The notes under the pieces were generated by a model. The model searched no databases. It saw only the letters and a program-made list of their open reading frames with translations, and was not told where the DNA came from. Of a stretch of 64,000 nucleotides of DNA, positions 1 through 64,000 are shown piece by piece (position 1 is the stretch's first letter; the number at the start of each line of letters is the position of its first letter). A program made the position numbers and the translations under genes. Source of the stretch: Bifidobacterium olomucense. GTDB lineage: Bacteria; Actinomycetota; Actinomycetes; Actinomycetales; Bifidobacteriaceae. The stretch is taken from contig NZ_JAAIIG010000001.1 of the NCBI RefSeq assembly GCF_012932375.1, positions 310,001 through 374,000 of the forward strand. The letters are read 5' to 3'.

Positions 1-1
1 C

Positions 2-262
2 ATTGAAGTGCCAGACGATGCCAAGGCCGTTTGGCTGCGTGTCAAGGTTCGTACCAGCTCCTATACCTATGAGTATTCGTTCGACGGCGAGATTTGGCAT
101 AGCGTCCCGGTCACGCTTGACGCAGCAGTGCTGTCCGATGATTATGTAGCTAGCCGTTATGGCGGTTTCTTCACCGGTGCGTTCGTTGGCTTGGCTGCTG
201 TGGACTTGGCTGGTTACGGCAAGGAGGCCACCTTCGACCACTTCGATTACCGAGAGTTGTGA
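2..262 (+). CDS. GH43 glycosidase, C-terminal part (cut by window edge)
   Basis: Only the last 86 or so codons are present; the frame is open to the left edge, so the start lies outside the window. The residues read as the end of a concanavalin-like beta-sandwich, with the run GGFFTGAFVGL and a closing F-D-H-F-D-Y-R-E stretch. Both are typical of the C-terminal domain of GH43 beta-xylosidases/arabinofuranosidases. This domain packs on the five-bladed propeller and helps close the substrate pocket. The catalytic domain is not visible, so the substrate cannot be read here, but the downstream neighbours are xylan-active. The next gene follows after 71 bases. Confidence 0.75.
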   Translation: MEVPDDAKAVWLRVKVRTSSYTYEYSFDGEIWHSVPVTLDAAVLSDDYVASRYGGFFTGAFVGLAAVDLAGYGKEATFDHFDYREL

Positions 263-270
263 CCATCCCG

Positions 271-310
271 TTTGACCGGTTTTCTGCCTATGTACAGTAA
301 ACCGGTCAAA
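271..310. promoter_or_regulatory. Perfect 12-bp inverted repeat upstream of the esterase gene
   Basis: TTTGACCGGTTT (271-282) is repeated in inverse as AAACCGGTCAAA (299-310) around a 16-base loop. Each arm contains the self-complementary core ACCGGT. There is no T-run after the right arm, so a standard intrinsic terminator is unlikely. It lies just ahead of the ribosome binding site of the next gene, which suits a paired operator or an mRNA hairpin. Confidence 0.5.
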
Positions 311-333
311 TGCATATACACGAAAGGAGCGCA

Positions 334-2304
334 ATGATGTTGCATTTGCCGAAACTGTTAGATAACGGTTGTGTGTTGCAATCCTCCATGTTGGTCACTA
401 TTTGGGGATGGGGAACTTCCGGTGAAACCGTATCCGTTGCATTGCAGGGGCAAACGGTTGCGGCGGCAGTATCTGTAGATGGATCGTGGTCGGTGGAATT
501 GCAGCCGTTGACGGCTGGCGGGCCCTATGCGCTTCATATCGAAACATCTGCCGGCGAGCGCCTGAAGCGTGAGGTGTATGTCGGGGAGGTCTACTTGTGT
601 GCAGGGCAATCCAATATGGAATTGCCTATGGAATGGATTCGGGCCGAATACCCAAGTGAATTCACGCGCACGCCGGACCCGCTGCTCAGACAATACAAGG
701 TGATGCCTCACTATGATTTTGCGGGTCCTCGGTCGGATCATGAGCAGGCGGCATGGTCCTCATGCGATGAACAGGGACTGCCCGGGTTCTCCGCCATCGG
801 ATATTTCTTCGGCCGTATGCTGCGTGAACATTTTGGTGTACCGGTGGGGTTGCTGAATGTGTCACTGGGTGGTTCGCCGATAGAATTATGGATGAATGCG
901 AAGTCGCTAGAGGATTTCCCCGAGGCATTGCAGACAGTGCAGCCGTACTTGGCAGACGGCGTCGCTAAGGCTCGCAGCAAGAGCAGTATTGAGGCTCGCG
1001 ATCGATGGTATCGGAGCCTTGGCTATGATCAGGCTCCAACGACCGGTAGCTGGCTGCCGCTGGGCCAATGGAACTGGCATCATGAGAAATCGGAAACCGA
1101 TGATGCGGAAACCAGGGAATGGCATTCCATTACATTGCCTAATTTCTTTGCGAACCAGGGGCTTAGCAGATTCCGAGGAGAACTTGAACTTCGCAAGACG
1201 GTATATCTGCCATCGTCGGCTGCCGGCAAACCGGCATTCTTGCGTCTAGGTACCATGGCCGATGCCGAACACACGTGGATTAATGGTCATGTATTAGGCG
1301 GCAGGACGAACCAATATGAGCCGCGTGACTACAGTATACCGGTCGGTGTGTTGAAGGAAGGACGCAACGAGCTGCGTATTCGGCTTGTATGCGAACACGA
1401 TGTCGGTCGCGTGACTCCCGGCAAAACCATGGCCATAATCATCGGTGATGATGTGTTTGATGTGAGTGGCGTATGGCGTTATGCCGTAGTAGTCGAAGCC
1501 AATCAGGATTGTCCCTGGGAGGATTTCGTCCGGTGGAAACCAATAGGACTATACAATGCCATGCTCGCTCCCTGCATGCCATATCGTGTTCGTGCGGTGC
1601 TGTGGTATCAGGGGGAGTCGAATACCGGCGATTTCGCGCCGCTGTATCAGCGCATGCTTACATCCATGATTGAGCTGTGGCGGCGAGATTGGAATCAGAA
1701 CCGGTTGCCGTTCCTGATTGTCCAGCTACCGAATTTCTCCATTGACTGTATCGAGGATGGTGGTTGGCCTACAGTGCGCGAAGCACAATGGCGGGTTGGC
1801 GAAACAGTACCTGACACCGCGACGATAGTCACTCTCGATGCCGGTGATTGGAATGATCTGCATCCAGCGCACAAGAAGCCGATAGCACAGCGATTGTTCC
1901 AAGCTGCTCGGCAGCTGGTGTATGGGGAATCTTCCATGGCCCGTCAGCCGGTGATGACGAGAGCTCAGGTAAAGGATGGCGCGGTGATTCTTACCTTTGA
2001 CGATGAGCCGATTGCCGATTGCCTGCACGCCGCAGCAGCGCGGAAATCACCCAGTCGGCTGTATACCGTAGACGGGCGGGAGCCGGGTGAATTTACCTTC
2101 TTCTGGAGCGGCGGGAGCCAAGCACCTGCGAAAGCGGTAATCGCCGGTAGCCAGGTGACGATTCAACTGCCGGTTCGAATGCCCACTGAGTTGCGCTATG
2201 CGTGGCGCAACAATCCTGATATTGGGTTGCTGTGCAACGAAAGCGGCACGTTGGTCACACCATTACGCGTACATCTGCGCACTACTTCTCGCATAACACG
2301 ATAA
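334..2304 (+). CDS. SASA/sialate-O-acetylesterase-type SGNH carbohydrate esterase
   Basis: A 656-residue SGNH-hydrolase-fold esterase with no signal peptide. Block I is the sequence GQSNM near residues 91-95, with Ser93 the likely nucleophile. A second family block, WYQGESN, lies in the middle. A jelly-roll-like segment (roughly residues 250-370) interrupts the catalytic domain, as in many sialate 9-O-acetylesterase (DUF303/SASA) proteins. In this GH43/GH8 neighbourhood the likely substrate is an O-acetyl group on imported xylo-oligosaccharides rather than sialic acid; that is inference. The start at 334 was chosen because AAGGAG at 324-329 precedes it; an in-frame ATG at 310 lies ahead of that site and inside the inverted repeat. 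The GH8 gene follows 12 bases later, so both are probably co-transcribed. Confidence 0.8.
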   Translation: MMLHLPKLLDNGCVLQSSMLVTIWGWGTSGETVSVALQGQTVAAAVSVDGSWSVELQPLTAGGPYALHIETSAGERLKREVYVGEVYLCAGQSNMELPMEWIRAEYPSEFTRTPDPLLRQYKVMPHYDFAGPRSDHEQAAWSSCDEQGLPGFSAIGYFFGRMLREHFGVPVGLLNVSLGGSPIELWMNAKSLEDFPEALQTVQPYLADGVAKARSKSSIEARDRWYRSLGYDQAPTTGSWLPLGQWNWHHEKSETDDAETREWHSITLPNFFANQGLSRFRGELELRKTVYLPSSAAGKPAFLRLGTMADAEHTWINGHVLGGRTNQYEPRDYSIPVGVLKEGRNELRIRLVCEHDVGRVTPGKTMAIIIGDDVFDVSGVWRYAVVVEANQDCPWEDFVRWKPIGLYNAMLAPCMPYRVRAVLWYQGESNTGDFAPLYQRMLTSMIELWRRDWNQNRLPFLIVQLPNFSIDCIEDGGWPTVREAQWRVGETVPDTATIVTLDAGDWNDLHPAHKKPIAQRLFQAARQLVYGESSMARQPVMTRAQVKDGAVILTFDDEPIADCLHAAAARKSPSRLYTVDGREPGEFTFFWSGGSQAPAKAVIAGSQVTIQLPVRMPTELRYAWRNNPDIGLLCNESGTLVTPLRVHLRTTSRITR

Positions 2305-2316
2305 GGAGCCATCACG

Positions 2317-3447
2317 ATGACGAATACGAGCAATTCATTATTTGCCGAATGTGGTTACGCCCAATCCGAGATTGATGCGCGAGTCGCGCAAGTCTGGTAT
2401 GAGATTTTCGAAGGGCCAAACAAATTCTATTGGCAGACCGAAGATGGTCTGGGCTATGTTATGGATACCGGCAATAACGATGTGCGGACCGAGGGCATGA
2501 GCTATGCGATGATGCTCGCTGTGCAATACGACAGGCAGGATGTATTCGACCGACTATGGGGTTGGGTCATGACATACATGTACATGCCTGAAGGTCATCA
2601 CGCGCATTATTTCTCCTGGTCAGTGCGGCCTGACGGTTCCGAGCGTGCGGATGGTCCGGCTCCGGATGGCGAGGAATACTTTGCGATGGATCTCTTCCTT
2701 GCTGACCGTCGATGGGGAAGCAGGGAAGGCATCTATGATTATGCGTCCCGCGCTCGCGAACTGCTGCACTATTGCGTGCATAAGGGCCGCGATGAGACAG
2801 GCGAGCCAATGTGGAACGCTGATAATAAACTCATTAAGTTCATTCCTGAAACGGAATGGAGTGATCCTTCCTACCATTTGCCGCATTTTTATGAGGTATT
2901 CTCCTTGCGAGCCGATGAACAGGATCACGTATTCTGGCGCGAAGCCGCGGCTGCAAGCCGGTCATATCTGAAAACTGCTTGTAACGCCGATACCGGAATG
3001 AACGGCGAATATGCCTTATATGATGGCACGCCCCACACGGAAGAACGATTTGGACGACACGACTGGTTCTATTCTGATGCCTATCGGACTGCCGGCAATA
3101 TTGGATTGGATGTCAGCTGGAATGGAGCGGCCGACTCGGTGTTGTGCGACCGCGTTGCGGCGTTGCAGCGATTCTTTCTGGCCCATGATCGTACCAGCGT
3201 GTACGAGGTGGATGGAACCGCGGTAGACGAGACGGTGCTGCATCCAGTGGGATTTCTGGCCGCCACCGCCGAGGGGTCGCTGGCCGCATGGCACTCGTTC
3301 TTGCCCGATGCCCGTCACAATGCGCGCGTATGGGTTCACCTGCTGTGGAATACGCCAATGCGTGTAGGCTCTCGACGCTACTACGACAACTTCCTGTACG
3401 CATTCGCCATGCTCGCTTTGAGCGGTAATTACCGATACCAATGGTGA
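2317..3447 (+). CDS. GH8 reducing-end xylose-releasing exo-oligoxylanase
   Basis: A 376-residue family GH8 enzyme of the reducing-end exo-oligoxylanase (Rex) type, which removes xylose from the reducing end of xylo-oligosaccharides of three or more units. The motif TEGMSYAMM (residues 58-66) holds the predicted general acid Glu59. DGEEYFAMDLF around 117-127 is the conserved second block, and SDAYR at 253-257 carries the predicted base Asp254. The length fits known Rex enzymes (about 380 aa) and there is no signal peptide, consistent with intracellular action on imported oligomers. AAGGAG is placed seven bases before ATG. It complements the non-reducing-end GH43 and GH120 enzymes nearby. Residue roles come from known Rex proteins, not from an alignment run here. 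Confidence 0.88.
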   Translation: MTNTSNSLFAECGYAQSEIDARVAQVWYEIFEGPNKFYWQTEDGLGYVMDTGNNDVRTEGMSYAMMLAVQYDRQDVFDRLWGWVMTYMYMPEGHHAHYFSWSVRPDGSERADGPAPDGEEYFAMDLFLADRRWGSREGIYDYASRARELLHYCVHKGRDETGEPMWNADNKLIKFIPETEWSDPSYHLPHFYEVFSLRADEQDHVFWREAAAASRSYLKTACNADTGMNGEYALYDGTPHTEERFGRHDWFYSDAYRTAGNIGLDVSWNGAADSVLCDRVAALQRFFLAHDRTSVYEVDGTAVDETVLHPVGFLAATAEGSLAAWHSFLPDARHNARVWVHLLWNTPMRVGSRRYYDNFLYAFAMLALSGNYRYQW

Positions 3448-3536
3448 TTGGGCTCAGTAACAGCGTTGCATACCGGTTCTTTCGGTAAGGAAGATGCCTG
3501 TCTGTCGAGCGGATAACCAACAAGGAGGTTTGGACG

Positions 3537-4967
3537 ATGGTGTTAAGGCGAGTGCGCACACGATACGGAAAAGTCGAAGGTATAGCCGCCGAAGACCCGT
3601 GTATTACGGTGTTTCGAGGTGTTCCCTTCGCCCAGCCTCCAGTAGGAGATCTGCGTTGGAGGCCGCCGCGGCACGTTGAACCTTGGAACGGTCTACTCCA
3701 GGCTCATGATTTCGGTCCAAGCGCTATGCAGCCGCAGTGGGATTCCCGTGATTTTTATGGCAGGGAATGGCAAATGGATCCGGAATCGCCGCGCAGCGAA
3801 GACTGCTTGTATCTCAATATTTGGACTCCCGCGCTGTGTGGGAGTGGGGAGGCTCGGTGCGATAGTCGTGTTGTTGCAAACGGCGGTCTCCCCGTCATGG
3901 TGTGGATTCACGGTGGCGCTTATCAATGCGGTTCCACGGCAGAAAAGGAATTCGATGGCAGCGCGCTTGCTCGTCTTGGCGTAGTGGTGGTCAGCGTCGC
4001 ATATCGACTCAATGTGTTTGGGTTCTTTGCCCATTCGGATTTGTCTCAACAATCATCGATGACAGCTATGGAACCATGCGCGAACTTCGGTTTGTTGGAC
4101 CAGCGTGCTGCCATTATATGGGTGCGAGACAATATTGCAGCGTTTGGTGGCAATGCTGATTCCATTACATTGTTTGGTCAATCGGCGGGCGCTGCTAGCG
4201 TGCTTTCGCAAATATGCTCGCCAATGAATAATGGTTTATTCCATCGTGCCATTATGCAATCCGGAGCCGGGTTAGGCATGTTCAATGCACATGTGCGCTC
4301 ACTGGCACAAGCTCAGCGCAACGGATCCCGATTCTTAGCATTCATAGGAGCTGAATCGGTGGAAGACGCACGTTGTATACCTGCGGATGAACTGCTGGAT
4401 GCTGCAGAACGATTCCCCGCCCCGGACGGTGCTGGTACCGTACCTGGTGGATGGTCGATGCCAGCCAATTGGGTGCCATGCATAGATGGGCGATTCCTGA
4501 ATGACCAATATGGTGCAACCATTGCGGATCGAAAGCAGCAGGCTGTAGATATACTCGTTGGCAATACCACAGGCGAGTTCATGGAGACAAGCTCCGATGG
4601 GACTCGTGTTGCAGCTGGTGAGCAAGGCAACCTTGAACTGCTGCATACGTGGGCGAAATCAGGTGCCGGCCACCCTTACTATTACCGTTTCGATGTGGAT
4701 ATGCCCGGAGACAATGCAGGAGTTTTTCATTCTTCGGAGTTATGGTTCACTTTCAACAATCTTGGCGTTTGCTGGCGACCATTTAGCGGGTGGCATTACG
4801 AACTTGGTGATGCGATGAGCCGATATTGGACACGCTTTGCCGCAACAGGGAACCCGAACGGGACAGACGGTCGAGGCAATCCCCTGCCTATTTGGGATTG
4901 TTTCGAATCGTGTACCAATGCCGCGATGCATTTTGGTGAACATACGTATATGCAGTGGAACTGGTGA
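3537..4967 (+). CDS. Type-B carboxylesterase (possible feruloyl/acetyl esterase)
   Basis: A 476-residue alpha/beta-hydrolase of the carboxylesterase type B family. Visible marks are the FRGVPFAQPPVGDLRW N-terminal block (26-41), SEDCLYLNIW (87-96), the oxyanion HGG (125-127), and the nucleophile elbow GQSAG with Ser216. A late FHSSE stretch probably contains the catalytic His. No signal peptide is present, so it acts inside the cell. Members act on diverse esters; feruloyl or acetyl esters of arabinoxylan fragments are a reasonable guess because of the neighbours. AAGGAGG at 3522-3528 supports the start. The next gene begins six bases after the stop, suggesting translational coupling. Confidence 0.82.
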   Translation: MVLRRVRTRYGKVEGIAAEDPCITVFRGVPFAQPPVGDLRWRPPRHVEPWNGLLQAHDFGPSAMQPQWDSRDFYGREWQMDPESPRSEDCLYLNIWTPALCGSGEARCDSRVVANGGLPVMVWIHGGAYQCGSTAEKEFDGSALARLGVVVVSVAYRLNVFGFFAHSDLSQQSSMTAMEPCANFGLLDQRAAIIWVRDNIAAFGGNADSITLFGQSAGAASVLSQICSPMNNGLFHRAIMQSGAGLGMFNAHVRSLAQAQRNGSRFLAFIGAESVEDARCIPADELLDAAERFPAPDGAGTVPGGWSMPANWVPCIDGRFLNDQYGATIADRKQQAVDILVGNTTGEFMETSSDGTRVAAGEQGNLELLHTWAKSGAGHPYYYRFDVDMPGDNAGVFHSSELWFTFNNLGVCWRPFSGWHYELGDAMSRYWTRFAATGNPNGTDGRGNPLPIWDCFESCTNAAMHFGEHTYMQWNW

Positions 4968-4973
4968 TGCTTC

Positions 4974-6593
4974 ATGAGCAATAGCGAACATATGAGGATG
5001 GCGATAGGGCATAATCCAGTTATCCACAGTGATTTTCCTGATCCGGATATCATCCGGGTGGGGGAAACCTATTACATGGCATCCACCACGATGTTCCTCA
5101 TGCCTGGTTGCGACGTGCTGAAGTCGTATGATTTGGTGCACTGGGAACTACTTGCGCACGCCTACGACGAGCTTGATGATACGCCTGCCCAACGGTTGGA
5201 GGAGAAGGGTCGTAATGCTTACGGCTGCGGCATGTGGGCACCGTCATTGCGGTATCATGATGGAATTTTTTCTATTGTGTTCACCGCGAACGATACGAAG
5301 AAGACGTATGTGCTTGAAGCCCGTGACCCAGCAGGGCCGTGGAAAAAACATGCCATCGAAGGCTTCTACCACGATAACAGCGTACTTTACGATGATGATG
5401 GGCGCGTATACATTGTGTACGGCAATATGCAGCTTCATTTGACTGAACTGGAGCCGGATTTGAGCCGCCCGAAAAGCGGAGGGCTCAATCGGATTATCGC
5501 CGAAGATGATCCTGAAGCTGACCTTGGATTCGAAGGCAGCCATATTTATAGATATGAAGGCCGTTACTATGTGTGGACCTGCCATTATCGAAAAGGGCAT
5601 CGCAAAACTGAAGTTTGTCTGATGGCAGAGGCTTTGGATGCGCCTTTTGAAGCTCGCGAAATTCTCGATGATGATTTGGGCTACCATGATTTGGGCGATG
5701 CTCAAGGAGGCATGGTCGATACACCTGACGGCCGATGGTATGCCTTCATGATGCATGATCGCGGCGCATTGGGTCGCGTGCCCACCATTATGCCAATGCG
5801 CTTCGGTGAAGACGGATTTCCCGTATTGGGTGATGATGGCGTAGTGCCGATTGATATCAGTGTGCCAACAAATCATGCCGATTATCATTACGAACCACTG
5901 AATGGAAGCGATGATTTCCAGTATCGGTCCGGCAGTGATAGCGAAGTATCCCTTCGCATGATTAAGCCGTTCTGGCAGTTCAATCATCAGCCGCATCATG
6001 AAGCGTGGTCACTAACTGAACGCCCTGGTTCTCTGGTACTTCATGGACACCGTGTGGTTCCTAATCTCAATTACGCATGGAATACGCTGACGCAACGTAC
6101 GGTTGGACCTCGCTGCATGGCCGAGGTTACGGTTGATGCATCGGCGTTGCAACCCGGTGACTTTGCCGGTCTTGCAGCCATACAAGGCTATTACCGATTT
6201 ATCGCCATAAGCAATAATGGGGATGGTTGTACCGTCAGCGTGCAGGGTAAGCCGCATATTAGCGACTCGATATGGGGAGATGGAGACTACGACAGTCCGG
6301 CTGTGGAATATGCATCTGCCCAACTGAGCGGGTCAAGAGTGAGGTTGCGTGCCATCTATGACTTTACTGACAAAAAGGACTTGGTGGCATTTGAATACTT
6401 GGACCCTGATGCCCAACAGTCATGTTGGAGCAGACTGGGAGACGTGCATGAGCTGCATTACACGTTGGATTATTTTATCGGATGTCGAATAGGGCTCTTT
6501 TTGTTGCCCACTATGAAGTGCGGAGGTGCAGCGGCCTTTCATGATTTTCGTTTCTTCAATGCCGAAGAAACCCCTGAACTGGAGCAAGTCTGA
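4974..6593 (+). CDS. GH43 beta-xylosidase/arabinofuranosidase
   Basis: A 539-residue GH43 enzyme. The five-bladed propeller fills roughly residues 15-320 and a concanavalin-like beta-sandwich covers 340-530. The predicted catalytic base is Asp23 in FPDPDII, the pKa modulator is Asp134 in FYHDNS, and the general acid is Glu187 in GFEGSH. The architecture and length match two-domain GH43 beta-xylosidases; alpha-L-arabinofuranosidase activity cannot be excluded by eye. No secretion signal. There is no strong ribosome binding site before ATG 4974, but the six-base gap from the esterase stop suggests re-initiation; an in-frame ATG at 4992 is an alternative start. Confidence 0.85.
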   Translation: MSNSEHMRMAIGHNPVIHSDFPDPDIIRVGETYYMASTTMFLMPGCDVLKSYDLVHWELLAHAYDELDDTPAQRLEEKGRNAYGCGMWAPSLRYHDGIFSIVFTANDTKKTYVLEARDPAGPWKKHAIEGFYHDNSVLYDDDGRVYIVYGNMQLHLTELEPDLSRPKSGGLNRIIAEDDPEADLGFEGSHIYRYEGRYYVWTCHYRKGHRKTEVCLMAEALDAPFEAREILDDDLGYHDLGDAQGGMVDTPDGRWYAFMMHDRGALGRVPTIMPMRFGEDGFPVLGDDGVVPIDISVPTNHADYHYEPLNGSDDFQYRSGSDSEVSLRMIKPFWQFNHQPHHEAWSLTERPGSLVLHGHRVVPNLNYAWNTLTQRTVGPRCMAEVTVDASALQPGDFAGLAAIQGYYRFIAISNNGDGCTVSVQGKPHISDSIWGDGDYDSPAVEYASAQLSGSRVRLRAIYDFTDKKDLVAFEYLDPDAQQSCWSRLGDVHELHYTLDYFIGCRIGLFLLPTMKCGGAAAFHDFRFFNAEETPELEQV

Positions 6594-6628
6594 TTACTCA
6601 TCGCAATGACGAGAGAAAGCATGAACAA

Positions 6629-8362
6629 ATGAACAATACGAACAATGCAATAGTTGATATGGTTACTCACACGCATACGGTGGCGAATCCGGTAATGCGA
6701 GGCATGTATCCGGATCCATCATGGATGTGGGATGAGACGCGGAATGAGATTGTGCTGGTCAATTCATCATTCGAGTTAATACCCGGTCTGCCGATTCATG
6801 TGACGCGTGACCTTGTCTCATGGGAGCATGTGGCTGATGCCGTGAATGCGGCAATGGCAAAACGTCTACTTATCGAAGGTGTCGAAGACTCGGGCGGTCT
6901 CTATGCTCCGACCATTCGCCGTATTCGCGGGCAGTACGTCATCGTATGTACGGTGGCTCGCGTGAACGAGGAACGTGCGCTCGCCTGCGGTTGTGCGCCC
7001 GAGGATATTGAAGGTCGCCGGGCGTCCCAAGGCAATTTCGTGATTACCGCACCATCATTGGAAGGTCCGTGGCAGGGGCCGTATTGGATTGCTGGTGCGG
7101 AAGGCATCGATCCGGACATTTTCGAAGATTCGGATGGCACGGTTTGGTGGACCCAGACTCGCCCGGCGTTGAAACCGCAATGGGAGGGGCAGACTGAGGT
7201 ATGGACTCAGCCTATTGATCCAACCGATTGGATGCTACAAGGTTGCAAAACCGTGATTTGGCGTGGATATGGCGTCAATGCGGTTTGGGCTGAGGGACCT
7301 CACCTCTACCGCGTAGGGGATTGGGTGTATCTGATGACCGCTGAGGGCGGCACCAGTTTCGAGCATAGTGAGATGATGATGCGCACATATGCGCCACAGG
7401 GGTTTGCCGCTGCGCTCGCCGTTTTTGAGCGGAACATCGTAGCACGTGACGTGTGGATTGAGCCAGCGCGCGAAGACGAACATAGTGTTGTGGGGCGGTA
7501 TGACCGCCTGTTTGAGGCATGCAAGAAAAACCCGGTGCTGACGCATCGCCATCTTGGTAATAGCGAACTCATTCAATGTGTGGGTCATGCCGATCTGTTG
7601 TGCCATCCACAAGCCGGTTGGCTGCTTACGTGCCTAGGCGTGCGAGAGGTTCCCTGCGATGAGCCTGACGAATTGTTCAGCTACCTGGGCCGTGAAACAT
7701 TCATTGCACCGGTTGTCTGGGAACGCAATCCTGTTTCCTGGAAGCTGGAAAGTGAAGGTCCCATCAAGCAGGACAATGACAATGACCCTGGCTGGCCGGT
7801 TGTTGCTCCTGGTTTGGGTCACCTGCCTGAGGCGCTTGACATAATCGCGGATGATGATGGTGAACTGCGCTCAGTAGAAATTGCTGAATATACGGAAATG
7901 AATGCTGAGCCCGAAATGATTCGTTATGACGATAACCGTTTGATAGGTGTGCGTGGACGTGATGGATATCGATTCATACGTGTCGATGAACCTAACTATA
8001 CAGTACTAGCTGCTCCGTCTTATGCGCTAATGCTGCATCAGGATTCAACGCATGCCGTTACGCTGCGAGTGCAGGATAGCCGAGTCAATGTTGAAATCAC
8101 TGATCGTGGTGAGATAGCACATTTAGAGTTGGATGTTGTTGCACCAGATGAATGGCTGGGCGTGCATCTATTTGATAATAGAATGCAATTCCTCGCTATG
8201 CGGCATGCTGCAGGAGCGGATGGATTCAGTGGTGATGCAGTGCTGATTGTTCATGGTGATTCAACGCAAGCTCGGGTATTGGGTGAGCGGGATGCCCGAT
8301 TCCTTAGCACGGAATGGGCTGGTGGTTTCGTGGGATGCCTGGCTGGCGTGGAATGCCAGTGA
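6629..8362 (+). CDS. GH43 glycosidase, second tandem copy
   Basis: A 577-residue two-domain GH43 enzyme, only distantly similar to its neighbour. Asp29 in YPDPSW is the predicted base, Asp161/Asp163 in IDPDIFED the pKa modulator region, and Glu222 in WAEGPH the general acid. The C-terminal portion (about 390-577) looks like the accessory beta-sandwich. It resembles the longer GH43 subfamilies that act on arabinose- or xylose-terminated oligosaccharides; the exact specificity is not readable. GAGAGAAAG at 6609-6617 is an adequate ribosome binding site, and the ATG at 6621 is out of frame. It ends the tandem enzyme run begun at 334, as the next gene has its own promoter. Confidence 0.84.
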   Translation: MNNTNNAIVDMVTHTHTVANPVMRGMYPDPSWMWDETRNEIVLVNSSFELIPGLPIHVTRDLVSWEHVADAVNAAMAKRLLIEGVEDSGGLYAPTIRRIRGQYVIVCTVARVNEERALACGCAPEDIEGRRASQGNFVITAPSLEGPWQGPYWIAGAEGIDPDIFEDSDGTVWWTQTRPALKPQWEGQTEVWTQPIDPTDWMLQGCKTVIWRGYGVNAVWAEGPHLYRVGDWVYLMTAEGGTSFEHSEMMMRTYAPQGFAAALAVFERNIVARDVWIEPAREDEHSVVGRYDRLFEACKKNPVLTHRHLGNSELIQCVGHADLLCHPQAGWLLTCLGVREVPCDEPDELFSYLGRETFIAPVVWERNPVSWKLESEGPIKQDNDNDPGWPVVAPGLGHLPEALDIIADDDGELRSVEIAEYTEMNAEPEMIRYDDNRLIGVRGRDGYRFIRVDEPNYTVLAAPSYALMLHQDSTHAVTLRVQDSRVNVEITDRGEIAHLELDVVAPDEWLGVHLFDNRMQFLAMRHAAGADGFSGDAVLIVHGDSTQARVLGERDARFLSTEWAGGFVGCLAGVECQ

Positions 8363-8378
8363 TAGCAGGTGTCTGTCT

Positions 8379-8403
8379 TACAATATTGTTCAATCGTTGA
8401 ACA
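8379..8403 (+). promoter_or_regulatory. Promoter -10 with palindromic operator before the acetyltransferase
   Basis: TACAAT at 8379-8384 is a good -10 hexamer. It is followed at once by the perfect 7-3-7 palindrome TGTTCAATCGTTGAACA (8387-8403), which would cover the transcription start. A matching site (14 of 15 core bases) lies upstream of the Gfo/Idh/MocA gene at 58846-58860. No clear -35 is seen. The likely binder is a LacI/GntR-type sugar regulator; its identity is unknown. Confidence 0.6.
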
Positions 8404-8422
8404 TATATAAGGAGGCAATGCA

Positions 8423-9055
8423 ATGGCGCGCGATCTTGAACAGTTGAAGCATGATTACCCGGATGTAAGGGCTTTGTTCGCCGACGACTGGCTGCAATAT
8501 CGCAAGTCAACGATTCTGCCCGAGCTTACGCGCGAATCGCAGGAGATGAGCGACCGCATCAATCGCATCTATTTCGAAGACACGGCGGAAGCTGAGCGGC
8601 TGTTCCGCGAGTTGGTGCCGGCGGCCGGCGAGGGTGTGGATTTCCGCCCGCCGATCCGCTTGGATTACGGGTTGGGGCTTAAGATCGGCGATCGCACCTT
8701 CATCAATATGGATTTCCTCATTGTGGGCGGCGGCCCGATCTCCATCGGCTCCGACTGCTTGATCGGCCCGCGCGTGAGCATCTACACGCCGAACCACGCC
8801 ATCCCCAAGAAGCCGCGGCTGGAAGGATGGCAGCATAACGCCGACGTGACCATCGGCAATAACGTATGGCTCGGCGGCAATGTGGTGATCTGCCCCGGAG
8901 TGACCATCGGCGACAACACCATCATCGGCGCAGGTGCCGTGGTCACACACGACATTCCCGCCGACTCCATCGCCGTGGGCAATCCCTGCCATGTGATCGG
9001 ACAGGTGCCCGAGGACTGGTCGCCTGAGGAGCGTGCCAAGGTGGAAGAGGAGTGA
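8423..9055 (+). CDS. Maltose/galactoside-type O-acetyltransferase (left-handed beta-helix)
   Basis: A 210-residue acetyl-CoA-dependent sugar O-acetyltransferase of the LacA/Maa/NodL family. The N-terminal Mac-type segment (about 1-60) is followed by hexapeptide repeats (isoleucine/valine every six residues, for example VTIGNNVWLGGNVVICPGV). The catalytic His is probably in YTPNHAI near residue 120. Such enzymes are thought to acetylate non-metabolised sugars for export. Placed after two acetyl/aryl esterases, it may re-acetylate excess sugars; this is inference. AAGGAGG ends six bases before ATG. A strong terminator follows at 9064. Confidence 0.88.
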   Translation: MARDLEQLKHDYPDVRALFADDWLQYRKSTILPELTRESQEMSDRINRIYFEDTAEAERLFRELVPAAGEGVDFRPPIRLDYGLGLKIGDRTFINMDFLIVGGGPISIGSDCLIGPRVSIYTPNHAIPKKPRLEGWQHNADVTIGNNVWLGGNVVICPGVTIGDNTIIGAGAVVTHDIPADSIAVGNPCHVIGQVPEDWSPEERAKVEEE

Positions 9056-9063
9056 GCGTAGAG

Positions 9064-9102
9064 GGTGACCGGTGGCGAGCGCGGACCGCCGGTCACCTTT
9101 TT
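9064..9102 (+). terminator. Intrinsic terminator after the acetyltransferase
   Basis: A 12-bp stem (9064-9075 with 9086-9097, one G-T pair) encloses a 10-base loop and is followed by TTTTT. It closes the acetyltransferase transcript and separates it from the GH120 gene. Confidence 0.9.
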
Positions 9103-9230
9103 GACTTTCCGAACTGAGCCTCTGGGTAACTTCTTGGCCAAGGACGGATAAAGCTAACAGGGCACCCCATATTCAAAGAATTTGCGAGAATCCGTAAGGA
9201 TGCGCAGACAATACGCAAAGGAGCAATGCA

Positions 9231-11222
9231 ATGACGCAGTATCATGTTTCGGCTTCGGCCGGTTCGCCGGCGGGCAACGGCAGCGAGACTGACCCGTTCC
9301 TGTCCATCGGCCAGGCGGCCGCTGTCGCGCGTGCAGGCGACGAGGTTATCGTGCATGCCGGCACATATCGGGAGTCCGTGGACCCTCGCTACGGGGGTGA
9401 AAGCGAGACGAACCGCATCGTCTACCGTGCGGCAGAAGGCGAGCCGCGCCCGGTTATCACCGGTGCCGAACGTGTCGACACATGGGTGCCTGAAGGAGAT
9501 GGCGTGTGGCGTGCCGTGATTCCGAACGCCTTCTTTGGCGAGTACAACCCGTACGTCGAGACCGTGTTCGGTGACTGGACCGTCTACCCGGATCCCAGAG
9601 TTGAAGTCCGTCACCTGGGCGATGTATATCTCAATGGCAAATCGTTCTATGAAGTGTCTTCGCTGGATAAGGTGCGTGCCCCTGAACGTTGGGATACCGG
9701 TAGGGATGCCGCGACGGAAGCGGTCGTGCCGTTGTTGGATCCGGACGCCACGGTGAACGTATGGTATTGCGAGACGAATGCCGAAAACACCACGATTTGG
9801 GCGAATTTCCATGATGCAGACCCGAATGTGGAAAACGTTGAAATCAACGTGCGTGAAACCTGCTTCTACCCATCGCGTCCGTTCGTCAATTACATCACCG
9901 TGCACGGATTCGAACTGTGCCGTGCGGCCTGCCCGTATACTCCGCCGACCGCTGACCAGGTGGGACTGATCGGTCCGCACTGGTCGCGCGGCTGGGTGAT
10001 CGAGGACAATGTGATTCATGACGCGAAATGCTCGGCCATCAGCCTCGGCAAGGAGATTTCCACCGGAGATAATGATTCGACGCGTACACACCGCAAGTCC
10101 GGTTACCAATACCAAAAGGAAGCGGTATACAAGGCTTTGCACGCGGGCTGGGAGAAAGGCGTGGTCGGCGGACACATAGTGCGCAACAACGTGATTTTCG
10201 ACTGCGGGCAGAACGGCGTAGTGGGTCATATGGGCTGTGCGTTCAGCCTTATTGAAGGCAATCATATTTACCGCATCGGTACCAAGCGCGAGTTCTTCGG
10301 CTGGGAGGTTGCATCGATTAAAATGCATGCCGCAGTCGATACCGTGGTGCGCGGCAATCGTGTGCATGATTCGGTGTTGGGCATGTGGTTGGATTGGCAG
10401 GCGCAGGGCACCATCGTGGACGCGAACGTGTTCTATCGCAACACGCGTGACGTGATGACTGAGGTAACCCATGGTCCTCTCACTTTTATGAACAATGTGT
10501 TTGCCTCGGAATTCAGTTTCGACGACTATGCACAAGGCGCTGCGTTCGTGAACAACCTGTTTGCCGGACGTCTACGCCACACTCAGGTGCTGGACCGGTC
10601 CACGCCGTACCACTTCCCGCATTCCACCGCCCCTGCCGGCGAAGCATTCGTCTATGGCGGTGACGACCGATTCGTCAACAATCTTTTCATGGCGGTTGAG
10701 GGCGAGGTGCCGTCTGACCGGACGCAGAACGCCGTCGGCTCCGTCAGCGTGACCGACGCGGGCACGTCCTGCTTCGAGGATTATCCTCGCTCTCTTGCAG
10801 AGTATGAGCAACGCATCGAAGAGGCGGGATTGGGTGACGAGGAGCTGTATCGCAACATCCTGCAGCCTATGATGCTCGCATCCAATACGTATCTCAATGG
10901 AGCGAAAGCTGCGTCACGGGAAACGGATGCCGTGGCATGTGCCGAGGCCGGTACCTTGAGCTTGCGCGAGACCGATGATGAGTTGTGGATTATGCTTGCT
11001 CTTCCTGATGCCGCACGAGGCGCGACTGGTTCGGTGGTGTCCACCGTTGATCTGGGCCAGCCTCGCATTGTGGAGGAGTACTTTGAGCAACCGGACGGTT
11101 CGCCGATTGTGGTGAATCGCGACATGGTGGGTGATTTACGCGGTAAGGAATCCGCTCGCGGACCTCTTGCCGTATATCCGAGCGGTGAAGTGCTCATCTG
11201 GAGTAGTGCTCATCTGGAGTAG
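9231..11222 (+). CDS. GH120 beta-xylosidase (right-handed parallel beta-helix)
   Basis: A 663-residue cytoplasmic right-handed beta-helix protein. The opening (residues 1-60, ending in GTYRESVDPRYGG) and the central coil repeats are those of GH120 xylosidases. Asp388 in MWLDWQ and Glu411 in MTEVTHGP are spaced 23 residues apart, the same spacing as the nucleophile Asp382 and acid/base Glu405 that I recall for a characterised clostridial GH120 enzyme. The expected activity is release of xylose from the non-reducing end of xylo-oligosaccharides. AAGGAG at 9218-9223 supports the start. It is separated from the upstream genes by a terminator, so it has its own transcript. The last codons run into a 16-bp tandem duplication that alters the C-terminus. 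Confidence 0.88.
   Translation: MTQYHVSASAGSPAGNGSETDPFLSIGQAAAVARAGDEVIVHAGTYRESVDPRYGGESETNRIVYRAAEGEPRPVITGAERVDTWVPEGDGVWRAVIPNAFFGEYNPYVETVFGDWTVYPDPRVEVRHLGDVYLNGKSFYEVSSLDKVRAPERWDTGRDAATEAVVPLLDPDATVNVWYCETNAENTTIWANFHDADPNVENVEINVRETCFYPSRPFVNYITVHGFELCRAACPYTPPTADQVGLIGPHWSRGWVIEDNVIHDAKCSAISLGKEISTGDNDSTRTHRKSGYQYQKEAVYKALHAGWEKGVVGGHIVRNNVIFDCGQNGVVGHMGCAFSLIEGNHIYRIGTKREFFGWEVASIKMHAAVDTVVRGNRVHDSVLGMWLDWQAQGTIVDANVFYRNTRDVMTEVTHGPLTFMNNVFASEFSFDDYAQGAAFVNNLFAGRLRHTQVLDRSTPYHFPHSTAPAGEAFVYGGDDRFVNNLFMAVEGEVPSDRTQNAVGSVSVTDAGTSCFEDYPRSLAEYEQRIEEAGLGDEELYRNILQPMMLASNTYLNGAKAASRETDAVACAEAGTLSLRETDDELWIMLALPDAARGATGSVVSTVDLGQPRIVEEYFEQPDGSPIVVNRDMVGDLRGKESARGPLAVYPSGEVLIWSSAHLE
11189..11220 (+). 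repeat. 16-bp tandem duplication at the end of the GH120 gene
   Basis: AGTGCTCATCTGGAGT occurs twice head to tail (11189-11204, 11205-11220), and a third copy begins (AGTGC). The second copy is read in another frame and supplies the stop. Without it the protein would end in a different short tail. It looks like recent slippage or repair duplication. Confidence 0.85.
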
Positions 11223-11716
11223 TGCCGTGTCTTGTCGATGATCGCGGTCGGGAAACGGTCGGATGCCTTGCAATAATTGTTGGGCATCCGGCCATTATTA
11301 TTTGTACTTTCGATTCTTGCCATGAGAATCGGTTGTATGCTCGTTCTCCCGAGTGTCGTGGGTGGAATGTGTGCCACGTTAGTGCATTATTGCCGTTATT
11401 GCGGTGATGTGGCACGGCGTTATCGGCATTTCAACCGAGATTGTAGGGATTTCCGTGGTACGACAGTGTATAAAGCCTTGGAATGCGCTATCGTGGCACG
11501 CCCGAATGGTACGTCAGCGCAAATTGACCGGTGTTGCATTTGTGTGGCAAGCATTATGTTTGGGAACTGTGATCGAGTCCGTATGGAGGGGGATGGGCAT
11601 TCGCATCGGAACTGTGTGCATGTTCATATGAAGCATGTTTATATGAAGCATCTCGAATTCTTTACTTGCGCCGGATCAAACTAGGCGGCCCGGTAGGCCC
11701 AGTAGATGACGCGGAT
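11223..11716. other. Intergenic stretch without a convincing gene
   Basis: About 490 bases between the GH120 stop and the next promoter. An open frame of 135 codons (11277-11684) is rich in Cys, His and Arg, lacks a ribosome binding site and looks like no family I know; I treat it as chance. It may be decayed coding DNA. Confidence 0.5.
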
Positions 11717-11759
11717 TTGCATTTGTAATAAAACAGGTATATGGTTAAATCATTAAACT
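11717..11759 (+). promoter_or_regulatory. Promoter with candidate ROK (XylR-like) operator
   Basis: TTGCAT (11717-11722), a 17-base spacer and TATGGT (11740-11745) form a promoter. The near-palindrome GGTTAAATCATTAAACT (11743-11759) overlaps the -10. It matches 13 of 17 bases of the site covering the xylulokinase promoter (19829-19845), suggesting control by the same regulator. Confidence 0.55.
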
Positions 11760-11811
11760 AAATAACCGTAACCGTTCTGCGTACCTACGCAACGTCAATG
11801 GAGATACTGCT

Positions 11812-12009
11812 ATGCGCGCACATCGAATACTGTTGTTCTCACTGATTCTGCTGGCCGCGGTGTATGCCGTGCTGTTGTTTGTGGCCCCCGTAGCCGCGCC
11901 GATCGGAGCGTTGCTGACCGCCTCCGGATTGGTGCTGGTCTCTACCCGCTATGCTTGGCGTCCGAAATTCCTTGCCTTGTTCGAGGTGGGGAGGCTGTCC
12001 GCCGATTGA
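11812..12009 (+). CDS. Small membrane protein of unknown function
   Basis: A 65-residue protein with a basic start (MRAHR) and two hydrophobic segments, about 6-24 and 27-46, joined by a short proline-containing turn. The tail is mostly polar and basic (YAWRPKF) and ends in SAD. It resembles no family I can name. GGAG at 11800-11803 lies upstream at an acceptable distance. It is the first open frame behind the promoter/operator at 11717-11759, which ties it to xylose control, and a hairpin follows at 12139. A role at the membrane near the sugar transporter is possible but unproven. The frame could be spurious, though promoter, ribosome binding site, size and composition argue for a real small gene. 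Confidence 0.5.
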   Translation: MRAHRILLFSLILLAAVYAVLLFVAPVAAPIGALLTASGLVLVSTRYAWRPKFLALFEVGRLSAD

Positions 12010-12138
12010 TGCATGGAACTGCAATGAACGGCAGGCCGGAACGATAGGGGCGCGTTGATCATGTGCTCCATTGGTCGGTATCGGTGTTTCCTGTTTTGAT
12101 GCAGTGCTGTGCGTTGGATTAATTGAATTGTTTCGACT

Positions 12139-12170
12139 TAGGCCGTTTCGCTGTATAGTGAAACGGCCTA
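12139..12170 (+). terminator. Hairpin terminator after the small membrane gene
   Basis: TAGGCCGTTTC (12139-12149) pairs perfectly with GAAACGGCCTA (12160-12170) around a 10-base loop, followed by TTTGTTT. It separates the small-gene transcript from the ABC transporter operon. Downstream, 12190-12229 holds two imperfect copies of a 20-base unit containing AAGAAGAT, with no evident function. Confidence 0.7.
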
Positions 12171-12445
12171 TTTGTTTGTGTCGTGGGTGTGAAGAAGATG
12201 CTCCGGGGTGTAAAGAAGATACTCGGGGTATGACGGGTCTTGGCTGTGTGATCGTGTGTCCGCTGTATTTGCTGACTGTGTCATTCCGGTGTTCGGTGGG
12301 CGAGTGTGAAATATTAATGTGCGATTTTGGTCGAAATATGTGAGAAAGAGAGTGTGATAAGGGCGGAAGAATTTCGGCGTGTCGCATCTTTCTTAACGAT
12401 GAGATCACGTGTGTCATAGTTTAGTGGAATGTTGAAAAACTGTCA

Positions 12446-12558
12446 TTGTTACCGCTCACAATTAGTTAGACGGACGAATCAAATACGTCAAAAATGGCTC
12501 AATTTCAGCGAAAGTAGCCAATTGGTAATTGTTAAACCAAAAAACTATGTGGTATATT
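12446..12558 (+). promoter_or_regulatory. Control region of the xylose ABC transporter operon
   Basis: Three elements are visible. TTGTTACCGCTCACAA (12446-12461) resembles the symmetric LacI-family operator. A ROK-like half site follows (AGTTAGACGGACGAATC, from 12464). A promoter is formed by TTGTTA (12529-12534), an 18-base spacer and TATATT (12553-12558); its -35 is embedded in the imperfect palindrome TTGGTAATTGTTAAACCAA (12522-12540). The leader then runs about 75 bases to the ribosome binding site. Confidence 0.55.
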
Positions 12559-12635
12559 TTTTACAGGTTCAGCGAAGGCTGCTGGACCGCAAGGAAGAGG
12601 AAACAAAGTTCCTATCAATGACGAAAGGAATCCCC

Positions 12636-13745
12636 ATGAATAAGTGGACCAAGGCTCTCGGCGTACTTGCCGCGACTGCTATGCTCGTCCCACTGGCTGC
12701 CTGCGGCGGCGGAACGCGTGGCACCACTGCCGGTGGCAACAGCGGCTCCGATAGCGTCAAGGTCGGCATTTCAATGCCTGAGCAGATGCTTGAGCGTTGG
12801 AAGATCGATGGCGAGAACCTGAAGAAGCAGCTTGAAGGCTACGGCTACGACGTCACTCTGCAGTATGCAGATGGCAAGACCGATCTGCAGACCTCCCAGA
12901 TTCAGAACATGGCCAACAACGGCATGAACTATGTGGTCATCGCCTCCATCGACGGCACCGCAACCGGTGCTGCCGCAGAGCAGGTGGCCGCCAACGGTGG
13001 CAAGGTTATCGCTTACGACCGCCTTATCATGAACACCGACGCCGTCGACTACTACGCGACCTTCTCTCTGGAGGACGTCGGCCGCATGCAAGGCGAGTAC
13101 ATCGAGCAGAAGCTTGGTCTGAAGGATGGTCAGAAGGGCCCGTTCAATGTCGAGCTCATGGCCGGCTCTCCGACCGACAACAACGCCGGCTACTACTTCA
13201 AGGGCGCATGGGATGTGCTCGGACCGTACTTCAAGTCCGGCGTGCTGCAGTCCAAGTCCGGCAAGGTTCCGTCTTCCGCTGACGATTGGCAGTCCATCGG
13301 CATCGACAACTGGGATCGCCAGAAGGCCCAGAACGAGATGGAGAACCGAATTAACTCCTTCTACAACGATGGCACCAAGCTTGACGCCGTGCTCGCTCAG
13401 AACGACGCCGAGGCAACCGGTACCTACAACACCGTTGAAGCCGCCGGCTGGGACTACTACCCGATCATCACCGGACAGGACGCTGAGAAGGCCAACGTTC
13501 AGGCCATTGTCCAGGGCAAGCAGTCGATGACCGTCTACAAGGACACCCGCGAGCTGGCCAAGGCCACCGCTGAGATGATCAAGGCCCTCGTCGACGGCAA
13601 GGAGCCGTCCGCTCCGGATACCTTCAACAACGGCACCAAGGACGTTCCGTCCCAGTTGCTGACCCCGGTCACCGTGGATAAGGACAACCTCAAGGAAGTC
13701 CTCGTCGACGGCGGCTATATCTCCGCTGCCGATGCCGGCCTGTGA
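12636..13745 (+). CDS. Xylose-type ABC transporter substrate-binding lipoprotein
   Basis: A 369-residue type-1 periplasmic-binding-fold lipoprotein of the XylF/ChvE (multiple monosaccharide) group. The N-terminus has a lysine-bearing start, a hydrophobic core and the lipobox LAAC with Cys23 as the lipidated residue, followed by a Gly/Thr/Ser linker. The mature part begins KVGISMPEQMLERW, the usual first strand of sugar-binding ChvE-like proteins. It captures a monosaccharide, here probably D-xylose, for the ATPase and permease encoded next. The frame is open from 12429, but ACGAAAGGA just before ATG 12636 and the signal peptide fix the start. A strong hairpin between this gene and the next may let it accumulate in excess. 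Confidence 0.9.
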   Translation: MNKWTKALGVLAATAMLVPLAACGGGTRGTTAGGNSGSDSVKVGISMPEQMLERWKIDGENLKKQLEGYGYDVTLQYADGKTDLQTSQIQNMANNGMNYVVIASIDGTATGAAAEQVAANGGKVIAYDRLIMNTDAVDYYATFSLEDVGRMQGEYIEQKLGLKDGQKGPFNVELMAGSPTDNNAGYYFKGAWDVLGPYFKSGVLQSKSGKVPSSADDWQSIGIDNWDRQKAQNEMENRINSFYNDGTKLDAVLAQNDAEATGTYNTVEAAGWDYYPIITGQDAEKANVQAIVQGKQSMTVYKDTRELAKATAEMIKALVDGKEPSAPDTFNNGTKDVPSQLLTPVTVDKDNLKEVLVDGGYISAADAGL

Positions 13746-13837
13746 TCGTACAGAGGAAGCCGATCACCAGCCATAAGGCATAACGAACTCAAGAGAAGTA
13801 CGCGGACTATGGCAGTTCGCAGCTAGCTCACAGAACA

Positions 13838-13875
13838 GGAGGCGCCGCACTGCATCGTTGCGGTACGGCGCCTCC
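13838..13875 (+). other. Intercistronic hairpin between lipoprotein and ATPase genes
   Basis: GGAGGCGCCG (13838-13847) pairs perfectly with CGGCGCCTCC (13866-13875) around an 18-base loop. No U-run follows, so it probably stabilises the upstream message or attenuates transcription. That would fit the usual excess of binding protein over membrane components. Confidence 0.7.
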
Positions 13876-13912
13876 ACCATGCACAGGGACATTACTATCG
13901 GAGGAGGTAACT

Positions 13913-15484
13913 GTGGCTACAAACGGTGACGTGATTCTTGAGATGCGTCATATCGTAAAGCGCTTCGGCCCGGTCACCGCATTGAACGACGTGAATATCA
14001 CGGTCAAGAGGGGCCAGATATTCTCGATCTGCGGTGAGAACGGCGCCGGCAAGTCAACCTTGATGAACGTGCTGTCGGGCGTGTACCCGTACGGCACCTA
14101 CGAGGGCGACATCGTATACAACGGCGAAACCTGCAAGTTCAAGACGATTCGCGATTCCGAGGAGAAGGGCATCGTGATCATCCATCAGGAGCTTGCACTG
14201 GTGCCATATATGTCAATCCAGGAGAACATCTTCCTGGGCAACCAGAAAAAGAAGGGCATCGCGATCGATGCCGACCAGCAGCGCAAGATCGCCTACGATG
14301 TGATGAAGAAGGTCGGTCTGGATGAGAACCCGGACACCCTGATCTCCAACATCGGCGTTGGCAAGCAGCAGCTGGTCGAAATCGCCAAGGCCCTGACCAA
14401 GAACGTGAAGCTCCTTATTCTGGACGAGCCGACCGCCGCCCTGAACGATGAGGATTCCAAGAATCTGCTTGACCTGATTGACGGCCTACGCCGCGAGCAG
14501 GGCATCACCGCCATCATCATCTCCCATAAGCTCAACGAGATCGCCTACTCCGCAGACGCCGTGCAGGTGATTCGAGATGGTCATACCATCAGCCACATCG
14601 ACATTGACGCCGAGCATCCGCTGGATCAGGATGTGCTGATCCGCGACATGGTGGGTCGCCCGCTGACCAACCGTTATCCGGTGCACGAGCCGCATATCGG
14701 CAAGGAGATGTTCCGTGTCGAGGATTGGAAGATGCATCATCCGCTCGACGAAAACCGACTGGTCGCCAAGAACGTGAGCTTCAACGTGCGCGCCGGTGAG
14801 ATCGTCGGCATGGCCGGACTGATCGGTGCAGGCCGTACCGAAACCGCCATGAGCGTGTTCGGCCGTCAGTACGGCACCAACGCCTCCGGCAAGATCTTCG
14901 TGGAAGGCAAGGAAGTCAAGTTCCCGACCGTGCGTTCCGCCATCGATCATGGCGTGGCCTACGCCACCGAGGATCGTAAGGTCTATGGCCTGAACCTTAT
15001 GAAGACCATCCGCGAGAACACGTCTCTGGCCAGCCTCAAGGAACTGTCCAACAAACTGGGTGTGGTGGACGAGACCCGTGAGAAGCAAACGGCTGAGAAG
15101 TACCGCAAGGAGTTCCGCACCAAGGCGCCGACCATCGAAATGCCGGCCGGCAACCTTTCCGGCGGCAACCAGCAAAAGGTCGTGCTCGCCAAGTGGATGG
15201 CCACGGACCCCAAGGTGCTGATTCTGGACGAGCCGACACGAGGCATCGATGTGGGTGCCAAGTACGACATCTACGAGATCATCGACCAGTTGGCCGACTC
15301 CGGTTCCGCCGTCGTGGTGATCAGCTCCGAACTGCCCGAGCTGCTGGGCATCTGTGACCGCATCTACACCATGAGTGCGGGCCAGATCACCGGTGTGTTC
15401 AATGCCAAGACCACCAATCAGGAGGAGCTGATGAAGTACATGACTTCTCCGACGGCCCTGCCCAAGGATCAGGTCTTCGCCTGA
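13913..15484 (+). CDS. Sugar ABC transporter ATPase, two fused nucleotide-binding domains
   Basis: A 523-residue RbsA/XylG/MmsA-type protein with two tandem ABC cassettes. The first has Walker A GENGAGKST (about 41-49), a degenerate signature GVGKQQLVEI and Walker B LLILDEPTAAL. The second has a degenerate P-loop (GLIGAGRTE), the canonical LSGGNQQKVVLAKW and VLILDEPTRGID. This asymmetry is normal for the family and indicates one competent composite site. It energises import through the permease that follows. The start is GTG, preceded by the strong site GGAGGAGG. Neighbours and sequence point to xylose; ribose or arabinose remain possible. Confidence 0.92.
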   Translation: MATNGDVILEMRHIVKRFGPVTALNDVNITVKRGQIFSICGENGAGKSTLMNVLSGVYPYGTYEGDIVYNGETCKFKTIRDSEEKGIVIIHQELALVPYMSIQENIFLGNQKKKGIAIDADQQRKIAYDVMKKVGLDENPDTLISNIGVGKQQLVEIAKALTKNVKLLILDEPTAALNDEDSKNLLDLIDGLRREQGITAIIISHKLNEIAYSADAVQVIRDGHTISHIDIDAEHPLDQDVLIRDMVGRPLTNRYPVHEPHIGKEMFRVEDWKMHHPLDENRLVAKNVSFNVRAGEIVGMAGLIGAGRTETAMSVFGRQYGTNASGKIFVEGKEVKFPTVRSAIDHGVAYATEDRKVYGLNLMKTIRENTSLASLKELSNKLGVVDETREKQTAEKYRKEFRTKAPTIEMPAGNLSGGNQQKVVLAKWMATDPKVLILDEPTRGIDVGAKYDIYEIIDQLADSGSAVVVISSELPELLGICDRIYTMSAGQITGVFNAKTTNQEELMKYMTSPTALPKDQVFA

Positions 15485-15599
15485 CGTCGTCCCGGTTTGT
15501 CGAGTCCGGCGCAACGTCAGCGCTTCGGCTTGACGGGCCTTCGCGAATCCGGCGTTTCAAGCGCCTATAGCAAAGAAGCTTTGAAAGGATAATTTCCAA

Positions 15600-16811
15600 A
15601 TGTCTACCGCAACCGTTTCCCCCGCCGCAAAGAAGGGCGAGGAGCAGAGCCTCAAGTCCCTGCTGCTGGGCAACATGCGCTCCTACGGCATCTATCTGGC
15701 CCTCGTGCTGGTCATCGTCGTCTTCCAGATTCTGACCTCGGGCCGTTTGCTGAACCCGAACAACGTGGTCGCACTGTTCCAGCAGAACGCCTACGTGCTG
15801 ATCGCCGCCATCGGTATGTTGATGATCATCATCGCCACCCACATTGATCTGTCCGTGGGTTCCGTGGTCGCCTTTATCGGCGGTGTCGGCGCGTTGGCCA
15901 TGAAACACGGCGTACCGTGGTGGGCCGCGATTCTGCTCATGATCGCGATCGGCCTGGTCATCGGCGCATGGCATGGCTTCTGGGTCGCCTACGTCGGCGT
16001 CCCCGGCTTCGTGACCACCCTGGGCGGCATGCTCATCTTCCGTGGTCTCGCCACTGTCGTGGCCGGCGAGTCCATCCCGGTCTCCAACGCCGCCTTCCGC
16101 GCCATCTCCAAGGACTATGTGCCGACCATCTTCGTCGGACCGTACGCATTGACCGCGCTGATCGTCGGCATCGCCGCCATCGTGCTGGTGATCTGGAGCC
16201 AGCTGACCAAGCGCGCCAAGGCCGTCAAGAACGGTCTGCCCGCACAGCCGATGAGCTTCGTGGTGTTGAAGTGCGTCGTCGCCGCGCTCGCCATCGGCTA
16301 CGTCACCTACCTGCTGGCCATGTCCGGCAACGCCACTCAGGGCGGCATCCCGATCGTTCTCGTGATCATCGGCGTGCTGGTGTGCGTGTACTACTTCGTC
16401 CTCAACCGCATGGTCTTCGGACGTAACGTCTACGCCGTCGGCGGCAACCGCAAGGCCGCCATCCTCTCCGGCATCGACACCAAGAAGGTTGATTTCGAGA
16501 TCTTCCTGAACATGGGCTTCCTGGTCTCCATCGCCTCCATCATCACCCTTTCCCGTCTGGCTTCCGCTTCCGCACAGACCGGTATGGAGTTCGAGATGGA
16601 CGCCATCGCCGCCTGCTTCATCGGTGGCACGGCCGTTACCGGTGGCATCGGCACCATTCCGGGCGCTATGGTTGGCGCACTGATCATGGGCGTGCTGAAC
16701 CAGGGTCTGTCCATCATGGGTGTGGACGCCGCTTGGGTCAAGACCATCAAGGGCCTCGTGGTCATCGCCGCTGTGGCTTACGATCTGCTCTCCAAGAAGA
16801 AGAAGGGCTGA
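15600..16811 (+). CDS. Sugar ABC transporter permease (XylH/GguB type)
   Basis: A 403-residue integral membrane permease of the BPD_transp_2 family with about ten hydrophobic segments. The DLSVGSVVAF motif after the third or fourth helix and the late block GGIGTIPGAMVGALIMGVLNQGL (split in two here: GGIGTIPGAMVGAL then IMGVLNQGL) are hallmarks of ribose/xylose permeases. The length fits XylH/GguB proteins rather than the shorter RbsC. GAAAGGA precedes ATG. It completes the lipoprotein-ATPase-permease operon, which ends at the terminator at 16897. A further hairpin (16820-16829 with 16850-16859) lies right after the stop. Confidence 0.92.
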   Translation: MSTATVSPAAKKGEEQSLKSLLLGNMRSYGIYLALVLVIVVFQILTSGRLLNPNNVVALFQQNAYVLIAAIGMLMIIIATHIDLSVGSVVAFIGGVGALAMKHGVPWWAAILLMIAIGLVIGAWHGFWVAYVGVPGFVTTLGGMLIFRGLATVVAGESIPVSNAAFRAISKDYVPTIFVGPYALTALIVGIAAIVLVIWSQLTKRAKAVKNGLPAQPMSFVVLKCVVAALAIGYVTYLLAMSGNATQGGIPIVLVIIGVLVCVYYFVLNRMVFGRNVYAVGGNRKAAILSGIDTKKVDFEIFLNMGFLVSIASIITLSRLASASAQTGMEFEMDAIAACFIGGTAVTGGIGTIPGAMVGALIMGVLNQGLSIMGVDAAWVKTIKGLVVIAAVAYDLLSKKKKG

Positions 16812-16896
16812 GAACAGCCGTGGGGTTCGGTCCGAATCTTCCAACGAATCGAACCCCACAAGGATAGGAACCCATAGTTCCCTTCCTCCTCCGAAA

Positions 16897-16925
16897 GGGG
16901 CGTCGCTGATGCGGCGTCCCTTTTT
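16897..16925 (+). terminator. Terminator of the xylose transporter operon
   Basis: GGGGCGTCGC (16897-16906) pairs with GCGGCGTCCC (16911-16920) with two wobble pairs and a four-base loop, followed by TTTTT. Confidence 0.85.
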
Positions 16926-17060
16926 CGCACGTATGGGGGCACTCATGCGCGGCGTGTGCGGCGTGCGCTGGTCCGGTGTGCCCTCCGACCCTCACTATGT
17001 GCGTGGCGGGACCATCTTGCTGCATACATAGCTGCATACCTAGTGAGGACAAAGACACTA

Positions 17061-17113
17061 AAACCGGCGTTATGTACGCGGGCTTCATTGGACCGCATGC
17101 ATAACGCCGGTTT
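17061..17113 (-). terminator. Hairpin terminator (bidirectional) downstream of the small membrane gene
   Basis: AAACCGGCGTTATG (17061-17074) and CATAACGCCGGTTT (17100-17113) form a perfect 14-bp stem. On the minus strand it is followed by a T-rich run, so it probably ends the gene at 17139-17483; it can also stop plus-strand read-through. Confidence 0.7.
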
Positions 17114-17138
17114 GTTGCGTAGCCGCAAGCGTAGGTGC

Positions 17139-17483
17139 TTACTTCTTTTTGGCCTTCTTGACGCGCTTTGGCTTGGCGACAGGCTTCTTGGGCTCAAGGA
17201 ACGGCCACTTGGCAAGCGCCCACTGATGGAAAGGCGGAATCTTGCCGATGCCGAAACCGATGAGCAGACCGGCCACGATGGCCCATGTTTCCATGTCTCG
17301 TTCGGCGATAAGCAGACCGATGAACACCAGTGCGATGATGAAGCACATCATCTGTGAGGCGCGCGACTGTTTGGTGGTTACCTGATCGGCCTTCATCGGA
17401 ATAAGGCCAAGGAATGTGCCGCAGGGGACACAAACGACGCCTAGCGCTGCGCTGATGGCAATTTCCATGGTGGCTGAATCCAT
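17139..17483 (-). CDS. Small membrane protein with lysine-rich tail
   Basis: A 114-residue protein. A hydrophobic N-terminal segment (about 6-28) precedes a polar stretch, then two hydrophobic segments (about 45-60 and 66-80), and a highly basic tail rich in Lys-Pro and ending KKAKKK. I do not recognise a family. The frame extends 34 codons further upstream, but AAGGAG lies just before ATG 17483 on the minus strand, which fixes the start. It sits on the opposite strand to the ABC operon and next to another small membrane gene of similar size; the acidic tail of that neighbour and the basic tail here are complementary in charge. Function unknown. Confidence 0.65.
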   Translation of the reverse strand: MDSATMEIAISAALGVVCVPCGTFLGLIPMKADQVTTKQSRASQMMCFIIALVFIGLLIAERDMETWAIVAGLLIGFGIGKIPPFHQWALAKWPFLEPKKPVAKPKRVKKAKKK

Positions 17484-17697
17484 GATGCTCCTTTGATGAT
17501 GTGTGCCCATGTGTCTATGTGCAGTGCCGTTGTGATTACGCAGATTCCGCTGCTCGGCCAGCGGTGGATTGCGATAAAACGGCAATATAAGACCTGAGCA
17601 TAATAGTAAAGCGGCAACCGCCAGATTGTGCCGTCGCCGCCTGAAAAGTTATCGATGTGTTGTGATTAAGGTCGGTTTGTCGGAAGGGAATGAAGGG

Positions 17698-18000
17698 TCA
17701 GTTGCTGTGCGATTCGGAATCGTCATCTTCCGTGGGCTCGTCAGTGTCGGCGTCAGCGTCGTCGTCATGATCGTCGGTCGGTGCGTCGCCCTTGTCGTCA
17801 TTGCCGGGCTGGTGCCACCACAACATCAGGGCATTGGCCGCGCAATAGATGGCGGCGATGCCGATACACACCAGAAAGATGATGTTCGACGTACTGATCA
17901 TAGTGCCGTCCGCCATTGATTCCTGGACAGACTGCCAGATCCAGACGACACAGGCCAAGGCGGTCAGGGCGTACAGCATCATACGTGAGCGATCATTCAT
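17698..18000 (-). CDS. Small membrane protein with acidic tail
   Basis: A 100-residue protein with a short basic start (MNDRSR), two transmembrane segments (about 7-24 and 39-62) and a tail of roughly 30 residues dominated by Asp, Glu and Thr/Ser. No family is evident. GGAGAAA precedes ATG 18000 on the minus strand; the longer frame to 18060 lacks a ribosome binding site. Its promoter region carries a perfect -10 (TATAAT, minus strand 18037-18032) embedded in a 9-2-9 palindrome. Adjacent to another small membrane gene, with which it may or may not be co-transcribed (a gap of 214 bases). Confidence 0.62.
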   Translation of the reverse strand: MNDRSRMMLYALTALACVVWIWQSVQESMADGTMISTSNIIFLVCIGIAAIYCAANALMLWWHQPGNDDKGDAPTDDHDDDADADTDEPTEDDDSESHSN

Positions 18001-18032
18001 AAGGTTTCTCCAAAAAAGTGCAAGCCATTTGA

Positions 18033-18052
18033 TTATAGCGAGGTCGCTATAA
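18033..18052. promoter_or_regulatory. 9-2-9 palindrome overlapping a -10 hexamer
   Basis: TTATAGCGA and TCGCTATAA form a perfect inverted repeat with a two-base centre. On the minus strand the sequence TATAAT of the downstream gene overlaps its edge, so a dimeric repressor here would block transcription of the small acidic-tail membrane gene. Confidence 0.55.
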
Positions 18053-18149
18053 CGCAACATGGTATGGCGTAACGAGCATCCGCTATGTCAGGATTGCCGG
18101 CCGAGCTTACCGCGGAGCCAGTATCGCAACGATGTGATGCTCTGGCAAC

Positions 18150-18213
18150 AAAAGGCCGTCAGCCAGAACGACGCATGCATATTGCATGAGTGTTGATTCT
18201 TGGCTGACGGCCT
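18150..18213 (-). terminator. Xylulokinase terminator
   Basis: A perfect 13-bp stem (18153-18165 with 18201-18213) followed on the minus strand by TTTTGTTG. The 35-base loop itself contains a small ATGCAT-based hairpin. Confidence 0.8.
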
Positions 18214-18252
18214 GAAGTTGCGATCCGGGTTGATGATACGCAGTGTTGAAGC

Positions 18253-19773
18253 TCAGCCGCGGGCCTTGGCGTAGGCGGCGTAGACGGATTCGGTAGGCTC
18301 GCCGGTTTCCACGCCCTCGATGTTGAGCTTCCATGCGGGCGGTTCCGCCTCGCCGGAAAGCACCCAAGCGGCCTGACGCGCCGCACCGATCGCCACGTAC
18401 TCGTCGGTGGCCGGGCGGGTTACGTCCATGCCCAGGATCGAAGGGGCCAGCGTGCGGATGGCCACGGATTTGGCACCGCCGCCGATCAGCAGAATACGGC
18501 TGATCTGAGCGCCGAGAGAGCGGATGAGTTCCAGGCAGTCGCGCTGGGAGCACAGCAGACCCTCCACGAACGCACGCGCAAGGTTTTCCTTGGTGGTGTT
18601 GTGCAGTGTCAGACCGGTCAAAGAAGCGGTGGCATCCGGGCGGTTCGGCGTGCGCTCGCCGTCAAAGTACGGCACCAGCGTGATGCCACCGGCACCGGGC
18701 TCGGACTTGAAAGCCAGATCGGCCAGCTCATCATAATCCACGCCGAGAGCCGCGCGACCGGCGTCCAAGATACGCGAACCGTTGATCGTACAGGCAAGAG
18801 GCAGATAGTGACCCGTGCAGTCGGCGAATCCAGAGACTGCGCCCGTGAGGTCGTACACCGGGTTTTCGGCGATGGCGGCGGCCACGCCGGAAGTGCCCAG
18901 TGAAATGGAAACATCGCCTACGGCCATGCCGAGGCCCAGCGAGGCCATGGCGTTGTCGCCGCCGCCCGGGCCCAGGATGCAGCCGCCTTCGACATCCTTG
19001 CCGGCGACGGCGGGGGAGGCCTGTACCGCTGCGGATTCGGTGGGGCCAAGCACAGTGGGCAGTACGATGGTGTCGGCATGGGCCTTGGCGGCTTCCTCGC
19101 CCTCTGCCGGGGTCAGCACCATGGCGATGAGATCACGGCGATACTCATCGTGAGCGGCGTCGTAGTAGATGGTGCCGGAGGCGTCGGAGCGATCGGTGAA
19201 CAGGGCATCAAGATGGGCGTCCTCGCCTTCGGCCACCGGACCGTAGCCGGCGATGCGCCAGCTCAGCCAATCGTGAGGCAGGCAGATGGCGGCGATCTTC
19301 TTGGCGTTTTCAGGCTCGTTTTCCGCCACCCAAGCCACCTTGGTCAGCGTGTAGGAGGCCACGGGGGAGGAGCCGACGGCCTTGACCCAGCGCTGCTTGC
19401 CACGGGCGGTCACGTCCTCGGGTTCGTCGCCTTCGGCCGGCGCTGCTCCCAGCTTGTCGATCAGGGCGGCGGCCTGCGGGGCGGAACTGATGTCGTTCCA
19501 GAGCATGGCGTCACGGATCACGTTGCCCTGCTTATCCAGAATCACCATGCCGTGCTGCTGGCCGCCGACGGCGAGAGCGGCCACATCATCCAAGCCGCCG
19601 GCCTGTTCGGCCGCCTTCTGGAACGCCTCCCACCAGAATTCCGGATTGACGGATGTGCCGTCGGGGTGCTTGGCCTGACCGAAACGGACCTGCTCTCCCG
19701 TGGCGGCATCGGTGATGCGGACTTTGGTGGATTGGGTTGACGTATCGACACCGGCAACCAGTACTCTTGTCAT
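18253..19773 (-). CDS. xylB: Xylulokinase
   Basis: A 506-residue FGGY-family sugar kinase that phosphorylates D-xylulose with ATP, feeding the pentose part of the bifid shunt. The start VLVAGVDTSTQSTK (5-18) is the phosphate-1 loop, and VGGQQHGMV near residue 70-80 is the family's substrate-binding block with a conserved Gln-His-Gly. An LSLGTSGV-like segment and the late IGGGAKS block (ATP site) are in order. Length is usual for XylB. GAGGAGGAATGC before ATG 19773 is a strong ribosome binding site. It diverges from the ROK repressor gene, and its promoter is covered by a candidate operator of that repressor. Confidence 0.93.
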   Translation of the reverse strand: MTRVLVAGVDTSTQSTKVRITDAATGEQVRFGQAKHPDGTSVNPEFWWEAFQKAAEQAGGLDDVAALAVGGQQHGMVILDKQGNVIRDAMLWNDISSAPQAAALIDKLGAAPAEGDEPEDVTARGKQRWVKAVGSSPVASYTLTKVAWVAENEPENAKKIAAICLPHDWLSWRIAGYGPVAEGEDAHLDALFTDRSDASGTIYYDAAHDEYRRDLIAMVLTPAEGEEAAKAHADTIVLPTVLGPTESAAVQASPAVAGKDVEGGCILGPGGGDNAMASLGLGMAVGDVSISLGTSGVAAAIAENPVYDLTGAVSGFADCTGHYLPLACTINGSRILDAGRAALGVDYDELADLAFKSEPGAGGITLVPYFDGERTPNRPDATASLTGLTLHNTTKENLARAFVEGLLCSQRDCLELIRSLGAQISRILLIGGGAKSVAIRTLAPSILGMDVTRPATDEYVAIGAARQAAWVLSGEAEPPAWKLNIEGVETGEPTESVYAAYAKARG

Positions 19774-19828
19774 GCATTCCTCCTCGATGAGGGTCGCGCT
19801 CTCTATTCGCGGCGCGCCATAACCAATA

Positions 19829-19872
19829 AGTTAGACGATTAAACTATACTGTATTGCAACGTGCGATTGCAA
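19829..19872 (-). promoter_or_regulatory. Xylulokinase promoter with candidate ROK operator
   Basis: On the minus strand TTGCAA (19872-19867), an 18-base spacer and TATAGT (19848-19843) form a promoter. The near-palindrome AGTTAGACGATTAAACT (19829-19845, plus-strand reading) overlaps the -10 and start region, a classical repression layout. Confidence 0.65.
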
Positions 19873-19938
19873 ACGGAAACACGCGAAGATGCGTGCCCGG
19901 ATGCAGCTCGCGGGCGCTCGTTGTTCCTGGGTGGAATG

Positions 19939-19967
19939 CTTTGAGAGCGCTCTCGGTCGCTTATACT
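19939..19967 (+). promoter_or_regulatory. ROK gene promoter with LacI-type palindrome
   Basis: TATACT at 19962-19967 is a good -10. The perfect palindrome GAGAGCGCTCTC (19943-19954) lies where the -35 and spacer should be. Its central AGCGCT is typical of LacI-family operators, so the repressor gene may itself be under a different regulator. Confidence 0.55.
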
Positions 19968-20004
19968 GTCTACGACTCAAGGGAAGGTGAGGAGGTTGGG
20001 GAGG

Positions 20005-21228
20005 ATGCCAAATCTGCGCAGAATCAATCAGGAGGATCTGCGTAACCATAATCTCTCGGTAACGCTCGACACCCTGTTGCGGTCACAGAAGCCTATGAGC
20101 CGTGCCGATCTGGCCAAGGAAACCGGACTGACCAAGGCCACGCTTTCCCTGCTTGCCTCAATGCTGATTGACAGCGGTGTGGTATGCGAGGGAGACCCGG
20201 TGGTCTCCACTACCTATGGACGCCCCAGCACTCCGCTGCAGATACAGGGTGGCCATATCGCGGGCATCGGATTGCAGATCAACACGGATGGTTATGGATG
20301 CTTGGCTCTTGATTTGAACGGTGACACGTTGGGACGCGAGTGGATCAGCGAAGACATGACCGGCACGGATCCTTATGAGATCTTCGCCAAGCTTGATGCC
20401 ATGACCTTCCCGTTGGAAAGCCGGTTGAAGCGTCGCGGTTGTCGGGTCGTCGGCTCGGGATTGGCATTGCCGGGCATCGTGACCGACGATATGTGGTTGC
20501 TGGTAGCCAGGAACCTCGGCTGGGAGAACGTGAATCTGACCCGTTTCAACGTGGTGCGACGTTTGGACGTGGTGGCCGGCAATGAGGCGAAGATGGCGGC
20601 CATCGCCCAGATCCCGGGCTATGCCACGCAACGGGCCAATTTCCTGAACGTGGTGGACCGCATGGATTCCTTCATCTATCTTTCCACGGACATCGGCATC
20701 GGAGGCGCGGTGGTGCGTGACGGCGAAGTGGTGATGGGGTCGCACGGATTCGCCGGAGAAATCGGTCATCTGTCGGTGGCTATGGACGGACCGCTGTGCA
20801 GTTGCGGACGACATGGATGCCTTGAGGCGTTCGCCGGGCGCCGGGCGTTGGTTGAAGCGGCCAAAATCACCGAGGGGGCAGACGCGACCAGCAGCGAAGC
20901 CATCAATACATTCCTCAAACGGTGGAATGCCGGGGATCCGGTCGTAGCTCACGTGGTCGATCAGGCTGCAGACGCATTGGTGTCCGCCATCGCGTCCGCG
21001 GTGAATCTGGTGGATGTGGATACCGTGCTGCTCGGTGGCCTATGGGAGCATTTCGGCGATGAGCTGGCCAACGTGCTGTCCGGTCGTCTGCGCTCTGAAA
21101 TTCTGGGCTACCCCAATGCCAAGATTCGAGTGTTCGTACCGCCTGTGGCTTCACATCCCTCGCTCTATGGTGCGGCTGAGATGGGATTGCGCCGGTTTAT
21201 CGACAGTCCTTTGACGTTCATGGAGTGA
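20005..21228 (+). CDS. xylR: ROK-family transcriptional repressor, xylose type
   Basis: A 407-residue ROK protein. The N-terminus (about 8-65) is a winged helix-turn-helix (PMSRADLAKETGLTKATLSLL). The C-terminal sugar-kinase-like part holds the ROK signature with HGFAGEIGHLSV and the zinc site CSCGRHGCLE. Such regulators bind AT-rich palindromes and release DNA on binding a sugar. The divergent xylulokinase gene, the upstream xylose transporter and shared operator-like sites identify it as the local xylose regulator; direct proof is absent. The frame begins at GTG 19987, but AGGAGG at 19990-19995 points to ATG 20005. Confidence 0.87.
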   Translation: MPNLRRINQEDLRNHNLSVTLDTLLRSQKPMSRADLAKETGLTKATLSLLASMLIDSGVVCEGDPVVSTTYGRPSTPLQIQGGHIAGIGLQINTDGYGCLALDLNGDTLGREWISEDMTGTDPYEIFAKLDAMTFPLESRLKRRGCRVVGSGLALPGIVTDDMWLLVARNLGWENVNLTRFNVVRRLDVVAGNEAKMAAIAQIPGYATQRANFLNVVDRMDSFIYLSTDIGIGGAVVRDGEVVMGSHGFAGEIGHLSVAMDGPLCSCGRHGCLEAFAGRRALVEAAKITEGADATSSEAINTFLKRWNAGDPVVAHVVDQAADALVSAIASAVNLVDVDTVLLGGLWEHFGDELANVLSGRLRSEILGYPNAKIRVFVPPVASHPSLYGAAEMGLRRFIDSPLTFME

Positions 21229-21328
21229 CGTCCATGGAGTATTCGGGAAGGCGGCAGCGTGGCCTGTCTCGTCGGTGAGCGTGGGGTCGTGCTACACTTT
21301 GGCAAGTTGGCTGTTTCGCAGCGAACAT

Positions 21329-21402
21329 GGGGCCGTAGCTCAGTCGGTTAGAGCATGCGACTCATAATCGCCCGGTCCAGGGTTCAAGCCCCTGCGGCCC
21401 CA
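21329..21402 (+). tRNA. tRNA-Met (anticodon CAT)
   Basis: A 74-base cloverleaf: acceptor GGGGCCG with CGGCCCC, D-stem GCTC/GAGC, anticodon loop CTCATAA (CAT at 21391-21393 is not it; the anticodon is at 21363-21365), T-arm CAGGG-TTCAAGC-CCCTG, discriminator A. CCA is not encoded. A CAT anticodon can also belong to a lysidine-modified tRNA-Ile, but the acceptor and D-arm look like elongator Met. The sequence TACACT at 21292-21297 is a possible -10. Confidence 0.9.
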
Positions 21403-21636
21403 CTTTTCTTTACCGGGCTCTTGTTGGCATATCTGAAACCTGAAACGGTTGCGTGCTTGTCGGTCGATTATTGCTTGCGGAGTTCTCGGTGAAGCACGTG
21501 ATGGCGCACGTGCGAGCTCCCTTCGGCGATGATGGTTTTGGCAGTCCAGCCGCGAGAGTACACTTCCAGAAGTTCCGGTTCACGTCTGCCATAGGGGCAT
21601 GACGACCCGGGTCCCCCGAATCCATAGGAGACAACA

Positions 21637-21849
21637 ATGAAGCAGGGTATTCATCCTGATTATCACCCCGTTGAGGTGACGTGCTCGTGCGGCAACACCT
21701 TCGTGACCCGCACTGCTGGCAAGGGAGATCACATGTTTGTTGACGTGTGCTCCCAGTGCCACCCGTTCTACACCGGCAAGCAGAAGATTCTCGACACCGG
21801 TGGCCGTGTTGCTCGCTTCGAGCGTCGCTACGGCAAGAAGAGCAAGTAG
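21637..21849 (+). CDS. rpmE: 50S ribosomal protein bL31
   Basis: A 70-residue ribosomal protein bL31 of the zinc-binding (C+) type: cysteines in CSCGN (16-18) and CSQC (37-40) form the metal site. It sits at the large-subunit edge, bridging to the small subunit. The end ERRYGKKSK is typical. GGAGACAAC before ATG is the ribosome binding site. It is followed by a terminator and then prfA, a common actinobacterial order. The 230 bases upstream, after the tRNA, hold its promoter but no clear consensus boxes were found. Confidence 0.95.
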
Positions 21850-21857
21850 CATACTTC

Positions 21858-21922
21858 ACGCCAGTCCAGTCCGGCTCGGCGCGTTTTTTCGCGCGCCCAA
21901 CACCGGTAGGACTGGCGTTTTT
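21858..21922 (+). terminator. rpmE terminator
   Basis: ACGCCAGTCC (21858-21867) pairs with GGACTGGCGT (21909-21918), with a GC-rich inner hairpin, followed by TTTT. Confidence 0.85.
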
Positions 21923-21981
21923 GTATCCATTTCCCCTTAATTTCTTTCGTTTTTTGAATGTCAACCATGGAAGGAATCGTC

Positions 21982-23070
21982 ATGGCAGACGAACAGTTCC
22001 CCGCGGCGGCTACCGCGCTTGAGGAATACGAATCCATCGAGCAGCAGATGGCCAGTCCCGAAATCGTGTCCAATCCGGACAAACTGCGCAAGCTGGGTCG
22101 TCGCCATGCCGAACTTGGCTCCATCGTCAGCGCATACAAGGACTATCTGCAAGTCAAGGATGATCTGGAAGCGGCACGCGAAATGGCCGCTGAGGACGAA
22201 GACTTCGCCGAAGAGGCCAAACGTCTTGAAGCTGAACTGCCGACGGTGGAAGACAAGCTGCGCACTGCATTGATTCCGCGCGATCCGGATGATGCGCGCG
22301 ACACCATCATGGAGATCAAGGCCGGAACCGGTGGCGAAGAGGCCGCGCTGTTCGCCGGCGATCTGCTGCGTATGTACACGCGTTACGCAGAGAAGCGCGG
22401 CTGGAACGTCGTTGTCCAATCCGAGAACACCACCGAACTTGGCGGCGTGAAAGATGTGCAGATCGCCATCCGTGCCAAGGGCACTCCCGCTCCGGAAGAT
22501 GGCGTATGGGCGTCGATGAAGTATGAGGGTGGCGTGCACCGTGTGCAGCGCGTGCCGGTCACCGAATCGCAGGGACGTATCCAGACCTCCGCCGCTGGCG
22601 TGATCGTGTTCCCGGAAGCCGACGAGGACGATGATGAGATCGAGATCGATCCGAAGGATCTGAAGATCGATATCTTCATGAGCTCCGGCCCCGGCGGACA
22701 GTCGGTGAACACCACGTATTCCGCCGTGCGTATGACCCATATCCCCACCGGCATCGTGGTGAGCATGCAGGATGAGAAATCGCAGATTCAGAATCGTGCC
22801 GCAGCCCTGCGCGTGCTGAAGAGCCGCCTGCTGGCTATGAAACATGAGCAGGAAGCTGCAGAGGCCGCTGATATGCGTCACTCGCAGGTGCGATCGCTGG
22901 ATCGTTCCGAGCGAATCCGTACCTATAACTTCCCGGAGAATCGTATCGTCGATCACCGTACGAATTACAAGGCGTACAACTTGGATGCCGTACTTGATGG
23001 CGATCTGCAGGCCGTCATCGATTCGGATATCCAGGCCGATGAGGCCGAGCGCCTGGCCAACCAGCAGTAA
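21982..23070 (+). CDS. prfA: Peptide chain release factor 1
   Basis: A 362-residue class I release factor that recognises UAA and UAG. The peptide anticodon is PVT in [15 protein letters not shown] (PxT identifies RF1 rather than RF2), and the GGQ loop [14 protein letters not shown] triggers hydrolysis of peptidyl-tRNA. The gene for the methyltransferase that modifies the GGQ glutamine follows. GGAAGGA at 21969-21975 selects ATG 21982 over the upstream ATG at 21958. A long perfect inverted repeat lies in the gap to prmC. Confidence 0.95.
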
Positions 23071-23081
23071 TTAGTGCGTGC

Positions 23082-23171
23082 GGCTTTGGCTGGCATATGT
23101 GATGTCCGACACGCTCCGGGCCGCTCTGGCCAAGTCTTTACGGTCGGACATCACATATGCCAGCCAAAGCC
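23082..23171. repeat. Perfect 29-bp inverted repeat between prfA and prmC
   Basis: Bases 23082-23110 and 23143-23171 are exact reverse complements (GGCTTTGGCTGGCATATGTG... in the left arm) around a 32-base loop. No T-run follows. In RNA it would fold into a very stable 29-bp stem, about 40 bases ahead of the prmC start codon. The sequence resembles no known riboswitch that I can name. Confidence 0.9.
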
Positions 23172-23212
23172 TTGCCGAATAGCGTAGTTCCATATTCGGG
23201 AAGGAGCTGGGT

Positions 23213-24091
23213 GTGATCGTAAGTAGTGTGGTTCGTGATGCCTCGGCGCGATTGCGCGAGGCTGGCATCGAGACTCCTGAGCATGATGCGAAACTGCTGC
23301 TGGCCGAAGCGGCCGGAGCGGAACTGCGCGATGTGGATAAGGCCATGCTCATGGGTAGCGCGCTTGAGTATGACGAGACCCGATTCCAGGGTATGGTGGA
23401 CCGTCGGGCCAAGCGTGAGCCGTTGCAATATATCGTGGGGCATGCGCCGTTCAGGTATTTGGATTTGCAAGTCGGTCCGGGTGTGTTTATTCCGCGCCCT
23501 GAAACCGAAACCGTGGTTCAGGCAGGGCTGGATTGGATAACCCAGCACGGGCTTATGCATCCGCGTGTGGTCGATCTGTGCGCCGGTTCAGGTGCGATTG
23601 GGCTTGCCGTGGTCACCGAAGTGCCGGGAAGCCAGGTATGGGCCGTGGAGCTGTCCCCCCGCACAGCGGAATGGACGCGAAGGAACTTGACGCACACGGC
23701 CAAGAAGTATCCTTCCATCGCTTCGAATTATCAGCTGGAAATCGGCGATGCCACATCGCTGGTCACACTGGCCCAGCTCGACGGCACGGTGGACATGGTG
23801 ATTACCAATCCGCCGTATGTGCCTGAAACCGATGTTCCCGAACAGCCGGAAGTGCGTGACTGGGATCCCGAGCTTGCCTTGTACGGCGGCTCGGCGGACG
23901 GCACGTTGATTCCCGAGCGCATTATCGAGCGTGCCTACCGCCTGCTGAAGCCGGGTGGGGCGCTCGTTATGGAGCACGATATCAGCCAAGGCGATCGACT
24001 GGTGGCCTACGCGCGAGCCATTGGGTTTGCCAATGCTTCAACCGGTAAGGATTGGACCGGCCGCGACCGATATCTGTTCTCGGAAAAATAA
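23213..24091 (+). CDS. prmC: Release factor glutamine methyltransferase
   Basis: A 292-residue PrmC/HemK enzyme, which transfers a methyl group from SAM to the GGQ glutamine of release factors. The N-terminal helical domain (1-75) has PEHDAKLLLAEAAG; the SAM motif is VVDLCAGSGAIGLAV; the catalytic motif is NPPYVPE, with the PREPETE-like block IPRPETE upstream. AAGGAG precedes the GTG start. It lies after prfA as in most bacteria. It ends seven bases from the convergent acetyltransferase gene, with no room for a terminator between them. Confidence 0.94.
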   Translation: MIVSSVVRDASARLREAGIETPEHDAKLLLAEAAGAELRDVDKAMLMGSALEYDETRFQGMVDRRAKREPLQYIVGHAPFRYLDLQVGPGVFIPRPETETVVQAGLDWITQHGLMHPRVVDLCAGSGAIGLAVVTEVPGSQVWAVELSPRTAEWTRRNLTHTAKKYPSIASNYQLEIGDATSLVTLAQLDGTVDMVITNPPYVPETDVPEQPEVRDWDPELALYGGSADGTLIPERIIERAYRLLKPGGALVMEHDISQGDRLVAYARAIGFANASTGKDWTGRDRYLFSEK

Positions 24092-24098
24092 CGAACGG

Positions 24099-24851
24099 TC
24101 ACTGCGCGTAATATTGCAAAGCTGATGCATCCTTATCAGTGATTTCACGAATCGGACGAGCGGGGTTGCCTACGGCGACGGTGTGAGGCGGGATGTCGCG
24201 AGTCACTACCGAACCGGCACCGATCACGCAGCCTTCGCCGATAGTCACGCCTCCGATTACCGTCACATTGCCGCCAAACCAGCAATTCGAACCGATCACA
24301 ATCGGCTTGCCGTATTCGTAGTCGTACATCGAACCATCCGGAGCTTGACGTACGTTACGATCCTGCCAACGCAACGGATGCATCGGCGGCAGCAGAGAGA
24401 CGTTCGGACCGAACAGCACATCGTCGCCGATGGTGACCGGGGCGCAGTCAAGCACGGTGAAATTGAAATTGGCGAACACGCGGTCACCGATGGTGGTGTG
24501 GCATCCGTAATCGAAGAAAACCGGACCGAGAATATCAAGGTTCTTGCCGTGCCCGGGCAGCAGTTCGTCGAGAATGGCGGTACGGGTGGCGTGATCGGCA
24601 CGTGATGTGGCGTTGAATCGGGTGCATAGATCGGCGGACTTATCTCGCAAAGCAGTGAGCTCCGGATCAGCGGGATTGTAAAGACGGCCGGCGAGCATCT
24701 CCTCGCGCTCGCTGGCCCGTGGACGGCGCAGTTCGACAGGCGGAAGCTCGGTGGTACGGGCGGTCGGGCTCGCCGATGTCGCAGGGTTTGCGGAGCTTGC
24801 GACATTGTGGGAGTCGGTTGGGCTGATGGTGGCGTCGGTGACGTCGCTCAT
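24099..24851 (-). CDS. Maltose O-acetyltransferase-like protein with extended N-terminus
   Basis: A 250-residue left-handed beta-helix acetyltransferase of the LacA/Maa family. The first 40 residues are a Ser/Thr/Ala/Pro-rich extension not found in ordinary members. The Mac segment REEMLAGRLYNPADPEL (about 49-65) follows, then hexapeptide repeats including IGDRVFANFNF and GVTIGEGCVIGAGSVV. LPPMHPLRW probably carries the catalytic His. GGAGG seven bases before ATG 24851 supports the start. It is the only minus-strand gene in the prfA-to-guaB run and interrupts the usual prmC-tsaC neighbourhood, suggesting a later insertion. It is a distant paralogue of the gene at 8423. Confidence 0.87.
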   Translation of the reverse strand: MSDVTDATISPTDSHNVASSANPATSASPTARTTELPPVELRRPRASEREEMLAGRLYNPADPELTALRDKSADLCTRFNATSRADHATRTAILDELLPGHGKNLDILGPVFFDYGCHTTIGDRVFANFNFTVLDCAPVTIGDDVLFGPNVSLLPPMHPLRWQDRNVRQAPDGSMYDYEYGKPIVIGSNCWFGGNVTVIGGVTIGEGCVIGAGSVVTRDIPPHTVAVGNPARPIREITDKDASALQYYAQ

Positions 24852-25073
24852 GATGGATCCTCCGTGATCTAAGGGAACAGACAGGCTTCATTGTAGTAAC
24901 CGATAACCGTGATACGCAGACGCGTCCATCGTCAACCTGCCGTTGGCTCCCGTTGACTTTGCTGTTGGCGATGCGGCGGGCCGACCGATGATGCGAACCG
25001 TGCCGCTGCCTTTCACCGTCCGGGCGCAATGGTGCAATGATAGATTGTGATGGAACAAGCGAACGGAGATGAC

Positions 25074-25744
25074 ATGGGCATAGAACGTGGATCAGTGCTG
25101 AAAGTCACGGACGAATCGCTGGCCGAGGCCGCGCGCATCATTCATGAGGGCGGCCTGGTGGTTATTCCTACGGATACGGTGTACGGCATCGCGTGCGATC
25201 CGCGTAATCGGGAGGCGATCGCACGCATCTACCAGCTCAAGCGACGTCCGCGATACAAGGCGTTGCAGGTGCTGCTGGCTTCAGTCGAACAGCTTGACGA
25301 GCTTGGCCTTGAACTTCCTTCACCGTTGAATCGTTTGGCGGCGGCGTTCCTGCCGGGCGCTTTTTCGCCGATCGCCGTGGCCGGGACCGATTGTACGTTG
25401 GCCACTGTCGCCGATGCCGGCGATGGGCGGCCGGGGACGCAAGGTGTGCGAATCCCCAACTCGGCGTTGACGCTTGCGATTCTCAAGGCAACCGGTCCTC
25501 TGGCGGCCTCCAGCGCCAACCGTTCCGGAGAAGAGAGCGCTCAGACCGTCGAAGAGGCATTCCATGCGTTCGGTACCGACGTTGATCTGTACTTGGATGG
25601 CGGGGCCACGCAAGGACATGTGTCCAGCACCGTCGTCAAAGCCGATCCGTACGGCCGTGACGGCATCGAAATCCTACGTGAGGGAATCATCTCACAAACC
25701 ACGATTCGCAAGGCCCTTCACCTTAATGGCGGAGGACTGGGCGC

Positions 25745-25748
<4 letters not shown>
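25074..25748 (+). CDS. tsaC: L-threonylcarbamoyladenylate synthase
   Basis: A 224-residue YrdC/Sua5-family protein that makes threonylcarbamoyl-AMP for the t6A37 modification of ANN-decoding tRNAs. The nucleotide-binding block GGLVVIPTDTVYGIACDP (about 24-41) and KRRPRYKALQVLL, with the conserved KxR and Lys residues, are visible, as is PLAASSANRSGE near 150. Only the YrdC domain is present; no Sua5 C-terminal domain. CGGAG at 25065 supports ATG 25074. Its stop overlaps the start of the next gene (ATGA), so the two are translationally coupled. Confidence 0.92.
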
Positions 25749-28590
<2,842 letters not shown>

Positions 28591-28621
28591 TCCGATTCCT
28601 GACCTGTCTGATTGCTGAACA

Positions 28622-28690
28622 GGTCAGGGACTGATTCGCCTCGATTGCTTTCGAGAGGGTCCGCTTATGCGGGCCCTCTTTTCGTATGTG
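28622..28690 (+). terminator. guaB terminator; left copy of a ~68-bp repeat flanking the pilus locus
   Basis: GAGGGTCCGC (28655-28664) pairs with GCGGGCCCTC (28669-28678) over a four-base TTAT loop, followed by TTTT. The whole 28622-28690 stretch recurs with few changes at 35604-35671, downstream of the sortase gene. Confidence 0.88.
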
Positions 28691-29018
28691 TGCGAATGGC
28701 AACGCATTGATGGAATGCGCGTGGATGCGCATGCCTCTGACGGCGCATTCCGGGGAGATGTAGCTGCTTCGCAGAAATGCCTTGTTACGTGTCGTGCTGG
28801 TTAATTGCTTTGACTGCGGTGCAATACGGGGGATTATAGGGGGATAACGATGTTCCTCCAAAGGTATCGAACGGGTTTATTGTTCGGTTGCTCACATTGA
28901 AGGCAACGTCATTGGTGTTGGCTGTTCATGCGGGTTCACTTTTCGTCTGGTGTTTGGACACGTTGGCCTCCCTAGCCTTGGAATTGGTCGTGAGTTCAGG
29001 GATGAGAGGAAGCCGGTT
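28691..29018 (+). promoter_or_regulatory. Leader and promoter region of the pilus operon
   Basis: TTGACT (28810-28815) and ATTATA (28833-28838), 17 bases apart, form the best promoter; the spacer ends in GGGGG and another GGGGG follows the -10. The leader to the first start is about 175 bases long. No gene is seen in it; a frame running through it lacks a ribosome binding site. Confidence 0.5.
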
Positions 29019-32000
29019 ATGCGCCGTGTTAGTGAAAAGAATCGGGGGGTCAAGCTTCTGGCTGCAAGTGTTGCGGCGGGGATGTTGACTACTTTGGCAT
29101 TGGGAATCGTGAATCCTGTTGCGCAGGCGGCCAACAGTGATGTCGTGTTCAGCGAGGTATGCGCGGATAATGGGTGCGGTGCGAACGGTTATTCAACCGA
29201 TTGGGTCGAGGTTTATAACAAGGGTTCGCAGACCGTTGACTTGACCGGTTGGACGGTCACCGATGATAAAGGCAATGTCGCTGCCACGCTGAGGGGTAAT
29301 ATCGCCCCCGGCACGTACCGCACGTTTGATGCGGACGGCCTTGGTAACGGCGGAGATTCGGTGACGTTGAGCGGCAGCGGCGATTCGTACACATGGACGA
29401 AGAAAGCTGGTACCGACGAAACCTGGCACCGCGACAAGGGTGTTGGTTCATGGAAAAAGGATGCTCCGTCTCCCACCGATAACGGCAATCAGCAAGGTGG
29501 AGGCACTGAAGGCGGTAACACCGACATTCCGTCCACCGCCGCCGAGCTCAAGGATTGGCCCGGCCCCAAGGAGACCGAGGCCCTCGACGCCGTGGACGAG
29601 TATGGTCAGGGTGGCGGTTCCACCAAAGGCAACCATCAGGACGGCAACCTTTCCGACCTTGCCTACGAACCCAGCATGGACGGTGGGCCGGGCATCCTGT
29701 GGGCCATCGACAACGATCTGAACCCCACGATGGACAGCACCGAATTCAAGGGACCGGGCGCCATCAGCAAATGGGTGCCACAAGATAACTACAGTGCGAC
29801 CAACCCCGCGTGGCAGCAGGATCCCAACAATAATTGGACGTTCCAAGTCGGCGGCGAGACCCACGGTGGCAAGCAGCTACGCTATCCGGGCATCACTGCG
29901 AGCAGTGATTTGGATTCGTCGAGCCCGACTCGGCAGTCCGGTCCGGACACCGAAGGCGTCACGCTGGTGCGCAACGCCACCGACGGACACAAGTACGCGT
30001 TCGCCGCAGCCGAACGTGACAACGGCGAGGAGAAAGTCGCCTATAGCGGCAACAGCGACCAGAAGCCGAAAAACGTGCCCCGTTACTCGATTCTCGTCTA
30101 CGACCTCGATGACGCGGAGAACGCGAAGACCAACCTCAAGGATCAGGCAGGCGACAATGCCACGGGCGCCAAGACCGACGTGGCCGACGACCTGACCGCC
30201 GTCCGTGAATATCAGTTCAACGACCAGCTCAGCAACAAGTACGGCGTGGACGTGCGCTTCGGCGACGAACTGTCCGTCAAAGACAAGAACGCGAACCTTG
30301 GCTTCGAGGCCATCACCTTCCTGCCCGATTCGTATCTCGTCGCCCACCAGTACCAGATCGATGGCAAGTCATATACGCCGAGCACCACCGCCCATTACGG
30401 TGGTCTGTTCCTCGCTGGGCTTGAGCAGAACGGCAACATGTACCTGATGGAACTGGACGAGGACGGCACCGGCACCATCCTGCAGGAAGTCAAGCTGCCG
30501 CAGTCCGCCCGCGAGGCGCTGCAGATCGCAGCCGACGGCAAGACCTACGGCAAGGCGATGACCGTGGCGGCCCTCTTCTACGATTCCGCCCATGACCGCG
30601 TGGTGTTCGGCTGTGACAACACCTGCGGTGGCGCGGGGCTCACCGCCGACGGCAAGGACTATCAGGCCGGCGGCATGAGCAAGGTGGCCTACATGACCAT
30701 CCAGAACGGCGCGTTCACCGTCACCGACGTATACAAGACCCCGGAAGGCCTGAACGGTACGTACAACATTCAGCCGATGAACGCCGAAGGCTTCGCCATG
30801 TCGTCCGACGCGGAGAAGATCAAGGGCTCCGACCTCAAGAAGCGCGAACCCTACAAGAACGCCACCGACGTGGACCCGAGCAAGTGGTACAAGCCCGTCT
30901 ACTGGACAGATGATGGCGTCGGCTCTGAGCAAGGCGTCGTCACTGGCGCAAACGCGCAGGCCGGCCACTCCCTGTACCGCGGCTACATCGAGGTGCCGGT
31001 GCCGAACCCGGACCAGCCGACCAGCATCGTCGACATCCCCGTCAAGAAGGAATGGAAGGCGAAGGACGGCACTACCGCGGCCACACCGGCCACCGGCACC
31101 ACCGTCGATGTGACGCTCACACAGGATCCGAGCGCTAGCGACGGCGGCAGGCAGGTCGGCAAAATCACACTCGTCGACGGCTCCGCCACGGCGAACGACG
31201 CCAGCGACGACTGGGCCGGCCAGTTCTCTAACGTGGAAGTCGGCCACCAATACAAGGTGACTGAAACCATGCACAAAGGCACCGGCGAGACTGCCACATG
31301 GACCACCACAATCGCCACGTCCCCGCGTAACGGGCAGACACAGGACGACGACAATGATGGCAAGCCCGAGACCTTCGTCATCAATAGCGTCAGCGGCGCG
31401 CCCGGCGCGATCACGATCACCAACACGTCCGACCAGGCACCGGTGACGACGGCCCCCACGGCTGCGGCCTATCAGATGCCGTTCACCAAGACCGTCCAAG
31501 GCCTTGACACCGACGACGACTTCAACTTCCAGCTGACCAAGGCGAGCGACGAACGGAAGGACATGCGCTTTGGCGACTCCACCGCCGCGACCGCCGCTAC
31601 CGGCACCGTGACCGACAAATTCACGATGGACACCGGCACGAAGTCCGATTCGCACACCGCCAAGTTCTCGCAAATCACATTCAATGAAGCCGGCGTCTAT
31701 CACCTGAGTGCCACCGAGACTTCCACGACCACGGCACAAGGCTGGAAGTACGACAACGCTGCCAAAGACGTGTGTGTGGTGGTGACACTTGACTCCGCCG
31801 CGAACAAGCTGTCGGTTTCCGGTCTCGCCTCCTACGACAAGGCCTCCGGCACGTGCGCGAGCACGGTGGACGCGACGTTCACCGCGTCCGGCCCGACATT
31901 CGTCAATGTCTATCAGGCGTCCATCCCGCCAGCCGGGGTGCAGGAAGCCAATCTTGCAGTGGCCAAGATCGTCCCGCAGTTCGCGGCTCCTGCGTGGAGC

Positions 32001-32606
32001 GGCGACACGATCGGCGCGAAAGCGATTGGCAACGGTTTCACGTTCACTGTGCAGCAGACCGGTCAGGACTTCACCGTCAACGCCAAGGAAGCTGACGCCA
32101 AGCTACCTGATAGCGCGCACTGCACGCCCTTAAGCGGCAATGCCACGGCTTGCACGGTGAGTGTGAACGCGGACTCTTCGCCGACCACCGACTATAAGGG
32201 CAAGACCGCGCCGCTCGGCACGATCAGTTTCGACAAAGCCGGCACTTGGTACTACACGGTGACCGAGAACGCGAGAAACGATACCGGTACGTTCAGCTAT
32301 TCGAAAGCCGTATACCACGTGACCATCACAGTGAGCGATGATGAGGCGACAAACACCTTGAAGGCGGCGACCACCATCGATCGTGCGACCGGCGACACCG
32401 GCAACAAGGCGGCGAACGACATCACCGGCAAGTCGATGGTGTTCACGAACGAATACGTCAAGCCGATCGACAAGTTGCCGTTCACCGGTGCGGCGGGTAC
32501 GAACATGCTCGCTGGATTGCTTGCCGGTTGCGCGTTCTTCGCCGGGGGCCTGGCCATCGGCCGCTCCGATTTGGGACGCAAGCGCCGTCAACCACTCAGC
32601 GTCTGA
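29019..32606 (+). CDS. Sortase-anchored tip pilin/adhesin with lamin-tail domain
   Basis: A 1195-residue cell-wall protein. A signal peptide (1-37, basic start, cleavage after AQA) precedes a lamin-tail-like domain (about 40-130; VVFSEVCADNGCGANG, TDWVEVYNKG, LTGWTV). A Gly/Gln/Asn linker, then a large unassigned ectodomain (about 180-650), and Spy0128/FctA-type pilin domains with isopeptide potential (about 660-1140) follow. The sorting signal LPFTG at 1153-1157, a hydrophobic span and the RKRRQ tail end it. The large adhesin-like head and place as first gene of adhesin-pilin-sortase suggest a tip subunit. The frame opens at 28950, but GAGAGGAAG before ATG 29019 and the signal peptide fix the start. 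A G6 run lies at codons 9-10. Confidence 0.87.
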   Translation: MRRVSEKNRGVKLLAASVAAGMLTTLALGIVNPVAQAANSDVVFSEVCADNGCGANGYSTDWVEVYNKGSQTVDLTGWTVTDDKGNVAATLRGNIAPGTYRTFDADGLGNGGDSVTLSGSGDSYTWTKKAGTDETWHRDKGVGSWKKDAPSPTDNGNQQGGGTEGGNTDIPSTAAELKDWPGPKETEALDAVDEYGQGGGSTKGNHQDGNLSDLAYEPSMDGGPGILWAIDNDLNPTMDSTEFKGPGAISKWVPQDNYSATNPAWQQDPNNNWTFQVGGETHGGKQLRYPGITASSDLDSSSPTRQSGPDTEGVTLVRNATDGHKYAFAAAERDNGEEKVAYSGNSDQKPKNVPRYSILVYDLDDAENAKTNLKDQAGDNATGAKTDVADDLTAVREYQFNDQLSNKYGVDVRFGDELSVKDKNANLGFEAITFLPDSYLVAHQYQIDGKSYTPSTTAHYGGLFLAGLEQNGNMYLMELDEDGTGTILQEVKLPQSAREALQIAADGKTYGKAMTVAALFYDSAHDRVVFGCDNTCGGAGLTADGKDYQAGGMSKVAYMTIQNGAFTVTDVYKTPEGLNGTYNIQPMNAEGFAMSSDAEKIKGSDLKKREPYKNATDVDPSKWYKPVYWTDDGVGSEQGVVTGANAQAGHSLYRGYIEVPVPNPDQPTSIVDIPVKKEWKAKDGTTAATPATGTTVDVTLTQDPSASDGGRQVGKITLVDGSATANDASDDWAGQFSNVEVGHQYKVTETMHKGTGETATWTTTIATSPRNGQTQDDDNDGKPETFVINSVSGAPGAITITNTSDQAPVTTAPTAAAYQMPFTKTVQGLDTDDDFNFQLTKASDERKDMRFGDSTAATAATGTVTDKFTMDTGTKSDSHTAKFSQITFNEAGVYHLSATETSTTTAQGWKYDNAAKDVCVVVTLDSAANKLSVSGLASYDKASGTCASTVDATFTASGPTFVNVYQASIPPAGVQEANLAVAKIVPQFAAPAWSGDTIGAKAIGNGFTFTVQQTGQDFTVNAKEADAKLPDSAHCTPLSGNATACTVSVNADSSPTTDYKGKTAPLGTISFDKAGTWYYTVTENARNDTGTFSYSKAVYHVTITVSDDEATNTLKAATTIDRATGDTGNKAANDITGKSMVFTNEYVKPIDKLPFTGAAGTNMLAGLLAGCAFFAGGLAIGRSDLGRKRRQPLSV

Positions 32607-32818
32607 CCCATCAGATCATCTGCTCTTCTTTTCCCCATCCCATGCCGGGCTTGGCAATCCGACCCGCCCCAGCGTGAGCCTACCCAATTCTTCCGGGGGC
32701 CTGAACCCGGAACCGAGCACCAACAGTTTGCACAGCGCGGATTGGTGGTGTTCGAGCAGTCGGATTTTTCAGGTCCTCTTCGGAGGAACATCAAACCACT
32801 CCCGCTAAGGAGAGAACA

Positions 32819-34432
32819 ATGAAGGGAACCTTCACCAAGACACTTGCCGCCGGTGTGGCCGCCATCGCCACGCTCGTCGGATTGGCGTTCGGTGCCGGCA
32901 TGGCCAATGCCGCACCGGTCGAACAGGTAGTAGAGGGCAGCATTCAGCTGACCGGCTCTGAAGCCCAGCTCAGTGGCCGCCAGTTCGATGTCTACAAGAT
33001 CGCTGGCTACAAACTCGACGGCACGACCATCACCGGCGTGACCACCGACGCCACCAACAAAGATGCCGTAGACGCCGCCGTCAAGGCCGCCGTCAATGAC
33101 AACGGCTTCTTCGATGGCATCGGCAATGCCGATGTGCTCGACTACGCGATCAACCAGGGTAAGCTTGCGGCTGATTCCGCTGCCGCTCGTACCCTCGCCG
33201 ACAAGCTCTCCGCCGCCACCGCGGCCGACGCCAACCCGGCGTTGAGCAAGGTCAGCGCGGCTGAGCCGACCTTCACCATCGACGATGCCTCCGCCAGGAA
33301 CGGTGCCTACACTTACAAGCCTGACGAGCCCGGCCTGTACCTGCTCAAGGACGTGACCGCCGCCACAGGTGCGCACGCCACCACGTCGAGCGCCATTCTG
33401 GTCGGCACCAAGACCGCTAACGACCAGTTCGGAGCCGGCACCATTGCCATCAAGAACTCCGCCGCCAACAAGCCGTCCAAGACTGTCACTGCTGGTGCCG
33501 ACAACGGTTCGGTTGCCAAGGGTGCCACGCTGACCTACCAGATCACCTACACGGCCACCAAGGATGCTCCGAGCAGCTTCGCCTTCACCGATACTCCGAG
33601 CACCGGCCTGACCATCCCGGCCGACACCACGCTTACCGTGACCGACCAGGCCGATAGCACGGTCAAGTTCACCGCCGGCACTGATTACACCGTCGCCACG
33701 GTCGTTAACGGCAATGCCGGTGCCCTGCCGCTCGCCGGCAACGGCACCGACCAGCTGACCGTCACCTTCACCGCCGATGGTCTGCAGAAGATCAAGGCCA
33801 ACGACGTGATCGCCCTGTCCTACACCGCCAAGGTGAACGATCAGGCTGTTGCCGATCCGCTGACCAACACTGCCACCGTCACCGATAACGGCGCCACTTC
33901 CGAAGGCGACACCGTCAAGGTTCAGGAAGGCTCCTTCACCTTCAAGAAGGTCGGCGTTGCCGAAGCAGATAAGAACGGCTTGACCGGTGCGGCCTTCAGC
34001 CTGTACGCCTCCGCCGCCGACGCGAACGCCAACAAGAACGTTATCGCCACCGTCACTTCAGATGCTCAGGGCATTGTGAAGTTCGATGGTCTTGCTGCCG
34101 GCACCTACTACGTCAAGGAAACCGGTACTCCCAACGGTTACCTCGCCGCCTACCAGCCGGGCTTCAAGGTGACGCTTACTGCCGCCCAGGCCGACAAGAA
34201 CGCCGACGTGACCTTCACCGCTGAATTCGCCAAGGACAAAGACCTCGCCGACTACGGTCTGGCCAAGGACAACAACGGCACCTGGACCGTCACCAACATT
34301 CAGCGTAAGGATCAGCTGCCTAACACTGGTGCTGCTGGCATCGCCATGTTCGTCGCTCTCGGCGTGCTCCTGATCGGTGGTGGCTTGGCCATTGTGGTCA
34401 AGTCCCGCAAGAGCATTGCCCGCGTCGCCTGA
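32819..34432 (+). CDS. Major (backbone) pilin, LPNTG-anchored
   Basis: A 537-residue FimA/SpaA-type backbone pilin. The signal peptide ends near ANA (about residue 33). A D-alanine-rich N domain is followed by a DUF11/FctA-like repeat region (about 220-360) and a Cna-B/SpaA domain (about 365-490) beginning FTFKKVG. The E-box YYVKETGTPNGY (about 425-436) would form an intramolecular isopeptide bond. LPNTG (500-504), a membrane span and KSRKS complete the sorting signal. The classical pilin lysine motif is not clear; KNSAANKPSK near 215-225 is the best candidate. AAGGAG precedes ATG. The composition is Ala/Thr/Asp-rich like other polymerised pilins. It is polymerised by the sortase encoded next. 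Confidence 0.9.
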   Translation: MKGTFTKTLAAGVAAIATLVGLAFGAGMANAAPVEQVVEGSIQLTGSEAQLSGRQFDVYKIAGYKLDGTTITGVTTDATNKDAVDAAVKAAVNDNGFFDGIGNADVLDYAINQGKLAADSAAARTLADKLSAATAADANPALSKVSAAEPTFTIDDASARNGAYTYKPDEPGLYLLKDVTAATGAHATTSSAILVGTKTANDQFGAGTIAIKNSAANKPSKTVTAGADNGSVAKGATLTYQITYTATKDAPSSFAFTDTPSTGLTIPADTTLTVTDQADSTVKFTAGTDYTVATVVNGNAGALPLAGNGTDQLTVTFTADGLQKIKANDVIALSYTAKVNDQAVADPLTNTATVTDNGATSEGDTVKVQEGSFTFKKVGVAEADKNGLTGAAFSLYASAADANANKNVIATVTSDAQGIVKFDGLAAGTYYVKETGTPNGYLAAYQPGFKVTLTAAQADKNADVTFTAEFAKDKDLADYGLAKDNNGTWTVTNIQRKDQLPNTGAAGIAMFVALGVLLIGGGLAIVVKSRKSIARVA

Positions 34433-34486
34433 TATTGCCCGAGAAGGAGCAGAAATCCGAAAGGATAAGGACTCCTTCTTGTTTGA

Positions 34487-34529
34487 GGGATCCCGGTGAA
34501 CAGGGTCATCACCTGTTCGCCGGGATCCC
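34487..34529 (+). other. Strong hairpin between pilin and sortase genes
   Basis: A 17-bp stem with one wobble pair (34487-34503 with 34513-34529) and a nine-base loop, with no T-run after it. A smaller AGAAGGAG/CTCCTTCT hairpin (34442-34449, 34471-34478) precedes it. Together they would reduce read-through and protect the pilin message, keeping sortase low. Confidence 0.75.
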
Positions 34530-34570
34530 ATATCCATTTCGCTCCACCAATTATCGTTTCAAGGATCACC

Positions 34571-35569
34571 ATGACGACCGTCACCGTTGCACCGGACCCG
34601 ATGCCCACGTTCCACGAGCTCATCCTCGGACTGGACAATGAAACCATGCGGCTCAAAGCCGCATATCGCAATGCTCGACGGCGGTCGACACTCCTATTGG
34701 CGTTCGGACTGACCGTCATCCTCGCGGGTTTGGCGGCAATTGGATATCCCATTATTCTGCGGATTCAGTCCAGCATCTACGACGACCAAGTCGTTGCCCG
34801 AACCGAACGTACTGTTAACGGCTGGCCCTATCCACAAGCCGAAGACGCCATCAAAGCTGCACGACTCTACAATCAACGGCTCGCCGCCGACCATAATCGC
34901 ACCCTTGGCGAGGCGACCGACCCGTTCTCCAGCGCACCCGGCATCACCTCAACAAACAATGGCAACAATGCTTCCGCACGTGATGACGAATACATGAGTC
35001 TGCTCGATGCCGGCGATAACATTATGGGGTCTATTCTCATTCCCAAAATCAGCGTCAACCTTCCCATCTACCACGGCACCAGCGACGCTGCCCTCGCGGC
35101 TGGATCGGGGCATTTATACGGCACCAGTCTGCCTGTCGGCGGACCATCCACCCACAGTGTGCTCACCGGACATCGCGGGCTCGTGCAAGCCATGATGTTC
35201 ACTCGGCTTGACGAGCTTAAGATCGGTGACTCGTTCTACATCAAAGTCATGGGAGAACAACTCGGCTACAAAATTGACCGTATCAGCGTCATCGAACCCA
35301 ACGATCTGAGTCAATTTGCAATCAGACCCGGTGAAGACCGCGTCACCCTTATGACCTGCACGCCCTATGGCATTAACACGCATCGGCTTCTTGTTTCCGG
35401 CGTCCGCGCTGCCATTCCCAGGCAGATTCCGAAACCGGCACATAGCCAGCATGACCCACGCACCATCATGTTCTGGAGTCTTGCGGGTGCGGGCATCACC
35501 GCGAGTATCGGCACCGCCATCGCCCGTCGACACAATCGAGTCACACCGATTCGGCATCGCGCGAAATAG
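34571..35569 (+). CDS. Class C (pilin-polymerising) sortase
   Basis: A 332-residue sortase that joins pilin subunits through the LPXTG threonine and a pilin lysine. Catalytic residues are His201 in VLTGHRGL, Cys263 in TLMTCTPYG and Arg272 in THRLLVSG. An N-terminal membrane segment (about 40-62) and a C-terminal one (about 288-308) both occur, as is usual in class C. The DPF lid motif (117-119) that covers the active site is present. The frame opens at 34496 with GTG, inside the hairpin; AAGGA at 34561-34565 selects ATG 34571. The gene ends the pilus operon and is followed by the right copy of the terminator repeat. Confidence 0.93.
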   Translation: MTTVTVAPDPMPTFHELILGLDNETMRLKAAYRNARRRSTLLLAFGLTVILAGLAAIGYPIILRIQSSIYDDQVVARTERTVNGWPYPQAEDAIKAARLYNQRLAADHNRTLGEATDPFSSAPGITSTNNGNNASARDDEYMSLLDAGDNIMGSILIPKISVNLPIYHGTSDAALAAGSGHLYGTSLPVGGPSTHSVLTGHRGLVQAMMFTRLDELKIGDSFYIKVMGEQLGYKIDRISVIEPNDLSQFAIRPGEDRVTLMTCTPYGINTHRLLVSGVRAAIPRQIPKPAHSQHDPRTIMFWSLAGAGITASIGTAIARRHNRVTPIRHRAK

Positions 35570-35603
35570 GCCACAGCAAGTACGGCAATATTTTTTGGGA
35601 ACG

Positions 35604-35671
35604 GGTCAGGGGCGATTTGCCTTGATTGCTTTCGAGAGGGTCCGCTTATGCGGGTCCTTTTTGCGTATATG
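35604..35671 (+). terminator. Pilus operon terminator; right copy of the flanking repeat
   Basis: GAGGGTCCGCTTATGCGGG recurs here at about 35636-35654 with a slightly changed right arm (GGTCCTTTTT). The surrounding bases also match the guaB terminator region (28622-28690) at most positions, with one single-base deletion and several transitions. Confidence 0.82.
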
Positions 35672-35710
35672 GAGCCTCTCCGGCGCTGTCTCTCCAGCGC
35701 TGTCTCTCCA

Positions 35711-35781
35711 GCACTTTTCGCGCGAATAGTGCACGAATCGGGGTTCGCAGGGGGCTTTTCGAGACTTTTCGTGCGAAAAGT
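35711..35781. promoter_or_regulatory. Pair of related palindromes upstream of orn
   Basis: GCACTTTTCGCGCGAATAGTGC (split: GCACTTTTCGC then GCGAATAGTGC, 35711-35732) and ACTTTTCGTGCGAAAAGT (35764-35781) share the core ACTTTTCG-NN-CGAAAAGT. A tandem 14-base repeat containing GCTGTCTCTCCA precedes them (about 35684-35711). They lie about 100-160 bases before orn and could be two operator sites. Confidence 0.5.
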
Positions 35782-35876
35782 GCGTAGTCGGAAGACCGGG
35801 GAAACGGCATGTAGATGCTGCGGTATAGTCTGAACTGTTCTTATCTCATGGGAGAAACACGAAAAGAGGCATGGGC

Positions 35877-36527
35877 ATGGTAGACAGCCATGATGCAGAA
35901 ACCTACAGCGCCAAGGATTCACGACTGATCTGGATCGACTGTGAAATGACCGGACTGGATATCTTCGGCGGCGACGAGCTGGTCGAGGTATCCGTGGTCC
36001 CCACCGACTTTGACCTGAACGTGCTGGATGAGGGCGTGGACTTCATCATCAAGCCGAGCCAGAAGGCCGTGGACCACATGAACGACTTCGTGCGCACCAT
36101 GCACACCCGCTCCGGTCTGATCAACGAATGGGAACACGGTCTGAGCCTCGAAGAAGCCGAACAGAAGGTCACCGAATATGTGCTTCGCTTCACTCCGGAA
36201 GGCGTCAAGCCGTTGCTTGCCGGCAACACCATCGGATCCGACAAGAAGTTCCTCGACCACTACATGCCTGGTCTCATGAGCCATTTGCACTACCGCAGCG
36301 TGGACGTGAGCACGCTGAAGGAGCTGGCACGCCGTTGGTACCCGGCCGTGTATGAAAACCGTCCGCCAAAGAACGGCGGCCATCGTGCGCTCGCGGACAT
36401 CATCGAGTCGTTGGATGAGCTGCGCTACTACCGCAAGGCGTTCATGGCACCGGTGCCTGGTCCGAGCGAGGCTGAAGCCAAAGCCATCTCGGCGCAAATC
36501 GTGGCCAGCAGTTTGTTGAACAAGTAA
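35877..36527 (+). CDS. orn: Oligoribonuclease
   Basis: A 216-residue DEDDh 3'-5' exoribonuclease that degrades short RNA oligomers, including the dinucleotide pGpG. Exo I is [10 protein letters not shown] (Asp and Glu), Exo [17 protein letters not shown] (Asp), and Exo III HRALADI (His and Asp). Length is slightly above the usual 180-200 because of an N-terminal extension. AAGAGG (35864-35869) is seven bases before ATG 35877 but only one base from ATG 35871, so the inner start is preferred. Confidence 0.93.
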
Positions 36528-36546
36528 ATGCTCCGCAGCGAGTCAT

Positions 36547-36586
36547 TCTTAATAGGACTTAACAAGTCTTAATAGGACCTAACAAG
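36547..36586 (+). repeat. 20-bp tandem repeat after orn
   Basis: TCTTAATAGGACTTAACAAG (36547-36566) is followed directly by the same unit with one change (36567-36586). It is AT-rich compared with its surroundings. No function is apparent. Confidence 0.8.
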
Positions 36587-36697
36587 AAGTGTGCGGGGAA
36601 TACTGCGCAGAAAACGAACATCGGGATCGCCATTGCGTGAATCCCATGCACGCTTCTTAATGGGAATCATTCGCTGCGGTGGAAAGACCTGACAATC

Positions 36698-38110
36698 ATG
36701 CGTCAAAGCGAAGCCCTAGCTATTTTGAACGCCGGAGCCAACGTCTTCCTGACCGGTGCTCCCGGCGCAGGCAAGACATATACGCTCAATGAGTTCATTC
36801 ATCAAGCTCGCGCCGCCGGTGCCGAAGTGGCTGTCACCGCGTCTACGGGCATCGCCTCCACGCATATCAACGGTCAAACCATACATTCATGGAGCGGTGT
36901 GGGAGTCGCCACCAGTTTGACCGCCAATCTGCTGAAGCTCATCAAAACTCGCCGTCGTCGCAAGATCCAGGCTACTGACATCCTCGTGATCGACGAGGTG
37001 TCCATGTTGCACGCTTGGCTGTTCGATATGGTGGATCAGGTCTGCCGTCTGGTGCGTCATGATCCACGTCCGTTCGGAGGCATTCAGGTGGTGCTTTCCG
37101 GCGACTTCTTCCAGTTGCCGCCCGTCTCCGTGTCAGGACGCAACAATGATCTGATCGCGCCGACTCCGGAATTTGTCGCTGCCCGTGAACGTTATGCCAA
37201 GGCCGGACGCAATCCCGAAGGATTCGTTACCGAATCATTGGTATGGGATGAGCTCAACCCCGCCGTGTGCTACCTGACTGAACAGCACCGTCAGGATACC
37301 GGTGACCTGCTCACCGTCCTTACCGATATTCGAGCCGGCGACGTGACCCAGCATGACCGCGAAGTACTGCTGACCCGTTTGGGCAGGACTCCTGCGGCCG
37401 ATCAGGTCGCCGTACATCTGTTCCCCGTGAATCGGCAGGCCGATGGACTCAACGATTTGCGTCTGAGCCAGATTGCGCTCGAAGAGCATGAGTTCCATGC
37501 TGAAACCGCGGGGGCGGCCAATCTGGTGGATCGGCTGAAGAACAACATGCTCGCTCCGCAACGGCTGGTGCTGAAAACCGGAGCGGCGGTGATGGCGCTT
37601 CGCAACGATTCGGACCATCAGTTCGTCAACGGTTCGCTTGGCACGGTGCGCGGTTTCGCCCCGGAAACCAAAGGCGGCTGGCCGATCGTGGAGTTCGAGA
37701 ACGGCAATATCGTCACCATGAAACCGGCCACGTGGGAGATGATGGACGGCGATACGGTGCTCGCCTCCGTCTCCCAGGTACCGCTTCGATGCGCGTGGGC
37801 CATCACCATCCACAAGTCGCAGGGCATGACGCTTGACCGTGCGGTCATGGATCTGCGCCGGACCTTCGCGCCCGGCATGGGGTACGTGGCGTTGTCCCGT
37901 GTGGAATCGTTGGACGGACTATATCTGGCCGGCGGCAACGAGCGCATGTTCCTGGTCTCGCCGGATGCGATGATGCTCGACGGTGACCTGCGTGAAGCAT
38001 CTGACGCCGCCAGCGATCAACTCAGTGCCGCCGGCGCTGCCGCCTTCAAGCCGTCCGCAACCGCGCTGGGCAATACCGACGACGATTTCGCTCAGGAGGC
38101 TTTGTTCTAG
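36698..38110 (+). CDS. PIF1-like DNA helicase
   Basis: A 470-residue SF1B helicase of the PIF1 type. Walker A is FLTGAPGAGKTYTLN (17-31), motif Ia TASTGIASTHINGQTIHSW, Walker B LVIDEVSML, motif III VLSGDFFQLPPV, motif IV EQHRQ, motif V AITIHKSQGMTLDRAVMDL and motif VI YVALSRVESLDGLYLA. Family members unwind DNA 5' to 3' and resolve G-quadruplexes or stalled forks; this one lacks extra C-terminal domains such as HRDC. GGAAAG lies 11 bases before ATG. No operon partner: the gaps on either side exceed 160 bases. Confidence 0.88.
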   Translation: MRQSEALAILNAGANVFLTGAPGAGKTYTLNEFIHQARAAGAEVAVTASTGIASTHINGQTIHSWSGVGVATSLTANLLKLIKTRRRRKIQATDILVIDEVSMLHAWLFDMVDQVCRLVRHDPRPFGGIQVVLSGDFFQLPPVSVSGRNNDLIAPTPEFVAARERYAKAGRNPEGFVTESLVWDELNPAVCYLTEQHRQDTGDLLTVLTDIRAGDVTQHDREVLLTRLGRTPAADQVAVHLFPVNRQADGLNDLRLSQIALEEHEFHAETAGAANLVDRLKNNMLAPQRLVLKTGAAVMALRNDSDHQFVNGSLGTVRGFAPETKGGWPIVEFENGNIVTMKPATWEMMDGDTVLASVSQVPLRCAWAITIHKSQGMTLDRAVMDLRRTFAPGMGYVALSRVESLDGLYLAGGNERMFLVSPDAMMLDGDLREASDAASDQLSAAGAAAFKPSATALGNTDDDFAQEALF

Positions 38111-38130
38111 ACATCCAGCGGAATAAGCCT

Positions 38131-38340
38131 GGTTCTGCGTTACGAGGGGCGGTTTTGAGGGGCTCGGAAAGTCTATCTCGTCTACAAGGGGTCCTTCATC
38201 GGTGAAAGCACGGGTAAAAACGGTGCTTTGCATTGCGATTCCGTTGTTTTGAGTAGTGCGTTATTCGGATAGCCGCCCCTTGTAATGCAGATAGATGTTT
38301 CCAAAACAGTGAATCAGCCCCTTGTAATGCAGATAGACGT
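38131..38340. repeat. Intergenic element with ~60-bp imperfect inverted ends
   Basis: The right part (38276-38340) begins CCCCTTGTAATGCAGATAGA; the reverse complement of the left part (38131-38191) begins CCCCTTGTAGACGAGATAGA and continues to match for about 60 bases with scattered differences. The core GCCCCTTGTAATGCAGATAG also occurs twice directly in the right part. A small hairpin (AAAGCAC/GTGCTTT) sits in the middle. The structure resembles a MITE-like or palindromic intergenic repeat. Confidence 0.65.
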
Positions 38341-38409
38341 AGATAGATGTGATTGGACGTCGATGTGGCAATAGGGACGTGACTACCATAGTGCGTAGAG
38401 GTGGTAGTC

Positions 38410-40194
38410 ATGGAACTATCCGAAATGTTCTGCAGGAACGATGATGCTGACGATGATGTTTGCAGGCCCAAGCCGGGTGGATCGATACGTCCGGCTGCCG
38501 TAGCTGGATCGTTTTATCCGGATGACCGGACTGCGCTCAAACGACTGATCAATCATCAGCTCGACTACGGGCGCGCCTTGATGAAACAACTTGAGCTCGA
38601 ACTGCCGGCAGGATGCCCGAAAGCGGTGATTGTGCCACACGCCGGGTACGTCTATTCCGGCACTACGGCGGCGCTTGCCTATGCGTTGCTGGAGCGTGGG
38701 CGCGGAACGGTGAGACGTGCGGTAATCGTCGGTCCTACGCATCGTGTGGCGGTTCGAGGTGTCGCTTGTCCAAGTGCTGAGGCGTTCTCGACTCCGCTCG
38801 GTACGGTGCCCGTGGATATAGATGCCGAGCGGGCGGCATCGCAGCTACTGATTGTCAATGATCCGACCCATGCACAAGAACACGCGGTGGAAGTACAGAT
38901 TCCGTTTTTGCAAACCGTGTTCGGTCCGGATCTGACTATCGTGCCACTGAACGCCGGTGATGCCAGCCCTGAGGAAGTGGGGGATGCGTTGCGTGCGTTG
39001 TGGGGCGGGCCGGAGACGGTAATGATCATCAGCTCGGATCTGTCGCATTATCATCCTCAAGAGTATGCGCGGCAGCTTGATGAGGAAACCATAGATGATA
39101 TTGTGCATTGTCGGCTGCCGATTCACCCGCGAAGGGCCTGCGGTGCGTATCCGATCAATGGTCTGCTGGACGTATTGGTGCGCGGGCTTCGGCCGATGCA
39201 ATGCAGCGAAGCACATGAGGCATCTTGTGAAACATGTCGTGAAACGTTGCGTGAGGTGTGTGAAACACCTCGTGAAACGTTGGGTGGGATGAGGGGCAGC
39301 AACACTGGGAACGACGACCACGGCACTACGCAATTTGATTTGCGGCTTTTGGGGCGCAGCACGTCTGGTGACGACGCCGTGGTGGCGCTCGCAGGTCAAC
39401 CACGTCCGGCCATGAATAATCCAGATGAACCGGTAGTGGGCTATGCGTCGTTTGCTGTTTGGCAGAGTGACGGCGTCGGTTGCGCTCATGATGAAACCAA
39501 GCAAGATGCCGGCGTTGCTCGGGACGGCGACGCCGTTGACGATCCCACGTCGATCCCGACGAATCATGTGGCATCCGGGGAATTGCCGGAAACGGTCGAA
39601 TCGGATGCTGGCGCGGTTACGGCGCAAACGCGTCGAAACGTGCTGCTCGGCCTCGCCCGTGCATCCATACGCCGGCATCTCGGGTTTGAAGATGCTCCGG
39701 AGAACAGGCCAGACGCTATTATCGCCCGTAATCCTTGGCTTAACGAGCCGGGGGCCAGTTTCGTGACGTTGACGGAACATGGCCGGTTGCGCGGATGCAT
39801 CGGCACGCTTGAGGCCTATCGTTCGCTTGGCAGGGATGTGGCTGATCATGCCGTGGATGCCGCCGCCCGTGATCCTCGATTTTTCCCGGTGGCTGCGGAA
39901 GAATATCCATTCCTTGATGTGGAGGTATCCGTGCTGGGCAAGCCTGTCTCCATGCCGGTTCGCTCGCGTGTGGAGCTGGAACAGGCGTTGCGTCCCGGAA
40001 CAGACGGCCTTATCGTAGCCGACCGGCATGGCCGAAGGGCGACGTTCTTGCCGCAGGTTTGGGAACAATTGCCGACGCCGCACGATTTTGTGTCGCATGT
40101 GTTGGCCAAAGCCGGAATCGGTGCTGGCTATGACTGGAATGACGGGGAGATCGAATGTGAACGGTATGAGGTGAGTGCCTATGCCGAACGTTAA
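38410..40194 (+). CDS. Memo-AMMECR1 fusion (AmmeMemoRadiSam proteins B and A)
   Basis: A 594-residue fusion. The Memo half (about 20-370) has AAVAGSFYPDD, VPHAGYVYSG, and IISSDLSHYHP, the His/Asp metal-like site shared with extradiol dioxygenase folds. The AMMECR1 half (about 415-590) has TLTEHGRLRGCIGTLEA and FFPVAAEEYPFLDVEVSVL. In most genomes these are separate proteins encoded near a radical SAM partner, and here that partner overlaps by 14 bases. An insert of about 35 residues with repeated CET/RET motifs interrupts the Memo domain near residue 275. The joint biochemical function is not established. Start ATG 38410 is preferred over GTG 38401 because GAGG at 38398 precedes it at proper distance. 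Confidence 0.88.
   Translation: MELSEMFCRNDDADDDVCRPKPGGSIRPAAVAGSFYPDDRTALKRLINHQLDYGRALMKQLELELPAGCPKAVIVPHAGYVYSGTTAALAYALLERGRGTVRRAVIVGPTHRVAVRGVACPSAEAFSTPLGTVPVDIDAERAASQLLIVNDPTHAQEHAVEVQIPFLQTVFGPDLTIVPLNAGDASPEEVGDALRALWGGPETVMIISSDLSHYHPQEYARQLDEETIDDIVHCRLPIHPRRACGAYPINGLLDVLVRGLRPMQCSEAHEASCETCRETLREVCETPRETLGGMRGSNTGNDDHGTTQFDLRLLGRSTSGDDAVVALAGQPRPAMNNPDEPVVGYASFAVWQSDGVGCAHDETKQDAGVARDGDAVDDPTSIPTNHVASGELPETVESDAGAVTAQTRRNVLLGLARASIRRHLGFEDAPENRPDAIIARNPWLNEPGASFVTLTEHGRLRGCIGTLEAYRSLGRDVADHAVDAAARDPRFFPVAAEEYPFLDVEVSVLGKPVSMPVRSRVELEQALRPGTDGLIVADRHGRRATFLPQVWEQLPTPHDFVSHVLAKAGIGAGYDWNDGEIECERYEVSAYAER
39227..39278 (+). repeat. GTGAAAC direct repeats inside the Memo insert
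   Basis: GTGAAAC occurs at 39227, 39239, 39260 and 39272: two pairs with 12-base internal spacing, the pairs 33 bases apart. The underlying 33-base unit is duplicated with a few changes and encodes the CETCRETLREV/CETPRETLGG segment. Confidence 0.75.
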
Positions 40195-41263
40195 TGCAGG
40201 GTTGGAGGCGATACCGCGTGCTGCTGTCGGACGGTGGCAGACCAAGTTCAGCGATGGCAGCGATCGAGCGCGTTGTGAGCTCTGCCCGCGCCGTTGTGTG
40301 TTGAGGCCCGGCCAGCGCGGATTCTGCTTCGTCCGTTCGAACCATCATGGCGTCATTGTTTCGGATACCTATGGACGCAGTTCCGGATTCGCCGTTGATC
40401 CCATAGAAAAGAAACCGCTCAGTCATTTCCATCCGGGGTCCAGTGTGCTGAGTTTCGGCACCGCGGGATGTAACTCCGGGTGTCGGTTCTGCCAAAACTG
40501 GGATATTTCCAAAGCTCGCGACTTCGATAGGCTTGGCGTTGAGGCCAGCCCGAAGAAGATTGCGCAAGTGGCGCGGGATCGTGACATTGATTCGGTGGCG
40601 TTCACCTACAATGATCCGATTGTATTCGCCGAATATGCGATTGACACGGCGATCGAATGCCGCGCTCTGGGCATCCATCCGATTGCCGTCACCGCAGGAT
40701 ACATGAGTGCGGCGGCGCGTCCGGACTTTTATGCGGCCATGGACGCCGCGAATATTGATCTGAAAGGTTTTACTGAGGATTTCTATTGGAAAGTGACCGG
40801 TACGCATTTGCAATACGTGCTGGACACCATCGACTATGCGGTGAATGAGGCGCGCACGCCGGACGGTGAGCATGTATGGGTCGAGCTTACGACGCTGCTC
40901 ATACCGGGGTTGAACGACGACGATGCTCAACTGCACGCCGAATGTACGTGGATTCGAGAACATCTCGGACCTGATGTGCCGCTGCATTTCTCCGCATTCC
41001 ATCCGGCGTGGAAAATGCAGGATGTGCCACCGACCCCTCATGAGACGTTGACTCGTGCGCGCGGAATCGCCCTTGACGAGGGGTTGCATTATCCGTATAT
41101 CGGCAACGTACACGATCGTGCGGGAGATACGACTTACTGTCCGAACCCGGATTGCAGAGCGGTGCTGATTGAACGTGATTGGTATCGCATCATCGTTGAT
41201 CGACTGAGCGGAACCGATGGATGCTGCCCGGAATGTGGCACTGCAATTGCCGGACGATGGTAG
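40181..41263 (+). CDS. AmmeMemoRadiSam system radical SAM enzyme
   Basis: A 360-residue radical SAM protein. The cluster motif is CNSGCRFC (CxxxCxxC), with FGTAG just before it and the expected FTYNDP segment downstream. An N-terminal Cys-rich knuckle (CELCPRRC ... GFC) and a C-terminal zinc-ribbon-like pair (YCPNPDC ... CCPECG) match the PflA-like AmmeMemoRadiSam group. It presumably generates a 5'-deoxyadenosyl radical; the substrate is unknown. ATG 40181 is chosen because GAGGTGA ends six bases before it; it overlaps the end of the Memo-AMMECR1 gene, so the two are coupled. Confidence 0.9.
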
Positions 41264-41316
41264 CTGATGGCCGCGTATGGGCGGGCTTGTCGGTTCACGC
41301 GAATATCTTGGAACCT

Positions 41317-43119
41317 ATGACTTCCAATACCCTTCGTATGTCTACTTTGTTCCTGCGCACGTTGCGCGAAGACCCGGCGGACGCAGATGTTGATTCCGCC
41401 AAGCTGCTGCAGCGCGCCGGCTACATCCGCAAGGCCGCTCCCGGCATCTGGACCTGGCTGCCGCTCGGTCTGCGCGTGCTCAACAAGATCGAGGCCATCA
41501 TCCGCGAAGAGATGGCCGGCATTGGTGCCCAGGAAGTGCACTTCCCGGCTCTGCTGCCGCGCGAGCCCTATGAGGCCACCCACCGCTGGGAGGAGTACGG
41601 CGACAACATCTTCCGTCTGAAGGACCGTCACCAGGCTGATTACCTGCTGGCTCCTACCCACGAGGAAATGTTCACCCTGCTGGTCAAGGACATGTACTCG
41701 TCCTACAAGGACCTGCCGGTGACCTTGTACCAGATTCAGACCAAGTACCGTGACGAGTTCCGCCCGCGCGCCGGCCTGATTCGCGGCCGTGAGTTCGTGA
41801 TGAAGGACGCCTACTCCTTCAGCATCGACGAAGAAGGTCTGAAGAAGGCCTACTACGACGAGCGCGGTGCCTATGAGCGCGTTTTCCAGCGTCTCGATCT
41901 GAAGTATGTGCCGGTGTTCGCCATGTCCGGACCGATGGGCGGCTCCGCTTCCGAGGAGTTCCTGGCTCCGATGCCCATCGGCGAGGATACTTTCGCGCTC
42001 GCTCCTTCCGGCAAGGCCTGGAACGTCGAGGCGCTGCACACGCCGGAACTGCCGGAAATCGATGCTTCCAATACCCCGGCTGCCACCAAGGAAAGCACGC
42101 CGGATGCCAAGACCATCGACAAGATGATCGAGCGCGCCAACGCCGATCACCCGCGTGGAGATGGCCGTGCATGGGAGGCGTCCGACATCCTCAAGAACGT
42201 GGCCATCACCATCAAGCATGCCGAGGATGAGGACCACGATGAGCCGTGGCGTGAAGTGATCGTGGTCGGTGTTCCCGGCGATCGCACGGTGGATATGAAG
42301 CGTCTGGAAGCCCAGTTCGCCCCCGCCGAAATCGAAGAGGCCACCGAAGATGACCTCAAGCAGCATCCGGAACTGGTGCTCGGATACATCGGACCCATGG
42401 TGCTTGGCCCGCAGGCCGAGGCCGCCGGCGTGAAGCACCCGGCTCGTTACTTCGTGGACGCCCACGTGGTCAAGGGCTCTGCATGGTTCACCGGTGCCGA
42501 TGAGCATGAGGTGGACTACTACAACCTGGTGTATGGTCGTGACTTCGAAGCCGACGGCGTGGTTGAGGCCGTTGAGGTTCGCCATGGCGATATGAGCCCG
42601 GACGGTTCCGGCCCGCTGAGCTTCGAACGCGGTGTGGAGATCGGCCAGGTCTTCCAGCTGGGTCTCAAGTACTCCAAGGCTCTGGACCTGAAGGTTCTGG
42701 ACCAGAACGGCAAGGCTGTGCCGGTGTGGATGGGTTGCTACGGCATCGGTGTTTCCCGCGTGCTCGCCTGCATCGCCGAGACCCATCACGATGATGCCGG
42801 CCTGGCTTGGCCGAAGGTCATTGCCCCGGCTCAGGTGCATGTGGTGGCCACCGGTAAGGACGAAAAGGCCTTCGAAGGTGCCGAGAAGCTGGTCGAAGCA
42901 CTGGAGGCTAAGGGCGTCGAGGTGATTTACGACGACCGCAAGAAGGTTTCCCCGGGCGTGAAGTTCAAGGATGCCGAGCTCATCGGTGTGCCGACCATCG
43001 CCGTGGTGGGCCGTGATTTCGTCAACGACGGCACGATTGAAATCCGTGACCGCAATGGCGAGAACAAGGTCGCCGTGCCTGCCGATCAGGCCGTCGAGAC
43101 GTTGCTTGAGCGGCTGTAA
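41317..43119 (+). CDS. proS: Prolyl-tRNA synthetase
   Basis: A 600-residue class II synthetase of the bacterial long type. Motif 1 lies near [17 protein letters not shown], motif 2 is in [19 protein letters not shown], and motif 3 with GIGVSRVLA near residue 480. The editing insert domain (about 220-405) between motifs 2 and 3 is present, so mischarged Ala-tRNA can be cleared. The C-terminal anticodon-binding domain (about 500-600) starts [14 protein letters not shown]. The open frame runs back to 41221, but the family start [19 protein letters not shown] is at 41317. No ribosome binding site; TATCTT lies seven bases before ATG, consistent with a leaderless transcript. Confidence 0.94.
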
Positions 43120-43152
43120 TAAGTTGTGAATCGCACGATTCGACATCGATAG

Positions 43153-43182
43153 CGCCACCCTGTGACACAGGGTGGCGTTTTT
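43153..43182 (+). terminator. proS terminator
   Basis: CGCCACCCT pairs with AGGGTGGCG over a short GTGACAC loop and is followed by TTTTT (43178-43182). Confidence 0.9.
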
Positions 43183-43221
43183 CGTTGCGCTGGTGATGGT
43201 GTTGGTGTTGGCGTTGGTGGT

Positions 43222-43275
43222 TGTGGATAACCGAAAGTTATCCACACGGCCTTAAACCCCGTCACAGTATCCACA
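43222..43275. promoter_or_regulatory. DnaA-box cluster between proS and the SSB gene
   Basis: TGTGGATAA (43222-43230) and TTATCCACA (43238-43246) are perfect DnaA boxes in inverted orientation, seven bases apart; extended to ten bases they form a perfect stem with a five-base loop. GTATCCACA at 43267-43275 is a third box with one mismatch. A GGTGTT-rich stretch precedes them (43196-43221). No dnaA or dnaN is nearby, so a regulatory or DnaA-titrating site is more likely than an origin. Confidence 0.7.
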
Positions 43276-43414
43276 TTTGCCGGTTGCCCTTGTGCGGCGA
43301 GTGTCACGTATTGCACAGTGATCATACCGCCGATCACCTCGTTCGCAAGGATGCGCGGTTGATCGGTGGTCCAGACGTATACGCGCTTGTGGGCGCAACA
43401 GGAAAGGACTCATC

Positions 43415-44050
43415 ATGGCAAACCAGCAAGCAGCAGTAACGGTAACCGGCTTTGTGGCCAGTGATTTGGTCAAAGGAGGCAAAGGCGACTTTACGGTGCT
43501 GACTTTCCGCATGGGCAGTACGCGCAGTCGGCTGAACCCGAATACCAGACAATGGGAGGAATTCGGTACCGCGTGGCTGACGGTCAAAGCGTTTCGATCC
43601 TTGGCCAATAATGCCTTGCAATCGATACGGCGAGGAGACCGGATTATCGTGGTCGGGGTATTGAACACTGAACAATGGAACACCGAACAAGGGGAGTTGC
43701 GCAGCAGGACCATTCTTGAAGCGACCAATATCGGTCATGATCTGACGTTCGGCACTACGAATCTCACAAAAACGCAGCGTGCCAATAGCGGAAACGCTTC
43801 GGGATCGGGGAATGCTGGCACTGGTGCTGCAGGTGCTGGCAATTCACCTTCAGGCGGAGGCGCTCAAGATCCCGCATCCGGTGTTGTTGCGGCATCGACG
43901 CCAACGCCGCCGGTCGAGCTCGGCGATGCCGGCGTGCAGTGTGAACCAAGTGGCTCGCAGCCGTTACCTGCCGATGTGGTTGACGGATCCGACCAGCTTG
44001 CCATGCAGCAATCCTATGCTGATGGTTTCACTGAGGAACCGGAGATGTGA
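43415..44050 (+). CDS. Single-stranded DNA-binding protein paralogue
   Basis: A 211-residue SSB-like protein. The OB fold spans about 1-115 (VTVTGFVASDLVKGG, TVLTFRMGSTRSR, WLTVKAFRSLANNALQSIRRGDRIIVVGVL). The C-terminal tail is Gly/Ala/Ser/Pro-rich and ends GFTEEPEM, lacking the conserved DDDIPF-type acidic tip that recruits repair partners. The missing tip marks it as a secondary SSB, used perhaps in competence, recombination or plasmid/phage contexts. GGAAAGGA precedes ATG. It lies just downstream of a DnaA-box cluster. Confidence 0.8.
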   Translation: MANQQAAVTVTGFVASDLVKGGKGDFTVLTFRMGSTRSRLNPNTRQWEEFGTAWLTVKAFRSLANNALQSIRRGDRIIVVGVLNTEQWNTEQGELRSRTILEATNIGHDLTFGTTNLTKTQRANSGNASGSGNAGTGAAGAGNSPSGGGAQDPASGVVAASTPTPPVELGDAGVQCEPSGSQPLPADVVDGSDQLAMQQSYADGFTEEPEM

Positions 44051-44097
44051 TGGCTGCTGTGTTGCGTGTGTTGGTGTGCGTGCATACACAACAGAAA

Positions 44098-44135
44098 AGC
44101 CTGCAGCGGCACGTGTATATGTACAGCTGCAGGCT
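44098..44135 (-). terminator. Terminator of pepO
   Basis: AGCCTGCAGC (44098-44107) pairs with GCTGCAGGCT (44126-44135); on the minus strand the stem is followed by TTTCTG. Suitable for ending the peptidase transcript. Confidence 0.75.
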
Positions 44136-44196
44136 GGATGCGAGGTGCTTATCTGATGGGCGGCATCGGGCGAGATGATATGCCTGGGACGCTTGC

Positions 44197-46386
44197 TTAC
44201 CAGATGCGTACGCGGGCTTCGGGCGCGAGCCACATGGCGTCGCTCTCAGACACGTGGAAGGCGTCGTAGAACAGGTCTACGTTGCTGGCGATCCCGTTGG
44301 TGCGGAACTCGGCGGGGGAATGCGGGTCGATTTGCAGATACTGTTCGGCCAGCTCATCACGGTTCTTGGTGCGCCAGATGGAGGCATAGCTCAGGAAAAA
44401 GCGCTGCAGGCCGGTGAAGCCGTCCATTTCGGGAGCGGTGTCGAGCAGTTCCTTGATGGCAGCGGGGGAACCGTCCTCGTCGCCATTGCCGGTGATCGTG
44501 CCTGCGGCCTTGCCCAAGGCGAACGCGTAAGCCTTGAGCGCGATGTTGACGCCACCTAGGTCGCCGATGTTCTCGCCGATGGTCAGCGCGCCATTGACGT
44601 GTGGCGCCTTGCTCGGGTCGTCGGCATACTTTTCGACCAGTTGCCGCGGTACGAAGCCGTTGTATTGCTCGATGAGCGCCTTGGTGCGTTCCTCGAAGTT
44701 CTTGCGGTCCTCGTCCGTCCACCAGTTGTTGAGTTTGCCGTCACCGTCGTACTGTGAGCCTTGATCGTCGAAACCGTGGCCGATTTCGTGGCCGATCACC
44801 GCGCCGATGCCGCCGTAGTTGGCTGCGTCCTCGGCTTCTGGATCGAAGAACGGAGGTTGCAGGATGGCGGCCGGGAACACTATGACGTTCATGCTCGGCT
44901 CGTAGTAAGCGTTCACGGTCTGCGGGTTCATCAGCCATTCGTCCTTGTCGGCGGGCTTGCCCACCTTGGCCAGCTGATAACCGGTTTCGTACAGATTCGC
45001 GGCTTTGGCGTTCTCGGCGAGCAGAGCGTCTGCGGAGACGCTCAATGCCGAGTAATCGCGCCAGTGGTTGGTGTAGCCGATCTTCGGCGTGAACTTGGAG
45101 AGTTTCTCCAACGCCTTGGCCTTGGTGGTCTCCCCCAGCCAGTCGGAGTTGGCGATGGAGACGCGGTATGCGTCGATAAGGTTGGCCACCAACTGCTCCA
45201 TGCGTTGCTTCGCGCTCTCCGGGAAGTGGCGACGCACGTACTCGCGGCCCACATCCTCACCGCACACGCCGTTAACCAAGCTCACCGCACGCTTCCAGCG
45301 ATCGCGCTGCTTTTTGGCACCGGAAAGCACCTTGCCGAAGAAGTCGAAGTTGGTGGTGTCGAATGCGCGCGACAGCATGCTTGCGAAACCCACGATCATA
45401 TGTACGCGAGCCCACAGCTTGATATCGGCCAGGTCGGCTTCGGCCCAGAAACGATCGAGTCCGGTCAGGAAGCTGGGCTCATGCACGATGGTGTGGTCAA
45501 AAATGGACCGGAAATCGATGGGCTGAGCTTTGGCCGCTGCGGTTGCGTCATAGGCGCACTGCCATGCGTCAATCCAAGAGACGAGGTCGAAATGCTGCAA
45601 AGTGGCAGTCAAATCGGCGAAATCAGTGGGGTTGTAGGTCTTCACCGAATCGCGCGTGGCTACATTGTCCCAATGGTTGGCGGCGATTCGGGTTTCCACG
45701 TCAAGGAAGTGGCGGGCCATGGCCAGCGCCGCTTCGCTTGGTACTGCGGATGACGTCTTGGCAGTGGCCTCGGTGCCGGCTGCGGTGTCGGGATCGCTGG
45801 CGTCATTGTCGTCGATTTCAGCGGCTGGCGCGTATCCGGCATTCACCAATTGGGTGGCCACCATCATTACATATGCTTCACGCACGGGAGCATAGTGATC
45901 TTCTCGATAGTAAGCCTCGTCCGGCAACATCAGGCCGGACTGTTCGATGTGGGTGATGTTGAGGTCCGGGTTGCCCGGGTCGCCGTATACGGCTAGTCCG
46001 AACAGGTCAGGTCCGCCGGCGGGGTTGATGGTGCCCAACACTCGCGTTAGGGCCGGCTTGTCGATGGCTGAATCGATGAGATCGAGCTCATCGCGAATGG
46101 GGTCCAGGCCAGCGGCTTCGATGGCGTCGGTATTGAGGAAGGAGCGGTACAGGGCCTGCGACTTGGTGGCTGGGCAATCCTCGTCTTCAAGGATCTCACG
46201 CGCCTGGTTCTCGGCGTTCTCGGCGAGTTTGTCGAAGGAGCCGTATCGCGAACGGTCGTCCGGCAGTCGATAGGTGTCAATCCAAGGGCCATTGACGTAG
46301 CGGAACAGATCGTTGTTCGGCTTGATGGTGGAGGAGAACGAAGTCGGGTCGATGCCCGGCTTCAGTGTTTCGTTGGTGTTGTTCAT
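44197..46386 (-). CDS. pepO: M13-family oligoendopeptidase (PepO-like)
   Basis: A 729-residue zinc metallopeptidase of the neprilysin/PepO family. HEIGH at 533-537 gives the two zinc His and the catalytic Glu; GENIGDLGG with Glu near 605 is the third ligand block. The family N-terminal block NDLFRYVNGPWI (29-40) and the closing FYDAFHV and APEARVRIW are present. No signal peptide, so it is cytosolic and degrades short peptides. No ribosome binding site precedes ATG 46386, but TAGGCT lies six bases upstream, suggesting a leaderless message. A hydrophilic Ala/Thr/Asp insert around 190-220 is unusual. Confidence 0.92.
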   Translation of the reverse strand: MNNTNETLKPGIDPTSFSSTIKPNNDLFRYVNGPWIDTYRLPDDRSRYGSFDKLAENAENQAREILEDEDCPATKSQALYRSFLNTDAIEAAGLDPIRDELDLIDSAIDKPALTRVLGTINPAGGPDLFGLAVYGDPGNPDLNITHIEQSGLMLPDEAYYREDHYAPVREAYVMMVATQLVNAGYAPAAEIDDNDASDPDTAAGTEATAKTSSAVPSEAALAMARHFLDVETRIAANHWDNVATRDSVKTYNPTDFADLTATLQHFDLVSWIDAWQCAYDATAAAKAQPIDFRSIFDHTIVHEPSFLTGLDRFWAEADLADIKLWARVHMIVGFASMLSRAFDTTNFDFFGKVLSGAKKQRDRWKRAVSLVNGVCGEDVGREYVRRHFPESAKQRMEQLVANLIDAYRVSIANSDWLGETTKAKALEKLSKFTPKIGYTNHWRDYSALSVSADALLAENAKAANLYETGYQLAKVGKPADKDEWLMNPQTVNAYYEPSMNVIVFPAAILQPPFFDPEAEDAANYGGIGAVIGHEIGHGFDDQGSQYDGDGKLNNWWTDEDRKNFEERTKALIEQYNGFVPRQLVEKYADDPSKAPHVNGALTIGENIGDLGGVNIALKAYAFALGKAAGTITGNGDEDGSPAAIKELLDTAPEMDGFTGLQRFFLSYASIWRTKNRDELAEQYLQIDPHSPAEFRTNGIASNVDLFYDAFHVSESDAMWLAPEARVRIW

Positions 46387-46571
46387 GCCCCCAGCCTAAT
46401 GCCGGCGGGGGAGAAGCAGCGGCGGATTGGTCGGCTGTGAGCTGATTTTCCGGTATGGCATGCAATGATTATTAGACGGTATGTCCATTTTTGTTCATGG
46501 TGCGAATTGGTCAAAGTGTCTAAAATGCGAAGAGGCTGTGTAAGCGGTCATACGAACGTAAGGAGCGAATG

Positions 46572-47462
46572 ATGAGTGAGCCGAACGATAGCGCGAACAA
46601 TGGGCAGAATCAGCAGCCGCAGTATGGTGCCTATGACGCCAATCATGGCGGTCAATACCCTCCTCAATATGGCAATGGTCAGTCTGGGACGGCCGGGCAA
46701 TACGCCGGTCAATCCGGTTCGCAGCCTCAGCAGAACGGATATGGGCAACCCTATTACGGCCCCTACGCCACCAACCCGAACGGACAGCCGTTTAACCCCT
46801 ATGGGCAATCATATGGCCAAGGTGCTCAGAATGCTTCGTATGATCAGCAGGGTCGATTCGGTCAACAGCCTGGCTGGTATTCAGGCGATTTCAACCCATT
46901 CCGTCTTATTGAGGAATGGCTGCCGCAACGGGCTAAAAACACCATTCGCGTGGTGTATGGCGTAGTGGGTGTCGCCGCCATCGCATTGGGATTGGCATTG
47001 TTGCTCGTGCCGTCCAAAACATTGGCTCTGGCCGCATTGCTGCTTGGCGTATACTTCGTGATCTCGGGCGTGGTGCGTATCGTAAGCGCTCTGGTGGAGC
47101 GGGGCTTACCGGGCGGATGGCGTGTGCTGGATGTGCTGGTCGGTATTTTGCTGACCTTCGGCGGCGTGGTCGTCGTACGAAACTATGGTCTTACCGGCCA
47201 GACGCTGGCTCTGCTTGTCACCCTGATGGTGGGATTCGGCTGGATGATGGAAGGCGTGATGGCTCTGGTGGAATCATGGCGCATCCCGAACTCCGGCTGG
47301 GCGGTCGCTTATGCGATCATCTCGATTGTCGCCGGCTTCGTGGTGCTGATGAGCCCGCTGAGCTCTACCGTATTCATGGTGATCTTCGGAGGATGCGCCA
47401 TGGTGGTGATGGGCGTCACCGCTGTGGTGCGCGCGTTCACCTTCGGCAAGCCGCGCAAGTAG
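46572..47462 (+). CDS. DUF308 (HdeD-like) membrane protein with Gln/Gly/Tyr-rich head
   Basis: A 296-residue protein. The first 115 residues are low-complexity, rich in Gln, Gly, Asn, Tyr and Pro, as in many actinobacterial membrane proteins. Six hydrophobic segments follow from about residue 130, with the short DUF308 duplicated pattern (ALLLGVYFVISGVVRIVSAL and LLVTLMVGFGWMMEGVMALV). HdeD relatives act in acid stress in enterobacteria, but the function here is unknown. AAGGAG at 46560-46565 favours ATG 46572 over ATG 46569. Confidence 0.85.
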   Translation: MSEPNDSANNGQNQQPQYGAYDANHGGQYPPQYGNGQSGTAGQYAGQSGSQPQQNGYGQPYYGPYATNPNGQPFNPYGQSYGQGAQNASYDQQGRFGQQPGWYSGDFNPFRLIEEWLPQRAKNTIRVVYGVVGVAAIALGLALLLVPSKTLALAALLLGVYFVISGVVRIVSALVERGLPGGWRVLDVLVGILLTFGGVVVVRNYGLTGQTLALLVTLMVGFGWMMEGVMALVESWRIPNSGWAVAYAIISIVAGFVVLMSPLSSTVFMVIFGGCAMVVMGVTAVVRAFTFGKPRK

Positions 47463-47473
47463 GGCGCTGTGAG

Positions 47474-47479
47474 TAGGCT
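47474..47479 (+). promoter_or_regulatory. Leaderless promoter -10 of map
   Basis: TAGGCT is followed by seven bases and ATG 47487, with no ribosome binding site. The same hexamer stands six bases before the pepO start on the other strand. Confidence 0.5.
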
Positions 47480-47486
47480 GGCAGGC

Positions 47487-48269
47487 ATGATCGAATTGAA
47501 AACCCCTCGTGAAATCGAGGAAATGAAGCCTGCCGGCCGCTTTGTCGCCGGAATTCTCAAGGAACTGCAGGAAACCACCAAGGTGGGTACCAATCTGCTG
47601 GAAATCGACGAATTCGTCCACAAGAAGATCGTGGACCGTAAGGGCGCGGAATCCTGCTACGTGGACTACGCGCCGGACTTCGGCACCGGTCCGTTCGCCC
47701 ATTACATCTGCACTTCGGTCAATGACGCCGTACTGCACGGCGTCCCGTATGATTACAGTCTGAAGGACGGCGATCTGGTGTCCCTTGATCTTGCGATCTC
47801 CGTGGACGGTTGGGTTGCGGACTCCGCGGTGAGCTTCGTGGTCGGCAAGGATCCCGATCCGGAAGACCTGCGACTCATCAAGTGCACTGAAGAGGCGCTT
47901 GCCGCCGCTATCGACGTGGCCAAGCCGGGCAACCGTCTGGGGGATATTTCCTCCACCATCGGTGACATCGCCCGCGAATACGGCTATCCAATCAACTTGG
48001 AGTTCGGCGGTCATGGCGTGGGCCATATCATGCATGGCGATCCGCATGTGCCGAACGATGGTCGTGCCCATCACGGTTACAAGCTGCGTGAGGGTCTGGT
48101 CATCGCCATCGAGCCGTGGTTCCTCAAGACCACGGACGAGATCTATCAGGATCAGAAGGACGGTTGGACCCTGCGCTCCTCCGACGGTTCGCGCGGTGCT
48201 CATTCCGAACATACCATCGCCATCACGGAGAACGGCCCGATCATCTTCACCGATCGCACCAACCTGTGA
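47487..48269 (+). CDS. map: Methionine aminopeptidase, type I
   Basis: A 260-residue pita-bread-fold metalloprotease that removes the initiator methionine. Metal ligands appear in order: Asp in VSLDLAISVDGWVADSAV, His in GHGVGHIMH, Glu in AIEPWF and Glu in RGAHSEHTIAI. CTSVNDAVLHGVP is the substrate-pocket block with its His. The length matches type I enzymes without extra domains. The frame opens at GTG 47469, but MIELKTPREIEEMKPAGRF at 47487 is the usual start. Another actinobacterial map copy often sits beside secY; this one does not, so a paralogue may exist elsewhere. Confidence 0.92.
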   Translation: MIELKTPREIEEMKPAGRFVAGILKELQETTKVGTNLLEIDEFVHKKIVDRKGAESCYVDYAPDFGTGPFAHYICTSVNDAVLHGVPYDYSLKDGDLVSLDLAISVDGWVADSAVSFVVGKDPDPEDLRLIKCTEEALAAAIDVAKPGNRLGDISSTIGDIAREYGYPINLEFGGHGVGHIMHGDPHVPNDGRAHHGYKLREGLVIAIEPWFLKTTDEIYQDQKDGWTLRSSDGSRGAHSEHTIAITENGPIIFTDRTNL

Positions 48270-48300
48270 TTGCCTAAGCGTCCCCGTGACGCAATCACAT

Positions 48301-48462
48301 TCCACGGTGTAATAATCCCTCCACGGTGTGCTGATTCCCCACGGTGTGGTCTTTCTCGCATGGTGCAGCAATTGAAAATGGCTTAATTCCGCGGTTCTGG
48401 CGGAATGGCATGGGTCATGGTTGATGTTTGCCGCGCCGTGGGGAAGTTGCTGCGCCGTGGGG
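48301..48462. repeat. 19-bp-spaced repeated motifs upstream of gltA
   Basis: CCACGGTGT stands at 48302, 48321 and 48339 (period 18-19), with a decayed fourth copy (CATGGTGC, from 48359). Then GCGCCGTGGGG occurs at about 48433 and 48452, again 19 bases apart; its reverse complement CCCCACGGCGC resembles the first motif. So three to four forward copies and two reverse copies of CCCACGGYGY face each other in 160 bases. Confidence 0.7.
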
Positions 48463-48524
48463 TGCTTTTGTTGGTGCAGGCGTGCGGGACCGGTGTGGTG
48501 ATGCACGTTTTTTGAGACGGCGAC

Positions 48525-48552
48525 TTGCACTGAAACACGCGTGCCATATAGT
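48525..48552 (+). promoter_or_regulatory. gltA promoter
   Basis: TTGCAC (48525-48530), a 16-base spacer and TATAGT (48547-48552), about 68 bases before the start codon. It lies downstream of the repeated motifs. Confidence 0.6.
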
Positions 48553-48619
48553 GAGCCATACTTTTGAGCCGGACGGTCAGTCCGTCGGCATCGGCCCGTA
48601 TCTAAGGGGAGCAACAAGT

Positions 48620-49912
48620 ATGGCAACAGCCCAGCTGAATGTAGATGACAGCAAATATACTCTGCCTGTAGTCAAGGCAACCGCGGGCGCAGATGGTATT
48701 GTCGTCTCGAAACTGCGCAACGATGGCTGGGTGACGCTTGACCCAGGATTCCTGACCACTGCGCAGTGCGAATCGAAAATCACCTATATCGACGGCAAGC
48801 ATTCCATTCTGCGCTACCGTGGTTATCCCATCGAGCAGTTGTGCGATCAATCCGATTTTCTTGAGGTCGCATGGTTGCTGCGCCACGGCGAATTGCCGAA
48901 CAAAGAGCAGTATGAGCGATTCGTTTCTGATATCAACCATCGCACGATGGTGGGTGAGGATTTCCGTACGTTCATGGGTTCCTTCCCTCGTACTGCACAT
49001 CCGATGAGCGTGCTGGCCTCTGCCATCAACGCGCTGGCCACGTTCTATCCAGACACTACGGATATCACCGATTCCGATCAGTTGGATGAAGCCGCGGTGA
49101 TCATCATGGCCAAGGTGCGTACCATCGTCTCCTACATCTTCCGTCGTCGTCGTGATGAGCCTATGCTGTATCCGGATTACGCTCGCGGCTACGTGGATGA
49201 TTTCCTGCGCATGTGCTTCGCCGTGCCGTACGAGCCGTTTGAATCCGATCCCTTGTATGTGCATGCTCTTGGCCGACTGCTCATTATTCATGCCGATCAT
49301 GAGCAGAATTGTTCGACTTCGGTGGTGCGTATCGCTGGATCCGCGCACGCCAACCTGTATTCCGCGGTGGCGGCTGGTGTCAATGCCCTTTCCGGGCCGT
49401 TGCACGGCGGTGCGAACGAGGCTGTGCTTCGCCAGCTCAAGGCGATTCGCGATTCCGGCAAGTCGGTGCGCGACTTTGTTGCCGAGGCCAAGGCGAGCGG
49501 ACAGAAAATCTCCGGCTTGGGGCACCGCGTGTACAAGTCTTACGATCCGCGTGCGGCCATCGCCAAGCAGTACCTGGAGAAGATCATGGAGCGTGAGGAT
49601 ACGTCCAAGCTGCCGGCCGACGAGCGTGCGCTGTTCGATGTAGCCACCGAGCTGGAGGATATTGCCCTGCACGACGAGTACTTTGTCTCACGCAATCTTT
49701 ACCCGAATGTGGACTTCTATACGGGTCTTATTTATCGCGCCATCGGCTTTGATCCTGCTATGTTCACCACGCTGTTCGCGCTGGGGCGTATCCCGGGATG
49801 GATTGCCCAGTATCGCGAGATGCTTGCCGATCCGAACACCAAAATCGGCCGCCCGCGTCAGGTGTACACCGGTGAGACCGAGCGTGACTATGTGCCGCTT
49901 GAGGAGCGTTGA
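48620..49912 (+). CDS. gltA: Citrate synthase
   Basis: A 430-residue type II-like citrate synthase that condenses oxaloacetate and acetyl-CoA. Catalytic His in the GPLHGGANEAVL block (about 263-274), GLGHRVYKSYDPRA with a second His (about 303-316) and the Asp in NVDFYTG (about 360) are visible. In bifidobacteria the incomplete TCA branch serves glutamate synthesis. The frame opens at 48428, but AAGGGGAG before ATG 48620 and the start MATAQLNVDD fix the gene. A bidirectional terminator lies at 50201. Confidence 0.94.
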   Translation: MATAQLNVDDSKYTLPVVKATAGADGIVVSKLRNDGWVTLDPGFLTTAQCESKITYIDGKHSILRYRGYPIEQLCDQSDFLEVAWLLRHGELPNKEQYERFVSDINHRTMVGEDFRTFMGSFPRTAHPMSVLASAINALATFYPDTTDITDSDQLDEAAVIIMAKVRTIVSYIFRRRRDEPMLYPDYARGYVDDFLRMCFAVPYEPFESDPLYVHALGRLLIIHADHEQNCSTSVVRIAGSAHANLYSAVAAGVNALSGPLHGGANEAVLRQLKAIRDSGKSVRDFVAEAKASGQKISGLGHRVYKSYDPRAAIAKQYLEKIMEREDTSKLPADERALFDVATELEDIALHDEYFVSRNLYPNVDFYTGLIYRAIGFDPAMFTTLFALGRIPGWIAQYREMLADPNTKIGRPRQVYTGETERDYVPLEER

Positions 49913-50200
49913 TTGTCTTCTCTTGTGATCTGATGTTTGGTTTGAGGCCAGTTTGATATTGATCTGATATTGGTCCGATATGCGAGCGTTATTTGCTCAG
50001 TATGCAGTACTTTGCGTATGAGACCTCGATTCACTTGAGGATTTGCCCTGCTGAGTGGTTGTTCTGCGAGGCAAACTTTCGGACGAATCGTGAACATGGG
50101 TCTGCAAGAAGGCTTATTGGTTATTGGAGCGACCCAACTGTTGAGTCGATGATCTGCTTCACTGGGCATATGCCAGGCAGAGCACATCCTCGGCTGACAT
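49913..50200. other. AT-richer gap after gltA, no gene seen
   Basis: The stretch between the gltA stop and the shared terminator contains a 69-codon open frame (49993-50202) without ribosome binding site and with atypical composition. I see no RNA gene or clear signal in it. The bases GATATTGATCTGATATTGGT form a short imperfect repeat. Confidence 0.5.
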
Positions 50201-50240
50201 GAGAAAACGCCTCACTGGAATACCGGTGAGGCGTTTTCTC
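50201..50240. terminator. Bidirectional terminator between gltA and dapD
   Basis: GAGAAAACGCCTCAC (50201-50215) and GTGAGGCGTTTTCTC (50226-50240) form a perfect 15-bp stem whose A/T tracts give a T-run on either strand. The genes on each side converge. Confidence 0.85.
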
Positions 50241-50336
50241 ATATACGTGGCCGATGGCATCGGTCGTTATGCCGAGCCGTGGGACGGAGAGTCCGGTGGA
50301 CTCTGGGAGCAGCCGTGCTGCTACGGCTTCATAAGA

Positions 50337-51356
50337 TCAGTTCTTGTGAAGCTTCTCGTTGAGTTCAATACCTATCTTGCGATAACGGGCTTCGATACGG
50401 CCGCTGACCGAGTTGCGGATGAACAGGATGTTGTTCTTGCCGGACAGGTCAGCGCCCTTGACCACTTCGAGCGGCTCTCCCGCGGCGGCCTTGGCTTTGT
50501 CCCAGATGGTGATCTTGGTGCCGGCGGTGATGTACAGTCCGGCTTCGACGGTGCAGTTGTCGCCCAGGGAGATGCCGATGCCGGCATTGGCTCCAAGCAG
50601 GGAATGCTCGCCGATGGAATTACGGAGTTTGCCGCCGCCGGACAGGGTGCCCATGATGGAAGAGCCGCCGCCGATGTCGGAGCCGTTGCCGACCACCACG
50701 CCTTGGGAGACGCGGCCTTCGACCATGGAGACTCCCAATGTGCCGGCGTTGAAGTTCACGAATCCGGCATGCATGACGGTGGTGCCTTCAGACAGGTAAG
50801 CGCCCAGTCGCACGCGGTCGGCGTCGCCGATGCGCACTCCGGTAGGCACCACATAGTCGATCATGCGCGGGAACTTGTCCACGCCGAATACGTTCACGGT
50901 GGCGGCGGGAGCTGCGGCGGGCAGACCCACCTGAGTGGCGAAGGCCTGGGCCGCGTCTGTGGCGGCACGCTCCACGTCAGCCTTACGCAGGGCGAAGTCT
51001 TCGACTGCGAACGGGCCGTAGTTGGTCCACACTACGTTGTTGAGCTGAGCGAAGATGCCTTCGAGATTCAGGGTGTTTGGCTTGGCCAGACGCATGCTCA
51101 GCAAGTGGAGCTTGAGATAGGCCTCTTCGGCGCTGGCGATTGGTTCGTCCAGCTGGCTGATGGTGAACACCGGAATGCGGCGAACGCCTCGGGCGTCTGC
51201 TTCCGCAGTGGCCAGAGTGCCGAAGTTATGATTCGGACGGTCAACCTCGGCAGGTGCTGGCCCTAAGGACAGTTCCGGGTACCAGACGTCCAAGGTGTTA
51301 CCGGCCGCGTCAATGCTGGCCAAGCCCCAGCCCCATGCGGTACGCGCTTCGCTCAT
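50337..51356 (-). CDS. dapD: Tetrahydrodipicolinate N-succinyltransferase
   Basis: A 339-residue DapD of the actinobacterial type, which succinylates tetrahydrodipicolinate in lysine/meso-diaminopimelate synthesis. An N-terminal domain starting [14 protein letters not shown] is followed by a left-handed beta-helix (about 160-290; [48 protein letters not shown]), then a C-terminal strand domain. The E-rich catalytic region lies near [16 protein letters not shown] is spaced correctly before ATG 51356. It stands alone, ending at the bidirectional terminator. Confidence 0.94.
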
Positions 51357-51469
51357 GCTTGTTCCTCCATTGTTTGACTGTGTGCCATGAGTGGCGATGC
51401 ATCCACCTTAGCCGTAAAAGCTGGCATTCGGGGCGTGAATGCTCAGGAATGGCTTGTTTTCGTGGAGCT

Positions 51470-51485
51470 CGGTAAAAATTTACCG
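51470..51485. promoter_or_regulatory. 7-2-7 palindrome upstream of dapD
   Basis: CGGTAAAAATTTACCG is a perfect inverted repeat with a two-base centre, 114 bases before the dapD start. It may be an operator, or simply a chance AT-rich palindrome; no flanking -10 is obvious. Confidence 0.35.
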
Positions 51486-51605
51486 CCTTGCGTGAGCGAT
51501 GGAAGGATGTACGTAACGCGTTTGTCTGTGGGATATGCGGGAGACCATGCCGGCAAGGAGGCACATATGATTGCGACGATGTTGATCGACGTTGCCAGGA
51601 GACTG

Positions 51606-52721
51606 TCAATGCTGCTGTTGCTGCTGTTGACGTCGCTGGCCGGATTGAGGCGAGTAGGCGGCCGCCATGCGCGTTCCAGCCTCATACAGCCTGTGCTTGA
51701 GCGAATCGGGTTCAAGAATCGTTACACGCCCATCCCACGAATATTGCAGAGCCCACCAGAACACTGCTCGTTCGGGGGAATCTACCGTCACTTCATACTG
51801 CCCGTTGCCGGTACCCGGTGTGATTTGCGGATCGTCAAACCATTCGAACACGTTATTGAGCATGGATTCGCCTCGCACGAGCATGCGGATGCGTATCGGC
51901 TCATCTGCTACCGGATAGGGGCGATGCCGCATGAAGTTCACTGCGTCGAAGCCTTGAGGTGCGGGTTGCTCCAATGGCACGCTACCGTGCAGGCCTTTGG
52001 CGCTCACATTGGTGATGCGGTTAACTACGAAAATGCGCAGATGATCCTCGCCATGCAGATGGCAGATAAGGTAGTAGCGGCCGTTCTTGTACACCATCTG
52101 GTACGGATCCGCAGTGTATGTGCTGCCCGTGCCGGTCCTGCTCTTATGGGGGATCAATGTGCCGTCCGGCCCGTAGTCGCGATATTGGAAGGTGACGCCG
52201 TGCCCATCCTCGATGGCTTGGTTGAGCTGATCGATGGTGGAAAGGAATTCGCCGTTGATATGCGTGTAGGTGGCAACGTGGTCGAGATAGTTGATACCGT
52301 CGCCGGCTGAACCGGACAGTTCACGCAATTTGCCGACCAGATCGTCCATGGCGTCCACGCTGATACGCGAAAGTGTCAGGCTGTCGGCCAAGAGTCGCAT
52401 TTCGGCTGCTGAGAGGAACGCCTCCATATACCATCCAGGTTGTGGTTCGGCGCATTCTATGCCGATAAGGTCCTCTTCGGTCAGATGTCCGATGCGGCGG
52501 CCGAGGAACTGGGCGGTGGTCAGGCGCTTGAGCTGGTTCCGCACGGTTTTTTCACTCGGCAGATCGGCTTCGTCATAGCGGTGCATCTGCGCCAGACGAT
52601 CGAGAATCTGACGTACGGTCAGGCCATGACCAAAATAGCTGTAACGCCATAGCACTTCGAAAATATCCAGTGCGGCATTACCCGCGTACGCTTTTCGTTT
52701 CGGTCGATCGTCTGTGCTCAT
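51606..52721 (-). CDS. WYL-domain transcriptional regulator
   Basis: A 371-residue protein. The N-terminal winged helix (about 15-75) contains LTVRQILDRLAQMHRYDEADLPSEKT (seen as two pieces), and the WYL domain (about 155-235) carries the sequence ITFQYRDYG-like start VTFQYRDYG and VYKNGRYYLICHL, where the family's ligand-binding residues lie. A WCX-type C-terminal extension follows, ending in a poly-Gln tail. Such regulators respond to nucleic-acid or nucleotide ligands and often control DNA-damage or defence genes. It diverges from the SNF2 gene with a very short gap, suggesting regulation of that neighbour. TAGCCT lies six bases before ATG on the minus strand, consistent with leaderless transcription. 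Confidence 0.87.
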   Translation of the reverse strand: MSTDDRPKRKAYAGNAALDIFEVLWRYSYFGHGLTVRQILDRLAQMHRYDEADLPSEKTVRNQLKRLTTAQFLGRRIGHLTEEDLIGIECAEPQPGWYMEAFLSAAEMRLLADSLTLSRISVDAMDDLVGKLRELSGSAGDGINYLDHVATYTHINGEFLSTIDQLNQAIEDGHGVTFQYRDYGPDGTLIPHKSRTGTGSTYTADPYQMVYKNGRYYLICHLHGEDHLRIFVVNRITNVSAKGLHGSVPLEQPAPQGFDAVNFMRHRPYPVADEPIRIRMLVRGESMLNNVFEWFDDPQITPGTGNGQYEVTVDSPERAVFWWALQYSWDGRVTILEPDSLKHRLYEAGTRMAAAYSPQSGQRRQQQQQQH

Positions 52722-52824
52722 GGTTTAAGGCTACCGCGTGATTCATCTAGGATGGAAACATTGGGTAAGGATGATGCGCCGCGATTATGCGCTGGAAACG
52801 GCTTGTCGGGGAAGGGATGCGTCG

Positions 52825-55800
52825 ATGGTTATGGGATATGGCGTATTTGGCCATGTATCTGGCGATGATGATGCATCCGATGATGCGCACGATGGCGTCG
52901 GCGCCGTTCGAGCCAAGTCACGTCGATGGAACCGGCGATCTCGCCAATATGATGACGACGCCGTTGACGTTGTCGATGATTGTGATGATATCGACGTGCA
53001 GGACGTGAATGAGGATGATCTGGATTCGGCTTCTTGGGGCGATGAGCCGGTATCCGGCTGGGGATATGCGCCAGTCGAGCAGGATCCATGGTCGGATGCG
53101 CTTCAAAGCGGCAAGATGTCTGGACGTAGCGCGTTGTCGGGGAATCATGTGACGGCGGGGGACGTGATACCGTTCGCTGCATTGCGTACTGATGTCACGA
53201 CGTCGGTGTCACGTGCCGTATTGGACCGCGCGCGTGGCATTATGCGGCAAGCTGACACGATGTTCGTCAAACCCCAATACGAGGCTGATTCGCATACCGG
53301 TTACGCTGATCTTTCCGCGTTGGTGCGTGGCACCACCAGTCCTTCGAGCCGTTACCGCACTGCGGTGCAGATTGATATGGAGACCGGAGAAGTAAGCGGC
53401 GGGACATGTACTTGTCCCGCGTACGGTCGCGGATACGGCATGTGCAAGCATATGGCGGCGCTTGCCTTGGAGTTCTGCGACGAACCGCAACGATTCGAAG
53501 GATACGGGGCCGGTGCGGTTCGACCCTCGCGGTCGTTGCTCGCGTATATGGAACGAGTCGATAAGCAGGAAAGTCAGCGCAAATCCGCCCGGCGCCGTGC
53601 TGTGATGAGTCGAATCGGCGATCAGAACGCCGGCAGGGACCAGCGGAAATTGCGGTCCGGCAGAAGGCGCGGTGGCCGTCCTGACGATCGTGACGGGTAT
53701 AACGGGCCCAACGACACGGTCGGTACCGGTCAGGTATGGCTTAAGCCCACGTTGAGTTTTCTGGACGGAGTTTGGAGTGTCGAGTTTCGCATCGGATCGG
53801 ATGCGGTCGGCGCTGATTACGTGCTGAAATCAATTCCGCGATTCATTGACGTCATGGCGCACAACGAATACGAGGAATACGGACGCAAACTCGCTTTCAC
53901 ACATGTGCCGGACATGCTGGATTCCGGTTCTCGCCCGTTGCTCGGCTTTCTTCAATCCGCAATCGGCATACGTCGTGCAGCTGAACAGCAGGACCGTTAT
54001 TACGGACATATCGCCATTGACCGACGACTGACGTTATCTGCTTCGGAAGTCGCACGGCTACTCTCGCTGCGCGTGGGATTCGGCGTGCAACTGGTCCTGG
54101 ACTCATGGTTCGCCGGTCAGCCGGCATTCGTGCCAGTGGATGAGGGCGAGCCTGAGCTGAGTTTGCACCTGCGACGCCGTGATCTCACCATGCATGGAGC
54201 TGATATCGGCTACATGTTGCATGGGGAACCTCCGATCTCAACCGTTGTCGAGGGAGAGCGGGAGACATGGCTGTTGCTGGCATCTGACAATCCGACGCAG
54301 TACATGTCTGCAATGATGGCGGGATCCCAGCGCATCAGTGCTGCGGGTTGCCGTTTCGTGCGTTGCCCGAAACGATTGCAGCCATTGCACGGTCTTCTGG
54401 AGGAACTGTTCCGAACCGGCGGGCGGGACCAGGTCATCGGAGCGGAAGACATTGCTTTGTTCGCCCGTACCTTGCTGCCGCGATTGGTGGAGGCCGGGCT
54501 GCTGGAGGCGGGGGAAATCCCTCGTGAATTGGCCGAGCTCAGCCCTGCCGAATGCGTACCGTCCTTCTACCTGGATCGGGATGAGCATGGCGTGCAGTGT
54601 GAAGTCAAAGCGCGTTATGGCAATGCCCTTGTACCGTTGCTGCCGGGAGGAGCAGCCATGTCCGTGCAAGGTACAGCCGAGACGGCACATGACTTTGGAG
54701 GCACCGCCGTCATCGGACGTGATTTCGATACCGAGCATCTGGCACTTGATGTTGTACGGGAATATTTCACATTGCCTGGTGAACAGATCTCCGCCGATAC
54801 GCATAGTCCCCGTAACGCAGCACAGGCGCGGGGAAGACGGCAGCGCGTCGGCGGCGGCATACGCGGGGTTGCCGGCAATGGTGCTGCCATCATCGACAAG
54901 GATGACACACATCGGATTGTCCGTCTGTTTGACGAGGGACTGTCCTCCTTGCGGGAAATGGGCGAAGTATTCACTACGCCGGCTTTTGACCGTCTTGTCG
55001 CTCCGAAAGCGCCTACGGTCAAGGTCGGATTGTCCGTACGGGGCAATCTGGTGGAAATATCGCCCATTGCCGATGAAGTGCCTCCGGACGAAGTCGGCTC
55101 TTTGCTTGCCTCCTATCGAAGACGGCAGCGTTACCACCAGCTGAAGGATGGTACGCTCGTCGCCTTGAGCGGAGCGCAGCTCAACACCTTGGACGCGCTG
55201 GCCCGTGATCTTGATCTGAGCGAAGACGATCTCAACGCCGGTGTTATCGAACTGCCTGGCGGACAAGCGTTTCTGCTGGATGGCGAACTGCCGGATGACG
55301 GCAGCGACGTGGTCAAGGATGCCTCATTCGTGGACTACATCGACGACATGAAGGTTATCGACCCGACATCCTATGTGGTGCCCGAATCGCTTCAGCCTAT
55401 TTTGCGCCCATACCAGCAGGAAGGATTCCGATGGCTCAGCACCTTGTGCGACAAAGGCTTCGGCGGCATTCTGGCCGACGAGATGGGACTGGGCAAATCG
55501 GTGCAGCTCATAGCGTTGCTGCTTGCTCGATATGAGCATATGCGCGGCAGTGATGCCGTCCCTCCGTCATTGATCGTCTGCCCGGCATCTCTGGTATATA
55601 ACTGGGCGGCGGAATTCGCCAAATTCGCGCCCGCACTCAACGCGGTAGTCGTCTCCGGCAGCAAATCCGAACGCCGCATGGCCATCGGACGTGCCTTCCA
55701 GACAAGCGAACCCACCGTACTCATCACCTCGTATGACTTGTTGCGCCGAGATGTCGACGAATACGTGCGGCAAACCGCCGGCACAACCGGCGACCAGGCG

Positions 55801-56955
55801 ACCGAACTGCCCGGATTCCTGATTATGGCCTTGGATGAGGCGCAATACATCAAAAACCATACGACGAAAATCGCCAAAGCGGTCAAATCGGTACCATCCA
55901 AACATCGGTTCGCGTTGACCGGAACACCAATCGAAAACCGGCTTTCCGAGCTGTGGAGCATATTCGACTTTCTGATGCCGGGATTGCTGGGATCTTACAA
56001 GCGGTTCCACGAGCGTTACGAGCTGCCCATCGCCAACGGACGTGCGGCGGACTCCTCAACGCCGGAAGGCAATGCCGCAGCTCAAGTCAATCCTGAGTCG
56101 GCCCGTGTGGCCCACAAGCTGCAGTCCTTGGTGGGCGTGTTCATCAAGCGCAGACTCAAGTCTCAAGTGCTTACGGATTTGCCGGACAAACTGGAAACCA
56201 TATTGACCGTCCGGCTTGAGGGAGAGCAACGCAAGCTGTACGCCGCTCATGAGCAGCGGTTGCGTATGCAATTGGAACATAGTGACCAATCCGATTTCAA
56301 CACCTCGAAAATTCGTATTCTCGCGGAATTGACGAAGCTACGGCAAATATGCTGCGATCCGAGATTGTTGTACGCGAATGCCAAAGACCAATCGGCCAAG
56401 CTCGCCGCCATTGCCGAACTGGTGGAAACCTGCGCGGACGAAGGCAAGAAAGCACTGGTATTCTCCCAATTCACCAGCTTCCTCGCGCTGATCGCCGAAC
56501 GTCTTGACTCGATGGGGCTGAGCTATTACACCATTACCGGGTCCACGGCGAAGAAACGCCGTCTTGAACTGGTCGATCAGTTCAACGATGATGCAACTCC
56601 GGCTTTCCTCATCTCATTGAAGGCCGGCAACACCGGACTGAATCTGACCGGTGCCAGTGTGGTCATCCATGCCGACCCGTGGTGGAATGCGGCTGCGCAG
56701 AATCAGGCCACGGATCGTGCGCATCGCATCGGCCAGACGCAGAATGTCAACGTATACCAAGTGGTGGCCAAAGACACCATCGAAGAGCGCATCCTTGAAC
56801 TGCAGCACACCAAAAGCGAGCTGGCCCGTCAGTTCACCGACGCTTCGTTGCTCGTCGGCGGCCGTGACGGTGAGACGGACGATACCCTTGCCGGGCAGAC
56901 GCCGGTTTCCATCGCTACGCTTACCAGGGATGATCTACTGGGTCTGTTGGGATAA
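52825..56955 (+). CDS. SWIM/SNF2-family helicase
   Basis: A protein of about 1376 residues. An acidic, low-complexity head (to about 70) precedes a SWIM zinc-finger (TCTCPAYGRGYGMCKHMAA, about 195-215), a long middle domain (about 270-830), the SNF2 ATPase and a helicase C domain. Walker A is ADEMGLGKS (about 890-898), the DEAQ box LDEAQYIKN (about 1005-1013), and motif VI is ATDRAHRIGQTQNVNVYQ. These are ATP-driven DNA translocases whose bacterial roles are poorly known. The start is uncertain: GTG 52738, ATG 52771 and ATG 52825 are in frame. The last has GAAGGG eight bases upstream and leaves space for divergent promoters, so it was chosen. A terminator follows. Confidence 0.88.
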   Translation: MVMGYGVFGHVSGDDDASDDAHDGVGAVRAKSRRWNRRSRQYDDDAVDVVDDCDDIDVQDVNEDDLDSASWGDEPVSGWGYAPVEQDPWSDALQSGKMSGRSALSGNHVTAGDVIPFAALRTDVTTSVSRAVLDRARGIMRQADTMFVKPQYEADSHTGYADLSALVRGTTSPSSRYRTAVQIDMETGEVSGGTCTCPAYGRGYGMCKHMAALALEFCDEPQRFEGYGAGAVRPSRSLLAYMERVDKQESQRKSARRRAVMSRIGDQNAGRDQRKLRSGRRRGGRPDDRDGYNGPNDTVGTGQVWLKPTLSFLDGVWSVEFRIGSDAVGADYVLKSIPRFIDVMAHNEYEEYGRKLAFTHVPDMLDSGSRPLLGFLQSAIGIRRAAEQQDRYYGHIAIDRRLTLSASEVARLLSLRVGFGVQLVLDSWFAGQPAFVPVDEGEPELSLHLRRRDLTMHGADIGYMLHGEPPISTVVEGERETWLLLASDNPTQYMSAMMAGSQRISAAGCRFVRCPKRLQPLHGLLEELFRTGGRDQVIGAEDIALFARTLLPRLVEAGLLEAGEIPRELAELSPAECVPSFYLDRDEHGVQCEVKARYGNALVPLLPGGAAMSVQGTAETAHDFGGTAVIGRDFDTEHLALDVVREYFTLPGEQISADTHSPRNAAQARGRRQRVGGGIRGVAGNGAAIIDKDDTHRIVRLFDEGLSSLREMGEVFTTPAFDRLVAPKAPTVKVGLSVRGNLVEISPIADEVPPDEVGSLLASYRRRQRYHQLKDGTLVALSGAQLNTLDALARDLDLSEDDLNAGVIELPGGQAFLLDGELPDDGSDVVKDASFVDYIDDMKVIDPTSYVVPESLQPILRPYQQEGFRWLSTLCDKGFGGILADEMGLGKSVQLIALLLARYEHMRGSDAVPPSLIVCPASLVYNWAAEFAKFAPALNAVVVSGSKSERRMAIGRAFQTSEPTVLITSYDLLRRDVDEYVRQTAGTTGDQATELPGFLIMALDEAQYIKNHTTKIAKAVKSVPSKHRFALTGTPIENRLSELWSIFDFLMPGLLGSYKRFHERYELPIANGRAADSSTPEGNAAAQVNPESARVAHKLQSLVGVFIKRRLKSQVLTDLPDKLETILTVRLEGEQRKLYAAHEQRLRMQLEHSDQSDFNTSKIRILAELTKLRQICCDPRLLYANAKDQSAKLAAIAELVETCADEGKKALVFSQFTSFLALIAERLDSMGLSYYTITGSTAKKRRLELVDQFNDDATPAFLISLKAGNTGLNLTGASVVIHADPWWNAAAQNQATDRAHRIGQTQNVNVYQVVAKDTIEERILELQHTKSELARQFTDASLLVGGRDGETDDTLAGQTPVSIATLTRDDLLGLLG

Positions 56956-56963
56956 ATCCCCCA

Positions 56964-57007
56964 AGAGCATATTCCAACCGGATGATCCCTTGGAATATGC
57001 TCTTTTT
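56964..57007 (+). terminator. SNF2 gene terminator
   Basis: AGAGCATATTCCAA (56964-56977) pairs perfectly with TTGGAATATGCTCT (56990-57003), followed by TTTT. Confidence 0.9.
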
Positions 57008-57118
57008 CGGGTTCGGGGCCTTTGGAGCGGGAGGCAAGGCCAAGTCCTGTTTTCAAAGGCTCATATGCCTGAATTATGCGCGGCCATTGATGAATGTGGA
57101 TGAACGTGCGCGCACAGT

Positions 57119-57652
57119 TCAGAGAATCTGTTCCATGCCGATACGGTACGGGGTCAGCCCCATGTGCTCGTAGAAGGCCTGGGCGCTGGGATTGCAGGAC
57201 CATACGTTCAATGTCACGTTGTAGCAGCCGGATCGACGGGCGAAATCCAGCACATACCGGTACAACGCGGAACCCACATGCAGACCGCGTGCGCGTTCGT
57301 CCACGCACAGATCATCGATGTACAGGGTCCTGATATCCGTAAGCACATGACTGCCGGGATGCTGCTGGAATATGCAGAACGCATACCCCACAAGCGTTCC
57401 CTCATCGTTGAACGCGGCGAACACCGGCGTCTCATCATCGGCAAGAATGCCGACAAGCTCATCGTCGGTATATTTCTTCGCACCGGCTTTGAACAAATCC
57501 GGACGCCCCTGATGATGCACCTGCGCCACCTGATACAGCAGATCATCGATGCGAGAAATATCGGCCGCATTGGCGCGGCGAATCGTCAAGGCCGGAACCT
57601 TCGCTGCCGTGGCAGCATCCATTGCTTTATCCGTTGTCATGTCTTCAGTCAT
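57119..57652 (-). CDS. GNAT-family N-acetyltransferase
   Basis: A 177-residue acetyl-CoA-dependent acetyltransferase. The GNAT fold spans about 22-175: strand and loop ADISRIDDLLYQV, the acetyl-CoA site DDLCVDERARGLHVGSALYRYV (Q/R-x-x-G-x-G/A type), and the final strand NVWSCNPSAQAFYEHMGL. The substrate (small amine, antibiotic or protein N-terminus) cannot be told. GAGGTGAT touches ATG 57652 very closely; ATG 57640, eleven bases further, is an alternative start. Transcription is on the minus strand toward the SNF2 terminator. Confidence 0.87.
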   Translation of the reverse strand: MTEDMTTDKAMDAATAAKVPALTIRRANAADISRIDDLLYQVAQVHHQGRPDLFKAGAKKYTDDELVGILADDETPVFAAFNDEGTLVGYAFCIFQQHPGSHVLTDIRTLYIDDLCVDERARGLHVGSALYRYVLDFARRSGCYNVTLNVWSCNPSAQAFYEHMGLTPYRIGMEQIL

Positions 57653-57740
57653 ATCACCTCAGGGGTTGCTGCATCCCGTGCTTCTCGTCCTGCTGTCCAT
57701 GCTATTGGCGGCTATTGGCATGTCGCCGCACGAATGGCGG

Positions 57741-58799
57741 CTACTGCTCGAACGGGAACTTCAGATCCCAGCGGTCACGAATCGCATCCATAAGCTCCAT
57801 GATGCGCAACGTATCCGCATGCGGCATGGCCGTACACTCAATGCTCCCGTCCAGCAATGCCGAGGCTGCGTCTGCAACCTCATATTCGTAGCCGGTCAGC
57901 TGGGCCGGGGCCTCAATGCGGCGAACCAGCTTATGGTCATTGTCATACACGTCAATGGCTTGCGGATTGTTGATGTTGGTGACCACCAGATATCCTTCGG
58001 TGCCCCATACGTAACCGCCACGGTCAGATGTGACCAGCATCGAACTGACGGATACGGCCATCGTGCCGTCGTCATAGTACAGCGTAGTGGAATTATGCGC
58101 GTCCACGCCGGTCTGCGGCCACGGCGACATCGACGTCTCGAAATGATCGATCGTGCGACCATGATCGGCTCCGATCGCCATGTCGAGGAAATTCAACGGG
58201 TAGACGCCCACATCCAGCAGCGCACCTCCGGCGCATTCCGGATCGGTCATACGGGCCTTGTCGGAAACCGGGTAGCACAGATTGGCGCTCGCTGCCTTGG
58301 CTGCGCCGATCTCGCCGGATGCGATAACGTCATTGATCAACGTACGGCTGGGCATGTATCGCGTCCAGATCGCTTCCGTGCACAGCATACCGGTCTCCTC
58401 GGCCACGGCAAGCATCGCGCGAGCCTGTTCGGCGTTCGCTGTGAACGACTTCTCCACAAGCACGTTCTTGCCGGCGCGCATGCACAACTCGGCTTGCTTG
58501 GCATGCAGGCTATGTGGGGTGGCGATATAGACGAGGTCCACATCCGGATCCGCCGCCAATTCCTCGTACGAGCCGTATGCCTTGTCAAGATGCCATTGGT
58601 CGGCGAACGCCTGCGCGCGATCTGAGTCGCGTGCCGCCACCGCATATGGATGAATCCATGATGCGTAACGCGGGTCCGACGCCATTCGGCCCAATGTATC
58701 CGCCATGGTATGTGCGATGCGGCCCGCGCCCAAAATGGCGACGTTGACCTTGGCCTGCCCGCTTTCGACCAGTGCTCGGTTGCCGTTCAGTCTGCTCAT
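57741..58799 (-). CDS. Gfo/Idh/MocA-family oxidoreductase
   Basis: A 352-residue NAD(P)-dependent sugar or inositol dehydrogenase. The Rossmann motif VAILGAGRIAHTMADTL (about 21-37) and LVEKSFTANAEQA, the EKP-type block carrying the catalytic Lys, are visible; the C-terminal alpha/beta domain (about 140-350) includes DVGVYPLNFLDMA. The substrate is unknown. AAGGAGGAG before ATG 58799 is decisive; the frame opens 18 bases earlier at 58817. Its upstream palindrome at 58846-58860 matches the operator-like site of the O-acetyltransferase at 8388-8402, hinting at shared sugar control. Confidence 0.89.
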   Translation of the reverse strand: MSRLNGNRALVESGQAKVNVAILGAGRIAHTMADTLGRMASDPRYASWIHPYAVAARDSDRAQAFADQWHLDKAYGSYEELAADPDVDLVYIATPHSLHAKQAELCMRAGKNVLVEKSFTANAEQARAMLAVAEETGMLCTEAIWTRYMPSRTLINDVIASGEIGAAKAASANLCYPVSDKARMTDPECAGGALLDVGVYPLNFLDMAIGADHGRTIDHFETSMSPWPQTGVDAHNSTTLYYDDGTMAVSVSSMLVTSDRGGYVWGTEGYLVVTNINNPQAIDVYDNDHKLVRRIEAPAQLTGYEYEVADAASALLDGSIECTAMPHADTLRIMELMDAIRDRWDLKFPFEQ

Positions 58800-58845
58800 A
58801 TGCTCCTCCTTGAACAAGAGATGATGCCGGATGCTGTCATTGCTG

Positions 58846-58860
58846 GTTCATTCGTTGAAC
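58846..58860 (-). promoter_or_regulatory. Operator-like palindrome upstream of the oxidoreductase
   Basis: GTTCATTCGTTGAAC differs at a single base from GTTCAATCGTTGAAC (8388-8402), the palindrome before the O-acetyltransferase. It lies 47 bases before the start codon, and TATA-rich sequence follows the right arm in both places. Confidence 0.6.
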
Positions 58861-59031
58861 TATAAGCGATTATAGGGGAGGATCGGAATGGTGACGGGAT
58901 GGCGGCGGCGCGATCGCGGCGCGATTGCGGCACAATGGTAGGGCTGGTGGACGGTCTGGGCCGGAGACGTGGACGGTTGCGCTCGAATGGCCATGTCCGG
59001 TCATGTCCCAACGGCCGGATAGAACCGAGGT

Positions 59032-60276
59032 ATGGAAAATGAAGCCGTGCAGCAGCCCGCGTCTCTGGTGACGTCCCCGACAACGCCGTCCCCGGTCATG
59101 TCGCGCAGGGCGCGTGAAATTAACCCGTTCCGAGCGATGGTGTTCGGCGAGAAGGCGGACACGATGATCGCCCACGGTATCGACGTCATCAAGCTCAGTC
59201 TCGGCGAGCCCGACTTTGGAGCGCCGCCCGCCGTACGTGACGCGATGCGCGAGCAGTATGACGGCCGCGCGTTGCCATATACCGCCGCCATGGGGTTGCC
59301 TGAACTGCGGCAGGCCATCGCCGACTTTTACCGTGACCGGCATGATCTTGATATCGATCCCAAGCGCATCTGCGTAACCGCCGGCGGTTCCGCGGCGTTA
59401 CTGCTGGCTACCGCTCTGACGGTTGACCCCGGTGATGACGTTATCGTCGCTGATCCTTCCTACCCGTGCAATCGTGAGCTTGTCCGCTCGTTCGAGGGTA
59501 ACGTTATCGATGTGCCTACTTCGGCGGCCACGCGCTTCCACCTGAACGCCGACCTGTGCCGTGAATACTGGACCGATCGCACCAAAGCCGTGATGATCAC
59601 GTCTCCCTCGAACCCGACCGGCACCACCATCGACTTCAACGTGCTGAAGGACGTTACTGCATTCGCCGCCGAGCATGGGGCATGGCGAATCGTGGACGAA
59701 ACCTATCTGGACTTGGCGGATCGCGAACCGGATGGCACCGAAGTCAAGTCCGTGCTCGCCTGTGATCCGGGTGCCATTGTGTGCAACAGTTTCTCGAAGT
59801 TCTTCGGCATGACCGGATGGCGTCTCGGTTGGGCTATTCTGCCGGACGACGCCACCGTGCTTGAGGCGGTGGATGATCTTGCCACCAACTATTACCTGTG
59901 CGCCCATACGCCTACGCAGCATGCGGCACTCGCGTGTTTCACCCCCGAAAGCCTGGCCGAATGCGAGGCGCGTCGTCAGGAGCTGCTGGCCCGCCGGCGC
60001 ATTGTGATCGATGGTCTCAAGCGCATCGGCTTGCCGGTGGAAGTGGAGCCCAACGGTGCGTTCTACGCCTACTTCAACATCTCCCGCACCGGCTCGGATG
60101 CCTGGACGTTCTGTGAACGTGCATTGGAGGAGACCCATGTGGCGTTGACTCCGGGGCGTGATTTTGGTGCCGCCACCGCGAATACGCATGTGCGTCTGAG
60201 CTACGCTGCCTCGCGTGAGGCGCTGAGCGAAGGGCTGGAACGGCTCGGCAAGTTCGTGGCGACGCTGGAAAGCTGA
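59032..60276 (+). CDS. Class I/II PLP-dependent aminotransferase
   Basis: A 414-residue fold-type I aminotransferase. Visible are IKLSLGEPDFGAPPAVRDA near 55, the substrate-binding ITSPSNPTGTTID with the conserved Asn-Pro, DETYLDL, and the PLP lysine in NSFSKFFGMTGWRLGW (SFSK at about 246-249). The ending VALTPGRDFG and HVRLSYA supplies the carboxylate-binding Arg. The specific amino acid is unknown; aspartate, alanine or aromatic donors are all possible. Only GAGG one base from the ATG is seen, so the start is less certain. The gene stands alone between a divergent dehydrogenase and ppx. Confidence 0.88.
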   Translation: MENEAVQQPASLVTSPTTPSPVMSRRAREINPFRAMVFGEKADTMIAHGIDVIKLSLGEPDFGAPPAVRDAMREQYDGRALPYTAAMGLPELRQAIADFYRDRHDLDIDPKRICVTAGGSAALLLATALTVDPGDDVIVADPSYPCNRELVRSFEGNVIDVPTSAATRFHLNADLCREYWTDRTKAVMITSPSNPTGTTIDFNVLKDVTAFAAEHGAWRIVDETYLDLADREPDGTEVKSVLACDPGAIVCNSFSKFFGMTGWRLGWAILPDDATVLEAVDDLATNYYLCAHTPTQHAALACFTPESLAECEARRQELLARRRIVIDGLKRIGLPVEVEPNGAFYAYFNISRTGSDAWTFCERALEETHVALTPGRDFGAATANTHVRLSYAASREALSEGLERLGKFVATLES

Positions 60277-60413
60277 CAATAGCCGAACATAAGACGCCGG
60301 TAGAGCGGACTGGATTCGGACTGGATTCGTCTTCGGTCACTTGAGGGGTCTGGGAGTCTGAGGAATCGGAAGAGTCTTCAGGGGCTATAGGGAAAAAGGG
60401 ATTACAACAAGAA

Positions 60414-61382
60414 ATGGTCAATTTGCGTTCGCATACCACGCGCCTCGGCGTGCTTGATATCGGCTCCAACACCATCCACATGCTGATTGTGGATGCCGCT
60501 CCCGGTGCACGACCCGATCCGGAAGCCAGCACGAAATCCACCGTGCGCCTGATGAAGTATCTCAAGGACGATGGCTCGATCAAGAAGGCTGGCGTCGAGG
60601 CGATTCTCGCCGCTGTGGACCAGTGCATGAAGCTTGCTGAAGAATACGAAATCACCCAGTTGTTGGCCATGGCTACATCCGCGCTTCGCGAGGCGCCCAA
60701 CGGCAACAAGGTGATTCATAAGATTGAGGAGCGGATCGGCCAAGGCGTGACTGTGCTGTCCGGTACGGACGAGGCTCGTTTGACCTTCCTCGCCGCCCGC
60801 CGTTGGTATGGCTGGGATGCCGGACGTCTGCTCGTGTTGGATATCGGCGGAGGATCGTTGGAAGTGGCGATGGGATCCGATGAGGAGCCGACTGTGGCGT
60901 TGTCCGTTCCGGCCGGTGCCGGACGAGTGACTACCGAATTCCTGCCCTCAGGCACCGCCACGCCCGAGGAACTTGAGGAAGTGCGCAAGAATGTGCGCAA
61001 GGTTCTGGAACCGATGGTCAAGGTGTTCCCGCAGTCCAAGCATCCCAACCATGCGGTCGGTACCTCCAAGACATTCCGTTCTCTGGCTCGACTGTGCGGC
61101 GCCGTGATCCGTCAGCCCGGTCGTGAAGATACGTGGATTATGACTCGTGAACAGTTGGAGGATTGGATCCCTCGTTTGGCTGCGATTGCGCCTGAACAGC
61201 GTGTGGCGTTGCCGGGCATCACGCCTGAACGCACGATGCAGATCGTGGGCGGTGGCGTAGTGGCTGACGAAATCATGAAGGCCCTGAATATTCAGGAAGT
61301 CGAAATCTGTCCGTGGGCGTTGCGCGAAGGTGCCATTCTTCGCTGGCTTGATCAGTTCGGCCGCACCCGGTTGGGATTCTGA
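60414..61382 (+). CDS. ppx: Exopolyphosphatase, short Ppx/GppA type
   Basis: A 322-residue ASKHA-fold hydrolase that removes terminal phosphate from polyphosphate or converts pppGpp. The phosphate-1 loop LGVLDIGSNTIHMLIVDA (about 10-27) and phosphate-2 loop VLDIGGGSLEVAMG (about 139-152) are complete, and LTFLAARRWYG follows STDEAR-like GTDEARL. The protein corresponds to the short actinobacterial Ppx form, lacking the C-terminal HD-like domain of E. coli Ppx. No ribosome binding site is obvious. In the 137 bases upstream, GGACTGGATTC is repeated twice in tandem near 60308. Confidence 0.9.
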   Translation: MVNLRSHTTRLGVLDIGSNTIHMLIVDAAPGARPDPEASTKSTVRLMKYLKDDGSIKKAGVEAILAAVDQCMKLAEEYEITQLLAMATSALREAPNGNKVIHKIEERIGQGVTVLSGTDEARLTFLAARRWYGWDAGRLLVLDIGGGSLEVAMGSDEEPTVALSVPAGAGRVTTEFLPSGTATPEELEEVRKNVRKVLEPMVKVFPQSKHPNHAVGTSKTFRSLARLCGAVIRQPGREDTWIMTREQLEDWIPRLAAIAPEQRVALPGITPERTMQIVGGGVVADEIMKALNIQEVEICPWALREGAILRWLDQFGRTRLGF

Positions 61383-61477
61383 CGCACGCGCCAACTTGGC
61401 GATGATGCGCGGTGTTGCGCGGCGCTGGGCAGTGTGGCGCGGCGCAACGCGGTGTCGCGGCTGTCTGAGCTATTGCG

Positions 61478-62665
61478 CTATTGCATGACATCCACGGTGA
61501 CCAGCAACGCCGCGTGGTCGGAGCCGTCCACCTTCACCACTTTGCATTGGCCGGCCCGCATGCCCTGATCGAGCACCACATGGTCGATACCGGCGAACAT
61601 CGGTACCCCCGAGCGGTTTGTGGGCCAGGAGAAGGTAAAACCATGCCCCGAGGTGCGGGTGGCGTCCAGGAACCGATTGCCGAGAAAATCACGGAACGGC
61701 GTGTGATCATACGTGGCGTTGAAATCACCCATAAAAATATAGCGGGTATCGGTATTCGCGCGCATCAGACCCAATTCATCCAGCGAGCGTTTCCATTGCC
61801 TCCAATAGCCGGGCACCGGGGCCGTGGTGTGCACCGAAACGAAGCGAATCTGGTTGCCGCCCAAATCTATGGTGCCGCCGGGCATGAATGAGGCGCTGGA
61901 ATTCACATCGTCATCCTTCGGGTCGGCCAGGGGAGTGGCTGACCACAAGCCGTTGCCGTACACGCCGTCCGACGAGGATATCTGCGAGTAGGGCAGGTAG
62001 TGTTCGATGCCTGCCTTGTGGAGTCGTTTGACGAAATCATCCGTCGTCTCCTGCAGAGCCAGCACCTCTACGCGCTGATCGCTGACCAGATCCACAATGG
62101 CCTGAGGATCGGCCTGTCCTTTGTACACGTTGAACGTCATCACTCGCGCATATGCGTCGGTGGTATTTGGCTCAGACGAGGCTACGGCGTTATACGCTGC
62201 CTGAGGCAACGGATCGTTGGACATGAAAAAGGGATACTGCCAGTAGCCGTTGAGTCCAAGTGCGGCTACGGCCAGCAGAGCGGAGAATACCCGGCGTGAT
62301 ACAACCGCCAGCAGCAACGCCGCAATCGCCGCAAGCATGAACCAGGGCGTGGCGGATACGATAACCGGCACATATGGCAGTTCCTGTAAATCGCTCGGCA
62401 ACTCGCGCGCGGCGGTACAGATCAACGCAGCCAACGCGAACAGCGTTGCCAGAAAGCCCAGTAGACGGCGATTCCTGTGCTGCGGTGCTGCGGTTTTCGC
62501 CTTGGCGTCTCGTGTGCTGTATTTCGATTTTGCGGGACGATTCTTCTGGTTGCGGGTCTTTCCTTTGCCATTGGGCTTGCCTGATGGCGTGGTCGCGGCT
62601 CGTACCAAAGCTCTACCCTGCTTTTTGATGGCGGTTCTGTTCGCCGCATGTGGTGATTTCGCCAT
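61478..62665 (-). CDS. Membrane-anchored endonuclease/exonuclease/phosphatase-family protein
   Basis: A 395-residue protein. A basic head of about 70 residues (rich in Lys, Arg, Thr, Pro) precedes three hydrophobic segments (about 75-95, 105-130, 133-150), then a metal-dependent EEP domain to the end. Catalytic motifs appear in order: TFNVYKG (Asn), EVLALQETTDD (Glu), FMGDFNAT (Asp, Asn), GIDHVV (Asp, His) and GSDHAALLVTV (Asp, His). The active site would face outside the membrane. The frame opens 79 codons earlier at 62902; GGGAG just before ATG 62665 supports this shorter start (ATG 62698 is possible). Confidence 0.85.
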   Translation of the reverse strand: MAKSPHAANRTAIKKQGRALVRAATTPSGKPNGKGKTRNQKNRPAKSKYSTRDAKAKTAAPQHRNRRLLGFLATLFALAALICTAARELPSDLQELPYVPVIVSATPWFMLAAIAALLLAVVSRRVFSALLAVAALGLNGYWQYPFFMSNDPLPQAAYNAVASSEPNTTDAYARVMTFNVYKGQADPQAIVDLVSDQRVEVLALQETTDDFVKRLHKAGIEHYLPYSQISSSDGVYGNGLWSATPLADPKDDDVNSSASFMPGGTIDLGGNQIRFVSVHTTAPVPGYWRQWKRSLDELGLMRANTDTRYIFMGDFNATYDHTPFRDFLGNRFLDATRTSGHGFTFSWPTNRSGVPMFAGIDHVVLDQGMRAGQCKVVKVDGSDHAALLVTVDVMQ

Positions 62666-62711
62666 AGCGCTCCCGATCGTCGTTCCCTGCCTTGCCATAT
62701 TGCTGTATGCC

Positions 62712-62747
62712 TGACATGTCTTCTGACATGTCTTCTGGCATGCCTTC
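62712..62747 (+). repeat. 12-bp tandem repeat upstream of the EEP gene
   Basis: TGACATGTCTTC occurs twice in direct succession (62712-62735), followed by a third copy with two changes (TGGCATGCCTTC). The repeat lies before the chosen start codon, so it is probably non-coding. Confidence 0.8.
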
Positions 62748-62957
62748 TGAATACTTGAACTCGTATGTTGGTTTCGAATGGACTGTCCTACGCTGCCCCT
62801 GGGCCGTTGGATTATCTTGTGCGATTTGCCACTGTATCGTGCGAATTTGAGGAAAAGACGATTTTGATGGACTGAAGACGTTTGTCCGCACCAAACCGGC
62901 ACGTTTTGTTCGCATCGGCGGCGTCGGGGAACAGGCCGTGTACAATGGAACGTCGTT

Positions 62958-63030
62958 GCCCGAGTAGCTCAGTGGATAGAGCACCGCTCTCCTAAAGCGG
63001 GTGTCGTCGGTTCGAATCCGATCTCGGGCA
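62958..63030 (+). tRNA. tRNA-Arg (anticodon CCT)
   Basis: A 73-base cloverleaf: acceptor GCCCGAG/CTCGGGC, D-stem GCTC/GAGC, anticodon stem CCGCT/AGCGG with loop CTCCTAA (CCT, reading AGG codons), variable loop GTGTC, T-arm GTCGG-TTCGAAT-CCGAT, discriminator A. CCA is not encoded. A small CTTGCC/GGCAAG hairpin follows immediately. Confidence 0.92.
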
Positions 63031-63136
63031 CTTGCCATACGGCAAGGCAACTCTCGAATGATCAGTATTCGGATGGCTGTCCATAAAGTGACTTCTTGAT
63101 ATGCAGGTCGTCGTGGCTGCGGTATGACTGTAAGCC

Positions 63137-63568
63137 ATGAGCGATAGCGATAAGGAATACGACTATTACGTGGCCGGCCCGTTCTTCGATCCTGAACAGA
63201 CGGAAAGCATGGAACGTCTGGAACAGGTGATGGAAGATCATGGGTGCAAGCTGTTCAAGCCGCGATTCGTCAGCCAAATCGAAGATGTCGGTCCGGAAGG
63301 ATGCTTCGCAGACGATATTCGCGGCATTAACTCCGCCAAAGCGGTGATTGCCAACCTCATGGACGAGGATGCCGGCACTATGTTTGAAATCGGATACGCC
63401 TATTCTCGGGGAATTCCCGTATTTGGCTATCGTGAGGGACTTACTCCGATGGACCGTGTGAATCTCATGGTGGCGCAGGCTGTGAATATGGTGTTTTCCG
63501 GTCCTGAGGATTTGGCGAAATATCTGGAAACCGGCGAACACACCGAGGTCGATTACATTCAGTTCTGA
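63137..63568 (+). CDS. Nucleoside 2-deoxyribosyltransferase-like protein
   Basis: A 143-residue protein with the compact Rossmann-like fold of nucleoside 2-deoxyribosyltransferases, which exchange the base of deoxynucleosides. The start YDYYVAGPFFDPEQTE gives the substrate-binding block; ANLMDEDAGTMFEIGYAYSRGIPVFGY carries the likely catalytic Glu and the DxGT element (seen across 83-109). The end VDYIQF is typical of short members. No clear ribosome binding site is seen. It sits next to tRNA-Arg and a broken ATPase gene, so acquisition at this tRNA site is possible. Confidence 0.82.
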   Translation: MSDSDKEYDYYVAGPFFDPEQTESMERLEQVMEDHGCKLFKPRFVSQIEDVGPEGCFADDIRGINSAKAVIANLMDEDAGTMFEIGYAYSRGIPVFGYREGLTPMDRVNLMVAQAVNMVFSGPEDLAKYLETGEHTEVDYIQF

Positions 63569-63728
63569 TCGGTTGCGTTGGGTGCCGGGTTTATGGATGA
63601 CGCGCCGTACATGGCTAAGGGTATCTCATACGGCTTAGCGGTGTATCGGTGCCGATTCTTTTGATCTTCGAGTCAGTTTGGCTTGATCAGGTCGAGCCAG
63701 CATATAAGCGGCTATAAACGGTATGTGA

Positions 63729-64000
63729 AAGGGTGGGGTCCGGAAAGATGGATATGCGTTCGATAATCAGGCGTTAAGTCGTTTAATTGATTTGTCGAAT
63801 GGATACCAATATTTTATTCAGGCATACGGCAAATCGACATGGGACGCCTCGGATTCCAATCCGATTGCCGTTGGCGCAGTAGAAAAAGGCGAGCCTGTTG
63901 CTCGGGCTGAGCTAGATCAGGGCCCTTATGCATCGCGTTGGCAGCGCGCCACGCCATTAGGTCGTGAATATCTGGCTGCAATGGCTGCTATCGGTGATAC
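63729..64000 (+). pseudogene. C-terminal fragment of an AAA ATPase, no start (runs off the window)
   Basis: The frame from 63729 to the edge reads ALSRLIDLSNGYQYFIQAYG, then WDAS, and later RWQRATPLGREYLAAMAAIGD. That is the winged-helix and C-terminal tail pattern of a ~400-residue AAA ATPase family common in Actinobacteria (GYPYFIQ...YGKxxW and RATPxxRxYLxAMA). A stop at 63726 lies in frame just before, and no ATG/GTG with a ribosome binding site precedes the conserved part. The N-terminal Walker domains are absent from the preceding 160 bases. It is probably a remnant; a frameshift or displaced N-terminal half elsewhere cannot be excluded. Confidence 0.6.

Follow-up and report, generated by a model that had tools for sequence, protein, structure and literature searches.

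The region upstream of ssb2, a gene for an SSB paralogue in the 64,000-nucleotide stretch of Bifidobacterium olomucense DNA analysed here (the window), is on balance best explained as the control region of a competence-type SSB in a natural-transformation regulon of the Bifidobacteriaceae, with a putative activator at -55 and DnaA at boxes further upstream. The sites, their conservation, their fixed geometry, the target genes that they have in common and the match of box variants to the DnaA boxes of the origin can each be read directly from the genomes compared. The wider proposal has an even chance of being right: that natural transformation in the family has DnaA as a direct co-regulator, and that composite promoters made of a -55 site and a DnaA box tie the uptake of DNA, the protection of ssDNA and recombination to the state of replication.

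In the window the boxes sit between the proS terminator and the gene of the SSB paralogue, and the features of the locus are as follows:

41317 to 43119, plus strand: proS, prolyl-tRNA synthetase, the upstream neighbour (open reading frame list; Pfam tRNA-synt_2b, HGTP_anticodon and tRNA_edit).
43152 to 43182, plus strand: hairpin resembling an intrinsic terminator, GCGCCACCCTGTG-A-CACAGGGTGGCGTTTTT, which closes proS (from the sequence).
43222 to 43246, no strand: inverted pair TGTGGATAAC-CGAAA-GTTATCCACA, in which a perfect 10-bp stem with the loop CGAAA is possible (from the sequence).
43222 to 43230, minus strand: DnaA box 1, exact TTATCCACA (reading TGTGGATAA on the plus strand), conserved in many Bifidobacterium genomes.
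43238 to 43246, plus strand: DnaA box 2, exact TTATCCACA, from the sequence and its conservation.
43267 to 43275, plus strand: the 'third box', GTATCCACA, with one mismatch, within a conserved block at 43261-43277; reread here as the -55 activator site, a variant of CTGGAWCCACAT / CATTCGACCACAT.
43290 to 43295, plus strand: predicted -35, TTGTGC, common to the yraN-comM promoter (TTGTGC-N18-CACAGT).
43314 to 43319, plus strand: predicted -10, CACAGT (CATAGT in many relatives).
43326, plus strand: predicted transcription start, the first base of ACCGCC, placed from the -10 spacing and the conserved hairpin that begins there.
43326 to 43370, plus strand: 5' leader hairpin with arms at 43326-43336 (ACCGCCGATCA) and 43360-43370 (TGATCGGTGGT), seen from compensatory changes between species.
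43401 to 43408, plus strand: Shine-Dalgarno-like GGAAAGGA (from the sequence).
43415 to 44050, plus strand: ssb2, an SSB paralogue without the usual acidic/aromatic tail, C-terminus GFTEEPEM (open reading frame list; Pfam SSB, E 1.5e-12).

The first-pass annotation had described an inverted pair with a 7-base gap and a perfect 10-base stem, which the sequence bears out, the gap being 43231-43237. It was right about the pair of exact boxes but not about their facing each other, as the arrows of boxes 1 and 2 are divergent and point away from each other, and the third box that it listed is present but carries a mismatch. The next gene does encode an SSB paralogue, as it had stated, both from the Pfam match and from a second SSB elsewhere in the genome, at G000:C3:40385, which has the usual acidic tail (...GGDDNDPEF). 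The window genome is close to B. scaligerum (L001), the SSB being 93% identical, and the block at 43261-43277 is kept in B. scaligerum, reuteri, myosotis, callitrichidarum and miconisargentati.

Conservation among species, put forward earlier as a check on the boxes, was counted within 350 bp upstream of each ssb2 orthologue and compared with shuffled sequence. A box with at most one mismatch is kept in 73 of 90 Bifidobacterium genomes (shuffle mean 5.5), an exact box in 52 (shuffle mean 0.2) and an inverted box pair in 47 (shuffle mean 0.0), and 14 of 20 genomes from other genera of the family have a box before ssb2 against a shuffle mean of 0.9; the genomes are related, hence the counts are not independent, though the ssb2 promoters are otherwise much diverged. 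Across the whole genome exact TTATCCACA occurs 52 times and the reversed control pattern 10 times. The inverted pair at 7-bp spacing is unique to the ssb2 locus genome-wide, even allowing two mismatches, and box pairs with this spacing elsewhere in the genus precede yraN-comM operons (L146, L164, L165).

Reading outward from isolated TTATCCACA sites in the same genome uncovered a second motif, AAGCTGGAACCACAT. At many of its targets the CCACA of this motif is 54-55 bp from the start codon, as it is in genome G126, where the motif begins 61-62 bp before the start codon; this distance points to leaderless messages with the site at -55. It is 55 bp at yraN. In the ssb2 promoter the third box has its CCACA starting at 43271, 55 bp before 43326; this base opens the conserved leader hairpin and lies the usual 6-7 bases past the -10. 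The spacing matches that of the related promoters and makes a -55 activator site the best reading of the third box. The two exact consensus boxes, which lie 80-104 bp ahead of the predicted start, are best read as additional sites further upstream. The CCACA of box 2 begins 84 bp before that start; in sister genera an exact box precedes the activator motif at a comparable distance from it, 27-30 bp.

The hairpin is predicted to stand at the very start of the ssb2 message. Among 24 distinct sequences pairs 3-8 change type yet stay paired in nearly all, with arm variants across the genus such as ACCGCC..GGCGGT and ACTGCGGC..GCTGCAGT; hairpin sequences were kept if at least five pairs formed, so part of this covariation is due to selection, pairs 6-8 being unaffected. 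Strict anchors picked up the leader in 40 of 90 genomes, and a search with 43326-43370 gave no Rfam match.

The -55 motif recurs in front of a recognisable set of genes. In sister genera CATTCGACCACA occupies the place of the third box in the ssb2 promoter, and in one of them, g5, this 12-mer reaches 26 copies per genome (reversed control 0), heading ssb2, yraN-comM, comEA, recA, Tad-pilus/cpaB-like, FtsK-like, M23 peptidase and comF-like genes, among others. A DnaA box lies within 65 bp upstream of 10 of 24 CATTCGACCACA sites in G126 and of 0 of 48 control windows. The window genome has its own lineage-specific form, CTGGAACCACA, of the same family as CATTCGACCACA. There the motif AAGCTGGAACCACA is found at 17 sites (0-1 mismatch), 15 of which have an exact TTATCCACA within 125 bp where about 0.07 would be expected from 52 boxes in 2.98 Mb; in 8 of the 15 the offset from the motif is identical. 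The two sites without an exact box (L261, L264) have TTATGCACA nearby, another of the oriC types. The 17 motif sites head comEA (beside comEC), recA, one gene each of the CpaB/RcpC-like pilus, FtsK-like, M23 peptidase and AAA/DUF4143 types, and several members of a protein family about 320 residues long with no Pfam match. The yraN-comM-dprA promoter is laid out like that of ssb2, with inverted boxes, CTGGATCCACAT and TTGTGC-N18-CACAGT (dprA and the recA of this genome were recognised from sequence and not by profile). The composite TGTGNATAA-N12-GAACCACAT is present in 14 of 112 genomes, with up to 8 copies and no control matches. The uptake and recombination genes comEA, recA, yraN-comM-dprA, the pilus gene and ssb2 have a common cis site in this genome and in sister genera, and the -55 motif would define a natural-transformation regulon that includes recA, comEA-comEC, yraN-comM-dprA, Tad-pilus genes and ssb2.

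Several further observations concern the reach of the motif. CATTCGACCACA also stands before clpX, topA, valS and a WXG100 (type VII secretion) gene in G126 (L244, L253, L178, L248), and the g5 regulon may include more than transformation genes. The protein family of about 320 residues has multiple copies (L199, L204, L208, L213, L217), each with a competence-type promoter or a DnaA box; the copies scanned gave no Pfam match, and a further copy, L200, has a weak restriction-endonuclease-like match; these are possibly DNA-processing or defence proteins expressed with competence. In 17 of 90 Bifidobacterium species, and in g5 genomes such as G130, the -55 site is kept with no DnaA box nearby, so that the DnaA part of the arrangement is not general. 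Bifidobacterium species that have no DnaA boxes before ssb2 (L058, L059, L064, L041, L106, L107) carry a site of the TCCGACCACA or TTCGACCACA type at -55, which suggests that this type is the ancestral activator motif within the genus.

In the model that we propose, a putative activator would bind the site whose CCACA begins 55 bp before the transcription start, the third box in the case of ssb2, and would switch the regulon on from there. DnaA would bind box 2 (-84) and the inverted box 1 (about -104 to -96) and, from between -70 and -105, would modulate the activator, either helping it or blocking it until free or ATP-bound DnaA changes; a helping and a hindering role fit the sequence equally. 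The genes for DNA uptake and recombination would in this way respond to the state of replication, and it is plausible that free DnaA reports that state, such that these genes respond to replication stress. We infer the existence of the activator, DnaA as the binder, the sign of its effect and the competence of the bacteria themselves from the arrangement of the sites and genes.

That DnaA binds the upstream boxes is fairly likely. Seven DnaA-box types are on record for the oriC of B. longum (PMC2430713), and 72 of the 94 upstream boxes at ssb2 belong to one of them; at the most 3' site the corresponding count is 29 of 69. The ssb2 locus does not figure in the available passages of that paper. 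The same competence regulon could instead be served by one non-DnaA activator bound at all the CCACA sites, the upstream TTATCCACA merely resembling a DnaA box. CCACA(T) is common to the -55 site and the DnaA box, so that both could be targets of a single protein; CCACA cores are often separated by close to a whole number of helical turns (10, 30 bp), and the second site of Gardnerella-like genomes, TTAACCACA, is intermediate between the two types. However, TTATCCACA is unchanged between genera whose -55 motifs differ (CATTCGACCACA, CTGGAACCACA), the variants of the upstream box track the DnaA-box types of the origin, the orientation of the box relative to the -55 site is variable, and DnaA, which is present, should bind a perfect box. 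A single activator would therefore seem rather unlikely, although it is the foremost of the alternatives.

Two other candidates were rejected. A DnaA paralogue as the -55 activator was set aside, there being a single DnaA match in the genome. Two LuxR-type response-regulator genes with TTATCCACA near or in them (L206, L215) were discounted as a sign of autoregulation, since the box falls within their coding sequence and there encodes Val-Asp-Asn.

DnaA control of ssb, as the first-pass annotation had proposed, is compatible with the evidence and forms part of the model with two kinds of site; what that proposal missed was the competence regulon, the better reading of the third box as a -55 activator site and the recurrence of the arrangement at many genes. 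A version in which DnaA controls the SSB for housekeeping replication or repair, with the link to competence incidental, is improbable. SSB is a replication protein, and further boxes of this genome precede dnaN and a DnaB-like gene and adjoin parAB. Against this, the canonical SSB gene (G000:C3:40385) lacks any DnaA box, even allowing one mismatch, in 2.4 kb of surrounding sequence, and the -55 site and layout at ssb2 are common to comEA, yraN-comM-dprA and recA and not to replication genes generally.

The earlier annotation had also offered a DnaA reservoir or reactivation locus like datA or DARS, and a non-coding box cluster that titrates or reactivates DnaA is now a very improbable account of the element. 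Three boxes are indeed close together, clustered away from oriC as in E. coli datA, DARS1 and DARS2, and in most complete genomes they lie about half a replichore from dnaA, recalling the conserved positions of the E. coli loci (PMC5010248). The element, however, is at a fixed distance upstream of a promoter, its arrangement is repeated at about 15-20 promoters of this genome, and species that keep the promoter and its -55 site can lose the boxes. The core of DARS has three DnaA boxes, I-III; the ssb2 locus has three box-like sites, the third of which, with its one mismatch, is better matched to the -55 activator site. The E. coli loci are non-coding reactivation or inactivation loci with IHF/Fis sites, whereas the ssb2 element is a promoter element found at many genes.

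A replication origin at ssb2, which the earlier annotation had named as fatal to its reading, was rejected. In this genome dnaA is on contig C11 and dnaN on contig C38, with box clusters at each, and in 15 single-contig relatives ssb2 lies at 0.45-0.79 of the half-genome from dnaA. Other box clusters occur in this genome. Four exact DnaA boxes lie directly upstream of a parA-like gene near dnaA (L118, G000:C11:11308-11482). A very dense cluster of about 16 box-like sites (L117, G000:C38:81000-81400) adjoins a CrgA-like gene and has inverted box pairs at the same position in other species (L153, L156); it is probably a second part of the origin region. Six boxes (0-1 mismatch) are clustered some 175-280 bp ahead of a gene that, going by its sequence alone, encodes a DnaB-like replicative helicase (L121, G000:C3:70300-70405).

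That the box-like sequences arose by chance, as their unremarkable count within the window taken alone would allow (5 TTWTNCACA with 2.3 expected, 5 being reached in 8 of 100 shuffles), is already refuted by conservation, and the regulon statistics speak against it as well, so that its probability is negligible.

Competence regulons are known in other phyla and, if the preferred reading with an activator at -55 and DnaA upstream is correct, this would to our knowledge be the first with a cis code described in the Bifidobacteriaceae. In the literature search neither this regulon nor a link of DnaA to ssb or to competence was found described for bifidobacteria, and the literature found does not demonstrate DNA uptake and recombination by bifidobacteria. 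Competence genes have been noted in Gardnerella (PMC2928729). With defined sites, a fixed geometry and a named list of targets the regulator should be findable and the link to DnaA is directly testable. If true, a DnaA-mediated link between DNA uptake and replication would be a new regulatory idea, and making bifidobacteria naturally competent, should that prove possible, would change genetic work on these hard-to-transform gut bacteria.

DnaA is a known transcription factor, acting at box-bearing promoters such as those of dnaA and nrdAB in E. coli and those of the B. subtilis DnaA regulon. Like ssb2, these have exact consensus boxes just upstream of the promoter of a gene of DNA metabolism; at ssb2, where the role of DnaA is putative, the target set is instead a transformation regulon and there is a second conserved site at -55. 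Among the Actinomycetota, transformation of Micrococcus luteus uses comEA/comEC and a Tad/Flp pilus according to the available passages of three papers (PMC4322843, PMC8467076, PMC12849477), and comEA-comEC and Tad pilus genes are on that basis common to it and to bifidobacteria. The same passages mention no link to DnaA boxes, and one of the papers states that the control of competence upstream of the com genes in Actinomycetota is unidentified (PMC12849477). A loose parallel to the model is found in B. subtilis, where DnaA co-localises with a second regulator, Rok, which as a repressor of comK also acts on competence (PMC11841835). There DnaA needs Rok in order to bind at those places, and the regions bound have no DnaA boxes; in bifidobacteria perfect boxes are found at the structural competence genes themselves.
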